From positions 1 to 46,261 of the forward strand of contig JAIUOR010000004.1 in the NCBI GenBank assembly GCA_020161795.1: DNA of 46,261 bases. Direction: 5' to 3'. The position numbers and the translations under genes are program-made. Source of the DNA: Actinomycetota bacterium (GTDB lineage Bacteria > Actinomycetota > Actinomycetes > Propionibacteriales > Propionibacteriaceae). This document shows, in pieces, positions 1-46,261 of this stretch; positions within the stretch are counted from its first letter, which is position 1; the number at the start of each line of letters is the position of its first letter. The notes under the pieces were generated by a model. The model was not told the origin of the DNA. It made no database searches and saw only the letters and a program-made list of their open reading frames with translations.

Positions 1-178
1 GAAGCACAACGCCGCACTCATCTGTCTTGCCCGGCGCCGCTGCGACGTCCTCCACGCCATGCTCAGAACCGGAAGCCACTACCAACCGCCAGCAGTCGAG
101 TCAGTCCCCGCGACTTGACAGGAGACATAGGGACACCCCCCGCCGGAGCGACGCGCGGCCTTTGCTGCGCTCGTCGGC
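1..178. other. Window edge, no gene recognised
   Basis: I see no coding region, RNA gene or clear hairpin here. It lies downstream of the minus-strand YcaQ-like gene, so it probably holds that gene's 3' untranslated region. Confidence 0.4.
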
Positions 179-1273
179 TCAGTCCCGCTCCAGCTCCAGC
201 CCGAGCCATTCGGCCAGGGACCGGATCTCGGTGGTGACGGCTTCCACCGCCTCGTCGTCCCACGCGACATCCCGGTGGACGGCGAACACCCGCAGCAGTC
301 CGGCCTTGCGGTCAGCCCTGGCGTCCAGCTTCCCGATCAGCCGGTCGCCGTGCAGGATCGGCAGCGCGAAGTAGCCCCAGCGCCGTTTCGCCGCCGGCTT
401 GTACATCTCCAGGATGTACTCGTAGTCGAACAGCGCCTGCGCTCGCGCCCGGTCGAAGACCAGCCGGTCGAAGGGCGACAGCAGCGCCATCCGGCCGGCG
501 AAGGGACGGGCGAGGTCGGCCAGCCCCACCGGATCCACCCGCCAGATGCCGGGGACCCCCTCGACCACAGCCTGCTCACCGGCCTCCCCGACGTCCATCG
601 GCTCCAGCGGCACAGCCGTCTGGTGCGACCGCGCGATGCCGAGCGACTGCAGCCGCCGGGCGTCCCGCTGCCGCTCCGCCTCGGCCAGGTCGAGTTCCGG
701 CAGGCCCGGAGGGTAGACGCGCTCGGCGAGATCCCACCGCCGCTCCCATCCGGTGCGCCCGGCGATGGCGATCTCGCCCAGCCGGGTCAGGATCTCCAAC
801 ATCTGGGTGACATTGCGGTTGTTCGTCCAGCCCGTCGATCCCCAGGAACGTTGTGCGGTGTCGGGGATATCGCCGGTGCGCAGCGGACCCTCGTCACGAA
901 GCCGGGCCAGGATGTCGCGGCGGAAGCCGTCGTTGTCGTCCAGCCACTGCCGGGTGTCGGCGTAGCGCAGCGGCTGCCGCATGAGGGCCTGGTACAGCGG
1001 CAGATCCAGCATCGGCCGGTACATGCCGTCGTACTCGAAGACCGTCCGGTCGTCCTCCACCGCCTGCTGCAGGAGACCGTGCTCGTAGCCGGCGCCCAGC
1101 CGAGACCACAGGATGTGATCCTCGCTGGCTGCGATGGCATTGGTCGGGTCGATGTTGACGACGGTGAGTTCCTCGACCACCTCCGCCACCAGGGACGGCC
1201 GGACGGCGTCCAGCAGTTGCGCGCGGACGGCCAGCCGCCGGGCGTCCTGCCGGCTTAGCCGGTGCGGTTCCAT
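179..1273 (-). CDS. YcaQ/AlkZ-like winged-helix DNA glycosylase family protein
   Basis: This 364-residue protein has the layout of the HTH_42 (YcaQ/AlkZ) family, whose studied members excise bulky alkyl lesions or unhook interstrand crosslinks using tandem winged helices. Visible family features are the N-terminal R[11 protein letters not shown] helix, the segment ending in [10 protein letters not shown], and the C-terminal stretch with [27 protein letters not shown] and AEWLGLELE. Characterised members carry a Q-hydrophobic-(D/Q) catalytic motif near residue 40; here it reads N40-I41-D42, so glycosylase activity should not be assumed. The ATG at 1273 is directly before [14 protein letters not shown], where the family's conserved region begins. 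It is divergent from ilvD across a 135-bp gap. The family assignment is firm; the substrate is unknown. Confidence 0.85.
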
Positions 1274-1408
1274 GCCGGGACGATACCCACCCGGGCCGAC
1301 AACGTCGCCCCTGGGCCGCGCCGGCCTGGCCGATACGCGACCCTTGACCGGCTCCGGCTACCACGGGAAGTACCCTGGGTGTCTTGGCATTCGCGAAGGA
1401 GAACGACG

Positions 1409-3322
1409 ATGCCCGTCTTGCGATCCCGGACCACCACCCACGGCCGGAACATGGCCGGTGCCCGCGCGCTGTGGCGCGCCACCGGCGTCACCGACGCCGA
1501 CTTCGGCAAGCCGATCATCGCTATCGCGAACTCCTTCACCCAGTTCGTGCCGGGGCACGTCCACCTGAAGGACATGGGCCAGCTCGTCGCCGGCGCGATC
1601 AAGGAGGCCGGCGGTATCGGCCGCGAGTTCAACACCATCGCCGTCGACGACGGCATCGCGATGGGTCACTCCGGCATGCTCTACTCGCTGCCCAGCCGCG
1701 AGATCATCGCCGATTCGGTGGAGTACATGGTCAACGCGCACCAGGCCGACGCGCTGGTGTGCATCTCCAACTGCGACAAGATCACCCCCGGCATGCTGCT
1801 GGCGGCGTTGCGGCTGAACATCCCCACCGTCTTCGTCTCCGGCGGGCCGATGGAGGCCGGACGGCTGCTGGGCGAGAGGGTGATCTCGGGTGCGCCGGAC
1901 GAGGGCGGCTCGGAGCGGCTCGACCTGGTGGACGCCATGGTCAAGGCGGTCGACGAGTCGATCTCGGACGAGCAGATCGCCGCGATCGAGCAGAACGCCT
2001 GCCCGACCTGTGGTTCCTGTTCGGGCATGTTCACCGCCAACTCGATGAACTGCCTGACCGAGGCGCTGGGGCTCTCGCTGCCCGGCAACGGCTCCACCCT
2101 GGCCACCGCGCTGGCGCGCAAGGGGCTGTTCCTGGAAGCCGGGCGGTTGGCCGTCGAGCTCGCGAACCGCTACTACGGCGAGGACGACGAGTCGGTGCTG
2201 CCGCGCTCGATCGCCACCAAGGCGGCGTTCAGCAACGCGATGCGGCTGGACATCGCCATGGGCGGCTCGACCAACACCGTGCTGCACATCCTGGCCGCCG
2301 CCGTCGAGGCCGGCGTCGACTTCACCCTGGACGACATCGACGCGCTGTCCCGGGTGACCCCCTGCCTGAGCAAGGTCGCCCCGAACTCGACGAAGTTCTA
2401 CATGGAGGACGTGCACCGGGCCGGAGGGATGCCCGCGATCCTCGGTGAACTCCGCCGCGGCGGTCTGCTGGACGAGTCGGTGCACGCCGTCCATTCCCGG
2501 TCGCTGGCCGAGTGGCTGGACGCCTGGGACATCCGGGGCGGCAAGGCCTCGGCCGAGGCGATGGATCTCTGGTACGCCGCGCCGGGCGGCGTCCGCACCA
2601 CCGAGGCGTTCAGCACCAACAACCGCTGGGCCGACCTCGACACCGATGCCGCCGAGGGCTGCATCCGGTCGGTCGAGCACGCCTACACCGCCGACGGCGG
2701 GCTGGCCGTGCTCACGGGCAACATCGCCCCCGACGGCGCGATCGTGAAGACCGCCGGCGTCCCCGAACACCAGTGGGAGTTCACCGGCCCGGCGATCGTC
2801 ACCGAATCGCAGGAGGAGGCCGTCGAGGCCGTCCTGTCCAAGAAGGTGCAGGCCGGCGACGTGGTGGTCGTCCGCTACGAGGGCCCCAAGGGCGGCCCGG
2901 GCATGCAGGAGATGCTGTACCCGACCTCCTACTTGAAGGGCACCGGGCTCGGCCCGAAGTGCGCGCTGATCACCGACGGACGGTTCTCCGGCGGCTCGTC
3001 CGGGCTGTCGCTGGGCCATATCTCGCCCGAGGCCGCCGCTGGCGGCGCGATCGGCCTGATCGAAGACGGCGACCTGATCCAGATCTCCATCCCGAACCGG
3101 TCGATCGACGTCCTGGTGGACGAGGCCACCCTGGAGGAGCGCCGGCTGCGCCAGAACCAGCTGGGCTGGAAGCCGAAGACCCGGCAGCGGGAGGTCTCGC
3201 AGGCCCTGAAGATCTACGCCGCGCTGGCCCTCTCGGCCGACAAGGGAGCCGCGCGCTCCCTCGACGGCGCGTTCACCCCACCGGTCACCACCCCGACGGA
3301 CGCCTCCGCACTGCAGGCCTGA
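1409..3322 (+). CDS. ilvD: Dihydroxy-acid dehydratase
   Basis: IlvD dehydrates 2,3-dihydroxy acids to 2-keto acids, the third common step of valine, leucine and isoleucine synthesis in the cytosol. The 637-residue product matches the long, E. coli-like subgroup. It has the [10 protein letters not shown] signature with Cys122, [14 protein letters not shown] with Cys198/201/204, and the C-terminal [17 protein letters not shown] and [10 protein letters not shown] motifs. The N-terminal segment [10 protein letters not shown] lacks the extra cysteine typical of [2Fe-2S] plant/cyanobacterial enzymes, which fits an oxygen-sensitive [4Fe-4S] cluster. The ATG at 1409 follows GAAGGAG with a 7-nt spacer; the frame is open upstream, but that stretch is not IlvD-like. 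No other ilv gene is nearby, so it appears to be a single-gene unit. Confidence 0.97.
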
Positions 3323-3339
3323 CCTCGACGTCACCCGGC

Positions 3340-3362
3340 AGCCCCGCGCCGTTGACGGGGCT
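3340..3362. terminator. Hairpin between ilvD and the XRE gene
   Basis: AGCCCCG (3340-3346) and CGGGGCT (3356-3362) form a perfect 7-bp stem with a 9-nt loop, 17 nt after the ilvD stop and overlapping the stop codon of the convergent XRE gene. A bidirectional terminator is inferred; there is no strong T-run. Confidence 0.5.
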
Positions 3363-3600
3363 ACTCGGCAGCGCCTTCATCGTCGGCGCGAGGGAAGAGA
3401 TCCGCTACCTCGACATTGAGCGTGTTGGCGAATCTCGTGATCACGTCGAGGGTCGGGTTCCTGACCCCTCGCTCTATCCCACTGACGTAGGTTCGATCGA
3501 GGTCAGCCCGATGGGCGAGTTCCTCCTGCGACCAGCCCCGGTCCGTCCGTAGTGCACGCAACCGCCGGCCGAAGGCGAGGCGCGGCGAGAGCAGGGGCAT
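3361..3600 (-). CDS. XRE-family helix-turn-helix regulator, 79 residues
   Basis: This is a single Cro/C1-type HTH domain with almost nothing else. FGRRLRALRTDRGWSQEELA is followed by the recognition helix region DLDRTYVSGIERGVRNPTL and then FANTLNVEVADLF, the standard five-helix fold ending in a short acidic tail. Such stand-alone domains act as dimeric repressors or accompany another protein, but no toxin or restriction partner lies next to it. The start at 3600 is the only methionine before the domain. Upstream, TGACTCATAG occurs twice at 15-bp spacing, which would suit an autoregulatory operator. It is convergent with ilvD. Confidence 0.88.
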   Translation of the reverse strand: MPLLSPRLAFGRRLRALRTDRGWSQEELAHRADLDRTYVSGIERGVRNPTLDVITRFANTLNVEVADLFPRADDEGAAE

Positions 3601-3615
3601 GTGCCCACCGTTCCG

Positions 3616-3640
3616 CTATGAGTCAACGGACTATGAGTCA
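3616..3640 (-). promoter_or_regulatory. Direct-repeat operator candidate upstream of the XRE gene
   Basis: CTATGAGTCA occurs at 3616-3625 and again at 3631-3640 (TGACTCATAG on the minus strand), exactly 15 bp apart, 16-40 bp upstream of the XRE start codon. Tandem binding by the XRE protein, or by a regulator of the divergent lipoprotein gene, is inferred from position only. Confidence 0.45.
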
Positions 3641-3757
3641 CATTCGACACCGGAGTCGGACGGATCGCGCCTCCACTGTTGGGCGAGGTTCACCTTGCCA
3701 CGCAGGTCGAATCGCGCTCCGTCCGGGCGCCAGCACAACCAAGGAGGAACATCCATC

Positions 3758-4363
3758 ATGACCCGGCGCATCGCCACCTGGGCCGCCATCGCCATCGCCG
3801 TCTTCGGCCTCACCGCCTGTTCGGGCGCACCCAGCGCTCCGGAGAGCCCGGCCGCCACCACCACTGCCCCAGCGCCGCCCCCCGCCGCGGAGACCACCCC
3901 GCCCCCGGCGGCGGAGACCACGCCTCCGCCCGCGGAGGAGGCCCCGTCGGCCGAGCAGTCGCTCGCCGAGGCATGCCTGGAGCCCAGCGCGAAGCTCCTG
4001 GAGGCTTCCGCCCAGCTCACCGGAGCCAGCGCCGCGCTTGCCGCGAGCGATGGAAAGGACGCTCAGGCCGTGGTCGACGCCTTCAAGGAGATGGGCGACT
4101 ACTTCAGCACCCTCGCGGAATCGGCCACCAACCCGGAGGTCAAGGAAGCCCTGACCGGAATGGCGAAGGGCTATGCCGATTTCGCCAAGTTCTACGGGAA
4201 GCTGCTCATCGATGAGGATCTCTCCGCAGCGGCGGACGCCATGGAAGCCCTGGCGGATCTCCAGAAGTCGCTTGGGCGTTCCAGACGCTCTGCACCGCCT
4301 GAGTCACCGTCCCCGAAAGCCCCGCGGCCACCGGCCGCGGGGCTTTCGCCTTTCCACCCGTGA
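3758..4363 (+). CDS. Secreted lipoprotein with Pro/Thr-rich linker, likely frameshifted near its 3' end
   Basis: The product starts with a short lipoprotein signal, MTRRIATWAAIAIAVFGLTAC, with Cys21 as the lipidation site. A low-complexity linker follows with repeated ETTPPPAAE-like units, then a soluble helical domain that opens with EQSLAEACLEPS. The start is set by AAGGAGG just upstream of 3758. As written, the frame runs through a perfect 15-bp terminator stem to 4363 and ends in a Pro/Arg-rich tail. If one G is missing from the GGG at 4274-4276, the protein would instead end ...SLGAFQTLCTA at a TGA at 4300-4302, just before the terminator, at about 181 residues, and would supply a second cysteine to pair with the one in EACL. 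I favour that reading. The domain function is not recognised. Confidence 0.75.
   Translation: MTRRIATWAAIAIAVFGLTACSGAPSAPESPAATTTAPAPPPAAETTPPPAAETTPPPAEEAPSAEQSLAEACLEPSAKLLEASAQLTGASAALAASDGKDAQAVVDAFKEMGDYFSTLAESATNPEVKEALTGMAKGYADFAKFYGKLLIDEDLSAAADAMEALADLQKSLGRSRRSAPPESPSPKAPRPPAAGLSPFHP
4315..4347 (+). terminator. Strong hairpin terminator after the lipoprotein
   Basis: A perfect 15-bp stem, 4315-4329 with 4333-4347, encloses an ACC loop; the left arm begins GAAAGCCCCG. It lies between the lipoprotein and the HAD gene and overlaps the lipoprotein frame only if the apparent frameshift is ignored. Confidence 0.75.
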
Positions 4364-4424
4364 AGCGGGCGTAGGGTGGCTGGGCGAGGGCTCGCCGGAA
4401 GTCACCGCTGCTGGAGGAGAACGG

Positions 4425-5030
4425 GTGACAGGCACGATCAAGGCGTTGATCCTGGATGCCGACGGCGTCGTGCAGCACCCGGCCCGGGGCTGGTGGATGG
4501 GCTGGCTGCGCCTGGGCGGGCCCGGCCTGCTGCCGGCACTGAGCCGGGCAGAGCACGCGACTCAGGACGGCAGCGCCGAACTGGCACCGCGGATAGCCCG
4601 GGTGCTGGCCGAGCGCGGCCTCGACCTCACGGTCGACGAGGTGGTGGCCCACTGGTGCCGGATCGATCTCGACCAGCGGATGCTGCAGCTGGTCGATCAG
4701 GTGCGGGCCGCGGGCGTGATCACCGCCTTGGGGACGAACCAGAACCCGATCCGGGGCCGGTTCATGCTCGAGAACCTGCCCTACGCCGAGCACTTCGACG
4801 CCCTCTTCCACTCCTGGCAGATCGGCAGGGCGAAACCCGATCCGGCCTTCTACACCCACATCGTCGAGACCCTGGGCGTCGAACCGCACCAGGCGGTCTT
4901 CGTCGACGACCTGCGCGCGAACGTGGTGGGCGCGCGCCGCGCCGGCCTGCAGGCCGTCCAGTTCGCCCTGTTCGACACCTTCGGTCACCTGCGGCTCAAG
5001 CTCCGCGGCCTGGGCGTCCCCGGGGTGTGA
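4425..5030 (+). CDS. HAD-superfamily hydrolase
   Basis: The 201-residue protein carries all four haloacid-dehalogenase motifs: motif I ILDADGVV (nucleophile Asp and acid/base Asp), motif II LGTNQNP, motif III GRAKPDPAFY (Lys) and motif IV VFVDDLRANVVGARRAG. A helical cap sits between motifs I and II, as in subfamily IA phosphatases. The likely role is hydrolysis of a small phosphorylated metabolite; the substrate cannot be read from sequence. The GTG at 4425 is preceded by GGAGGAGA; an in-frame extension upstream overlaps the lipoprotein and terminator and is not domain-like. The gene is convergent with pdxH, with one base between the stops. Confidence 0.88.
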   Translation: MTGTIKALILDADGVVQHPARGWWMGWLRLGGPGLLPALSRAEHATQDGSAELAPRIARVLAERGLDLTVDEVVAHWCRIDLDQRMLQLVDQVRAAGVITALGTNQNPIRGRFMLENLPYAEHFDALFHSWQIGRAKPDPAFYTHIVETLGVEPHQAVFVDDLRANVVGARRAGLQAVQFALFDTFGHLRLKLRGLGVPGV

Positions 5031-5031
5031 G

Positions 5032-5658
5032 TCAGGGCGCGAGGCGCTCCCTGATCCAGCGTCCGTCGTCCAGGCGGTAGCGGATGCGGTCGTGCAGCCG
5101 GGATCTGCGGCCCTGCCAGAACTCCCAGTAGTCGGGGACGAGCCGGTAGCCGCCCCAGTGCTCGGGGCGCGGCGGCTTCAGGCCGTACTTCGCCGAGGCG
5201 GCGGCCGCGTTGGCGAGCAGCACCGCGCGGGAGGAGATGACCTCGCTCTGCGGGGAGGCCCAGGCCCCGATCCGGGAATCCAGCGGCCGCATCGCGAAGT
5301 ACTCCTCCGACTCCTGCGCGCTGGTCTTCTCGACCCGGCCCTCGACCCGGACCACCCGATCCAGGCCCGCCCAGTGGAACTGCAGCGCGGCGAATGGATC
5401 GGCCGCCAGTTCCCGGCCCTTGCGCGAGTTGTAGTTGGTGAACCACACCAGGCCCGCGGCGTCCACCGACTTCAGCAGCAGCACCCGGGTGGACGGACGC
5501 CCGTCCGCTCCGACCGTGGCCAGCGTCATCGCGTGCGGATCGGCCATGCCGGACTTCACGGCATCCGTCAGCCACCGCTGGAACTGCTCGAGCGGCGCGT
5601 CGGCCGCCTCGGTGAAGTCGGGATGGTCGTAGTCGGTGCGCAGGTTCCTCAGGTCCAC
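5032..5658 (-). CDS. pdxH: Pyridoxamine/pyridoxine 5'-phosphate oxidase
   Basis: PdxH uses FMN and oxygen to convert PNP or PMP to pyridoxal 5'-phosphate, the last step of vitamin B6 salvage. The 208-residue protein shows the family order: [24 protein letters not shown] near residues 40-64, the FMN-binding [13 protein letters not shown], the dimer and FMN segment [18 protein letters not shown], and the C-terminal [24 protein letters not shown] signature. The start is a GTG at 5658 with GAAGG directly upstream and unusually close; a downstream start would cut into conserved sequence. Confidence 0.95.
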
Positions 5659-5752
5659 CTTCGCAGCTTAAGGCTCAGCCCGCCGATGACGCGGCCGCTA
5701 CGCACCGAGGCGCTCCGATCCCACCGCCCTGAGGCCCACCGGGAGTGCTGGG

Positions 5753-6648
5753 TCAGGGTTCGCCGCGGACGGCCAGGAGCGGCGGTCGATCGCCCCGGAT
5801 GGACGCGACCATATCGGCCACCCGCCGGGTCGCGCGGACGTCGTGGGCACGGAAGACCACGGCGCCCAGCCACCCGGCGATCGCGGTGGCGGCCAGCGTC
5901 CCCTCCAGCCGGTCGTCGACCGGCAGGTCGAGGGTCTCGCCGACGAAGTCCTTGCGCGACAGCGACTGCAGCACGGGGAAGCCCAGCCCCACGAGTCGGT
6001 CGGTGGCCCGCAGCAGGCGCAGGGAGTGCCGGGTGGTCTTGCCGAAGTCGAGGGTGGGGTCGATCAGGATCCGCTCGGCCGGGATGCCGGCCGCCAGCGC
6101 GCGCCCGGCTCCCTCTCAGGCCGTCCAGGACCGCGGTGACCACTCCGTCGGGCTCGGGTGGGTAGGTCACCGCCACCGGATCGGTCCGTGGTGGCAGACC
6201 GCCGGTATGGGAGACGACGTAACCGGCCTGGAGGTCGGCGGCCACGCCGACCAGCCCCGGATCGGCGCCCGCCCAGGTGTCGTTGATCAGGTCGATGCGG
6301 GCATCCGCGCAGGCCAGCGCCACCTCGCTGCGCCAGGTGTCCAGGCTCAGCAGAATCCCCGGGTGACGCTCTCGCACCGCCAGCAGGAACGGCCGCACCC
6401 GCTCGATCTCCTCGTCGGCCTCCACCCAGGGGCCGAGCTGCCCGGCCCGGACCCCGCCGACGTCGATCAGGTCGGCGCCGTCGGCCACCAGGCGGTCCAC
6501 CGCCGCCAACCCCTCGTCGAGCGCGGTGAACCGTGCGCGGGCGTAGAACGAGTCGGGGGTGCGGTTCACGATGCCCATCACCGCCGGACGGGCGGCGTCG
6601 AAGAGCTGCTCCCGCAATACCAGGGCGGTCGGCGACGGCATGTCCATG
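5753..6648 (-). pseudogene. folP2: FolP2-type dihydropteroate synthase homologue, interrupted by one frameshift
   Basis: The N-terminal part (MDMPSPTALVLREQLF..., MGIVNRTPDSFY, DLIDVGGVRAG, SLDTWRSEVA, LINDTWAG, SHTGG) and the C-terminal part (ILIDPTLDFGKTTRHS, LSRKDFVGETL, RLEGTLAATAIAGWLG, ATRRVADMVASIRG) lie in different frames. Deleting one C from CCC at 6111-6113 joins them as ...DGLRGAGRALAAGIPAERI..., matching the layout of mycobacterial FolP2, which I know from memory and did not align. DVGGVRAG in place of the usual DIGGESTRPG also fits FolP2 rather than true FolP; in mycobacteria FolP2 is reported not to act as a normal dihydropteroate synthase. The start is 6648 or the second ATG at 6642. 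It may be a real pseudogene or a homopolymer sequencing error. Confidence 0.8.
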
Positions 6649-6679
6649 CCGCTACTCTGCCTCACCGGACGCGATCCGG

Positions 6680-6695
6680 CCGGCTCTTGAGCCGG
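6680..6695 (-). terminator. Short hairpin between the HdeD-like gene and folP2
   Basis: CCGGCT (6680-6685) pairs with AGCCGG (6690-6695) around CTTG, just downstream of the HdeD-like stop codon. It is GC-rich without a T-run, so termination is only possible. Confidence 0.35.
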
Positions 6696-6706
6696 GGCGC
6701 CGGCTG

Positions 6707-7318
6707 CTAGACCAGGTGACGGCCGAAGGTGAAGGCGCGGATCAGCTGCACGATGCCGAGCGCGATCAGCGCGATCGCGGTGAGCAGGAAGAGCAGCTGG
6801 ATACCCCACCACGGGCTGGTGAACAGCGAGAGGCCGGCCACGATGCTGAGCACACCGAAGAAGATCGCCCACGCCCGTGACGGCGCGTCTCCGCTCTGCA
6901 CCAGGGTGACCACGCCTTCGATCACCCACAGGATGCCGATGTAGATGCCCAGGAAGATCCCGAGCACCATCGCGGAGTCGGCGGGATTGGAGGCGACGAT
7001 GATTCCGGCGCCGACCATCAGGACGCCGAGCACGACATTGAGGATGCGCGTGCTGGTCTTCGTCCCCTTGGCGAAGAGGGCGACGGCCAGGTACACCACG
7101 CCGGCGATCACCCAGTAGACCCCCAGCAGCCAGGCCAGGGCAGCCGCCGTGCGGCTCGGCGAGAACGCCATCAGCAGGCCGATCACCAGGGTGGCCAGAC
7201 CGCCGATCCCGAATGCGACGCGGACGGCGGTCACCGCCGATTTGGTGAGCTGCCGGCTGTCCAGGGCGAAGCCGGTGAACACCTGCTCCGACTGCTCGGC
7301 GGGCGATTGCTCGGTCAT
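6707..7318 (-). CDS. HdeD/DUF308-family six-helix membrane protein
   Basis: The 203-residue protein has about six hydrophobic segments arranged in pairs, with the DUF308 pattern of glycines and short charged loops (AFGIGGLATLVIGLLMAFSP, LLGVYWVIAGVVYLAVALF, VVLGVLMVGAGIIVASNP, LGIFLGIYIGILWVIEG). Enterobacterial HdeD is linked to acid resistance; in actinobacteria the function is unknown. The N-terminus is acidic and polar (MTEQSPAEQSEQ) and lacks a cleavable signal. The start at 7318 has a purine-rich GGAAGGTTCGAG sequence upstream. Confidence 0.85.
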   Translation of the reverse strand: MTEQSPAEQSEQVFTGFALDSRQLTKSAVTAVRVAFGIGGLATLVIGLLMAFSPSRTAAALAWLLGVYWVIAGVVYLAVALFAKGTKTSTRILNVVLGVLMVGAGIIVASNPADSAMVLGIFLGIYIGILWVIEGVVTLVQSGDAPSRAWAIFFGVLSIVAGLSLFTSPWWGIQLLFLLTAIALIALGIVQLIRAFTFGRHLV

Positions 7319-7400
7319 CTCGAACCTTCCATACTGCTGGGCGACGGGATCACGATACTGCGGCGACCGCGACCCGTCGCGACGTAGCCGGGTGGTGGCG

Positions 7401-10400
7401 CTACTCGATCACCAGCAGCAGGTCGCCGCCCTCGACGGCCTGGGCATGACCGATCGCCAACCGGCTGACCGTGCCGGCGACCGGGCTGGTGATCGCGGCC
7501 TCCATCTTCATCGCCTCGATGGTGGCGACCTGCTGGCCGGCCTTCACCGATTCGCCCGGCTCCACGATCAGCGTCACCACGCCGGCGAAGGGCGCGGGGA
7601 TCTGGCCGGGGACGGACGGATTCGCCCGCTCCGCGGTCGCCACCGTGGTGGCGACCGATTCGTCCCGCACCCAGACCGCGCGCAGCTGTCCGTTCACCGC
7701 GCAGATCACCTGGCGCATGCCCCGGTCGTCCGGTTCGCCGATGGCGGTGATCGACAACAACAGCTTCTTGCCGCGCTCGATCTCGACCTCGACCTCCTGG
7801 CCGAGCTTCGGGCCGTGCAGGAAGACCGTCGTGGGCAGCACCGACAGCTCGGAGTAGTCGGCGACCGCCTCGTCGTAGTCGCGCGTCGGGCCGGGGAAGA
7901 GCAGCCGGTTCAGCGTCGGCCGCGGACGGTCGGCCAGCGCCGCCTCGTCCTCGGCCGCGAGCTCGCTGCGCACCGGCTTGATCGTCCGGCCGGCGAGCGC
8001 CTTGGTGCGGAACGGCTCGGGCCAGCCGCCGGGCGGATCGCCCAGCTCGCCGGAAAGGAAGCCGATCACCGAGTCGGGGATGTCGTAGCCGGCCGGGTTG
8101 GCCTCGAAGTCGGCCGGATCGGCATTGCGGCCGACCAGCGCCAGGGCGAGATCGCCCACCACCTTCGACGACGGCGTGACCTTGACGATGTTGCCCAGGA
8201 TCCGGTTCGCCGCGGCGTACATGTCCTCGATGGCCTCGAAGCGGTCTCCCAGGCCCAGCGCGATCGCCTGCTGCCGCAGGTTCGACAGCTGCCCGCCCGG
8301 GATCTCGTGGTGGTAGACGCGTCCGGTCGGCCCGGGCAGGCCCGACTCGAAGGGCGCGTACAGGTTGCGGACCGCCTCGAAGTACGGCTCCAGGGACTCC
8401 ACCGCCTCCAGCGAGAGGCCAGTATCGCGATCGGTGTTCTCCAGAGCGGCCACCAGGGCGGACATCGAGACCTGGGAGGTGGTGCCCGCCATGGACGCCG
8501 CCGCAACGTCCACCGCGTCCACCCCGGCCTCGACCGCCGCCAACAGGGTGCCCAGCTGGCCGCCCGCGGTGTCGTGGGTGTGCAGGTGGACGGGCAGGTC
8601 GAAGTTCTCCCGCAGCGCCCGGACCAGCTTGGCTGCGGCGGGGGCCCGCAGCAGGCCGGCCATGTCCTTGATCGCCAGGATGTGCGCGCCTGCCTCGACC
8701 AACTCCTCGGCTCGCCGCAGGTAGTAGTCGAGGGTGTAGAGGGTCTCGTGAGGGCTGGTCATGTTGCCCGTGTAGCAGACGGCAGCCTCGGCGACCGCGT
8801 GGTCGGTCTCCAGCACCGCCTCGATCGCCGGACGGATCTGGTCGATGTTGTTGAGCGCGTCGAAGATCCGGAAGATGTCCAGCCCCGAGCGTGCGGCCTC
8901 ATGGACGAACGCGTTGGTGACCTTCAGCGGATACGGGGTGTAGCCGACCGTGTTGCGCCCCCGCAGCAGCATCTGCAGCGGGATGTTCGGCATGGCGGCG
9001 TGCAGCGCGTCCAGCCTCGCCCAGGGATCCTCCTTGAGGAACCGCAGCGCCACGTCGTAGGTCGCCCCGCCCCAGGCCTCGGAGGAGAACAGGTTCGGCA
9101 GCAGCCGCGAGATCACCGGTGCCACCACCACCAGATCCCGGGTGCGCACCCGGGTGGCCAGCAGCGACTGGTGCGCATCCCGGAAGGTCGTGTCGGTCAC
9201 GGCCACCGCCGTGCGGGCGCGCAGCTCGGCGGCGAACCCGGCCGGGCCCAGTTCCAGCAGCCGCTGCCGCGAGCCCGCCGGAGCCTCGCCCTTGGGGACG
9301 GACGGCAGCTTCGCCTGCGGATCCAGCACCGCGCGGGGACCGCCGTGCGGCTTGTTCACCGCGACCGAGGCCAGGTAGCTCAGCAGCTTGGTGCCGCGGT
9401 CGGCCGCGATCCGGTGGTGCAGCAGATGCGGGCGCTCGTCGATGAAGGAGGTCGTGGTGCGGCCGGCCAGGAAGTCGGGATCGGAGATCACCGCCTCCAG
9501 GAACGGGATGTTGGTCGACACTCCGCGCACCCGGAACTCGGTGAGCGCGCGATAGGCCCGCCGGGCCGCCGAGCGCAGATCGCGACCGCGGCAGGTGAGC
9601 TTCACCAGCATGGAGTCGAAGTGCGCCCCGACCGACGCTCCGGCGTAGACCACGCCGCCGTCCAGCCGGACGCCGGATCCGCCCGGGGTGCGGTACACCG
9701 CGATCGTGCCGGTGTCGGGCCGGAAGCCGTTGGCCGGATCCTCCGTCGTGACGCGGCACTGCAGGGCGGCGCCCCGGACGTGGATGTCGTCCTGGCTCAG
9801 GCCCATCTCCGCCAGCGTCTCCCCGGCGGCGATGTGGATCTGGGAGGAGACCAGGTCGACGTCGGTGACCTCCTCGGTCACGGTGTGCTCGACCTGGATG
9901 CGGGGGTTCATCTCGATGAAGACGTAGCGGCCGTCCTCGCCCACCAGGAACTCCACCGTGCCGGCGTTCACGTAGCCGATGTGGCGGGCGAACTTCACCG
10001 CGTCGGCGCACATCCGGTCGCGCAGCTCCGGGTCGAGGTTGGGGGCCGGCGCGATCTCGACGACCTTCTGGTGGCGCCGCTGCACAGAGCAGTCGCGCTC
10101 GTACAGGTGCAGCACCTCGCCGGTCGCGTCGGCCAGGATCTGTACCTCGATGTGCCGGGGACGGACGACCGCCTCCTCCAGGTACATCCGGCTGTCGCCG
10201 AAGGCCGACTCGGCCTCGCGCATCGCCTCGGCCAGCGCGGCCGGGAGCCGCTCCGCGTCGGCCACCAGCCGCATCCCGCGGCCGCCACCGCCGGAGACCG
10301 CCTTGACGAAGACCGGGAAGCCGATCTCGCCGGCCGCGGCGAGCAGCGCGTCGGGATCGGAACTCGGCTCGGAGCCCCGCAGCGTGGGCAGGCCCGCCTC

Positions 10401-10775
10401 GCGGGCGGCGGCGATGGCCCGGGCCTTGTTCCCGGTCAGCTCCAGCACCTCGTGGCGCGGGCCGATGAAGGCGATTCCGGCGGCCTCGCAGGCCTGCGCC
10501 AGATCGGGATTCTCCGACAGGAAGCCGTAGCCGGGGTAGATCGCGTCCGCGCCGGCGTGCTGGGCGGCCTCGACGATTCCCTGGATGTCGAGGAAGGCTC
10601 GTACCGGATGCCCCTGCTCACCGATCTGGTAGGACTCGTCGGCCTTCAACCGGTACTCGGCGTGCCGATCCTCGTACGGGAATACCGCCACGGTCGTGAC
10701 CCCGAGTTCGGTCGCGGCGCGGAATGCGCGCACGGCGATCTCGCCTCGGTTGGCAACCAGGATCTTGGAGAACAT
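7401..10775 (-). CDS. pyc: Pyruvate carboxylase
   Basis: This 1124-residue single-chain enzyme carboxylates pyruvate to oxaloacetate, replenishing the TCA cycle and feeding the oxaloacetate branch used in propionate fermentation. An N-terminal biotin carboxylase (about 1-450) begins MFSKILVANRGEIAVRAFRA and contains the ATP-grasp glycine loop SGGGGRGM and FIEMNPRIQVEHTVTEE. A carboxyltransferase domain follows (about 525-800; DTTFRDAHQSLLATRVRT, EAWGGATYDVALRFL, IKDMAGLLRA, HTHDTAGG), then the PYC linker, and a biotinyl domain with EAMKMEAA and Lys1090. The start at 10775 follows AGGAGG; the extra residues upstream in frame are not conserved. It is divergent from the ATP-grasp/alpha-E gene. 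Citrate synthase lies 5.5 kb away but is not in the same operon. Confidence 0.98.
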   Translation of the reverse strand: MFSKILVANRGEIAVRAFRAATELGVTTVAVFPYEDRHAEYRLKADESYQIGEQGHPVRAFLDIQGIVEAAQHAGADAIYPGYGFLSENPDLAQACEAAGIAFIGPRHEVLELTGNKARAIAAAREAGLPTLRGSEPSSDPDALLAAAGEIGFPVFVKAVSGGGGRGMRLVADAERLPAALAEAMREAESAFGDSRMYLEEAVVRPRHIEVQILADATGEVLHLYERDCSVQRRHQKVVEIAPAPNLDPELRDRMCADAVKFARHIGYVNAGTVEFLVGEDGRYVFIEMNPRIQVEHTVTEEVTDVDLVSSQIHIAAGETLAEMGLSQDDIHVRGAALQCRVTTEDPANGFRPDTGTIAVYRTPGGSGVRLDGGVVYAGASVGAHFDSMLVKLTCRGRDLRSAARRAYRALTEFRVRGVSTNIPFLEAVISDPDFLAGRTTTSFIDERPHLLHHRIAADRGTKLLSYLASVAVNKPHGGPRAVLDPQAKLPSVPKGEAPAGSRQRLLELGPAGFAAELRARTAVAVTDTTFRDAHQSLLATRVRTRDLVVVAPVISRLLPNLFSSEAWGGATYDVALRFLKEDPWARLDALHAAMPNIPLQMLLRGRNTVGYTPYPLKVTNAFVHEAARSGLDIFRIFDALNNIDQIRPAIEAVLETDHAVAEAAVCYTGNMTSPHETLYTLDYYLRRAEELVEAGAHILAIKDMAGLLRAPAAAKLVRALRENFDLPVHLHTHDTAGGQLGTLLAAVEAGVDAVDVAAASMAGTTSQVSMSALVAALENTDRDTGLSLEAVESLEPYFEAVRNLYAPFESGLPGPTGRVYHHEIPGGQLSNLRQQAIALGLGDRFEAIEDMYAAANRILGNIVKVTPSSKVVGDLALALVGRNADPADFEANPAGYDIPDSVIGFLSGELGDPPGGWPEPFRTKALAGRTIKPVRSELAAEDEAALADRPRPTLNRLLFPGPTRDYDEAVADYSELSVLPTTVFLHGPKLGQEVEVEIERGKKLLLSITAIGEPDDRGMRQVICAVNGQLRAVWVRDESVATTVATAERANPSVPGQIPAPFAGVVTLIVEPGESVKAGQQVATIEAMKMEAAITSPVAGTVSRLAIGHAQAVEGGDLLLVIE

Positions 10776-10891
10776 CGAACCTCCTCGTCTGCGTGGGGTC
10801 AATCTACAAGCTGCCACCCGCCACCGCCGCCCGGCCGTGGACACGGTGGCCGCTTGCCCGGCGGGCGCGCGGGCTGGATAGTCTGACGGGC

Positions 10892-13342
10892 ATGTCGGTG
10901 CAGGTAGCGAGCGGGGTGATCGACGCCTACCGGGCGCATCCTGCCCACTCCGGCTACGACGAGCTGGCCGGCCCCCACGGCGTGCGCCCGCACCAGTCCG
11001 CGCTCGGCGAGACGATCGAATCGCTGGGGCTGAGCGGCCTGCTCGCCGCCCGTGCGGAGGCCCGCGGCTTCGTGGTGGACGAGGGCGTCGTCTACGGCTC
11101 TCCCGTCCAGCGCACCAGCCGGCTGTGGAACATCGACCCGCTGCCCGTCGTCCTGGATCCGGCGGAATGGGCGCAGCTGGAGGCCGCTCTCGACCAGCGC
11201 TCCCGGCTGCTGGACCTGGTGCTGACCGACCTCTATACCGACCGCACCCTGCTGCGTCGCCGGGTCATTCCGGCCGCCGTCGTCCTGGGCCACCCCGGCT
11301 TCGTCCGCCAGGCCGATCGGATCGGACCCGCGCATGGCCGGCACCTGCTGCTCACCGCCAGCGATCTCGGACGCGATGACTCCGGCGCCTGGCGGGTGAT
11401 CTCCGACCGTCCGCAGGCGCCCTACGGCGCTGGCTACGCGATGGTGACCCGCCGGATCGTCAGCCGGGTGATGGCCGGGCTGCACCGGACGAGCGATCTG
11501 GCCCGGCTGCGCGGTTTCTTCCACGCCATGACCACCGCGCTGCTGGATGCCGCGCCCCACCACGCCGAGCAGCCCCGCGTCGTGGTGCTCTCACCCGGAT
11601 CCGCCAGCGAGACCGCCTTCGACACCAGCTTCGCCTCGACCATGCTCGGCTTCCCGGTGGCCGAGGCCGACGATCTGCTGACCAGCCACGGACGGGTGTG
11701 GCTGCGCGCCGGGCAGCGGCTGGAGCCGGTGGACGTGGTGCTGCGCCGGGTCGAGGCGACGATGAGCGACCCGCTGGAACTGCGTGGCGACTCGCAGCTC
11801 GGCATTCCCGGGCTGATCGAGGCGGCCCGCAACGGGCAGGTCACGATCGCCAATCCGATCGGAGCGGGGGTGCTCGACAACCCGGCGCTGCTGGGCTACC
11901 TGGAGCCGGTGGCGCAGGCACTGCTCGGCGAGGCGCCGCTGCTGACCTCGCCCGCCACCTGGTGGTGCGGTTCGCCGTCCGCGCTCTCCCACGTGATCGC
12001 CCACCTCGACCAACTGGTGATCAAGCCACTCTCTCGCGGCACCGCGCCGGTGGTCTACGGGTGGGAGCTCTCCGACCGGGCCCGCGAGGGCCTGATCGCA
12101 CGGCTGCGCGCCGAGCCGTGGCTGTGGTGCGGACAGGAGCCGCTGGAGCTCTCCACGGCCCCGGTGGTCACCGCCGAGGGGCTCGAACCGCGCCGCTTCG
12201 TGCTGCGCGCCTTCGGCGTCGCGGCCGGCGCCGGCTACACCTTCCTGCCCGGCGGGCTCGGCCGGGTCGCCGGCACGACCGGCGAACGGACGGTCACCAG
12301 CCGGCTGGCCAAGGATGTCTGGATCCCCTCCCAGGGCACCCGGCTCGCACCGCTCGCCCCCGCCCGTCCGCGGCCGGTGGTGATCTCGCCCCCGGCGCGG
12401 GTGGCGCCACGCGTGGCCGGCCGGCTGTTCGGGATCGGCGGACATGCCGAACGGGCGGAGTCGACCGCCCGCCTGGTGAAGATCGCCGACGACCTGGCCG
12501 AGGACTACTCCAGCCGCAGCGATTCCCCCGGGGCGCTCGCGATGGCCTCGCTCATCCAGGCCGTCGTCGCCACGACCGGTGTCGAGCCGCAGGAATGGGA
12601 ACCCCGTGTCGACTACCTGCGCCGCGCCGTCCTGGATGCCGGCTCGCCGGGCAGCGTCGGTGCCCGGGCCGAGCAACTGGTGGCGGGTGCGCAGCACGTC
12701 CGCGACCTGCTCAGCGTCGACACCTGGAGCGTGTTCGGCCGCCTGGAGCGCACCCTCGCCGACGACCTGGCCCCGGACGATCAGCTCCAGCCCCTGCTGG
12801 ACGACGTGCTGGAATCGCTGCTGGCCTTCGCCGGAATCCTCTCCCAGAGCATGGTGCGCGATTCCTCCTGGGCCTTCCTGGACGCCGGCGGCCGGCTGGA
12901 ACGCGCCACCCGTACCGCGGTGCTGCTGCGGCAGACCCTCAGCGATCCTGCGGCCGGCGACCTGGTCGCCGAGTCGGTCCTGCGCGCGTGCGAATCCATC
13001 ATCACCCATCGCCGCCGCTCCGCCGCCGGCACCGGACCGTCCGAGCCCCGCGAGTCGGCCCTCGTCCTGCTGGTTCGCGACGACACCAATCCCCGTTCGA
13101 TCGCCCACCAACTGCTGTCCCTGGCAGCCGACCTCCGCCTCATCGGGGACGAGACGCTCGCCGGCCAGGCCGACAGCCTGCGGGAGCGGCTCGACAGCCT
13201 GCCCCTGGACGAACCGGGCGACTGGCTGGATCGACTGACCGACGAGCTCGCCGGCCTGGGTGCGCGGCTGGCTGCGCGGCACTTTGTCCCGCAGGCCACC
13301 CGGCACCTGGCGGAATCCTTCGGCTGGGGCGGTCGATCCTGA
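10892..13342 (+). CDS. Circularly permuted ATP-grasp / alpha-E domain fusion
   Basis: The 816-residue protein fuses two families that are often separate genes. The first ~500 residues match the circularly permuted type 2 ATP-grasp family (DUF404/407): GYDELAGPHGVRPHQ, VYGSPVQRTSRLWNIDPLP, DLYTDRTLLRR, the APYGAGYAMVTRRIVSRVM region and PATWWCGSPSAL. From about residue 505 an alpha-E domain follows, with GRLFGIGGHAERAESTARL and regular helices to the end. Comparative work places such proteins with transglutaminase-like genes and Anbu-type proteasome homologues, with predicted peptide-bond or glutamate ligation; the substrate is unproven. The ATG at 10892 is chosen because MSVQVASGVIDAYRAH begins the conserved region. 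Its TGA overlaps the ATG of the next gene. Confidence 0.88.
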   Translation: MSVQVASGVIDAYRAHPAHSGYDELAGPHGVRPHQSALGETIESLGLSGLLAARAEARGFVVDEGVVYGSPVQRTSRLWNIDPLPVVLDPAEWAQLEAALDQRSRLLDLVLTDLYTDRTLLRRRVIPAAVVLGHPGFVRQADRIGPAHGRHLLLTASDLGRDDSGAWRVISDRPQAPYGAGYAMVTRRIVSRVMAGLHRTSDLARLRGFFHAMTTALLDAAPHHAEQPRVVVLSPGSASETAFDTSFASTMLGFPVAEADDLLTSHGRVWLRAGQRLEPVDVVLRRVEATMSDPLELRGDSQLGIPGLIEAARNGQVTIANPIGAGVLDNPALLGYLEPVAQALLGEAPLLTSPATWWCGSPSALSHVIAHLDQLVIKPLSRGTAPVVYGWELSDRAREGLIARLRAEPWLWCGQEPLELSTAPVVTAEGLEPRRFVLRAFGVAAGAGYTFLPGGLGRVAGTTGERTVTSRLAKDVWIPSQGTRLAPLAPARPRPVVISPPARVAPRVAGRLFGIGGHAERAESTARLVKIADDLAEDYSSRSDSPGALAMASLIQAVVATTGVEPQEWEPRVDYLRRAVLDAGSPGSVGARAEQLVAGAQHVRDLLSVDTWSVFGRLERTLADDLAPDDQLQPLLDDVLESLLAFAGILSQSMVRDSSWAFLDAGGRLERATRTAVLLRQTLSDPAAGDLVAESVLRACESIITHRRRSAAGTGPSEPRESALVLLVRDDTNPRSIAHQLLSLAADLRLIGDETLAGQADSLRERLDSLPLDEPGDWLDRLTDELAGLGARLAARHFVPQATRHLAESFGWGGRS

Positions 13343-14232
13343 TGTCCCGGCGCAGGCACCTGGTCGAACACCTCACCCGCTATCGCTACGACGCGCCGGT
13401 GGAGGCGGTCTACAACCGCGGCTTCCTGCGCCCTCGGGAGACCGGGACGCAGCGCGTCCTGACCAGCGAGCTGCTGGTGCGGCCCGAGCCGGATCAGCTC
13501 ACCGAGCACCTCGACTACTTCGGGAACCGCTCGACCTACCTGGAGACCCGGTCGCCGCACACGGAGTTCGAGGTGCTGTGCCGCAGCACCGTCGAGGTCG
13601 ACCAGCCGCTGCCCGACCTGAACCGGCTCAATCGGCACACCGTGGGCCAGGCCGCCCGGGAGCTGGCCGAGGTCGGCGACCCCGCGCTGCTCGCCGACTT
13701 CGGCCTGCCGTCACCGTTGGTCGCGATCGGTGACGCCGTGCGGGCCTACGCGTCCGCCGTCCTGGCGCCGGATCGGCCGCTGGGCGACGCCCTGGCGGCC
13801 CTTTCGACCGGGATCCACCACGACTTCGAGTACCGGACGGGGGCCACGTCGGTGGCGACCACGCTGGAGGAACTCCTCACGCTGCGCAGCGGTGTCTGCC
13901 AGGACTTCGCTCACCTCGCGGCGGGCTGCCTGCGCAGCGTCGGGCTGCCGGCGCGCTACGTCAGTGGCTATCTGGAGACCGATCCCCCACCGGGGGGAGA
14001 GAAACTGCGGGGAGCCGACGCCTCCCATGCCTGGGTGTCGGTGCTGACCCCGGCCCTCGGCTGGATCGACATCGATCCGACGAATGCCCAGTTCACCGAC
14101 TCTCGGTACATCGTGACCGCCTGGGGACGCGACTTCACCGACGTCTCCCCGTTACGCGGCGTGGTCTACACCGAAGCCGACCAGTCGGAACTGACCGTCG
14201 AGGTGGACGTCACTCCGCTGGACAATCCCTGA
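13342..14232 (+). CDS. Transglutaminase-like cysteine protease-fold protein
   Basis: This 296-residue member of the bacterial transglutaminase-like family has an N-terminal beta domain (HLTRYRYDAPVEAVYNRGFLRPR) and a papain-like core. The predicted triad is Cys186 in LRSGVCQDFAH, His229 in DASHAWVSV and Asp243 or Asp245 in WIDIDPTN. Such proteins may hydrolyse or rearrange amide bonds; partnered with an ATP-grasp/alpha-E protein they may form a small-peptide tagging or processing pathway, but that is inferred from conserved neighbourhoods. The start overlaps the upstream stop as TGATG, so the two genes form one operon and are probably translationally coupled. No proteasome-like partner is visible here. 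Confidence 0.9.
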   Translation: MSRRRHLVEHLTRYRYDAPVEAVYNRGFLRPRETGTQRVLTSELLVRPEPDQLTEHLDYFGNRSTYLETRSPHTEFEVLCRSTVEVDQPLPDLNRLNRHTVGQAARELAEVGDPALLADFGLPSPLVAIGDAVRAYASAVLAPDRPLGDALAALSTGIHHDFEYRTGATSVATTLEELLTLRSGVCQDFAHLAAGCLRSVGLPARYVSGYLETDPPPGGEKLRGADASHAWVSVLTPALGWIDIDPTNAQFTDSRYIVTAWGRDFTDVSPLRGVVYTEADQSELTVEVDVTPLDNP

Positions 14233-14242
14233 CCTCGCACCT

Positions 14243-14299
14243 CGCTGAGGCCGACCGATCCCCGACCGCCGGTGTCGGTGCGGTCGCACCGCCTCAGCG
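14243..14299. terminator. Long-range inverted repeat in the convergent spacer
   Basis: CGCTGAGGC (14243-14251) pairs with GCCTCAGCG (14291-14299); the spacer contains a nested GGTGCGGTCGCACC hairpin. It separates the transglutaminase gene from the opposing GNAT gene, so a bidirectional terminator is plausible. Confidence 0.4.
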
Positions 14300-14587
14300 C
14301 GCGGATTCCACCAACAGGTCTGCGTACTCCCGGTGGCGCTTCGCCCACGCGATCACATAGGGGCAGGTGGGCAGGATCGTCCACTGACCGTCGGCGCGCA
14401 CCTGGTCGAAGGCGAACTGCGCCAGCCGCCCGGCCAGGCCGGTGCCGCGCGCGGAGTCGGCGACGTAGGTGTGGTTGAAGTTGGCGACATCGCCCTGCAG
14501 CGCGTAGGTCATCTCGCCGGTCAGTTCACCGTCCACCCACGCCTCGAACCGCCGCTGGTCGCGGTTGTGCCTCAGCTCCTCGGCCAT
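14294..14587 (-). CDS. Small GNAT-type N-acetyltransferase (YjdJ/Gtn-like)
   Basis: The 97-residue protein corresponds to the short GNAT_2-like family: an N-terminal strand pair (RRFEAWVDGELTGEMTYAL), NFNHTYVADSARGTGLAGRLAQFAFDQVRADG, which contains the acetyl-CoA loop ARGTGLAG, and a C-terminal ILPTCPYVIAWAKRHREYADLL. Proteins of this size acetylate small amines, but the substrate cannot be inferred. The ATG at 14587 overlaps the UspA stop in an ATGA junction, so it is co-transcribed with uspA. A longer in-frame extension to 14677 lies inside uspA and is not GNAT-like. Confidence 0.85.
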   Translation of the reverse strand: MAEELRHNRDQRRFEAWVDGELTGEMTYALQGDVANFNHTYVADSARGTGLAGRLAQFAFDQVRADGQWTILPTCPYVIAWAKRHREYADLLVESAR

Positions 14588-15087
14588 CACTCCTCCGGCT
14601 CCAGCGCCTGATCGAGCTTCAGCTTGCGCGGCGGTGCTTGGTCGACATCGCGCCGGCGGCTGACCAGCACGTCGCACTTGGCGTGCTCCACCACCTGATC
14701 GGTGACCGAGCCGAGCAGCAACCCGGTGAACCCACCGAGACCGCGGGTGCCGACGACCAGGGCTCGCGCTCCTTCGGAGGCACGCACCAGTTCACGACCG
14801 GCGGCGCCGTGCGGCACCTGCAGTTCGACCTCGACCTCGGGGAACTCGGCGAGCCGATCGGCGATCTGCGCCTCGAGCTGCTCGCGAACGGCGGCTGCGA
14901 AATCCTCCACCGGCGGGACGTAGCCCGGCGACCAGGTCGCCGGGCGGGGCGCGGTGCTGATCGTCCAGGCCCGGATCACCGTGGCCTTGACGCCCAGCCG
15001 GTCGGCGAGCCACAGGCCCTTGCGGAGGGCTTCGTCGGCGAACACCGAGCCGTCGTAGCCGATGACGATGGGAGCCGATTCATCCAT
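14587..15087 (-). CDS. Universal stress protein, UspA family
   Basis: The 166-residue single-domain Usp starts with the first strand IVIGYDGSVFADEALRKGLWLADRLG and has the ATP-binding G-2x-G-9x-G-S signature as GTRGLGGFTGLLLGSVTDQVVEHAKCDVLV. This places it in the nucleotide-binding, MJ0577-like group. The C-terminal tail RRRDVDQAPPRKLKLDQALEPEE is charged and not part of the fold. It is the first gene of a two-gene unit with the small GNAT; a repeat-rich 450-bp spacer lies upstream. Confidence 0.92.
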   Translation of the reverse strand: MDESAPIVIGYDGSVFADEALRKGLWLADRLGVKATVIRAWTISTAPRPATWSPGYVPPVEDFAAAVREQLEAQIADRLAEFPEVEVELQVPHGAAGRELVRASEGARALVVGTRGLGGFTGLLLGSVTDQVVEHAKCDVLVSRRRDVDQAPPRKLKLDQALEPEE

Positions 15088-15140
15088 GACCCGACCTTAC
15101 CGAGGCTGACGGAGCAACGCAGTAGCTGGAGCGCACTGAA

Positions 15141-15201
15141 AACCGGGCGACCCCGGCCTGGCTGCCGCCTCGTGGGCGCGGCCGGCCGGAATCGCCCGGT
15201 T
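15141..15201. repeat. Inverted repeat, arms AACCGGGCGA/TCGCCCGGTT
   Basis: The perfect 10-bp arms at 15141-15150 and 15192-15201 are separated by 41 bp. The arms match the ends of the two 63-bp elements at 15265 and 15470, but this copy lacks their conserved core. Confidence 0.6.
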
Positions 15202-15264
15202 ACTGCAGGTCACGGCGGTTCGACCCGCCGTCACGGTCCGACGGGGCCCGCCTCTCGTCCACAC

Positions 15265-15327
15265 AAACCCGGTGATATCCCCCCGGTGACTGGATTATCC
15301 ACTCAGCCATCCCGGATCACCCGGTTT
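15265..15327. repeat. 63-bp dyad repeat, copy A
   Basis: The ends are AAACCCGGTGAT (15265-15276) and ATCACCCGGTTT (15316-15327), an inverted pair with one mismatch. The core CTGGATTATCCACTCAGCCA (15290-15309) is identical in copy B, and the 13-bp and 6-bp spacings around the core are the same in both copies. Confidence 0.75.
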
Positions 15328-15348
15328 CTGCGGATCAGGGCCCAGCTG

Positions 15349-15434
15349 GCCTGCCGCCAACCAACCCGCTGTCCGCCGCCAACCAACCCGCTGCCTGCTG
15401 CAGCCAGCCCGCTACCTGTCGCCAGCCGGCCGCT
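15349..15434. repeat. Degenerate 21-22-bp tandem repeat, four units
   Basis: The units start at 15349, 15371, 15393 and 15414. The first two share CCGCCAACCAACCCGCT; the later two are diverged (GCAGCCAGCCCGCT, GCCAGCCGGCCGCT). It lies between the two 63-bp copies and has no coding reading that I would support. Confidence 0.6.
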
Positions 15435-15469
15435 GCCGCCGTCCTACCGGACTCGACTCTCTTCCACCG

Positions 15470-15532
15470 AAACCGGGCAATTCCGCTCCGACGGCTGGAT
15501 TATCCACTCAGCCACTCGAAATCACCCGGTTT
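15470..15532. repeat. 63-bp dyad repeat, copy B
   Basis: The ends are AAACCGGGCAAT (15470-15481) and ATCACCCGGTTT (15521-15532), with the identical 20-bp core at 15495-15514. It ends 13 bp from the yceI stop codon. The rest of the spacer 15088-15545 holds no gene. Confidence 0.75.
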
Positions 15533-15545
15533 GCGCGAGAGAGGG

Positions 15546-16112
15546 TCAGGCGGACTTGATCGCGGAGACCTCGAGCTCGAGGGTGACCTTGTCGCTGACC
15601 AGCACGCCGCCCGCTTCGAGCGCCGCGTTCCAGGTGAGGCCCCAGTCCTTGCGGTTCACCACGACCGAGCCCTCGAAGCCGACGCGCTCGTTGCCGAAGG
15701 GATCGACGGCGACGCCACCGAACTCGAACGGCACGGTGACGGAGTTGGTGACACCGCGGATCGTCAGGTCACCGGTCACCTCGACGGTCGCGTCGTCGGT
15801 GATCTGGAAGCCCTTGCCGACGAAGGTGATCGTCGGGTTGTTGTCGGCGTCGAAGAAGTCGGCCGAGCGCAGGTGGGCGTCGCGGTTGGCGTCGCGGGTG
15901 TCGATGCTGGCGGTCTGGATGGTGACCTCGAGCGAGGAGGCCGACGGGTTCGCACCATCGATGGTGGCGGAGCCGGTGACCTCGTCGAACGACCCACGGA
16001 CCTTGGCGATCATCGCGTGCCGGGCAACGAAGCCGACCCGCGAGTGGCTCGCGTCAAGGGTGTAGGTGCCGGACAGGCCGCGGACGCCCTGGGTTTCGAC
16101 GGTGGTGCTCAT
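15546..16112 (-). CDS. YceI-family lipid-binding protein
   Basis: The 188-residue protein has the YceI lipocalin-like beta barrel pattern: GTYTLDASHSRVGFVARHAMIAKVRGSFDEVTGS at the start, SIDTRDANRDAHLRSADFFDADNNPTITF in the middle, and LTIRGVTNSVTVPFEF and VVNRKDWGLTWNAALEAGGVLVSDKVTLELEVSAI at the end. Family members bind polyprenoid or fatty-amide ligands. There is no signal peptide, so it should be cytoplasmic, unlike E. coli YceI. The ATG at 16112 has GAGAGGAAC upstream. A good sigma70-like promoter lies at 16147-16175. Confidence 0.93.
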   Translation of the reverse strand: MSTTVETQGVRGLSGTYTLDASHSRVGFVARHAMIAKVRGSFDEVTGSATIDGANPSASSLEVTIQTASIDTRDANRDAHLRSADFFDADNNPTITFVGKGFQITDDATVEVTGDLTIRGVTNSVTVPFEFGGVAVDPFGNERVGFEGSVVVNRKDWGLTWNAALEAGGVLVSDKVTLELEVSAIKSA

Positions 16113-16146
16113 GAATGTTCCTCTCGTGGCAAAGCTCAACACTAAT

Positions 16147-16175
16147 AATGTACTTCTAAATGATTTACACGTCAA
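16147..16175 (-). promoter_or_regulatory. Sigma70-type promoter of the yceI-like gene with an overlapping TGTA-N13-TACA dyad
   Basis: On the minus strand, TTGACG (16170-16175) and TACATT (16147-16152) are separated by exactly 17 bp, 35 bp upstream of the start codon. TGTA (16149-16152) and TACA (16166-16169) form a dyad inside the promoter, a possible repressor site. The segment is strikingly AT-rich against its surroundings. Confidence 0.65.
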
Positions 16176-16297
16176 CTACTTTGGTCTTCCCCCGCGAGAC
16201 TACGCCGGACATCCCCCCGCCCGGCGCGTGTATCCTGCCCGCAGTAACCCTTCGCAGGGCCGCGGACCGGTTTGCCACTAGGGCAGGAGGAAACCAG

Positions 16298-17578
16298 ATG
16301 ACCCACGCTGTGTTCAGCCGTGACGACCTGACGCTCGAGTTGCCGAAGGTACCGGCCAGCCTGGGGAACAACGGTTACGACATCTCCAAGCTCCTGTCGT
16401 CCACCGGCGACACCACGATCGACGTGGGGTTCGCGAACACCGCCTCCTGCCGTTCGGCGATCACCTTCATCGACGGCGACGCCGGCATCCTGCGCTACCG
16501 CGGCTATCCGATCGAGCAACTGGCCGAACAGTCGAGCTTCCTGGAGGTCTCCTACCTGGTGCTCCACGGCGAGCTCCCCAACACCGCGCAGCTGGCCGAA
16601 TTCAGCGGCAACATCGCGAAATACCACCTCATCGACGAGCGCCTGCGCGAGATGTTCCGCACCATGCCGCGCAAGTCGCACCCGATGCCGGTGCTGGCCG
16701 CGGCCATCAACGCTCTCTCCACCTTCGCGGTCTCGCGCCATGGCGATGACGCGTACGATCTCGACCGGGCCACCTACACGCTGATGGGGTCAGTGCCCAC
16801 GCTGGCCGCCTACGGCTACAAGAACTCCGTCGGGCAGCCCTTCCTCTACCCCGACGACTCGCTGACCTACATCGAGAACTTCCTGCGGATGTCCTTCGGC
16901 CTGCCCTCCGGGCCGTACCCCTTCGACGAGAGCATCACCCGCGCGCTCGATGTGCTGCTGATCCTGCACGCCGATCATGAGCAGAACTGCTCCACCTCGA
17001 CCGTGCGGATGGTCGGCTCCTCGGGCGCCAACATCTACGTCTCGGTAGCGGCGGGGGTCAACGCCCTGTCGGGGCCGCTCCACGGCGGCGCCAACCAGGC
17101 CGTCCTGGAGATGCTGCAGGGGATCCGCACCGAGGGCGGGGACGTCCGGGCCTACGTCAACAAGGTGAAGGACAAGAAGGACACCACCAAGCTGATGGGC
17201 TTCGGCCACCGGATCTACAAGAACTACGATCCGCGGGCGGCCATCGTCAAGAAGCACGCCGACGCCATTCTGAAGACCCTCACCGGCTCGGACGAGTTGC
17301 TCGACATCGCCGTCCAACTGGAGGAGGCCGCGCTCGCGGACCCGTACTTCCAGGAGCGAAAGCTCTACCCGAATGTCGACTTCTACACCGGCCTGATCTA
17401 CCAGGCGATGGGCTTCCCGCAGAACATGTTCACGGTGCTCTTCGCCCTCGGCCGGCTCCCCGGCTGGATCTCCCACTGGCGCGAGCAGTTCGACGATCCG
17501 TCGACCAAGATCAACCGGCCCAGGCAGGTCTACACCGGCGAGGTCGAGCGCGACTACGTCCCGATGGAGAGCCGCTGA
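16298..17578 (+). CDS. gltA: Citrate synthase
   Basis: This enzyme condenses oxaloacetate with acetyl-CoA to citrate, the entry to the TCA cycle. At 426 residues it is a type II-like bacterial enzyme. The catalytic residues fall at His262 (GPLHGGANQ), His304 (GFGHRIYKNYDPRA) and Asp361 (YPNVDFYTG), almost the E. coli numbering (264, 305, 362). Further markers are GDAGILRYRGYPIEQLAE, the HADHEQNCSTSTVRMVGSSGAN helix and the C-terminal PRQVYTGEVERDYVP. The start at 16298 has AGGAGG with a 7-nt spacer; the frame is open upstream into the yceI promoter, but that part is not conserved. Confidence 0.98.
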   Translation: MTHAVFSRDDLTLELPKVPASLGNNGYDISKLLSSTGDTTIDVGFANTASCRSAITFIDGDAGILRYRGYPIEQLAEQSSFLEVSYLVLHGELPNTAQLAEFSGNIAKYHLIDERLREMFRTMPRKSHPMPVLAAAINALSTFAVSRHGDDAYDLDRATYTLMGSVPTLAAYGYKNSVGQPFLYPDDSLTYIENFLRMSFGLPSGPYPFDESITRALDVLLILHADHEQNCSTSTVRMVGSSGANIYVSVAAGVNALSGPLHGGANQAVLEMLQGIRTEGGDVRAYVNKVKDKKDTTKLMGFGHRIYKNYDPRAAIVKKHADAILKTLTGSDELLDIAVQLEEAALADPYFQERKLYPNVDFYTGLIYQAMGFPQNMFTVLFALGRLPGWISHWREQFDDPSTKINRPRQVYTGEVERDYVPMESR

Positions 17579-17610
17579 ACTCAGCCGGGCGCGGCCGTCC
17601 GGTGTATCAA

Positions 17611-17628
17611 AGCCCGCTGAGCTGGGCT
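17611..17628 (+). terminator. Hairpin after gltA
   Basis: AGCCC (17611-17615) and GGGCT (17624-17628) are followed by CTTT, 33 bp after the gltA stop. It is short but positioned as an intrinsic terminator. Confidence 0.45.
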
Positions 17629-17657
17629 CTTTCCGGTACCACCCCATAGGAGGCACC

Positions 17658-18347
17658 ATGAAGATCACCCGGTTGGCCGCTCTCGCCTCAGGCCTGGCTC
17701 TGACCGGCACGCTGCTGGCACCCGCCACCGCGACCGCAGCCCCGGCGACTCCGGAGTTCGCACCCACGGCCGCCAAGCCGGTCAAGGTGAAGGTCGACGT
17801 GGACGGCGACGGCCGCAAGGACACCGTGAAGGTGACCCGGCTCTCGACGAACCGCTACAAGGTGGCCGTCACGACCGCGAAGGGCCGCAAGAAGTCGATC
17901 AAGATCACCTCGACCATCCAGACCGACTGGGGCATGGATCCCTACTGGGGTGCCGCGAAGCTCGACAAGGTGAAGGGTCACGAGCTGCTGCTGGCCACCG
18001 GCGCCGGCGATGGCTACACCACCACCGTGCTGACCTGGCGTAAGGGCAAGCTGGTCAAGCAGGCCGCGCCCAAGGCCCGCTCGGCGAAGTACGCCTGGTA
18101 CTCACTGGGCACCGACTGGGGACGTCACGGCTACCGCTTCTACAGCAAGAACGGGAAGCGCTATCTCGAGCAGTTCAGCCTGTTCAAGCAGGGCACACCG
18201 CGCTGGGAAGGCACGCTGGTGACCTCGAAGTGGACGGCCAAGGGCTGGAAGAAGATCAAGACCAAGCAGGTCTCGCTGACCACGACCAAGGCAAAGAAGT
18301 ACACCACCGGCGGCTTCATCGGAGTGAAGATCGTCGCTCGCCCGTGA
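17658..18347 (+). CDS. Secreted basic protein with an EF-hand-like DxDGDG motif
   Basis: The 229-residue precursor has a classical signal peptide (MKITRLAALASGLALTGTLLAPATATAA, cleavage near 28). The mature protein is very lysine-rich and begins with VKVDVDGDGRKDTVKVTRL, an FG-GAP/dockerin-like calcium loop. The rest is beta-rich with aromatic and basic repeats (YWGAAKLDKVKGHELLLATGAGDGYTTTVLTWRKGK, KWTAKGWKKIKTKQVSL), as in VCBS/FG-GAP-type secreted proteins. The function is unknown. An AGGAGG precedes the ATG at 17658. It stands alone after the gltA terminator. Confidence 0.85.
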   Translation: MKITRLAALASGLALTGTLLAPATATAAPATPEFAPTAAKPVKVKVDVDGDGRKDTVKVTRLSTNRYKVAVTTAKGRKKSIKITSTIQTDWGMDPYWGAAKLDKVKGHELLLATGAGDGYTTTVLTWRKGKLVKQAAPKARSAKYAWYSLGTDWGRHGYRFYSKNGKRYLEQFSLFKQGTPRWEGTLVTSKWTAKGWKKIKTKQVSLTTTKAKKYTTGGFIGVKIVARP

Positions 18348-18433
18348 GCCGAGGCCCACGTCCGATCCGCTCGCTATGATCGGAGGGAGTCGCATCGCTC
18401 CCCCCGATGGCGACGCTCCACGAGGAGGTGGTG

Positions 18434-19345
18434 ATGTTCGGGCAACCCCGCTTCGCCGACATCAATTCCCGCATCAATGACGCATTCGCGCAGGCCGGAA
18501 CCCTCATCGTCGCTCACCGCGGCACGGGCCACGGCAGCATCGCCGACAACACCGCGCTCGCGGTGAAGGCCGCGTTGCTCAGCGGCGCGGATATGGTCGA
18601 GATCGACGTGGCCGCTTCCCGCGACGGCGAATTCTTCTGCTTCCACGACGGCTACGAACCCGAAGTGCTCGGCATCGACACCAACCTGCAGACCCTCACC
18701 GCCGCCGAGATCGACCGGGTCTCCCATATCTGGGTGGACAGGCCGGGACGCCGCGCGCAGGTCGAACGCCTGCTGCCGCTGCTGGAGTCGTTCCGCGGAC
18801 GGACGCTGTTCAACATCGATCGCTCCTGGTGGCGCTGGCCACAGTTGCTGCGGGCACTACGCGCGCTCGGCATGACCGACCAGCTCATCCTGAAGTGCCC
18901 GGCCTGGGAGGAGGCCGCCCTCTCCCGGCTGCGCGAGTTCTCGGTGAAATTCCCGTTCATCCCGATCTGTGCCTCGCCCGACGATGTCTACCGAACGGTG
19001 GGCGACCCCGAACTCAACACCGTGGGCGTCGAGTTGATCACCACCACCTCGCATCACCCGTGGTTCTCCCCCGAGGTGATCGAGGAATTCCACGGCCTGG
19101 GCGTCTTCTGCTTCATCAACACCGAGACCCTCACCACCGGGGTTCCGCTCTTCGGCGGTTACGACGACGAGTTGGCGATCGTCGAGGGCCCGGCCGCCGC
19201 CTTCGGCCCGCTGTTCGACCTGGGAGTGGACGCCATCCAGACCGACTGGCCCTGGCTGGTGCGCGACTATCGCGCCACCCGGCGACGCCAGGACGGACCG
19301 GAGGCGGCCACCGACATCGCGGCGGCCCTGTCTCCGGCGTCCTGA
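18434..19345 (+). CDS. Glycerophosphodiester phosphodiesterase-family protein
   Basis: The protein has a GDPD-type TIM barrel of about 303 residues. The catalytic HRGTGH (LIVAHRGTGHGSIADNTALA) takes the place of the usual HRG, followed by the metal ligands in EIDVAASRDGEFFCFHDG and the C-terminal DAIQTDWPWLVRDY. The family hydrolyses glycerophosphodiesters to glycerol 3-phosphate and an alcohol. There is no signal peptide, so it is probably cytoplasmic. Its product would feed the glycerol pathway encoded further along, but no linkage is shown. The start at 18434 is set by GAGGAGG; GTG at 18431 is an alternative. Confidence 0.88.
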   Translation: MFGQPRFADINSRINDAFAQAGTLIVAHRGTGHGSIADNTALAVKAALLSGADMVEIDVAASRDGEFFCFHDGYEPEVLGIDTNLQTLTAAEIDRVSHIWVDRPGRRAQVERLLPLLESFRGRTLFNIDRSWWRWPQLLRALRALGMTDQLILKCPAWEEAALSRLREFSVKFPFIPICASPDDVYRTVGDPELNTVGVELITTTSHHPWFSPEVIEEFHGLGVFCFINTETLTTGVPLFGGYDDELAIVEGPAAAFGPLFDLGVDAIQTDWPWLVRDYRATRRRQDGPEAATDIAAALSPAS

Positions 19346-19394
19346 CGTTGCCCGGCATGGCGTGGCGCCCGGCACGTCCCGGCCGGGCCGGCGC

Positions 19395-20480
19395 TCATTC
19401 CAGCACCTTCTTCCACGCTCCCTCGTAGGCGAGCGGGACGAAGCCCAGCGCCTCGTTCACATCGAGCATCGGCCGGTTCTCCTCGGCGTTGTAGGTCATC
19501 ACCCGAGGTGAAAGCGGTGCGACCGAACGCCAGGCCAGCAGGTTGTCGCACTTCACCAGGGCTCCGAGGCGGTTCCCGCGGTGGTGCTTCAGCACCAGCG
19601 TGTCCTCCTGGTGACTGGTGGCGGCGGCATCCCCGCGGATGGACAGCTCGCTGAAGGCCGCCAGTTCGCCGGTCTCGATGTGCTGCGCGGCCGCCACCCG
19701 CACCGTCTGACCGCCTTCCAGATAGCGGCTGTCGTGCAGCGCGACGCGCGCGGCGTCCCACACCTCCTCGTCGAACTCCAGGCCGGCGGCCGGGGCATCG
19801 GTCGCCATTCGCGACTTCATCCAGGCGTAGCCGTCCACGTACTCCGAAGGCGTGGGCAGGAACCAGCTCACCAGCCGGTACCCACGCGCCGCGGCGCGCG
19901 CCTCGGCGAACAGTTGCTCGATGGCGTCGAACGGCTCCCGCAGATCGAGCACCGAACACCGCTCGATCTGTTCCAGGACGTAGCCGTGCTTGCGATAGAA
20001 CCGCACGCCGGCGTCCTGGGCCGGCACCGAACCGAATCCGGTCGGCGCAGCGAGCCGCTCCCCGGGTGCCTCATTGTGCTGCGCCCAGGATTGCAGGACC
20101 GTTCGCCCGTGCCGGCGCGCGGTCCGTTCCACCTCGGCGTAGGCCTGACTGCCCAGGCCACGGCCGTGCGCCTCACGGAGCAGCTCGACCAGCCAGTAGC
20201 CGACTCGCGAGCCCTCCTCGTTCGGCAGGTCGAGCCCGGCCCGTCCCACCGGCCGGCCGTCGTCGAGCAGCAGCCAGCAGTACCTCTGCTCGTAGGCATT
20301 GGGCTGGTAGTGCGGCAGCAGCTCGCCGGCGGTCACGGCGTGGTCGTCGTGGCCACAGAGTTCGCGATAGACCTGGTTGCGCACCGTCACCATGGCGACG
20401 AAGTCGGCGGCGTCGGACGCCTCCAGCGACGCTGGGATGACGAGGGGCCTCAGTTCGAGGCCGGCAGCGGTGGTGGTCAT
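19395..20480 (-). CDS. Tandem GNAT-domain acetyltransferase
   Basis: The 361-residue protein appears to hold two GNAT folds. The N-terminal one (about 1-185) contains RVGYWLVELLREAHGRGLGSQAYAEVERTARRHG, with the acetyl-CoA loop HGRGLGSQ. The C-terminal one (about 190-361) contains VAAAQHIETGELAAFSELSI, HRGNRLGALVKCDNLLAW and VMTYNAEENRPMLDVNEALGFVP. Duplicated GNATs of this kind include mycothiol synthase-like and antibiotic- or peptide-modifying enzymes; the substrate is unknown. The ATG at 20480 has GGAGG just upstream, itself preceded by a hairpin. Two small ORFs lie immediately upstream in the same direction, so a peptide substrate is possible but unproven. Confidence 0.85.
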   Translation of the reverse strand: MTTTAAGLELRPLVIPASLEASDAADFVAMVTVRNQVYRELCGHDDHAVTAGELLPHYQPNAYEQRYCWLLLDDGRPVGRAGLDLPNEEGSRVGYWLVELLREAHGRGLGSQAYAEVERTARRHGRTVLQSWAQHNEAPGERLAAPTGFGSVPAQDAGVRFYRKHGYVLEQIERCSVLDLREPFDAIEQLFAEARAAARGYRLVSWFLPTPSEYVDGYAWMKSRMATDAPAAGLEFDEEVWDAARVALHDSRYLEGGQTVRVAAAQHIETGELAAFSELSIRGDAAATSHQEDTLVLKHHRGNRLGALVKCDNLLAWRSVAPLSPRVMTYNAEENRPMLDVNEALGFVPLAYEGAWKKVLE

Positions 20481-20492
20481 GGTGATCCTCCT

Positions 20493-20519
20493 AGGTGTGG
20501 GGTGCGGCATGCCACACCT
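20493..20519 (-). promoter_or_regulatory. Hairpin immediately before the GNAT ribosome-binding site
   Basis: AGGTGTGG (20493-20500) and CCACACCT (20512-20519) form a perfect 8-bp stem with an 11-nt loop, directly next to the GGAGG of the GNAT gene. It could be an attenuator or mRNA-processing hairpin. There is no T-run. Confidence 0.4.
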
Positions 20520-20866
20520 CAGCGCAGTTGCAGGCGCAGCAACGCTTCGCGCTGCGCCGGGGTCGATACGTCCTGGTAATCCGCCACGCGAGCCAGGAAG
20601 GCGCGTACCCGCGCCCACCAGGAGACCTCGGTCGAGGTCTGCTTCGTGACGACGACGGTCTTCACCGTCGGTCGGACGGTCGTCTCCTGAGGCGGAGACA
20701 GGGTGGTACTCATGGTTATTCTCGTTTTCCGCTTGATCTGGGTGTGATGGGGAGGCGTCGTGGTTCCGACGCCTCCGGCGCGCGTACCGCGCCGTCGTTC
20801 ATCGATGGCAGGTGGCTCCAGCAGCTCGATCGCCTCTGGACCCCGCAACATTGCGAGCAAGGACAT
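20519..20866 (-). CDS. Small hypothetical protein upstream of the GNAT gene
   Basis: From the ATG at 20866, preceded by GAAGGA at a suitable distance, this frame encodes 115 residues. The first part is MSLLAMLRGPEAIELLEPPA followed by a basic stretch; the second part contains STTLSPPQETTVRPTVKTVVV and an amphipathic helix, SWWARVRAFLARVADYQDV. An internal ATG at 20713 (64 residues) is an alternative start but has a poorer ribosome site. No family is recognised. Its end is 38 bp before the GNAT start, so the two are probably co-transcribed. It may be one protein or two overlapping small ORFs. Confidence 0.5.
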   Translation of the reverse strand: MSLLAMLRGPEAIELLEPPAIDERRRGTRAGGVGTTTPPHHTQIKRKTRITMSTTLSPPQETTVRPTVKTVVVTKQTSTEVSWWARVRAFLARVADYQDVSTPAQREALLRLQLR

Positions 20867-21010
20867 GGAAGTTCCTTCGTCTGGTTGATTGGTAGCGAAC
20901 GCGAGGAGCGTTGTGAGGTCACGCGCGCGTGCCGAAACACACGTCAAACGTGGATTCTCAGATGCGATTGGAGGCGGCCCGTCAGCGGGCAGACTTCTCC
21001 CCTGCGCAGA

Positions 21011-21097
21011 TCAGCAGGTGCCGACCGCGCCGACGCCGAGGACACGGATCCCCTGGCGCAGCACAGCCGCTAAGGCGAACTTCTGATTGATCATCAT
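21011..21097 (-). CDS. 28-residue peptide ORF with a near-perfect Shine-Dalgarno sequence
   Basis: The minus strand reads AAAGGAGGT, then TCCCCG or so to an ATG at 21097, giving MMINQKFALAAVLRQGIRVL followed by GVGAVGTC and a TGA. This is the best ribosome site I see in the window. The peptide is hydrophobic and basic, ends in Thr-Cys and has no detectable family. It lies 40 bp after the LysM/BTAD gene and upstream of the 115-residue ORF and the tandem GNAT, on the same strand. It could be a peptide precursor, a leader peptide or a small membrane-active protein. Confidence 0.5.
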   Translation of the reverse strand: MMINQKFALAAVLRQGIRVLGVGAVGTC

Positions 21098-21137
21098 CGG
21101 GGACCTCCTTTCATCCTCGTCATGGCTAGGGAAGAAG

Positions 21138-24092
21138 CTACGCCCCTGACCCCCTCGCCGTCAAGGAGCGGGCCCGGGGGCGCCCCTCCATAACCTGCTG
21201 GCACAGCATCACGGTCTCCGGCATCAGGTCGACTCCGAGCAGGCGGGCCTGCTGCGTGAGGCGCAGGACGTGCCTCTCCACGCCGGGCCGGTTGCCGGCG
21301 GCATGCTCGGTGCGGATCCGGGCGCAGACCAGCAGCTCGTCGTCGGGAGCGACCGCCAGCGCCCGGTCGGTGGCCCAGCGCGCCGCGTCCAGTTCGCCAC
21401 GTCGCAGGGAACGATCGACGAGAACGAGAGCGGCGTCCCTCAGGGTCGCCGCGACGTCGCTGCGGAGCTCCTCGGCCCAGTACCACTGGCCCGGGACGGC
21501 ATCGGCGAGAAGGCCGCCCCGCACCAGGTCGAGCGCGGCCACCAGGCCCTCGGAGCCGATCCGGTTCACTCCCGGGCCGGTGAGCAGCCGCAGCTGCTGG
21601 ACGTCGGAGGTCACCTGCGGGTGCAACCGGATCCGTCCCGAATAGGCGTCCGGCAGGTAGGGCTCGCCCTGCGCATCGGCGCCCAGCCAGCTGCGGAGCC
21701 GGCTCAGGTTGGATCGCCGGGTGCTCTCGGCCATGCCGAGGCCGGCAGCCATCTGGGTGGCGGTCTGACCGGGATGCTCCAGCAACCAGGTGGCCATCTC
21801 GATCAGCTGGGCGCGGGAGCGAGCCGGCTCGGGGCCTGCCGCGCCCGACAAGTCGACCGGCCCGATCAGCATCACGGTCGGATCAACGCGCACGGCGCGG
21901 CGCAGGCTGACGATGTCCACGGCATCCTCACTGATTTGTTCCGGATCGGGCAGGCGGTCGTGCGACCACCACGGGGCCGGCTCGGTCGCGGTGGAATCGG
22001 CGATTCGGCACAGCGAGGCCACGGCGTCGCGGGTCGACTCGGGAATCGCATGAGCGACGAGATCGGGGGCGCCTGACAGCCGTCCGGACGGGCGCAGCGG
22101 ATCGCCGAAGAGCTCCCACTGCGCCTCCGTCTCGGCTGCGGCGAGCAGGACTGCGGCGATCCCCAACGACGGCGCGGTCAGCAGCGCGTCGAGCTCGTCC
22201 CGCTGTTCGTCGGTGACCGGGTCGTGGAAGACGAAGACCTGAGGTGCCACTGCCTCGGCCCGTTCGGGATCCACGCGGAACCGGCGGAGATCCAGCCCGG
22301 CCAACTCCCGGGCACGTTCGGCGCGGCAGGCCCGCAGCCGGGTCAAGGCCGTCTCCGTGTCGGGCATCCAGGTGACGGCTTCGCCACCCGCCGCCCGAGC
22401 CAGCGAACCCTCGCCGCCGACAGCGGTGAGCCGGAGTTCGGCGGCCCATGGGGCACAGGCCAGTTCCACCGCCATGGCGGCCAGGCTGGCCCGTTGCAGT
22501 TCGTGGGTGTCGGCGGTCACGCCCAGCACCCCGGAGCGTTCGAGATCGATCATCATCGTGGCGCCGTCCGGGTCGGTTCCCAGGCTCACCAGGGCGGGAA
22601 AGGCGCATGGATGATCGCTGCGCGGCCATCCCGCGGCTCGCAGGTAGGGAACCTGCCAGACGGCCTGGTCGCCGTCGAAGCCCTCCGGCGGCGCACCCGC
22701 CGGCCCCGCCCACTGCAGCAGGAGGCGGTCGTCGGCCAGGGTGACCTGCGCCAGCTCGGGCCGAAGTTGCGCGGTGCGGTGACAATGCTGGCCGACCAGC
22801 CGCAGCACAAGGTCGAGGATGCGGGCTCGATCGGGTTCCTGACGCCGCCCGACGGCCACCTGGATCCGGGCCAGATCGTCCGCCGGGTGCAGTACCCGTC
22901 GTCCGGGCGGACGGACGCGGCTCTGCAGCAGCCGGCGGGCCTGCCAGCCACCGGCTAGCCCGGCCGCTGCCATGGCACCCAGCCCACCGAGCAGCAGAAC
23001 GTCCGGCGAGCCCTCATCGGCCGATGCGGAAGCGGCCTCCGGGGGAGGGCTCGCGGCGGGAGCGGGCGTCGGTTCGGTGGAGTCGGGCATGACGGCCGCG
23101 CTCGGTTCGACGGAGTCAGGCGCGGCAGTCGCGATGGGTTCAGTGGTGGCGGACGGAGCCGGCGGGGCCGGTTCCGGGTCATCCCAGCTCGGTTGCTCGG
23201 GCTGGGTCGATCCCCGATCGGCCGGTTGCGGCGACGTGGCCACGGTCGTCGAGGCGGTCGGCTCAAGCACCGGAATCGTGAGTTCCCAGCCGACCTCGAT
23301 GTGGTCGGGATCGGCGATCAGGTCGGCATTGGCGGCGGCGATCCGCGGCCACCGTCCGGCTTTCCCCAGATGTTCCAGGGCCAGTCCGCTGAGGGTGTCC
23401 CCTCGCTCCACGGTGATGGTCGCGGGCTGCTCGTCGGCGGGGATCCTCAGGCTGGTGCCCGCGGTGAGTTGCGCCATCGGGTCGGAGAGCAGTTCCGGGT
23501 TGAGCCGGGCGAGTTCACGCCAGCGGCGTCCATCACCCAGCAGGCGCTCAGCGACACTCCAGAGGTCATCGCCGGTCGCGACAGCGTAACCAGGTGCGGA
23601 ATTCTCCGGTTCCGTCGACGGTGTGGGCGAATGGTCGGCGAGGGGGTGGGCGACTGCCTGCGACGGCGCGGCCCGTGGCTGCCGGGGCGTCTCCACCGGG
23701 TGCGAATCCGACGGTGCCGCGCTCTCCGTCGGCTGCTGGGGCGGCGGTCTTTCGGCGTCCGCCGTCGGTGCGACCGCGGTGGGCCAGCCGGCCACTCCGA
23801 CGACCGCCAGCACCAGCGCGGCAGACAAGGCCTGCAGCCCGCCCAGCAGCGGCAGATCCGGCTTGTACCGGTTGCCGCTGGCGTAGCGGACGATCTCGGC
23901 ACCGATGGCGAGCACGAAGCCAAGCCAGGCAACCCATCCGGCCAGCGTGAGCACGGTCAACAGCAGGGAGCCGTCACCGACCCGCCACCACCCGTCCCCG
24001 CCGAGCCGTCCCCAGCCGAGCAGCAGAACCGGGGCACCCAGCACCACTGCCAGCAGCGCGACCATGGCTCCGACCGCCCTGACCCATCGCAT
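21138..24092 (-). CDS. LysM-domain membrane protein with C-terminal BTAD-like regulatory region, Tad cluster
   Basis: This 984-residue protein closes the Tad cluster. Transmembrane segments at about 5-27, 44-66 and 85-103 are followed by two LysM domains (about 169-218, GYAVATGDDLWSVAERLLGD; about 226-274, ITVERGDTLSGLALEHLGK) and a long Pro/Thr/Ser linker. Another hydrophobic segment lies near 385-405. A large cytoplasmic part ends in a winged-helix and helical BTAD-like region (QTATQMAAGLGMAESTRRSNLSRLRSWLGA, WATDRALAVAPDDELLVCARIRTEHAAGNR). Proteins of this layout are common at actinobacterial Tad loci; their role is unknown. The ATG at 24092 begins the first membrane helix. It starts 2 bp after the upstream stop. 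Confidence 0.88.
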   Translation of the reverse strand: MRWVRAVGAMVALLAVVLGAPVLLLGWGRLGGDGWWRVGDGSLLLTVLTLAGWVAWLGFVLAIGAEIVRYASGNRYKPDLPLLGGLQALSAALVLAVVGVAGWPTAVAPTADAERPPPQQPTESAAPSDSHPVETPRQPRAAPSQAVAHPLADHSPTPSTEPENSAPGYAVATGDDLWSVAERLLGDGRRWRELARLNPELLSDPMAQLTAGTSLRIPADEQPATITVERGDTLSGLALEHLGKAGRWPRIAAANADLIADPDHIEVGWELTIPVLEPTASTTVATSPQPADRGSTQPEQPSWDDPEPAPPAPSATTEPIATAAPDSVEPSAAVMPDSTEPTPAPAASPPPEAASASADEGSPDVLLLGGLGAMAAAGLAGGWQARRLLQSRVRPPGRRVLHPADDLARIQVAVGRRQEPDRARILDLVLRLVGQHCHRTAQLRPELAQVTLADDRLLLQWAGPAGAPPEGFDGDQAVWQVPYLRAAGWPRSDHPCAFPALVSLGTDPDGATMMIDLERSGVLGVTADTHELQRASLAAMAVELACAPWAAELRLTAVGGEGSLARAAGGEAVTWMPDTETALTRLRACRAERARELAGLDLRRFRVDPERAEAVAPQVFVFHDPVTDEQRDELDALLTAPSLGIAAVLLAAAETEAQWELFGDPLRPSGRLSGAPDLVAHAIPESTRDAVASLCRIADSTATEPAPWWSHDRLPDPEQISEDAVDIVSLRRAVRVDPTVMLIGPVDLSGAAGPEPARSRAQLIEMATWLLEHPGQTATQMAAGLGMAESTRRSNLSRLRSWLGADAQGEPYLPDAYSGRIRLHPQVTSDVQQLRLLTGPGVNRIGSEGLVAALDLVRGGLLADAVPGQWYWAEELRSDVAATLRDAALVLVDRSLRRGELDAARWATDRALAVAPDDELLVCARIRTEHAAGNRPGVERHVLRLTQQARLLGVDLMPETVMLCQQVMEGRPRARSLTARGSGA

Positions 24093-24094
24093 CG

Positions 24095-24514
24095 CTATCT
24101 CCCTCGATAGGTGTCGACCACTGCCACCGCGCGGGCGGTGACCGTGATCGCACCGGGCCAGCCCGGCACGATCACGTCCGCCAGCGGGACATCGCAGGAC
24201 ACCACGACATCGATCTGAGCCGGCGTACCGGGCGGACCGGCCAGGGTACGAGCATCGACCTCGATCCCCCACTCACCGCAGCGCATCCCGTCGCCGGCGG
24301 CCTGAGCAAGAGCGAGTTCCCGCGAGTGCGCCACCGCCTCCGCCGGAGACCGGGCCAGTGAGCCCGCCCGCGCGGCAGCGGCCGCCATCTGTTCGACACC
24401 GGCCCGGGCCAGCCAGACTCTCGCCCCGCCCACGACCACCCCGAACAGCAGCATCAGCACCGGGACGATCAGCGCCAGTTCGGTGGCGGCGTGGCCGCGC
24501 TCGTCCGATCTCAC
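24095..24514 (-). CDS. TadF/TadE-like pseudopilin
   Basis: The 139-residue protein starts with RSDERGHAATELALIVPVLMLLFGVVVGGARVWLARAGVEQMAAAAAR, a class of N-terminal pilin signal with the Gly before HAATEL and Glu at +5, the TadE/TadF cleavage pattern. The rest is periplasmic or extracellular and carries CGEWGIEVDARTLAG and CDVPLADVIVPGWPG, with two cysteines that may pair. It would be a minor pilin for the Flp fibre. The start is a GTG at 24514 overlapping the tadE TGA as GTGA. Confidence 0.85.
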   Translation of the reverse strand: MRSDERGHAATELALIVPVLMLLFGVVVGGARVWLARAGVEQMAAAAARAGSLARSPAEAVAHSRELALAQAAGDGMRCGEWGIEVDARTLAGPPGTPAQIDVVVSCDVPLADVIVPGWPGAITVTARAVAVVDTYRGR

Positions 24515-24918
24515 GGCGCTGTCACCCGTTCCACGGGCAGCACCGCGTGCCCGCTCACCGTGGCCTGCCCGAAGTCGAAGAACATCGGGACCCGGCCGGT
24601 CACGGTCACCTTCACTCCCACTCCGGCCCGGTCGGTGCGCACCGTCACCTCGTTCAGCCCACCGCTGGAGGCGATCGCCAACGCCGCCTGCCTCGCCGCG
24701 TCCGCGGCGGCACCGGTAGCCCTCAGATCGGCGGCCGTGGCAGCGGCCTGCGCGGCCACCGAACGACCGTGCAGCCACACCCCGGTCTGAACCAGGCCGA
24801 GCACCATCGCCAACAGGGTGGGCAGCACCAGAGCCCACTGCGTCGATTCGGACAAACCTCGTTCGTCCTTCGCCCGCGGCAGGGCGACAAGAACTCTGGC
24901 CACGCGATGGGTGAGCAT
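24511..24918 (-). CDS. tadE: TadE-like pseudopilin
   Basis: This 135-residue TadE-family protein has a short basic leader (MLTHRVARVLVALPRAKDERG), then LSESTQWALVLPTLLAMVLGLVQTGVWLHGRSVAAQAAATAADL, the N-terminal hydrophobic helix. The region before the helix resembles that of the Flp protein upstream (DE-x-GLS-x-ST). Its C-terminal part is a small beta domain with few charged residues. The ATG at 24918 follows AGGAGAGTG. The upstream in-frame sequence is the repeated promoter-leader and is not coding. It overlaps the next pilin gene, so these form one transcription unit with the LysM gene. Confidence 0.88.
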   Translation of the reverse strand: MLTHRVARVLVALPRAKDERGLSESTQWALVLPTLLAMVLGLVQTGVWLHGRSVAAQAAATAADLRATGAAADAARQAALAIASSGGLNEVTVRTDRAGVGVKVTVTGRVPMFFDFGQATVSGHAVLPVERVTAP

Positions 24919-24957
24919 CGCACTCTCCTTCGACCGGACCCTGGCTGGAGAAACCTG

Positions 24958-25040
24958 GGGTGGGTTCGGAGTCCGGTAACTGCGGACTCTACGAGCCGAT
25001 TCCCGCGGTGGAAAGAGGTGCCAGCAGATCTGTGGATAAC
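24958..25040 (-). promoter_or_regulatory. Tad-type upstream regulatory region, copy 1 (tadE)
   Basis: On the minus strand GTTATCCACAGAT lies at 25028-25040 and TAGAGT, a TANNNT -10-like hexamer, at 24986-24991. Between this hexamer and the start codon lies CGAACCCACCCC. The 39 bp at 24958-24996 match copy 2 at 35 positions. The box-to-start distance is 110 bp, and the surrounding intergenic region 24919-25129 holds no gene. Confidence 0.7.
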
Positions 25041-25129
25041 TTCGCGTCTGTGCACCGGGCAACGCCTCCGTCGGAAGCGTCGTCCCGGGAGCTGTGATCG
25101 AGAACCCAGCGAGCTGGTCCTCGGCAGGC

Positions 25130-26362
25130 TCAATCCAGGTTCGGCCAGCTACCCGTCAGGTACGCCTCCACAGCCCGGTGGCGGAACGTGTACAGAGTGC
25201 CGCGTCCGATGATTCCTCGGACGGTGTCGAGACGCTGCGATGTCGGGCCGGCGTCGGTGGCCTTCACGTACCCGGCCTTCTTGGCGATTCGAGTGAGCGA
25301 GCGCTCGTGCGCGGGGAGTTCTGCCATCGCCTGCACGAACTCACTCTCGCGCTTGGGCAATCGGGCGAGGATCCGTTCGACATGCGCGATCGCTTCCGAT
25401 CGCGCCGTCCGCCACCCATTCAGGACGTGCTCGCGCGTGATCGTGTCACCGGTGCCGGCGTACCACGCCCGTTCCCCAGCCAGCTGGAACAGGAACGGCT
25501 CGCCGCGACAGAGCTCGACGACTGCGGCAGCGGCATCCGGCTCCATCCGAATGCGACCCACACCGCCGTTGCCGTCGGGCACCTCCCAGCCACTGAGCAC
25601 GAAGACCTGCAGAGCGGCCTCGATGTCGTCGTCGTCAAGGGCGGTGAGCGTGGTCGTCTTGAAGCGGCGCGCAAAAGTCGCGCCCTTGCGCGCTCCCGCC
25701 ATGTCCTCGAAGTCGGGCAGGCCCGTGAGGTAGACCGCCAGGGGCAGCGAACGGTTCAGACGAGCGCCGCCGGGAACGGTGACGCTCTCTTCGTGGGTGA
25801 GGGCGTCACCAAGGGCGATCAGCAACTGGGAGAGCGCACTTTCGTCGGTGATGTTCTGCACCTCGTCGATGTGGATCAGTGCGACATTGCCACGCACGAT
25901 CGCAGCGCGTCCCACTTCCACGAGCAGTCCGCTCAGGACCGTGTACGGCTCCGGCCCATCCTTCTTGTGCAGCGTGAGGGAGATGCCGCTCGCCGCAACG
26001 GCCTGCACCCTTGCGAGCGTCTCCGCGATCCGTTTCTCGCGTGAGGAGGGCAGGCCCGCTTCGTCGGCGAGCCTCAGGATCGCGCTCGCCACCAGCTTCA
26101 GCGGGTCCGCCCCCGATGGGATGCGCAGTTGAGGGGTCACCCAATCTCCGGTGGCCGCCGCCTCCTGCGCGATGCGTCGCACCAGAGAGGACTTTCCAAG
26201 ACCGGGCTCACCGAGGACGGTTCGACCCCGCTCGGGCAGACCCGCGAGGCGGCGGGGTCGAATCACGTCCCGCCAGTCGCTGAGCTGCTCGGTACGACCA
26301 GCCCAGATATCGGGCACGGTGTCCGAGCCAGGACTGAACGGGTTGTCAAGTGCGCTACGCAT
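25130..26362 (-). CDS. AAA+ ATPase, Orc1/Cdc6- or AAA_16-like, with C-terminal winged helix
   Basis: The 410-residue ATPase has Walker A GEPGLGKSSLVRRIA (51-65) and Walker B ALIHIDEVQ (161-169), a sensor-like TGLPDFED segment and a C-terminal region (about 335-400) resembling a winged helix (RIAKKAGYVKATDAGPTSQRLDTVRGIIGRG, FRHRAVEAYL). This is close to the AAA_16/Orc1-like ATPases found with mobile or defence loci. It is not a normal Tad component, yet it sits between flp and tadE. The ATG at 26362 has no clear Shine-Dalgarno sequence, and its 5' region holds the palindrome TATCGCGATA. It appears to be its own transcription unit, and an acquired gene is likely. Confidence 0.8.
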   Translation of the reverse strand: MRSALDNPFSPGSDTVPDIWAGRTEQLSDWRDVIRPRRLAGLPERGRTVLGEPGLGKSSLVRRIAQEAAATGDWVTPQLRIPSGADPLKLVASAILRLADEAGLPSSREKRIAETLARVQAVAASGISLTLHKKDGPEPYTVLSGLLVEVGRAAIVRGNVALIHIDEVQNITDESALSQLLIALGDALTHEESVTVPGGARLNRSLPLAVYLTGLPDFEDMAGARKGATFARRFKTTTLTALDDDDIEAALQVFVLSGWEVPDGNGGVGRIRMEPDAAAAVVELCRGEPFLFQLAGERAWYAGTGDTITREHVLNGWRTARSEAIAHVERILARLPKRESEFVQAMAELPAHERSLTRIAKKAGYVKATDAGPTSQRLDTVRGIIGRGTLYTFRHRAVEAYLTGSWPNLD

Positions 26363-26373
26363 GACGATAACTT

Positions 26374-26383
26374 TATCGCGATA
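26374..26383 (-). promoter_or_regulatory. Palindromic site TATCGCGATA in the ATPase promoter
   Basis: The perfect 10-bp palindrome is 12 bp upstream of the ATPase start, inside an AT-rich patch that also contains TACTAT, a possible -10 element. A repressor-binding role, perhaps autoregulatory, is inferred. The remaining 26402-26495 is uninformative. Confidence 0.4.
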
Positions 26384-26495
26384 GTAGTGCGTTGATAAAC
26401 TTACCAGGGTTCCGCACGACCAACTCGGGCTCGTGCGCAACCGGTGAGTGGGTCATCCCGTGCCCATCGGGTGGGCTCTGCGAGCCCTCGCTCGT

Positions 26496-26675
26496 TCACG
26501 GCTGGGGCAGTTTCGCCTGCACATAGAGCGTGATCGCCGTGATCACGCCGACCGCGATGGTCACGGCGCCGGCGAGCAGGATCGCGTTCTCAGTCGACTG
26601 GCTCAGACCGGCCTCGTCGCGTCTTGGCGCGGGCGAGGCCAACGCGCCAATCAGACGATGGAGGAACTTACGCAT
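26496..26675 (-). CDS. flp: Flp-like pilin, 59 residues
   Basis: Short pilin of the Flp/Fap type: a basic leader (MRKFLHRLIGALASPAPRRDEAG), then LSQSTENAILLAGAVTIAVGVITAITLYVQAKL, one hydrophobic helix ending soon after. The canonical Flp cleavage motif has Gly then XXXXEY; here Glu follows one position later (LSQSTEN), so the exact cleavage site is uncertain. It would form the main pilus subunit, processed by a prepilin peptidase not seen in this window. The ATG at 26675 follows GAGGAGAGTG. It is separated from tadC by a regulatory region, so it is probably transcribed from its own promoter. Confidence 0.85.
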   Translation of the reverse strand: MRKFLHRLIGALASPAPRRDEAGLSQSTENAILLAGAVTIAVGVITAITLYVQAKLPQP

Positions 26676-26716
26676 GACACTCTCCTCGATCACCGGACAC
26701 TGGCAGGAGACACCCG

Positions 26717-26800
26717 GGGTGGGTTCGACGTCCGATAACCGCGGACTCTACGAGCACGGCCCCAGCCGTGGGAAGAGATGCTGGAAAATCTGTGGATAAC
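26717..26800 (-). promoter_or_regulatory. Tad-type upstream regulatory region, copy 2 (flp)
   Basis: GTTATCCACAGAT lies at 26788-26800 on the minus strand, TAGAGT at 26745-26750, and CGAACCCACCCC before the start codon, arranged as in copies 1 and 3. The box is 113 bp from the flp start. The spacer 26676-26894 holds no other feature I can support. Confidence 0.7.
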
Positions 26801-26894
26801 TTCCCATCTACAGACCGCGGTGGGCTTTGCTGGTGGAGGCGAACGTTTCGCCGGCCCAAGCGACCATCTTTGCTGTTGTCTGCGTACAGCCCGC

Positions 26895-27764
26895 TCAGCC
26901 ACTGAGGAGTCTGAGGAGGGGTGGGACGAGGAAGAACAGGCCGAACAGCAGGGTGGGAACGACCATCAGGATTCCCATGCGTTCGGAGACTTCAGTCGCG
27001 TGCAGCTTCATTCCTGTCACGTGCGCGTCGCGGAGTTCCCGGACGCGGGCCCGCAAGGCGCTCGACAGCGCGGCACCGGCCTCGTCCAGGCGCATCACAT
27101 TGGCGACATCGGTCAGCGCCGGCAGCTCCAGTTCGGCGCCCAGCCGCTGCAGTTCGCCGTAGGGAGCGCGCTGCTCCAGGCGGGCTCGCTCCAGCGCGTC
27201 CGCGATCGCGCGGAAGACCGCGACCTGCGACACCGATGCCGCCGCCCAGAGCGCCTGGGTTCCGGATCGGTTGGCCAGGCGTTCCAGGGTGACCAGATCG
27301 AAGAAGGTGAGCAGGGCCTCGGTCGCGTCCTGCGTCACCGCGACATCCTGCTTCCGCAGCCACAGGTCGGGCGCGAAGAAGCCGAGCACCCCACCGGCGA
27401 CGGCGAGAACGGCGGGCAGCGGCGCCGCCGCTCCGAAGAGCCATACCAGCCACCCGCCGAACAAGGCGGGAAGCACCGCTCCGAGGAGGGCACCGATTGC
27501 CTTGTGAGCGAGGTGGCGGTCGACGCTGGAGCCCGTCATACGGAGCCGGCGGCGGTTTCCCTCACCGATCCGCAGACCGCTGTTCCGTCGCATCCAGCTG
27601 CCCAGACCACTGACACCCGGTTGCTCGGCGACCTCCTCGACCCGCCGGCCGTCGAGCAGGTCGAAGGCATCGCTCAGCCGAGGGTGTGGCGGCATCCGGA
27701 CCAGCGCGAGCGATCCGATGCCCACGACGAGCAGGCATCCGACCAGGGCCGCGAACACGGTCAT
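26895..27764 (-). CDS. tadC: Type II secretion F-domain protein, TadC-like
   Basis: The 289-residue inner-membrane platform protein starts with a membrane helix (MTVFAALVGCLLVVGIGSLALV). A second pair of hydrophobic segments (about 90-135) precedes the T2SSF domain, FDLVTLERLANRSGTQALWAAAS...AIADALERARLEQRAPYGELQRLGAEL, and a final helix, MGILMVVPTLLFGLFFLVPPLLRLL. It partners TadB to form the base of the pilus machine around the TadA ATPase. The ATG at 27764 overlaps the tadB stop as ATGA. Confidence 0.9.
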   Translation of the reverse strand: MTVFAALVGCLLVVGIGSLALVRMPPHPRLSDAFDLLDGRRVEEVAEQPGVSGLGSWMRRNSGLRIGEGNRRRLRMTGSSVDRHLAHKAIGALLGAVLPALFGGWLVWLFGAAAPLPAVLAVAGGVLGFFAPDLWLRKQDVAVTQDATEALLTFFDLVTLERLANRSGTQALWAAASVSQVAVFRAIADALERARLEQRAPYGELQRLGAELELPALTDVANVMRLDEAGAALSSALRARVRELRDAHVTGMKLHATEVSERMGILMVVPTLLFGLFFLVPPLLRLLSG

Positions 27765-28615
27765 GGCGCCTGCCTCTGCAGGATTCGCTGCCGGGCCCGG
27801 GGAACCGCCATCCGCCGTAGCCACAGCAGGGAGCCGAGGTACGCCGCGATCAGCGCCGTGAGGATCACCTGGCCCGCGGGGGTGCGGTAGGGCTCGAAGA
27901 AGCCTCCGCTGAACAGCATCGCCGCACCCAGCACGACGAGCGTGATGCTGGTGACCTGCCGCACCACGATGCGCGGCTTGGCCCGTTCGGTCTCGATCTC
28001 ACGCAGCGCACGGACCCGATCACCGATCGCGTCGGCGAGCGCGACGAGCGTGGCGTGGCCGCCGGTGCCACCGCGCTCGGCAGCGAGCGCCAGGGCTGCG
28101 ATCACGGCATCGGCGTCGGCGCTGTCGAGCTCATCGGCCATCGCATACAGCGCCTGTTGCAGGGTCCACCGATCGTCGAGCCGCTGCACCAGGAGCCGCA
28201 GCGGGTCCGCCAGCGGCTCCGGCGCCTGCCGGACGGAGGCCCGGACCGCATCTGAGATGGATCGGCCGGTCGGCAGGATCGCCGCCAGCCCCCGTACCCA
28301 CCGATCCAGCGCCGTCAGCAGTTCCAGCTGACGATCCGTGGGCTTGCCGAGCAGGTAGGGAACGGCGAGGCCGAGCGCCGGTCCCAGCGCGACGAGCAGC
28401 GTCCAGCCGCTCACGGCCGCGGCCACCGCGCCGGCCGCCAGCCACCCGGTGAACGCGATCACCCGTCGTGAGCCGAAGCGTCCGAGCAGGGTCGATCGCA
28501 CCCCGCGCAGCACCGGTCGCCGCGGAGCCGACGATCGTGGCCGCCATCCCAGGGCGATCAGCCCGACGCCACCGACGACCAGCAGCCCGCAGCCGGCGGC
28601 CAGGAGCGCGCTCAC
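27761..28615 (-). CDS. tadB: Type II secretion F-domain protein, TadB-like
   Basis: The 284-residue platform protein has N-terminal helices (SALLAAGCGLLVVGGVGLIALGW; FTGWLAAGAVAAAVSGWTLLVALGPALGLAVPYLLG), a cytoplasmic T2SSF domain (TALDRWVRGLAAILPTGRSISDAV...LADALGD-like LADAIGDRVRALREIETERAKPRIV) and two C-terminal helices. It is translationally coupled to both neighbours by ATGA overlaps. Confidence 0.9.
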   Translation of the reverse strand: MSALLAAGCGLLVVGGVGLIALGWRPRSSAPRRPVLRGVRSTLLGRFGSRRVIAFTGWLAAGAVAAAVSGWTLLVALGPALGLAVPYLLGKPTDRQLELLTALDRWVRGLAAILPTGRSISDAVRASVRQAPEPLADPLRLLVQRLDDRWTLQQALYAMADELDSADADAVIAALALAAERGGTGGHATLVALADAIGDRVRALREIETERAKPRIVVRQVTSITLVVLGAAMLFSGGFFEPYRTPAGQVILTALIAAYLGSLLWLRRMAVPRARQRILQRQAP

Positions 28616-30033
28616 GACGACCGCCAGCCGGCGGCGAATGGGGCGAGTTCCGCCATCAGGCCGGGATCCGGGGTGTAGCTGGGCCCTCCGGAGTCGGGCT
28701 CGGCGCGATAGACCAGATGCGTGACCGGCCGTCCGGCTTCGATGCCGCCAGTGAGCTGACGGACCTCGGACACCACCCGGGTACGGAGACCTCCGCGCCA
28801 GGTGTCGTCGATCAGGCGGACGTGCACAAGCAGGTGGAGGTGGTGGGCGATCTGCCGATACGCCTCCTCGATGCTCAGCACGCCGCCCTGCGCGACGCGG
28901 GACGCGAGCCGGTCGATCGTGGAGGCCGCCGAGTGGGAGTGGGTGGTGCTCATCGTGCCGCCGATGGCGGTCATCGCCTCGAACATCGCGCCCGCCTCGC
29001 CGCCGCGTACCTCGCCCACCACCAGCCGGGAGAGATTCTGCCGCAGCGCCTCGGGGATGAGGTCGGCCACGGTGTACTCACCCAGCCGGCGGCCGTCCTG
29101 GATCTCGCCCATTCCCACCCGTGACTGCAGCGCCAGGATGTTGCCGCGGCCGGGCTGCAGATGGGTGAGCAACTCGTAGTCGGTCTCCAGGGTGCCGAAC
29201 CGCTCATTGGCGGGAATCGAAGCCAGCAGGGCCCGCAACAACGTGGTCTTCCCGGCGCCCTGGTCGCCGGAGATGACGATCGACTTCTTCGCCAGCACGG
29301 CCGCGTGCAGCAGGCGCGCCAACTCCTCGGTCAGCATGCCGCCGTCCGCCAGCTCAGCCAGTGTCACCTGCACGAGAGTGTGCTGCCGGATCGTGATCGA
29401 CGGGCGGTAGCTCAGGCCGAACCCGATCGCGTGCAGCCGGAACCGATCGCCCAACGCCAGCGTCATCGTCGGGTGCGCGTCGTCGAAGGGACGCGAGGGG
29501 CTCACCGACTCACCGAGGAAGCGGATCGCCTCGACCAGTTCCTCGTCGCTGTCGGCGACCGGCGGATGCTGCTCGCGGCGGCCGTCGCCGTACTGGACGA
29601 CCACCGACTCGCAACCGTGGATCTCGATGTTCTCGGCATCGGCGATCTCGAACAGCGGCTGGAGCCGACCGTAGCCGAAGATCGCGTTCTCCAGCGCCAG
29701 GGCGTAGGCCTGCTCGGTCTCCACCGGCCACAGCGCCCGGCCACCCGCGGCGAGCCGCTGGGCGTGCTCGGCGACCACCGTCCGCACCAACGAACGGCCG
29801 AGCAGGCGGCGATCGAGCGGCGAGAGCGGTGCGCTGTCGGTTTCCGCGAGTTCCGCGAGCCGCCGGGTGATCCGGTCGGACGCGGTGCGGCGCAGCCCGA
29901 CCACCACCGCCCAGTCAACGCCGGGTGTGACCGCGGTCGCCAACGACGGCACGGCCATGACCTGCTCCGCAGTGAAGAGCGAACTCGGTGCGTCGACGGG
30001 ATTGATCAGCGCGACCTCGGCGAGCGGCCTCAT
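28612..30033 (-). CDS. tadA: Tad secretion ATPase TadA/CpaF
   Basis: The 473-residue hexameric ATPase powers Flp pilus assembly at the inner membrane. An N-terminal domain (residues 1-~240) leads into the RecA-like core: Walker A GDQGAGKT (256-263), an Asp box around TLETDYEL, and Walker B LSRLVVGEVRGGEA (334-347), followed by a His box in STTHSHSAASTIDRLASRV. It is a full-length CpaF-type protein. The start at 30033 overlaps the tadZ stop. Confidence 0.95.
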   Translation of the reverse strand: MRPLAEVALINPVDAPSSLFTAEQVMAVPSLATAVTPGVDWAVVVGLRRTASDRITRRLAELAETDSAPLSPLDRRLLGRSLVRTVVAEHAQRLAAGGRALWPVETEQAYALALENAIFGYGRLQPLFEIADAENIEIHGCESVVVQYGDGRREQHPPVADSDEELVEAIRFLGESVSPSRPFDDAHPTMTLALGDRFRLHAIGFGLSYRPSITIRQHTLVQVTLAELADGGMLTEELARLLHAAVLAKKSIVISGDQGAGKTTLLRALLASIPANERFGTLETDYELLTHLQPGRGNILALQSRVGMGEIQDGRRLGEYTVADLIPEALRQNLSRLVVGEVRGGEAGAMFEAMTAIGGTMSTTHSHSAASTIDRLASRVAQGGVLSIEEAYRQIAHHLHLLVHVRLIDDTWRGGLRTRVVSEVRQLTGGIEAGRPVTHLVYRAEPDSGGPSYTPDPGLMAELAPFAAGWRSS

Positions 30034-30791
30034 CGCGGCACCCCGATCTCCACCCTGCGCTGCTCCAGCCGGGCCATCAGCGATGCCGCCGACTTCCGGA
30101 TGCTGCGAAGGTAGCCGCCGGCGCGGAATCGGCGATTCGCCGGATCCCCGTGCGACCAGATCCGCGCGTCACGAGGTGCCCAGGCGATCGGCTCCTCGAT
30201 CGGTATCTCGAACTGCCTGGCGATCTCGCCTTCGGTGTACGGCCGTCCCGGGCCGATCACCAACAGACTGAGCCGCTGCGAGGGCGCGGCGTCGATCAGC
30301 CCTGGCAGGTGGATCCGCAACGTCACCAGATCGACCAGGCTGCTCCCGGTGACGACCAGGATCGCATCGGCCGCCTCGAGCAGCGCGGGCGGCAGGCCTC
30401 GACCGGACACGCGCCCCGCGTCCACCACGACGTCGGACGCGCAACCCTTAATGGCGGTCATGAACTCCGGCCAGACCGGAGCGAAGAGCTCGGCCATTCC
30501 GGGGTTGGCGAACCCCGGTAGGAACCGTCGTTCGGGGGCGTCGGGCAGCTCCAGCAATGCGGCCTCGAGGGCTGCGTACAGGGGCCGGCGCTCCCGGTGG
30601 GCAGCCAGCATCGCCCACAACCCCCTACCGTACGGGTCGGCACCCTGCAGATAGCCGGCCAGCACCGACTGCGAGGGGTGCGGATCGGCGTCGACCAGGA
30701 TGGCGGGCTTTGGCCAGGCCAGGGTCAGGCCGAGGGCGGTCGTCGTGACCCCGGGAGCGTGCCCGGCGCTGGTGAGGACGATCGTGCTCAT
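30030..30791 (-). CDS. tadZ: TadZ/CpaE-like ParA/MinD-family protein with degenerate P-loop
   Basis: The 253-residue protein has the MinD/ParA fold order: STIVLTSAGHAPGVTTTALGLTLAWP, then ILVDADPHPSQSVL, then VVVDAGRVSGRGL and AILVVTGSSLVDLVTLRIHLPGL. The deviant Walker A lacks both signature lysines; where MinD has GGxGKTT, residues 10-17 read GHAPGVTT. TadZ proteins mark where the pilus apparatus is built, and non-canonical P-loops occur in this family. Nucleotide binding may be weak. It overlaps the SAF gene by ATGA. Confidence 0.85.
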   Translation of the reverse strand: MSTIVLTSAGHAPGVTTTALGLTLAWPKPAILVDADPHPSQSVLAGYLQGADPYGRGLWAMLAAHRERRPLYAALEAALLELPDAPERRFLPGFANPGMAELFAPVWPEFMTAIKGCASDVVVDAGRVSGRGLPPALLEAADAILVVTGSSLVDLVTLRIHLPGLIDAAPSQRLSLLVIGPGRPYTEGEIARQFEIPIEEPIAWAPRDARIWSHGDPANRRFRAGGYLRSIRKSAASLMARLEQRRVEIGVPR

Positions 30792-31414
30792 CGCGCTGAC
30801 CCCGGTTCCCGCACCACCACCAGCTGGTCGGCCGCGGCCAGTCTCGCCACGTACTCGGCGTGCTCGCGCGGCACATCGACGTCCAGCAGGACGGAGCCGT
30901 CCGGCTGCTCCGGCCCGGTGAACGACACCCGCGCCAGCACGCTCGCCCCGGTCGGCGGTTCGGACCCGTCCCGCGAGACCGCGACCAGCAGCACCTCTGT
31001 TCCCGCCGGCAGCTCCCCTGCCGGGATCCGTCCCGGCGCCAGGCGCAGCCCGAGCTGCGACCTGCCCGCCTCGACGATCGGCTCGCCGTAGGAGCGCGGG
31101 GTCAGCAGCGATCCCGCCGCCAGATCGAGGTGCGCCGTCCTTCCCACCACCTGATCGAAGAGATCCGCCGAGACGGTCGTGAGGCCTGGGACGGCAGGTA
31201 CCGCGATCACGTCCAGATCCTCGGCGGCGATGATCTGATCGCGGTGCACCGTTCGGGTCACGGCGATCACCGAGGCGACGTCGGTGACCGCCGAGTAGAG
31301 CCACATCGCGCCCAGCCCACCCAGGCAGATCGCGAGCACGCCGATCGCGATCAGGCGGAGATCCCGCCTGGGACGCACCCGGGGAGCCCGGGCGTCGGTC
31401 ATGGGTTCGGCCAT
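30788..31414 (-). CDS. cpaB: SAF-domain protein, CpaB/RcpC-like, first gene of the Tad operon
   Basis: The 208-residue protein has one N-terminal transmembrane helix (LRLIAIGVLAICLGGLGAMWLYSAV, about 20-44), then an external SAF domain that resembles CpaB (VTRTVHRDQIIAAEDLDVIAVP, LDLAAGSLLTPRSY, RLAPGRIPAGELPAGTEVLLVAVS). CpaB/RcpC is the periplasmic or cell-wall part of Flp systems. The start at 31414 has GAGGCGAAC upstream; an in-frame ATG at 31402 is a minor alternative. It is the first gene of an operon in which every junction through tadC is an ATGA overlap. Confidence 0.85.
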   Translation of the reverse strand: MAEPMTDARAPRVRPRRDLRLIAIGVLAICLGGLGAMWLYSAVTDVASVIAVTRTVHRDQIIAAEDLDVIAVPAVPGLTTVSADLFDQVVGRTAHLDLAAGSLLTPRSYGEPIVEAGRSQLGLRLAPGRIPAGELPAGTEVLLVAVSRDGSEPPTGASVLARVSFTGPEQPDGSVLLDVDVPREHAEYVARLAAADQLVVVREPGSAR

Positions 31415-31450
31415 GTCGGTTCGCCTCGCTCACCGGCCGGTGGCGAAACC

Positions 31451-31541
31451 CGTGGGGGTGGGTAAGGTCCGTGGCCGGTGCGGAGAATCTAGAGCGCTCG
31501 GGACGTGCCTGCCCAGCCCTAACGACGAATCTGTGGATAAC
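31451..31541 (-). promoter_or_regulatory. Tad-type upstream regulatory region, copy 3 (SAF-tadZABC operon)
   Basis: GTTATCCACAGAT lies at 31529-31541 on the minus strand, TAGATT at 31486-31491 and ACCCACCCCC further toward the start. The architecture matches copies 1 and 2 although the rest has diverged. The box is 115 bp from the start codon. Confidence 0.65.
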
Positions 31542-31562
31542 TCGGCCGGTTATCCACAGATT
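31528..31562. promoter_or_regulatory. Perfect 14-bp palindrome containing two DnaA-type boxes
   Basis: AATCTGTGGATAAC (31528-31541) and GTTATCCACAGATT (31549-31562) are exact reverse complements with a 7-bp centre. Each arm contains TTATCCACA, the E. coli DnaA consensus. It lies between the divergent tad operon and cobU, 41 bp from the cobU start. It is a probable protein-binding site, but the protein is not identified. Confidence 0.7.
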
Positions 31563-31602
31563 CCACGTGATTGAGCCCAGATCGGCGCAGTATCGTTCCG
31601 GC

Positions 31603-32151
31603 ATGGCCCATGTTCTGGTGACCGGAGGGGTTCGCAGCGGCAAGTCCCGCTATGCCGAGCGGTTTCTCGCTGCCGCGGACGCGGTCGCCTACGTCACGCC
31701 GGGGTATCCCGCGGATCCGAACCAGGATCCGGAGTGGGCTTCCCGGGTGATGGCCCACCGACAGCGGCGGCCGGCCCACTGGCGCACCGACGAGACCCTG
31801 GAGCTCGCCCGCGCCGTCGACGCGGCCCACACCCCGGTGCTGATCGACTGCCTGGGCACCTGGGTCACCCGGCTGCTGGACGGCTGGCAGGCCTGGGACG
31901 CGCCCGCCGCGGAATGGCAGCCGCGCCTGGACGGGGAGGTCGCCGCGCTCACGGCGGCGGTGGCCAGGGCACGGGTCGACATCGTGATGGTGACGAACGA
32001 GGTCGGCTGGGGCGTGGTCTCGGAGCATCGCTCCGGACGGATCTTCGCCGATCAGCTGGGCCGGGTGAACCAGGCCGTCGCGGCGGTCTGCGACGAGGTG
32101 GTGCTGATGGTGGCCGGACGACCGCTTCGGCTGCCGCTCAGCTCAGGCTGA
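31603..32151 (+). CDS. cobU: Adenosylcobinamide kinase / adenosylcobinamide-phosphate guanylyltransferase
   Basis: CobU phosphorylates adenosylcobinamide and transfers GMP to it, in the nucleotide-loop assembly of vitamin B12. The 182-residue protein has the P-loop VTGGVRSGKSRYAE near residues 6-19, then YVTPGYP, HRQRRPAHWRT, IDCLGTWVTRLL and VTNEVGWGVVSEHRSGRIFADQLGRVNQ, all diagnostic. It reads toward cobS, and the two 3' ends overlap by 14 bp. No ribosome site is obvious near the ATG at 31603, so translation may be weak. Confidence 0.95.
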   Translation: MAHVLVTGGVRSGKSRYAERFLAAADAVAYVTPGYPADPNQDPEWASRVMAHRQRRPAHWRTDETLELARAVDAAHTPVLIDCLGTWVTRLLDGWQAWDAPAAEWQPRLDGEVAALTAAVARARVDIVMVTNEVGWGVVSEHRSGRIFADQLGRVNQAVAAVCDEVVLMVAGRPLRLPLSSG

Positions 32152-32905
32152 GCGCCGCCACCACCGCCAGGACCGTCACGGCCGTCTCCACCAGCGCTCC
32201 GAGCACATCCCCGCTGATGCCGCCGAACCGCCGGACGCATCGCGCCAGCAGCAGCTGACAGCAGCCGACCGTCGCCGCCGCGGCCAGCAGCCCCTGCCAC
32301 CAGGGCTGCCCGGCCAGACCACCGGTCGCCGCCAGCAACGCAGCCATTCCAGCCCAGAGCGCTAGGCCTGCCAGGCGCGGCACGGTGGAGGCGAAGAGCG
32401 CGCCCAGGCCGTCCGGGCGCGCCGCCGGGATGTCAGTGGCGCAACCCAGCGCCAGCACCGCGCGGGCGGCCATCAGCAGCGCGGCCACCTGCAGCCACCC
32501 CCAGGGCCGGGCGACCAGCACGCCGAAGACCGCGGCCTGGGTGAAAATCACAAGCACCAGCGCCACGACCCCCATCGGGCCGATGTCGCCCCGCCGCATC
32601 ACCTGCAGCGCCCGGTCGCCGGCCGCGCCCGAGCCCAGCCCGTCGACGGTGTCGGCCAGGCCGTCGAGGTGCATGGCGCGGGTGCCCCACGCGACGGCGC
32701 CGACGACCGTCGCGCCGGACACCAGGTCGGGCAACCCCAGCAGGTGGGCCGACCATCCCAGCACCGCGGCCAGCAGCGCCATCGGCGCCACGGCCAGCCA
32801 GCCCAGCAGCATCGCGGACCGGGCCAGCCGCGGCGTGATCTCCTCGGTGGCCCGGACCGGAAGGGTGGTGAGGAAACCGGCCGCGAGCCGGAGGCCTGCG
32901 ATCAC
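32138..32905 (-). CDS. cobS: Adenosylcobinamide-GDP ribazoletransferase
   Basis: CobS joins adenosylcobinamide-GDP with alpha-ribazole to give adenosylcobalamin. The 255-residue integral membrane protein has several hydrophobic segments and the diagnostic MHLDGLADTVDGLGSGAAGDRALQVMRRGDIGPMGV region, which holds the catalytic Asp-rich loop, then RALQVMRRGD and a C-terminal FGGISGDVLGALVETAVTVLAVV. The start is a GTG at 32905, directly before IAGLRLAAGFLTTLPV, which is where the family begins. It is convergent with cobU, as two separate transcription units that overlap by 14 bp at their 3' ends. Confidence 0.95.
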   Translation of the reverse strand: MIAGLRLAAGFLTTLPVRATEEITPRLARSAMLLGWLAVAPMALLAAVLGWSAHLLGLPDLVSGATVVGAVAWGTRAMHLDGLADTVDGLGSGAAGDRALQVMRRGDIGPMGVVALVLVIFTQAAVFGVLVARPWGWLQVAALLMAARAVLALGCATDIPAARPDGLGALFASTVPRLAGLALWAGMAALLAATGGLAGQPWWQGLLAAAATVGCCQLLLARCVRRFGGISGDVLGALVETAVTVLAVVAALSLS

Positions 32906-33001
32906 GATCGCGCCACTCTGCGCTGTCGCAGGCCCATCACATCACTCCGTTCCGCGGTGCCCTGGCCGGCCTCGACCAGCCGGGGCGCCGCCGGATCAGT
33001 T

Positions 33002-33184
33002 CTACTTCTCGACCTCGACGACCTCGGCGCCGGGAGCGTTCTTCTTGATCGACTCGATGCCGTTGAGCGCGTTCGCCTTCGACGCGTAGCCCTGGCTGGT
33101 GGCGATCACCTGGCCGTTGCTGGCCTTCAGGTTGAATCGCCAGTCGCCGCCCTTGTCGACCCAGAGTTCAAAGGTGCCCGCCAT
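33002..33184 (-). CDS. YegP/DUF1508-family small protein
   Basis: The 60-residue protein consists of one YegP repeat: FELWVDKGGDWRFNLKASNGQVIATSQGYASKANALNGIESIKKNAPGAEVVEV. E. coli YegP has two such repeats; single-repeat proteins are common in actinobacteria. The function is unknown. AAAGGAA precedes the ATG at 33184. It is divergent from dps across about 200 bp in which I see no further gene. Confidence 0.93.
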   Translation of the reverse strand: MAGTFELWVDKGGDWRFNLKASNGQVIATSQGYASKANALNGIESIKKNAPGAEVVEVEK

Positions 33185-33390
33185 AGCTCGTTCCTTTCGG
33201 TTGTGTGTCGGCCCTCGGCTCGACGCACCAACGCTAGCGGGTACGGCACGCCAGGTGAATGTCGGCCCGCCGACGTCGATCGCCAGTTCGCCCGTCCGGC
33301 TGTCAGCCGGAGGGCATAGCATGAAGGGATACCGAAGCGGACGGCATCGCCCGATGCTCCCGCGTTGTCGAACCGAAGGAGTCGCCCGTC

Positions 33391-33900
33391 ATGGCCACCG
33401 CTAAGTCGAAGTACACCGTTCCGGGTCTCGATAAGGGCACCAGCGAGAAGGTCATCGAGATCCTGCAGGGTCGTCTGGCCGCCTACAACGACCTCCAGCT
33501 GACCCTCAAGCACGTCCACTGGAACGTCGTGGGCCCCAACTTCATCAGCGTCCACGAGATGATCGACCCGCAGGTGGACCAGGTTCGGCTCTACGCCGAC
33601 GAGGCGGCCGAGCGCATCGCGGCCCTGGGCGGCGCCCCGCTGGGCACCGTCGGCTCGATCGTCGCCGCTCGGACCCTGCCGGAGTACTCGCTCACCCGCA
33701 ACACCGCGATGGCGCACCTGGCGGCCCTGGACGAGGTCTACACCAAGCTCATCTCCGACAACCGCGAGGTCTTCGAAGCGCTGGAGGACGATCTGGTCAG
33801 CCAGGATCTGCTGATCAGCGCCACTGGCGAGCTGGAGAAGTTCCAGTGGTTCATCCGCGCCCATCTGGAGAACGTCGGCGGCCAGATCCCGACCCACTGA
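33391..33900 (+). CDS. dps: Dps/ferritin-like DNA-protection protein
   Basis: The 169-residue protein forms a 12-subunit shell that oxidises and stores iron and protects DNA under starvation or oxidative stress. The ferroxidase residues fit: His43 (KHVHWNVVGPNF), His55, Asp70 and Glu74 (LYADEAAERI), the same spacing as in mycobacterial Dps. The N-terminal tail is short with a few lysines, and the C-terminus ends LENVGGQIPTH. GAAGGAG precedes the ATG at 33391 with a 9-nt spacer. Confidence 0.95.
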   Translation: MATAKSKYTVPGLDKGTSEKVIEILQGRLAAYNDLQLTLKHVHWNVVGPNFISVHEMIDPQVDQVRLYADEAAERIAALGGAPLGTVGSIVAARTLPEYSLTRNTAMAHLAALDEVYTKLISDNREVFEALEDDLVSQDLLISATGELEKFQWFIRAHLENVGGQIPTH

Positions 33901-33913
33901 CCCACCGGACGAT

Positions 33914-33945
33914 GAGGGCCGGCCTTCCTCGTGGGGCCAGCCCTC
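33914..33945 (+). terminator. Hairpin after dps
   Basis: GAGGGCCGGCC (33914-33924) pairs with GGCCAGCCCTC (33935-33945) with one mismatch, 13 bp after the dps stop. It could also terminate the opposing small membrane protein gene, whose stop is 13 bp further on. Confidence 0.6.
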
Positions 33946-33958
33946 GGCGTCCACGTGA

Positions 33959-34303
33959 CTAGGAGGCGGGCGTCCAGCCGGTGACCGTCGGGTTGTGGCC
34001 TTCCTGATCGGCCGCGCATTCCCACTGGTACGCCACGGACGTGACGCCGTCGACCGTCTGGCGAACCTCGCCGGCCACGAACCAACCGGCCGAATCCTCA
34101 CGGACGAGGGTGTGCACGGCTGCCATCGAGGCATCCGCGGCCTTCGCACGGGCGGCCGCCTCGCAGCCTTCGGTCGCCCGGTCGGCGGGAGTCGCGGTGA
34201 GCAGGCCCCAGGCGCCGGACCCCAGGAACCAGAGCCCCAGCCCCACCGCGACCACCCTGAGGATCTTCCGGTTCCGTTCCGGATCCGGTGGCTGTGCTTG
34301 CAT
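33959..34303 (-). CDS. Small single-pass membrane protein of unknown function
   Basis: The 114-residue protein has a short polar N-terminus (MQAQPPDPERNRKI), one transmembrane helix (LRVVAVGLGLWFLGSGAWGLLTA, about 16-38) and an external domain with two cysteines (TEGCEAAARAK, YQWECAADQEG). The external part is predicted alpha/beta and has an SnoaL/Mce-associated-like look (AVHTLVREDSAGWFVAGEVRQTVDGV), but I would not assign a family. The ATG at 34303 is chosen because GAGGGG lies 8 nt upstream; a GTG at 34312 lacks that spacing. Confidence 0.75.
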   Translation of the reverse strand: MQAQPPDPERNRKILRVVAVGLGLWFLGSGAWGLLTATPADRATEGCEAAARAKAADASMAAVHTLVREDSAGWFVAGEVRQTVDGVTSVAYQWECAADQEGHNPTVTGWTPAS

Positions 34304-34394
34304 GGCGGGCACCCCTCGTTCTGTGCGGACCTTCCGGCACGCTGACCATTCTTCCCGATCCCGCGCCCGGACGCGGCGTCACCACGCACCAGAA

Positions 34395-34434
34395 AACGGC
34401 GGTGCCGCCGGGTCGCCCCGGCGGCACCGCCGTT
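34395..34434 (-). terminator. Intrinsic terminator of glpK
   Basis: A perfect 18-bp stem (34395-34412 with 34417-34434) and a TCGC loop, followed on the minus strand by TTTTCT, lies 13 bp after the glpK stop codon. This is the clearest intrinsic terminator in the window. Confidence 0.88.
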
Positions 34435-34446
34435 CTACCGAAGGAT

Positions 34447-35964
34447 CTACTCCTTCACGTCGTCGTCGACCCAGTCGAAGGTCTTGGTGACGGCCTTCTT
34501 CCAGTTGCGGTACAGGCGAGCGCGCTCGTCCTGCTCGTCCGACGGCTCCCAGCGCTTGTCCTCGGCCCAGTTGTCGATGACATCCTGCTCACCGTTCCAG
34601 TAGCCGGTCGCGATGCCGGCCGCGTAGGCGGCGCCCAGCGCGGTGGTCTCGGCGACCACCGGACGCACCACCGGCACGCCCACCTGATCGGCCTGGAACT
34701 GCATCAGGGTGTCGTTGGCGGTCATGCCACCGTCGACCTTGAGCTCGGCCAGCTTCACACCGGAGTCGGCTTCCATGGCGTCCAGCACCTCGCGGGTCTG
34801 GTAGGCGGTGGCCTCCAGCACGGCGCGGGCGATGTGGCCACGGTTGACGTAGCGGGTGAGACCGACGATCGCACCACGGGCATCGGCCCGCCAGTACGGT
34901 GCGAACAGGCCGGAGAACGCCGGCACGAAGTAAGCTCCGCCGTTGTCCTCCACGGAGGCGGCGAGCTCTTCGATCTCAGGCGCCGAGGAGAACATCTTCA
35001 GGTTGTCGCGCAGCCACTGAACCAGCGAACCGGTGACCGCGATCGAACCCTCCAGGGCGTAGATCGGCTTGCTGTCGCCGATCTTGTAGCACACGGTGGT
35101 GAGCAGGCCGTTCTTCGAGGGGACGATCTCCTCACCGGTGTTCATGATCATGAAGCAGCCGGTGCCGTAGGTGTTCTTCGCCATGCCGGGCTCGAAGCAG
35201 GCCTGGCCGAAGGTGGCCGCCTGCTGGTCGCCCAGGTCGCCGGCGATCGGGACGCCGGGCAGCAGGCCCTCCTGCCGTCCGTGGCCGTAGACCTCTGCCG
35301 AGGACTTGATGGCGGGCAGCATGCTCAGCGGAATGCCCATGTCGGCGGCGATCTCCGCGTCCCAATCCAGGGTGTTCAGATCCATCAGCATGGTGCGGGA
35401 AGCGTTGGTCACGTCGGTGACATGCACGCCGCCGTTCACCCCGCCGGTGAGGTTCCAGATGACCCAGGTGTCCATGTTGCCGAAGAGCAGCTTGCCGGCG
35501 TCGGCGGCCTCACGGGCGCCCTCGACGTTGTCGAGAACCCACTTGACCTTCGGGCCGGAGAAGTAGGTCGCCAGGGGCAGGCCGACGCGGGCCTTGTACT
35601 TGTCCTGGTCACCGCCGCCGAGTTCCTCGACGATCTTTCCGGTGCGGGTGTCCTGCCAGACGATGGCGTTGTAGACCGGCTCGCCCGTCTCCTTGTTCCA
35701 CACCACCGTGGTCTCGCGCTGGTTGGTCACACCGACGGCGTGGATGTCGTCATGGTTGAGGTTCCCCTTGGCCAGCGCCTCGGCCACGACCTCGCGCACG
35801 GCATCCCACACCTCGATCGGGTTGTGCTCCACCCAGCCCGCCCTCGGGAAGATCTGCTCGTGTTCCTTCTGGCCCACGGAGACGATCTGGCCGGAGTGGT
35901 TGAAGACGATGGCACGCGAGGACGTCGTCCCCTGGTCGATCGCCAAGATGTACTTGTCAGACAT
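34447..35964 (-). CDS. glpK: Glycerol kinase
   Basis: GlpK phosphorylates glycerol with ATP, trapping it as glycerol 3-phosphate for GlpABC. The 505-residue product has the FGGY-kinase start [21 protein letters not shown], the substrate motif [17 protein letters not shown], the [11 protein letters not shown] loop and the C-terminal [25 protein letters not shown]. The ATG at 35964 follows GGAAGGAA. It lies downstream of glpF on the same strand, separated by a hairpin, so the two may be co-transcribed with reduced read-through. Confidence 0.98.
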
Positions 35965-36049
35965 TCAGATTTTCCTTCCACGACACTGTGACTAGCGGTG
36001 TTGGTGAGTAACGCGTCGGGACCGCCGGCCCAGGCGCTGCCTTGGGGGT

Positions 36050-36080
36050 GGGTGCGGGACGACTCCGCCGTCCCGCACCC
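36050..36080 (-). terminator. Perfect hairpin between glpF and glpK
   Basis: GGGTGCGGGACG (36050-36061) and CGTCCCGCACCC (36069-36080) form a perfect 12-bp stem with a 7-nt loop. There is no T-run on the minus strand, so partial termination or mRNA stabilisation is as likely as full termination. Confidence 0.55.
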
Positions 36081-36093
36081 GGATTGCTACCTA

Positions 36094-36840
36094 TCAGAGA
36101 CCCGGCAGCAGAACGCCAGCCAGCACGCCGGCGAGCACGCCGCCGATGATCGGGCCGACGACCGGAACCCAGGAGTAGCTCCAGTTGGAGTCACCCTTGT
36201 TGGGGATCGGGAGCACGGCATGCGCGATGCGCGGGCCGAGGTCACGAGCCGGGTTGATGGCGTAGCCGGTCGGGCCGCCGAGGGAGGCGCCGATACCGAC
36301 GATCAGCAGCGCCACCGGAAGCGCACCGAGCCAGCCGATGCCGTCCGTGGTGCCGGTGAAGTAGCCCAGAGCGATCACGAAGAGCACCAGCACGAAGGTG
36401 CCGATGGCCTCGGTGACGACGTTCCAGCCATTGCTGCGGATCTCGGGGCCGGTGGAGAACACACCCAGCTTGAAGCCATCGGGCTGTTCGGCATCGAACT
36501 GCTTCTTGTAGGCCAGCCAGCACAGCACAGCACCCAGGAAGGCGCCGATGAACTGCGCGACGATGTAGATCGCCACGCCGCCCCAATCGACGGCCTGACC
36601 GATGGCGAGGTTACGAGCAGCCAACCCGAGCGTGACGGCCGGGTTGAGGTGTCCGCCGGACTGGTAGGCGACCACAACGCCGGTGAAGACTGCCAAACCC
36701 CAGCCCCAGTTCACCATCAGGAAACCAGTGCCCTTGCCCTTGTTTCCATTGAGGATGTTGTTGGCGACCACGCCACCACCGAGGAGGAGCAGCATCATGG
36801 TGCCGACTACCTCGGATACGAAGATGGTTCCGTAGTCCAC
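36094..36840 (-). CDS. glpF: Glycerol facilitator, aquaglyceroporin
   Basis: The 248-residue MIP-family channel has both NPA boxes: HLNPAVTLG (66-68) and YAINPARDLGPR (196-198) with Arg199 and the aquaglyceroporin Asp200. Six helices and the long loops of GlpF are present. The channel lets glycerol cross the membrane by facilitated diffusion. The start is a GTG at 36840, with a GGAAAGTGAG stretch upstream and a good promoter at 36885-36913. It is the first gene of the minus-strand glycerol unit. Confidence 0.96.
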   Translation of the reverse strand: MDYGTIFVSEVVGTMMLLLLGGGVVANNILNGNKGKGTGFLMVNWGWGLAVFTGVVVAYQSGGHLNPAVTLGLAARNLAIGQAVDWGGVAIYIVAQFIGAFLGAVLCWLAYKKQFDAEQPDGFKLGVFSTGPEIRSNGWNVVTEAIGTFVLVLFVIALGYFTGTTDGIGWLGALPVALLIVGIGASLGGPTGYAINPARDLGPRIAHAVLPIPNKGDSNWSYSWVPVVGPIIGGVLAGVLAGVLLPGL

Positions 36841-36860
36841 GATTGCTCACTTTCCGACAC

Positions 36861-36875
36861 CTGACCTGGTGTCAG
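36861..36875 (-). promoter_or_regulatory. Dyad CTGAC-N5-GTCAG just downstream of the glpF start point
   Basis: CTGAC (36861-36865) and GTCAG (36871-36875) lie a few bases downstream of the predicted transcription start, a placement used by repressors. It is a candidate operator for a glycerol regulator; nothing in the sequence identifies the protein. Confidence 0.4.
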
Positions 36876-36884
36876 TTAGGGCGT

Positions 36885-36913
36885 CTATTACGACGCGATT
36901 GTTGTCTTTTCAA
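36885..36913 (-). promoter_or_regulatory. Sigma70-type promoter of glpF
   Basis: On the minus strand TTGAAA (36908-36913) and TAATAG (36885-36890) are separated by exactly 17 bp. The remainder of the divergent region, 36914-37258, contains no gene and no repeat that I can support. Confidence 0.7.
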
Positions 36914-37258
36914 CACGTGAGTCGGGATACCGACCGCCGACGGCTATCCGCGAGCCCGCGCGATGGGCGGGGTTCGCAGCCGACGACGGAGACGACCGGG
37001 GAGGCAGGCCCCGGACCTACAGCGCCTCGGGTTGGGCACCGGGGCCGGACGCGACGATCCGCCCGCCGCGGCCCGGCGGCATGAGCGGAGTACCGGCCCA
37101 AGGCCGAACGGAGGGACCGTCACCGACGTAAGGCAGAACTCCCGCGTGCGCCTGCACAGCAACCGCCGGGCTCATAGGACTCCTTCGTACGACGAACCAT
37201 CCGGAAAGGTCGAGACGGCAACACTCCTTGTGTCGCTCCCCTTCAGGTCACATCTTGC

Positions 37259-37295
37259 TAACGAATGAACGAATGCGCTAGACCTGTGAACGAAC
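37259..37295 (+). promoter_or_regulatory. Repeated ACGAA motifs upstream of the regulator gene
   Basis: ACGAA occurs at 37261-37265, 37269-37273 and 37290-37294; two of these are TGAACGAA, 21 bp apart and therefore on one DNA face. They lie 22-58 bp upstream of the regulator start, suitable for an autoregulatory operator. Confidence 0.4.
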
Positions 37296-37316
37296 GTGCA
37301 GCGAGAGGGTGAGGGC

Positions 37317-38273
37317 ATGAACGACCGGTACGAGGACATGTACCAGGCCGCGGCGCGCTACTACATCCAGGGCGAGACGATGGAGTCCATCGCGCGCGCC
37401 CTGCAGCTCTCGCGATCGTCGGTGTCGCGGCTGCTCAAGGAGGCCCGGGACTCCGGATTGGTGCGGATCAGCCTCGCCGACCACATCGGCTCCCAATCCC
37501 CGCTGGCGGCCAAACTGGCCAACACCTTCGGCGTGAAGGTGCACCTGGTTCCGGTTCGCGACAGCGCCAACGAGAACCTCCGTTTCGACCAGGTGGCGAA
37601 GCTGGCCGGACGGATCGTGACCGAGGCGGTGGGCGATCACCAGCTGATCGGAGCAGCCTGGGGTGTCACCCTGGCGCACCTCTCACGCCACCTCGGACGA
37701 CGGCCGCTGGTCGGCTCCACCATCGTCCAGATGAACGGCGGAGCGAACCAGCGCAGCTCCGGCATCCCGTACATCGGCGAGATACTGCAGACCATCGGCG
37801 ACGCCTTCGACTCGCGCGTGGTGCTCTTCCCCGTGCCGGCCTTCTTCGACTACGCCGCCACCAAGGACGCCATGTGGCGCGAACGCTCCGTGCAGAACGT
37901 GCTGCGCCTGCACGCCAAGCTCGATCTGGCGGTCTTCGGCGTCGGTTCCTTCCAAGGGGTGGTTCCCTCCCACGTCTATTCGGCCGGCTACATGGACGCC
38001 AGCGACATGCAGCGGCTGGCCGCCGACGGCGTCGTGGGGGACGTCTGCACCGTCCTGCTGCGCGAGGACGGCTCGTACGCCGACATCGAGTACAACGCGC
38101 GGGCCACCGGGCTGACCCCGGCCGAGTTGCAGAACGTGCCACGCCGGATCTGCGTGGTGGCCGACCCCTCCCGGGCCCCGGCCGTGATCGGTGCCCTGCG
38201 AGCCGGCACCGCCACCGACCTGGTGATCGACGAGGGCACGGCGCGCGCGATCGAGGAGCGCGTCCGGCTCTGA
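37317..38273 (+). CDS. SorC/DeoR-type sugar-binding transcriptional regulator
   Basis: The 318-residue regulator has an N-terminal HTH (AARYYIQGETMESIARALQLSRSSVSRLLKEARDSGLVRISL, about 10-55), then a SorC-family effector domain (about 70-318) resembling phosphosugar-binding proteins (GAAWGVTLAHLSRHLG, STIVQMNGG, VFGVGSFQG, DVCTVLLREDGSYAD). Its location between glpF/glpK and glpABC, divergent from the first, argues that it controls glycerol use, perhaps sensing glycerol 3-phosphate or dihydroxyacetone phosphate. That role is inferred. GAGAGGGTGAGGG precedes the ATG at 37317. Confidence 0.92.
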   Translation: MNDRYEDMYQAAARYYIQGETMESIARALQLSRSSVSRLLKEARDSGLVRISLADHIGSQSPLAAKLANTFGVKVHLVPVRDSANENLRFDQVAKLAGRIVTEAVGDHQLIGAAWGVTLAHLSRHLGRRPLVGSTIVQMNGGANQRSSGIPYIGEILQTIGDAFDSRVVLFPVPAFFDYAATKDAMWRERSVQNVLRLHAKLDLAVFGVGSFQGVVPSHVYSAGYMDASDMQRLAADGVVGDVCTVLLREDGSYADIEYNARATGLTPAELQNVPRRICVVADPSRAPAVIGALRAGTATDLVIDEGTARAIEERVRL

Positions 38274-38462
38274 GCCGCAGCTCCACCGCGGCCCGATTCC
38301 GCCTGGTCACCGCGTTTTCCCACACCACTGGGGCACACGTGCACGTCTGCACGATGTTCGCGGCGTCAGTGGCCGGTTGCAGCCGGCTGTCCTAGTCTGG
38401 CGCTGAGGGCACCTCGAAGAGGAGTCCCGGACGGAGTTGTCCAGGCTCGGATCGGAGGTTTC

Positions 38463-40040
38463 GTGCGCAAGTTGGCTGTCGATGTCGTCGTCATCGGAGG
38501 CGGCTCAACCGGCGTCGGAGTGGTGCGCGACGTGGCGATGCGCGGTTATTCCGCGGTGCTGCTCGAACGCGCCGATCTCGCCCAGGGCACCTCGGGACGG
38601 TTCCACGGGTTGCTGCACTCCGGCGGACGCTACGTGGTGAGCGACCCGGGCTCCGCGACGGAATGCGCCGAGGAGAACGTCATCGTCACCCGGATCCACG
38701 CCGACGCGGTGGAGCCCACGGGTGGCTACTTCGTGACCGCGCCCGGGGACGATCCCGAGTTCGCCGACAAGTTCTTGGCGGGCGCGGCCGCGACCGGCGT
38801 CCCTGCCCGGGAGATCAGCGTCGCCGAGGCACTGCGCAACGAACCGCGGTTGAACCCGGGCATCCTGCGCGCGGTCGAGGTGCAGGACGGCACCGTCGAC
38901 GGCTGGCAGATGACCTGGGGCGCCGCCCGCTCGGCCATGGAGTACGGCGCGAAGGTGCTGACCTACCACAAGGTCACCAAGATCGACCGGGCGGACGGGC
39001 GGGTCTCCGCCGTCCACTGCGTCGACCTGAAGGACGGCGAGGACGTCCGGATCGAGTGCACCTTCGTGCTGAACTGCGCCGGCCCGTGGGCGGGCCAGGT
39101 GGCGGCGATGGCCGATTGCCATCCGGTCGACGTCATTCCGGGCCGCGGCATCATGATCGCGATGAACCACCGGCTGGTGAACCGGGTGATCAACCGGCTG
39201 ATCTACCCCGCCGACGGCGACATCCTCGTCCCGGTGCACACCGTCTCGATCATCGGCACCACCGATGTGAAGGTGGAGAACCCCGACGACCTGGCGATCG
39301 AGCCCGTCGAGGTGCAGGAGATGCTGGACGCCGGCGAGATTCTGATCCCCGGCTTCCGCAAGTCGCGGGCGCTGCACGCCTGGGCGGGCGCCCGTCCGCT
39401 GATCAAGGACAGCCGCGTCTCCTCCTCCGACACCCGGCATATGAGCCGCGGCATGGCGGTGATCGACCACCACGAGCGCGATGGCCTGGACGGCATGCTC
39501 ACCATCGGCGGCGGCAAGCTCACCACCTACCGGCTGATGGCCGAACACATCGTCGACGAGATGTGCCGCAAGCTCGGTGAGACCCGTGCCTGCCGCACCG
39601 CGTCCGAGATCGTCCCGGGTTCGGAGAACCAGAAGAACTACGTGGTCACCCACCGGTTGCACGACCGGGAGGAGGATCGGCTGGAAGACCAGATCATCTG
39701 CGAATGCGAGCTGATGAGCCGGCAGATGTTCGTGAAGGCCTGGGACGACCAGCCGCAGGCGACCTTCGACGACATCCGGCGCCAGCTGCGGCTGGGGATG
39801 GGCCCCTGCCAGGGCGGCTTCTGCTCGATGCGGGCCACCGGCGTCGCACTGGAGACCAAGCACATCGACATCGAGCGGGCGACCGGCCTGCTGCGGCTCT
39901 TCCTGAAGAACCGCTGGATCGGGTTGTGGCCGATCCTCTACGGCGACCAGGTGCGCCAGACGGCGCTGGACAACTGGATCTTCAACGGAACCCTCGACAT
40001 CGACCATCTGCCCGCGCCGGAAGAAGAGGTGAAGCTGTGA
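38463..40040 (+). CDS. glpA: Anaerobic glycerol-3-phosphate dehydrogenase subunit A
   Basis: GlpA is the FAD-bearing subunit that oxidises glycerol 3-phosphate to dihydroxyacetone phosphate and passes electrons through GlpB and GlpC to the quinone pool. The 525-residue protein starts with the dinucleotide fold VVVIGGGSTGVGVVRDVAMRG (8-28), carries substrate residues around GRFHGLLHSGGRYV, and ends in a BFD-like [2Fe-2S] domain with Cys413 and Cys415 (IICECE) and Cys449 and Cys454 (GPCQGGFC). The GTG at 38463 follows CGGAGG. Its stop overlaps the glpB GTG as GTGA. Confidence 0.97.
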   Translation: MRKLAVDVVVIGGGSTGVGVVRDVAMRGYSAVLLERADLAQGTSGRFHGLLHSGGRYVVSDPGSATECAEENVIVTRIHADAVEPTGGYFVTAPGDDPEFADKFLAGAAATGVPAREISVAEALRNEPRLNPGILRAVEVQDGTVDGWQMTWGAARSAMEYGAKVLTYHKVTKIDRADGRVSAVHCVDLKDGEDVRIECTFVLNCAGPWAGQVAAMADCHPVDVIPGRGIMIAMNHRLVNRVINRLIYPADGDILVPVHTVSIIGTTDVKVENPDDLAIEPVEVQEMLDAGEILIPGFRKSRALHAWAGARPLIKDSRVSSSDTRHMSRGMAVIDHHERDGLDGMLTIGGGKLTTYRLMAEHIVDEMCRKLGETRACRTASEIVPGSENQKNYVVTHRLHDREEDRLEDQIICECELMSRQMFVKAWDDQPQATFDDIRRQLRLGMGPCQGGFCSMRATGVALETKHIDIERATGLLRLFLKNRWIGLWPILYGDQVRQTALDNWIFNGTLDIDHLPAPEEEVKL

Positions 40041-41371
40041 ACACCCCACGACGTTCTTCTCCTCCGCTGCGCTCCTCCGAACAACGTCATGGGGACCCCG
40101 TTGCGAGCCGCGTCATCGTGATCGGTGCCGGTGTCGCCGGCCTCACCGCCGCGCTGCGCCTGGCCCGCGCCGGGCTGAACGTCACCCTGCTCACCAAGGG
40201 AGTCGGCGGTCTGCAGCTCTCGCAGGGGACGGTGGACGTGCTGGGCTACTCCCCCACCGACCCCGCCACCCGCGTCGCCAACCCCCTGGCGGCCGTCGCC
40301 GAACTGGCGGTCGCCGACCCGAAGCACCCGTACGCGGTGATCGGGGTGGACGCGGTCCGCACCGGCCTCGCCTTCCTGCACGAGGAATTGGGCGAACAGC
40401 TGCTGGTCGGCGACCCCGAGACCAACCAGCTGTTCCCGACGGCGGTCGGAGCCATCCGTCCCACCTGCCTGGCGCAGCCCTCCATGCTGGCCGGCATCTG
40501 CATGGACGGGGCCCGGTTCGCGATCGTCGGGCTGCGCCGGCTCAAGGACTTCCATGCCGAGCTCATCGCCGGCAACCTCGCCCGCACCCCGCTGCCCGAC
40601 GGCGGCCACGTCAGCGCCCGACACCTGACGATCGACGTGCCCGCCCGCCCCCGCGAGGTGGACTCCTCCGGCCTCACCTATGCCCGGGCCTTCGACGACC
40701 CCGAGTTCCGTGCCCGCTTCGCCGCCGAACTGCGTCCGGAGTTGCGTCCGGAGGAGACGGTCGGGCTGCCCGCCGTCCTCGGGCTGAAGGATCCGACCGC
40801 CTGGAGCCACCTGGCCGACCTGCTCGACCACCCGGTCTTCGAGATCCCGCTGCCACCGCCGTCGGTGCCCGGGATGCGGCTGAACAACGCGCTGATGGCC
40901 GCCGCCCGAGCAGCCGGGGTGCGGGTGATCAACGGCTCCTTCGTGGACACCCCGGTGCACTCCGGCGGACGGCTGGTCAGCGTGAACGTCGAGACGGCCG
41001 GTGCGCCGCGGACGATCACCGGTGACGTGTTCGTCCTGGCCACGGGCGGTTTCGAATCCGGCGCCCTGACGCTCGACTCCTACGGCGAGGTCACCGAGCG
41101 GGTCCTCGGCCTGCCGCTGGCCGGGCTGGACGCCGCACCGCTGCTCCACGGCGACTACTGGGGTGGCGAGCAGCCCCTGTTCCGGGTCGGGGTGGCGGTG
41201 GATCCGTCCATGCGGGTGACCAGCCCGGACGGGTCTGCCGTCCCCGACAATCTGTGGGCGGCGGGCGGCATCCTCGCCGGTGCCGTCCGATGGACCGAGA
41301 AGTCGGGTGAGGGCATCGCCGTGGGCAGCGCGGTGAAGGCCGCCGACGCGATCGTGGAGGAGTTGGCATGA
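40037..41371 (+). CDS. glpB: Anaerobic glycerol-3-phosphate dehydrogenase subunit B
   Basis: The 444-residue flavoprotein of GlpABC has its FAD-binding start at RVIVIGAGVAGLTAALRLARAGLNVTLLTKGVGG. It is preceded by an unusual ~23-residue extension, VNTPRRSSPPLRSSEQRHGD, encoded by a palindromic element that also occurs at the start of glpC. The conserved protein continues to FVLATGGFESG, LWAAGGILAG and a C-terminal GIAVGSAVKAADAIVEEL. The GTG at 40037 is chosen because it overlaps the glpA stop; no good ribosome site exists downstream of the element. Translational coupling to glpA is likely. Confidence 0.93.
   Translation: MNTPRRSSPPLRSSEQRHGDPVASRVIVIGAGVAGLTAALRLARAGLNVTLLTKGVGGLQLSQGTVDVLGYSPTDPATRVANPLAAVAELAVADPKHPYAVIGVDAVRTGLAFLHEELGEQLLVGDPETNQLFPTAVGAIRPTCLAQPSMLAGICMDGARFAIVGLRRLKDFHAELIAGNLARTPLPDGGHVSARHLTIDVPARPREVDSSGLTYARAFDDPEFRARFAAELRPELRPEETVGLPAVLGLKDPTAWSHLADLLDHPVFEIPLPPPSVPGMRLNNALMAAARAAGVRVINGSFVDTPVHSGGRLVSVNVETAGAPRTITGDVFVLATGGFESGALTLDSYGEVTERVLGLPLAGLDAAPLLHGDYWGGEQPLFRVGVAVDPSMRVTSPDGSAVPDNLWAAGGILAGAVRWTEKSGEGIAVGSAVKAADAIVEELA
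40044..40094 (+). repeat. In-frame palindromic element at the glpB start
   Basis: The 12-bp arms CCCCACGACGTT (40044-40055) and AACGTCATGGGG (40083-40094) pair at 11 of 12 positions around a 27-nt loop. The loop encodes SSPPLRSSE; the element is translated as part of GlpB. A related copy lies at 41375-41425. Confidence 0.8.
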
Positions 41372-42657
41372 ATACCCCGCAGAGTTCTCCTCCTCCGCGC
41401 CGCTCCCCCGAACAACTCTCCGGGGACCCCGCAGTGAGCGACAGCCTCGATTTCGCCGGGCACGAGTTCGCCCGGGCAAGTCTCGACCACTGCGTGAAAT
41501 GCACGATCTGCGAGACGGTCTGCCCGGTCTCCGCGGTGACCCCGCTGTTCAGCGGTCCGAAGTTCGTCGGCCCGCAGGCCGAACGGTTCCGCAACGGCGA
41601 ATCCGTCGACCACTCGCTGGATTACTGCTCCAGCTGTGGCGCCTGCACGCTGGCCTGCCCCCAGGGCGTCCAGATCGCCGAGCTGAACTCGCAGGCCCGC
41701 GCGGTGATGAAGGCCGACCACATGCCGGTGCGCGACCGACTGATCTCGCAGACCACCCTGATGGGGACGATGATGACGCCGGTCGCGCCGCTCGCCAACG
41801 CGGTGCTGGCCAACAAGCCGATCCGGACGGTGGTGGAGAAGGTCTTCGGCGTCCATCGGGACGCCCCGATGCCCCCGGCCCAGACCCAGACCATCCAGGG
41901 CTGGCTGAAGAAGCGTGGTCCGCGGAAGACCCCGGCCACCCGCGGTCCCATCGTCTTCTTCCACGGCTGCGCGGGCGGCTACTTCGAGGTCGAGACCTCG
42001 AAGCGCTCGATCGAGGTGCTGGAGCACCTCGGCTACGAGGTGCTCGTCCCCAAGCAGGGCTGCTGCGGCCTGGCCCAGCAGTCGAACGGCCTGTTCGACC
42101 AGGCCACCGACGCCGTCCTGAAGCTCTGCGACGACCTGCGCGCGGCGGGCGAACTGACGATCGTGTCGTCGTCCGGTTCCTGCACCGGCATGCTCAAGCA
42201 CGAGGCACACGAGATCATGGGCGTGGACGACGAGCGGCTGAAGGACGTCGCCACCCGGATCCGGGACATGATGGAGTTCCTGCTCGAAGTGGCGGACGCC
42301 GGCGAGCTGCCCGAGCTCTCCCCGATCGAGATGACCGTCCCGTACCACGCCCCCTGCCAGCTGAAGAGCCAGGGCATGGGCATGCCGGCGCTGGACGTGC
42401 TACGGCTGATCCCGGGCCTGACCGTTGTCGAATCGGGCGCCACCTGCTGCGGCATCGCCGGCACGTACGGGCTGAAGAAGGAGAAGTACGAGATCGCCCA
42501 GGCGGTCGGCAAGCCGCTGTTCGAGATGGTGCGCGACACCAACCCCGACCTGGCCCTGTGCGACACCGAGACCTGCCGCTGGCAGATCCGCAAGGGCTCC
42601 GGCGTCCCCACCGAGCACCCGGTCTTCCTGATCCACCAGGCCCTGGGCCTCTCGTAG
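41368..42657 (+). CDS. glpC: Anaerobic glycerol-3-phosphate dehydrogenase subunit C
   Basis: GlpC is the membrane-associated iron-sulfur subunit. The 429-residue protein has two [4Fe-4S] motifs: Cys42/45/48/52 (CVKCTICETVCP) and Cys87/90/93/97 (CSSCGACTLACP). Two CCG domains follow (GCCGLAQQ, TCCGIAGTYG). Its first 23 residues, MNTPQSSPPPRRSPEQLSGD..., are encoded by the second palindromic element and resemble the GlpB extension. A GGAGGAG sits upstream of the ATG at 41368, which overlaps the glpB stop as ATGA. A GTG at 41434 after the element (VSDSLDFAGHEF) could have been the ancestral start. Confidence 0.95.
   Translation: MNTPQSSPPPRRSPEQLSGDPAVSDSLDFAGHEFARASLDHCVKCTICETVCPVSAVTPLFSGPKFVGPQAERFRNGESVDHSLDYCSSCGACTLACPQGVQIAELNSQARAVMKADHMPVRDRLISQTTLMGTMMTPVAPLANAVLANKPIRTVVEKVFGVHRDAPMPPAQTQTIQGWLKKRGPRKTPATRGPIVFFHGCAGGYFEVETSKRSIEVLEHLGYEVLVPKQGCCGLAQQSNGLFDQATDAVLKLCDDLRAAGELTIVSSSGSCTGMLKHEAHEIMGVDDERLKDVATRIRDMMEFLLEVADAGELPELSPIEMTVPYHAPCQLKSQGMGMPALDVLRLIPGLTVVESGATCCGIAGTYGLKKEKYEIAQAVGKPLFEMVRDTNPDLALCDTETCRWQIRKGSGVPTEHPVFLIHQALGLS
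41375..41425 (+). repeat. In-frame palindromic element at the glpC start
   Basis: The arms CCCCGCAGAGTT (41375-41386) and AACTCTCCGGGG (41414-41425) pair at 11 of 12 positions around a 27-nt loop, with the same mismatch position as the glpB copy and four compensatory pair changes relative to it. The two 72-bp start regions share about 54 identical positions. Confidence 0.8.
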
Positions 42658-42871
42658 ACAGGTTGCCGGAGGCGCCCTTCGCACTGTCGGCTCCAACCTG
42701 GGAGACGGCGATCCATCCCGGCTTCAGCCACGCGGCCGAATCCCACACCAGCCATCGCGTAACCACCCGGACGGCGCGTACCGACCTCTGTGGGTGGCCG
42801 CGACGTCGGGTCCTCACGCTGGGACATCGCTAGGATCTCGGCGTGGCCCACGAGTGGATGGGGTGAGGGAG

Positions 42872-43930
42872 ATGCCGAGCAGAAGCGCCCGTTCGGGGCT
42901 GACCCAGGCCGGCGTTGTCGGCCTCTCCGTCGCGACCGCACTCGGCGGAGCGGTGATCGGCGGCGGGATCGTCCAGCTCGCCGCTCCCACCCCCGGCTCC
43001 TGCGATGCCAGCCGCGTGGCAGCCGACGCTCTCCCCGCAGTGGTCACCATCTTCGTCACCGGGCCGAAAGGCGGCGGCGCCGGCAGCGGCGCGATCATCG
43101 ACCCGGGCGGGCTGATCATCACCAACGACCACGTGATCGCCGCTGGCGTGACCGACGGCACCATCGACGTCCTGCTCACCGACGGCTCCACGGCGGAGGC
43201 GAGCGTTGTGGGCACCGATCCGGTCACCGACCTGGCCCTGCTGCGCATCGACGGATCCCGGCTGCCCACCCTCACCCTCGCTCCGCGAGAGCCGCTGCGG
43301 GTCGGGCAGCCGGTGGTCGCCCTCGGCGCGCCACTCGGGCTCTCCGGGACGGTCACCGCGGGCATCGTCAGCGCGCTGGGGCGCAACATCCCGGCTCCTA
43401 CCAGCACCGGCGGCACCACCATTCTCGCCGGCGCCATCCAGACCGACGCGTCCATCAATCCCGGCAACTCCGGCGGTCCGCTGGTCACCTGCGACGGCCG
43501 GCTGGTCGGAATCAATACCGCCATCTCCACCGTTCCCAACGCGGACGGCACCGCCGGTGGCGGCAGCGTCGGGATCGGCTTCGCCGTCCCCGCGTCTACG
43601 GCTCAGCGGATCGTGAACGAATTGCTCGCCAACGGCCGAGCCACCCATCCCTGGATGGGGATCGCGGCAGCCGAGATCTCCGAGCAGACCGCTGCCGACT
43701 TCGACACCGTGCCTGGCCTGTACCTGCAGCAGGTGGTCGCCGGCAGCCCGGCCGAAGCCGCCGGGCTGCGGGCGGGCGACATCATCACCAAGCTGAACGG
43801 TGGCGCCGCCAATTCGGTCTCACTGGCCTGGCTGCTGGTGTCGGCCGAGATCGGCGACGAGGTGACGATCGGCTACCTCCGCGGCGACACCCCCGGCGAG
43901 ACCACGCTGACTCTGATCGAACAACCCTGA
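42872..43930 (+). CDS. HtrA/DegP-like trypsin-fold serine protease with PDZ domain
   Basis: The 352-residue S1C protease is anchored or exported by an N-terminal hydrophobic segment (about 14-37, VVGLSVATALGGAVIGGGIVQLA). The triad is His87 (ITNDHVIAAG), Asp120 (VTDLALLRID) and Ser200 (NPGNSGGPLV), followed by IGFAVPASTAQRIVNELLANG, and a PDZ domain (about 265-345, VVAGSPAEAAGLRAGDIITKLNG). It is a quality-control protease or chaperone of the cell envelope. Start choice is uncertain: ATG at 42872 has its purine tract GAGGGAG abutting it, and GTG at 42863 is an alternative. The spacer 42658-42862 shows no other gene. Confidence 0.9.
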   Translation: MPSRSARSGLTQAGVVGLSVATALGGAVIGGGIVQLAAPTPGSCDASRVAADALPAVVTIFVTGPKGGGAGSGAIIDPGGLIITNDHVIAAGVTDGTIDVLLTDGSTAEASVVGTDPVTDLALLRIDGSRLPTLTLAPREPLRVGQPVVALGAPLGLSGTVTAGIVSALGRNIPAPTSTGGTTILAGAIQTDASINPGNSGGPLVTCDGRLVGINTAISTVPNADGTAGGGSVGIGFAVPASTAQRIVNELLANGRATHPWMGIAAAEISEQTAADFDTVPGLYLQQVVAGSPAEAAGLRAGDIITKLNGGAANSVSLAWLLVSAEIGDEVTIGYLRGDTPGETTLTLIEQP

Positions 43931-43986
43931 AACCCCGGCAGCAGGCTCAGCCACTGCCCCCCTGGTCATTCCCGGACCCGGCTGTC

Positions 43987-44006
43987 ATTCCCACGACAGC
44001 GGGAAT
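43987..44006. repeat. ATTCCC-N8-GGGAAT inverted repeat
   Basis: ATTCCC (43987-43992) and GGGAAT (44001-44006) are separated by ACGACAGC. The arrangement ATTCCC-N8-GGGAAT is the same as the dRS3 repeat of Neisseria. A second GTCATTCCC half lies at about 43965. It sits between the protease and the convergent yaaA gene, next to the yaaA stop. Confidence 0.55.
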
Positions 44007-44012
44007 CCTCGC

Positions 44013-44801
44013 CTATCTGTCCGCGAAGGCGCGGACGAAGACCGGGACCTCGCGCGTCGAGTTCGCCTCGTCGTAGCGATAGCCGGCGGCGTCGAAGCCC
44101 TTCAGGGCGGACGCCGTCCGCGCTCGGTGGGTGACCAGCCAGGCGGCCATCTCGCCCCGGGCGCGCTTGGCGTAGAAGGAGACCACGCTGCGCTGTCCCT
44201 GGGCACTGGTGTCCTCGAAGCGCGGGGAGATCACCGGCGCACCGAGCCGCTCGGGGCGGACCGCGCCGTAGTACTCGGTCGAGGCCAGGTTGATCACCAC
44301 GTCCGCGCCCGGCGAGGCGGACAGGTCGGCGGCCAGCAGGTCGGTGACCTCCGTCCCCCACCAGTCGTACAGCGAGGCGCCGCGGTCCGTGGCCAGCCGG
44401 GTGCCCATCTCCAGCCGGTAGGGCTGGATCAGGTCGAGCGGACGCAGCACGCCGTAGAGCCCGGAGAGGATCCGGACGGTCTTCTGGGCCTCGGTGTAGT
44501 CGCGTGTGGCGAACCGCTCGCGGGCGTCGATCCCGCGGTAGACGTCCCCGTCGAAGGCCAGCACCGCCGGACGGGCGTTCTTCGGAGTGAAGGGCGGGCT
44601 GAACTCGATCCAGCGCTGGGCGTTCAGTGCGGCGAGCTCGTCGGAGATGTCGGCCAGCGCGGCGAGCTCGGTCACCGACTTGCCGCGCATCACCTCCACC
44701 AGCCGCTCCGACTCCTCCAGCAGCCGGGGCTGCGTGACCGACAGCTTCGGGATCGGGGTGGCATAGTCCAGCGACTTGGCGGGCGAAAGCAGGATCAGCA
44801 C
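44013..44801 (-). CDS. yaaA: YaaA/DUF328-family peroxide-stress protein
   Basis: The 262-residue protein is the usual YaaA length and has the diagnostic start LILLSPAKSLDY, then LLEESERLVEVMRGKSVTELAAL, AVLAFDGDVYRGIDA, RILSGLYGVLRPLDLIQPYRLEMGTRL and VINLASTEYYGAV. E. coli YaaA binds DNA and lowers free iron damage during peroxide stress. The start is a GTG at 44801 before LILLSPAKS; an upstream in-frame extension is not conserved. No ribosome site is striking. It is convergent with the protease. Confidence 0.93.
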   Translation of the reverse strand: MLILLSPAKSLDYATPIPKLSVTQPRLLEESERLVEVMRGKSVTELAALADISDELAALNAQRWIEFSPPFTPKNARPAVLAFDGDVYRGIDARERFATRDYTEAQKTVRILSGLYGVLRPLDLIQPYRLEMGTRLATDRGASLYDWWGTEVTDLLAADLSASPGADVVINLASTEYYGAVRPERLGAPVISPRFEDTSAQGQRSVVSFYAKRARGEMAAWLVTHRARTASALKGFDAAGYRYDEANSTREVPVFVRAFADR

Positions 44802-44900
44802 ACCCCAGAGCCTACGGCCTGACCACCGCCCCGACCCATCGACCGCGGATGGCCCCGCTGGCACATTCGCACCGCGTAACCCCGACGACGCGCGGGAGCA

Positions 44901-45860
44901 TCACCGGAGCGCAGCGGGTGAGCTGGACGAATCGGCGGGCACCCGGACCGAGTCGCGCAGGTCGGCAATGAGCCGGTCGAGTTGGCCCTCAACGAGGGCC
45001 AACTCCCGCAAGCCTTCCGGCGTCAGCCCGTCAGCCTCTCCGCGAATCGTCGAGACACCGGCTCGGAGCTCGGCCAACGGCTGCGGAAGATCCTCGACGG
45101 CGCCAGCCAGCCGGTCGCCGCGCAGCTGCGCGGTCCGGGCTCGTTCCTCCGCGCCGGCGGCCCGGGCGGCGAGCTGCTCGCCGCGCCACAGGCGGCCGGC
45201 GGTGTTGCCGAAGGCGGCCAGCAGCTCGGCGTCCGTGCCGTGCAACTCCGATCCGTACAGACGGAGCTCCAGCCGATTCCCGGCAGGGATCCGAGCCGCG
45301 ATGGCGCCGCCCTCGGGTATCCCGGCTACCGCCACCGGCGTGTGATCCATGGCCAGCTCCGCGCGATCCATGCCGAGCCTGTCCAGGATGTCGATCAGCA
45401 GTCGGTCGACGTTGTCGTGGTCGCCGGACTCGTGACGATCCAGCTCCGCGATCGCCGCCGCCAGCGCTCGGGCCCGGGCCGCGCGCAGTCGGGCACGGGA
45501 GCTCGCCTCGACCAGGAGTCCGACCCCGGCGGCGATCCCCAGGAAGAGAATCAGATCGACCAGATGGCCGGTGTACTGCACATAGAGCGTGTTGTACGGC
45601 GGCGTGAAGAGCAGGTTCGCGGAGAAGAACCCGAGCACGGCGGCGGTCACCGCAGGCAACACCCCGCCGATCGCGGAAGCGACGACGCTCACCAGCACGA
45701 AGACCAGCAGCACCGACTCCAGCCCGACTCGCTCCCGATCCGGCAACAGGCCGATGCTGGTCGCCAGCACGCCGACGACCGCGACGGCGAACCCGCCGAT
45801 CCGCCGACCCGGCGAGAGCCGGCCGTCCGGCTCGTCCCGGGGAATCGCAACGGAGGTCAC
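44901..45860 (-). CDS. KdpD-like DUF4118 membrane protein lacking a kinase domain
   Basis: From the GTG at 45860 the product is 319 residues. It has the four-helix DUF4118 region of KdpD (about 50-120, LLVFVLVSVVASAIGGVLPA, FFSANLLFTPPYNTLYVQY, HLVDLILFLGIAAGVGLLVEA), then a GAF-like part (about 150-220). A helix follows that aligns with the KdpD dimerisation domain: where KdpD has SHDLRTPLA, this has VEDLPQPLA with Glu256 in place of the phospho-His. No ATPase (HATPase_c) domain follows; the frame ends at 44901. It is probably a degenerate sensor, possibly active in another way. An Arg-rich in-frame extension reaches 46043 but does not look coding. Confidence 0.72.
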   Translation of the reverse strand: MTSVAIPRDEPDGRLSPGRRIGGFAVAVVGVLATSIGLLPDRERVGLESVLLVFVLVSVVASAIGGVLPAVTAAVLGFFSANLLFTPPYNTLYVQYTGHLVDLILFLGIAAGVGLLVEASSRARLRAARARALAAAIAELDRHESGDHDNVDRLLIDILDRLGMDRAELAMDHTPVAVAGIPEGGAIAARIPAGNRLELRLYGSELHGTDAELLAAFGNTAGRLWRGEQLAARAAGAEERARTAQLRGDRLAGAVEDLPQPLAELRAGVSTIRGEADGLTPEGLRELALVEGQLDRLIADLRDSVRVPADSSSSPAALR

Positions 45861-46027
45861 GCCTCCACGCAACCACACCTCGCGCGCCGCGAGCACCGGC
45901 CGGCGCGATCTTGACGAGTTCTTGATGCGTGCGGACCTTCCACGCCCGAAGCGGGATCGGGCGTCCAGCCACGGCACATGCCACCGCTCTCGCACGTACG
46001 GATCCAGACCGCGCCGGCGCGCCCTGA

Positions 46028-46261
46028 GCAGCCGGGCGGACATGCCGACTCACCCTGGCCGCAACCCTCGTCCCCGCCCGCGCGGCCGGACGGGTCACGC
46101 CGCTGGAGGCCATGCGTCCGCAACTCGGCGAGGTCTACCAGCGCCGGGTCGGGGCCCGGGCCTGGCTCGGGCTGGGCCTGATCGTGGTGTCGGTGTTCGG
46201 GCTCACCGCCGGAGGCTCCGGGCTGGTGGGGCTGGGCGGCGTGCTCTTCCTGATCGGGATC
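46028..46261 (+). pseudogene. FtsX/MacB-type ABC transporter permease, 5'-truncated and running off the window
   Basis: The frame opening at 46028, after a TGA at 46025-46027, reads ...LTLAATLVPARAAGRVTPLEAMRPQLGEV and then QRRVGARAWLGLGLIVVSVFGLTAGGSGLVGLGGVLFLIG, the middle part of an FtsX-family permease (the -PARRASRVxPLEAMR- motif and the next transmembrane pair). The N-terminal part, with the first membrane helix and extracellular domain, is missing from this side. Either the gene is truncated or its true start lies in another frame, which I do not see. The 3' end lies beyond the window. Confidence 0.6.

Follow-up and report, generated by a model that had tools for sequence, protein, structure and literature searches.

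Mycobacterial interspersed repetitive units (MIRUs) were reportedly described by Supply et al. in 1997, and to our knowledge how they spread is an open question. REP/RAYT elements and IS200/IS605-derived MITEs are small hairpins with a short fixed target, acting strand-specifically as single-stranded DNA, and at integron attC sites folded bottom-strand DNA is the substrate. The Rickettsia RPE is an in-frame palindromic repeat inside coding sequences, by which unrelated proteins gain residues. Genotyping of M. tuberculosis commonly relies on MIRU-VNTR loci. Passages of one report describe MIRUs as start-codon insertions whose internal ORF is coupled to the gene at -4 nt (PMC12548453), and passages of another describe dispersed repeats of ~40-100 bp, single or in tandem, the exact function of MIRU-VNTR repeats being not well understood (PMC2734929). 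Within the literature covered, most subscription papers lying outside it, we found no such elements described outside mycobacteria. Here, we analyse a hairpin repeat of ~61 bp present in 23 copies in a genome of the genus Propionicimonas, two of which lie in the glp operon of the window (the whole stretch of DNA analysed, 46,261 nt).

Two element copies in the glp operon

The preliminary description had reported a 72-nt similarity at the starts of glpB and glpC, which we reproduce as a best ungapped match of 54/72 (40038 vs 41369; 44/57 for the 57-nt cores). Each copy forms the stem-loop described there, with a 12-position stem and a 27-nt loop. Four pairs differ between the copies (A-T/G-C, G-C/A-T, A-T/G-C, C-G/A-T), all four being compensatory, and one mismatch is common to both (C.A and C.C, core columns 7/47). 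The proposed location immediately after the start codons is right in outline; more exactly, the elements sit on NTGA, both starts overlapping the stop of the preceding gene (Table 1). At most of the relatives' loci compared, junction 1 is a bare GTGA or ATGA.

Table 1. Features of the glp locus, in window coordinates.
Feature	Position	Strand	Evidence or remark
glpA	38463..40040	+	NCBIfam GlpA equivalog TIGR03377, 684 bits vs cut-off 553; reading frame
glpA TGA stop	40038-40040	+	overlaps glpB start
GTGA junction 1 (glpA stop/glpB start), insertion target	40037..40040	+	
Element copy 1, 57-nt core	40043..40099	+	covariance model E=4.2e-14
Copy 1 stem arms; loop	40044-40055 + 40083-40094; 40056-40082	+	pairs
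Copy 1 loop motif GCTGCGC (bottom strand GCGCAGC)	40066-40072	+	
Copy 1 3' junction GTTGCG	40100..40105	+	compared with empty site of G102 (GCTGTGACCCGCGTC) and others
glpB with element-encoded N-terminal extension VNTPRRSSPPLRSSEQRHGDPV	40037..41371	+	best GlpB profiles begin at residue 23-26
ATGA junction 2 (glpB stop/glpC start)	41368..41371	+	
Element copy 2, 57-nt core	41374..41430	+	covariance model E=6.9e-12
Copy 2 stem arms	41375-41386 + 41414-41425	+	pairs
GTG where ancestral glpC start stood	41434..41436	+	GTGAGCGACAGC here vs ATGAGCGAAGGT in G102
glpC with element-encoded N-terminal extension MNTPQSSPPPRRSPEQLSGDPA	41368..42657	+	best GlpC equivalogs begin at residue 35-38

As read from the sequence, both glp copies are now N-terminal fusions, with no copy at the glp loci of 29 relatives. 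The extensions lie outside the domain, as the best curated profiles begin downstream of them. The spacing of copy 1 is 66 nt instead of 65 and the ancestral glpB start position now reads GCG, so that GlpB probably has no way to avoid its extension. In glpC, the GTG at the ancestral start position is a possible in-frame second start. The loop motif of copy 2 is changed to CGCGCCGCTC, which therefore contains no GCGNAGC.

Spread of the element and insertion at NTGA

The similarity far exceeds what chance would produce. Searching the genome with the glpB copy returned 21 other strong places (E <= 3e-11), the glpC copy not being among them. The preliminary description had proposed a whole-genome covariance-model search; a model built from the glpB-copy matches and database copies recovers the glpC copy (E = 7e-12) and yields the 23 copies in all, the next match lying at E = 0.3 and no partial copies in this genome being found above that value. 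They include three tandem pairs (second units L003, L008 and L010). Related copies occur in 77/293 genomes of the order (E <= 0.001) and in 46/394 genomes of the class (E <= 0.1), where up to 19 and 14 candidates per genome, respectively, were scored and copy numbers are lower bounds. Searches for a vehicle found nothing in viral contigs, where the exact loop pattern was used, nor in plasmids or phages (one copy as query, E <= 1e-3).

The flanks were evaluated on 188 model-found copies, including 165 of 174 matches from the wider searches. Omitted were four duplicate views (two of L151, two of L157), two matches to the palindrome in reverse (L213, L298), two that were incomplete (L162 1633, L273 1501) and one weak match (L148 1565). 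One L162 copy was also dropped because a contig end truncates its flank, resulting in 187 copies for flank analysis. A further 87 copies of named genomes, from a loop-pattern scan, overlap in species with this set and were not added. Copy counts are not independent, since inheritance at the same site accounts for part of the copies in different species.

Comparison of the glpB and glpC starts in relatives, likewise proposed beforehand, gave the 29 element-free glp loci, and empty sites exist elsewhere. The dhaL start is filled in the same-genus relative G102 and empty in the genome studied here, the difference being exactly 65 bp between flanks identical at 79/80 positions, and dhaL|dhaM shows the reverse. 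The hisH|hisA site is empty in 8/8 relatives and the argJ|argB site in 7/7 readable ones.

All 23 copies of the genome begin at NTGA. In 20 of them this is an upstream stop (TGA) overlapping a downstream start (NTG), the upstream frame being long and gene-like; the other three are the second tandem units. In the wider set, 134/188 copies lie on an NTGA ending a frame of at least 60 codons, compared to 158/9241 shifted windows. Chance alone yields long frames in G+C-rich DNA, and 19 of these 134 lack a coding-like upstream G+C order, among them L008 and L144 (the dhaL start of G102); requiring this order leaves 115/188 copies vs 20/9241. A 5' NTGA is found in 150/187 copies. Where NTGA stands at both ends (n=105), the spacing modulo 3 is 2 in 86 copies (re-coupled), 0 in 18 (fused) and 1 in a single copy, keeping the downstream gene in phase in 104/105 (P = 1.7e-17, if copies are independent), a result that persists across core lengths of 45 to 63 nt and in three reading frames. 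Fusion is thus the minority state in the wider set but is seen in 13/23 copies of the genome itself. Copies at no start number 33/188, 21 of them from six genomes with an intergenic habit; the 'B/C' group (22 copies from G079, G115, G032, G099, G021 and G043) was set after their absence of NTGA had been seen. A strict 4-bp target duplication is not supported: the tetranucleotides at the 5' and 3' ends show no association (Fisher P = 0.14), and two GTGA targets have a 3' ATGA.

Our preferred reading, built on the observed positions, phase and empty sites and held with high confidence, is a small mobile MIRU-type hairpin element that inserts at NTGA and keeps the operon coupled. The target, a start codon plus A and mostly a site where an upstream stop overlaps a downstream start, would supply the 5' NTGA, and the element would add ~61 bp and a new ATGA at the 3' end; duplication of TGA together with an element-borne A would be an equivalent description. 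Ribosomes leaving the upstream gene would translate a mini-ORF of ~22 codons, unfolding the hairpin, and would re-initiate at the new ATGA, its start overlapping the mini-ORF stop where the mini-ORF is not fused in frame with the gene. By this re-initiation the operon would remain coupled and the insertion nearly neutral. Later length changes would delete the mini-ORF stop or the old start, resulting in fusion of the mini-ORF to the gene as in glpB and glpC.

Proposed active strand and rival explanations

The alignment comprised 70/71 distinct cores, leaving out L021 with its 3-nt deletion. The stem covaries, 54 cells being changed on both sides compared to 26.1 ± 2.9 in shuffled alignments (reached in 0/500), while the count of four pairs changed on both sides lies within the shuffles (66/500). 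G.T wobbles of the non-coding strand (A.C on top) occupy 172 cells vs 25 for top-strand G.T, 140 of the 172 falling in two columns (6/48, 9/45), without which the ratio is 32 vs 21. The loop motif GCTnCGC, located by best match, a procedure biased towards its fixed letters, is intact in 164/187 copies (n = G in 104, T in 39, C in 15, A in 6) and in 14/23 copies of the genome itself, the glpC copy not included. The wobbles and the GCGNAGC motif of the bottom strand suggest that the element is active as single-stranded DNA of the non-coding strand; stem and loop, both conserved, most likely function in this form in transposition. An Rfam search of window positions 36000-43000 gave two weak matches, both below the gathering score and outside the elements.

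The preliminary description, whose interpretation is partly supported overall, had offered two accounts. The mobile repeat tolerated as a leader is borne out by dispersed copies, empty sites and frame-preserving insertion. The other, an RNA hairpin setting GlpABC subunit stoichiometry, we now regard as improbable. It would accommodate the covarying stem, the stable mRNA hairpins of the glp copies (-18.7 and -15.9 kcal/mol) and, within the 3' arm, an SD-like GGGG(A) that precedes the 3' start (-5.7 kcal/mol by prediction in 50/86 re-coupled copies). However, elements of identical type stand in unrelated operons, the relatives' glp loci are empty, presence within the genus is patchy (3/10 genomes), the wobbles suit the opposite strand, and the glp copies fold as top-strand RNA only slightly better than shuffles, which is not exceptional (z -1.7 and -1.0). 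The likeness to the Rickettsia RPE drawn earlier fails in position, being refuted there and the least probable reading of all: hairpin and in-frame insertion are common to both, but our copies mark start codons, mostly stop/start overlaps, and not coding interiors, have a mini-ORF state, and are fused secondarily in the wider set.

Hardly more probable is a selected peptide, NTPxxSSPPLRSPEQ, serving for instance targeting or complex assembly. The extensions of GlpB and GlpC do have similar residues and 119/125 cores contain no stop in any of the three sense frames, but the antisense strand is about equally stop-free (116/125), so that the absence of stops need not reflect selection for a mini-ORF; moreover, element DNA is read in three frames across copies (113, 21 and 16 of 150), and the 86 re-coupled copies have a separate mini-ORF. 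As improbable as the RNA regulator, and largely refuted, is an element of REP/RAYT or IS200/IS605 type, mobilised by a Y1 (HUH) transposase. Small hairpins, a fixed target tetranucleotide and strand asymmetry are traits in common, single-stranded DNA being suspected in our family, whose copies differ in standing at gene starts. Y1_Tnp occurs in only 10/293 genomes of the order (E <= 1e-8), is absent from the genome studied (95.6% complete) and from G102, and among the 77 element-bearing genomes was found in G130 and G334 alone, a distribution on which Y1/RAYT was rejected as the mobiliser. Compared to integron attC, no gene cassette was seen with the family.

Relation to mycobacterial MIRUs

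By analogy, the insertion logic is that reported for mycobacterial MIRUs, not for Rickettsia RPEs: like MIRUs, the family is a dispersed short repeat (65-bp unit, three tandem pairs) positioned at start codons and containing an ORF that is coupled at -4 nt to the gene that follows. In contrast, its host belongs to a different order, and the sequences differ (stem CCCC.CGACGTT, ACCCC flanks). The MIRU unit printed in PMC7977185 folds into a hairpin whose loop contains CGCTGCGCTC. CTCCTC..CGCTGCGCTC is common to both loops, and the local alignment score of 14 is reached by 74/2000 dinucleotide shuffles; homology is unproven, the pairwise alignment being suggestive only. We tentatively propose, at somewhat less than even confidence, that mobile DNA hairpins of this kind might form a superfamily extending across the Actinomycetes, with MIRUs as its mycobacterial branch. 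Its members would have a variable covarying stem and a loop containing a hyperstable GCGNAGC mini-hairpin on the non-coding strand, would be moved as single-stranded DNA by a non-Y1 enzyme and would be built to restore stop/start coupling wherever they land, having few stops in any reading frame, an ATGA of their own and an SD-like GGGG of their own. The environmental relatives offer filled/empty pairs, numerous copies and junctions scored for frame, which make the function and spread of MIRUs testable, and the family provides more than 100 natural experiments on translational coupling and the origin of start-site fusions. For annotation, N-terminal extensions of the form M-x-TPRRSSPPLRSPEQ should be regarded as repeat-derived.

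Orientation differs as well. In our family the CGCTNCGCTC strand is nearly always the coding one, antisense coupling being found in 2/188 copies, whereas 25 MIRU-loop loci of one genus show coupling in antisense in nine, in sense in three and none in 13; seven of these 25 have a mini-ORF of 17-18 codons running from NTGA to NTGA (two sense, five antisense).

Insertions at the glp starts and related copies in the genome

The segments at the starts of glpB and glpC appear to be lineage-specific insertions of a mobile, coupling-preserving hairpin resembling the mycobacterial interspersed repetitive unit (MIRU), which would have been turned into N-terminal tags. The preliminary description had put their identity at about 75% and proposed a 12-bp stem with compensatory changes and a common mismatch. 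A letter-by-letter check reproduced all of this, the best ungapped 72-nt match being 54/72, with 4 of the 12 stem positions compensated and 1 mismatched in both copies. The identities of glpA, glpB and glpC are backed by curated profiles, and the N-terminal extension lies outside the domain match, the best profiles starting downstream of it. The ancestral start position of glpB now reads GCG, as does that of an argB-like gene, so both fusions look obligatory, and a tag of ~20 residues is expected on the kinase. Together with the adjoining channel-like and regulator-like genes, glpABC perhaps forms a glycerol uptake and oxidation locus.

Using the glpB segment as query, we found 22 strong matches in its own Propionicimonas genome, glpB itself counted. 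The genome-wide covariance search proposed earlier, its model derived from 70 different 57-nt cores, returned 23 copies at E <= 1e-10 (following match E = 0.3), including three tandem pairs with a period of 65 or 66 bp. All 23 copies begin at their 5' end with NTGA; in 20 the TGA closes a long gene-like upstream frame, and the remaining three (L003, L008, L010) are second units within tandem pairs. The flanking genes are ordinary operon neighbours as judged from translations (only the glp names being profile-tested): argD/argR, argJ/argB, hisH/hisA, dhaL/dhaM, feoB/feoC, rph/rdgB, one marR/MFS pair and ABC-transporter pairs. From the 5' NTG the frame stops after 21-22 codons in 10 copies and enters the downstream gene in 13, including glpB and glpC.

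Coordinates of elements and neighbouring features in the window and in other loci
Location	Strand	Feature	Observation
window 36094-36840	-	MIP-family channel-like gene	adjoins glpABC; under curated cut-off
window 37296-38273	+	DeoR/LsrR-like regulator	adjoins glpABC; under curated cut-off
window 40043-40099		57-nt element core at glpB start	
window 41374-41430		57-nt element core at glpC start	
window 41434		in-frame GTG in glpC	retained
L013:1500-1570		argB-like gene fused to element	ancestral ATG position reads GCG
L361:198-319 (G128)		tandem copies	~1.2 kb upstream of argJ/argB
L362:221-342 (G127)		tandem copies	~1.2 kb upstream of argJ/argB
L272:3840-3930 (G102)		copy at rph/rdgB-like junction common with L022	additional ATGACCACCGGC upstream of copy

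Empty and filled sites in relatives

We detected glpB in 31 of 60 genomes, own genome counted. Comparing glpB and glpC starts in relatives, as had been suggested, we read the loci of 29 of them, and the covariance model finds no element there; the glpA/glpB and glpB/glpC junctions were each visible in 27. In the same-genus relative G102 (GlpB 88% identical) both are plain NTGA overlaps. The dhaL start carries an element in G102 and none in the own genome (..CGC-GTGA-[..]-ATGA-GCGAC.. versus ..CGC-GTGA-GCGAC..), the insertion being exactly 65 bp with flanks identical at 79/80 bases. The dhaK frame seems to stop ~10 bases ahead of the dhaL GTGA, so the target would be a start codon without overlap with dhaK. 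At the G102 locus (L144) the stretch from the dhaK stop to this GTGA contains a three-codon ORF, ATG ACC GCG TGA, so that the GTG overlaps a stop codon even there. The dhaL/dhaM junction is filled in the own genome and a plain ATGA in G102, and the element is absent from hisH/hisA in 8/8 genus relatives and from argJ/argB in 7/7 readable ones; the tandem copies in G128 and G127, two of these seven, indicate that a different arg operon junction was struck there. At marR/MFS, where most other genomes are not alignable, G121 reads GTGA versus GTGA..ATGA in the own genome. At the dhaL start and at marR/MFS, both with a GTGA target, the 5' NTGA belongs to the target and the 3' one is ATGA, so the first letter of the latter is element-borne.

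Sites common with G102 (L009, L010/L021, L011, L016, L017, L020, L022) show that insertions have built up over time. The L017 junction, an amino-acid ABC transporter permease/ATPase-like pair compared with L282, L284, L206, L209, L109 and L056, is filled in Propionicimonas and at several Nocardioides loci, the 5' end being offset by 2 or 5 nt; this may reflect an old common insertion, transfer or repeated insertions. The additional ATGACCACCGGC at L272 is possibly a remnant of a previous element end.

Position and reading phase across the wider set

The covariance model found 188 copies in the wider set. NTGA ends of frames of at least 60 codons hold 134 of them, versus 158/9241 shifted control windows, and 115/188 versus 20/9241 when coding-like G+C order is required of the upstream frame; L021 escapes the windows of both counts because of a 3-nt core deletion. 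A start only is occupied by 21 copies and neither start nor frame end by 33. Six Propionibacteriaceae genomes (G115, G099, G032, G079, G021, G043) supply 21 of these 33, their copies having the same stem plan and a 5' end without NTGA; the family thus has a non-coupled habit in other Propionibacteriaceae. Diverged subfamilies (L146-L148, L155, L161 and L166 in G115, G099 and G032; L149 in G021; L153 in G079) keep the stem plan and ACCCC flanks, have different loops, e.g. GTCCTCCCTCCGCTGCGCTCCGGTCCGG, and reach up to 38 matches per genome, often tandem and without NTGA. Antisense orientation passes the coupling test in L215 and L309 only, among the 188.

Both ends carry NTGA in 105/187 copies. 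The spacing between them is 2 mod 3, rebuilding the stop/start overlap, in 86, 0 mod 3, giving an in-frame fusion with the NTG retained within, in 18, and 1 mod 3 in one (P = 1.7e-17, if copies are independent), the observed values being 48, 53, 56, 59, 62, 65-69, 71, 74, 75 and 83 nt. Among re-coupled copies, core length ranges from 45 to 63 nt, and most mini-ORFs comprise 18-25 codons. The 5' start falls in any of the three core frames (113, 21 and 16 of 150 copies), which argues against a common selected peptide. All three frames are free of stops in 119/125 cores on the sense strand (47% in shuffles) and in 116/125 on the antisense strand. A Shine-Dalgarno core precedes the 5' start in 41/86 re-coupled copies and the 3' start in 7/86, and the element-borne GGGG(A) has a predicted anti-SD pairing comparable to that at the 5' start (P = 0.28). 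We infer that the mini-ORF is translated and that insertion would be near-neutral.

Stem, strand, distribution and likeness to MIRU

The stem covaries, with 54 both-side changes versus 26.1 +- 2.9 in shuffles (0/500) and at most 14 in slid stems; the number of pairs with a both-side change, 4, is equalled by 66/500 shuffles. Among 125 distinct cores, G.T cells number 172 on the non-coding strand (coding A.C) versus 25 in the reverse sense, two columns supplying 140 of the 172 and leaving 32 versus 21 without them. For the three copies tried, folding z-scores against shuffles were -2.0, -1.9 and -3.2 for non-coding-strand DNA, -1.1, -0.6 and -1.7 for coding-strand DNA, and intermediate for RNA (-1.7, -1.0, -2.6); in the glpC copy the stem is not the lowest non-coding-strand fold. 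The active form is presumably single-stranded DNA. On the non-coding strand the loop motif GCTnCGC becomes GCGNAGC, a GNA triloop with closing G-C pairs; DNA mini-hairpins of this sequence have been described as exceptionally stable whatever base N is (PMC4686876). With each copy anchored on its best match, the motif is intact in 164/187 copies and in 14/23 of the own genome, n being G in 104, T in 39, C in 15 and A in 6.

No element match was found on the phages, plasmids or viral contigs searched, and no Y1 transposase in the own genome or in 75/77 carrier genomes. Matches occur in 9/117 family (E <= 0.01), 77/293 order (E <= 0.001) and 46/394 class genomes (E <= 0.1); within the genus, copies occur in 3/10 genomes of the family survey, additional carriers being G130, G127, G128, G124 and G134.

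The account of MIRU insertion at start codons with -4 nt coupling reportedly goes back to Supply et al. 1997. This mechanism matches that of our element. MIRUs are described as inserting at start codons and thereby coupling an internal ORF at -4 nt (PMC12548453). We do not claim MIRU membership, since host and sequence are different, the preferred orientation is opposite and the loop similarity is equalled by 74/2000 shuffles. At 25 MIRU-loop loci of one genus, a 17-18-codon NTGA-to-NTGA mini-ORF is present in 7 (2 sense, 5 antisense), and 13 are without coupling by the test applied. With one mismatch allowed, 28 of the 38 one-mismatch places listed for MIRU matches in a mycobacterial genus vary at the N of GCGNAGC, tandems counted.
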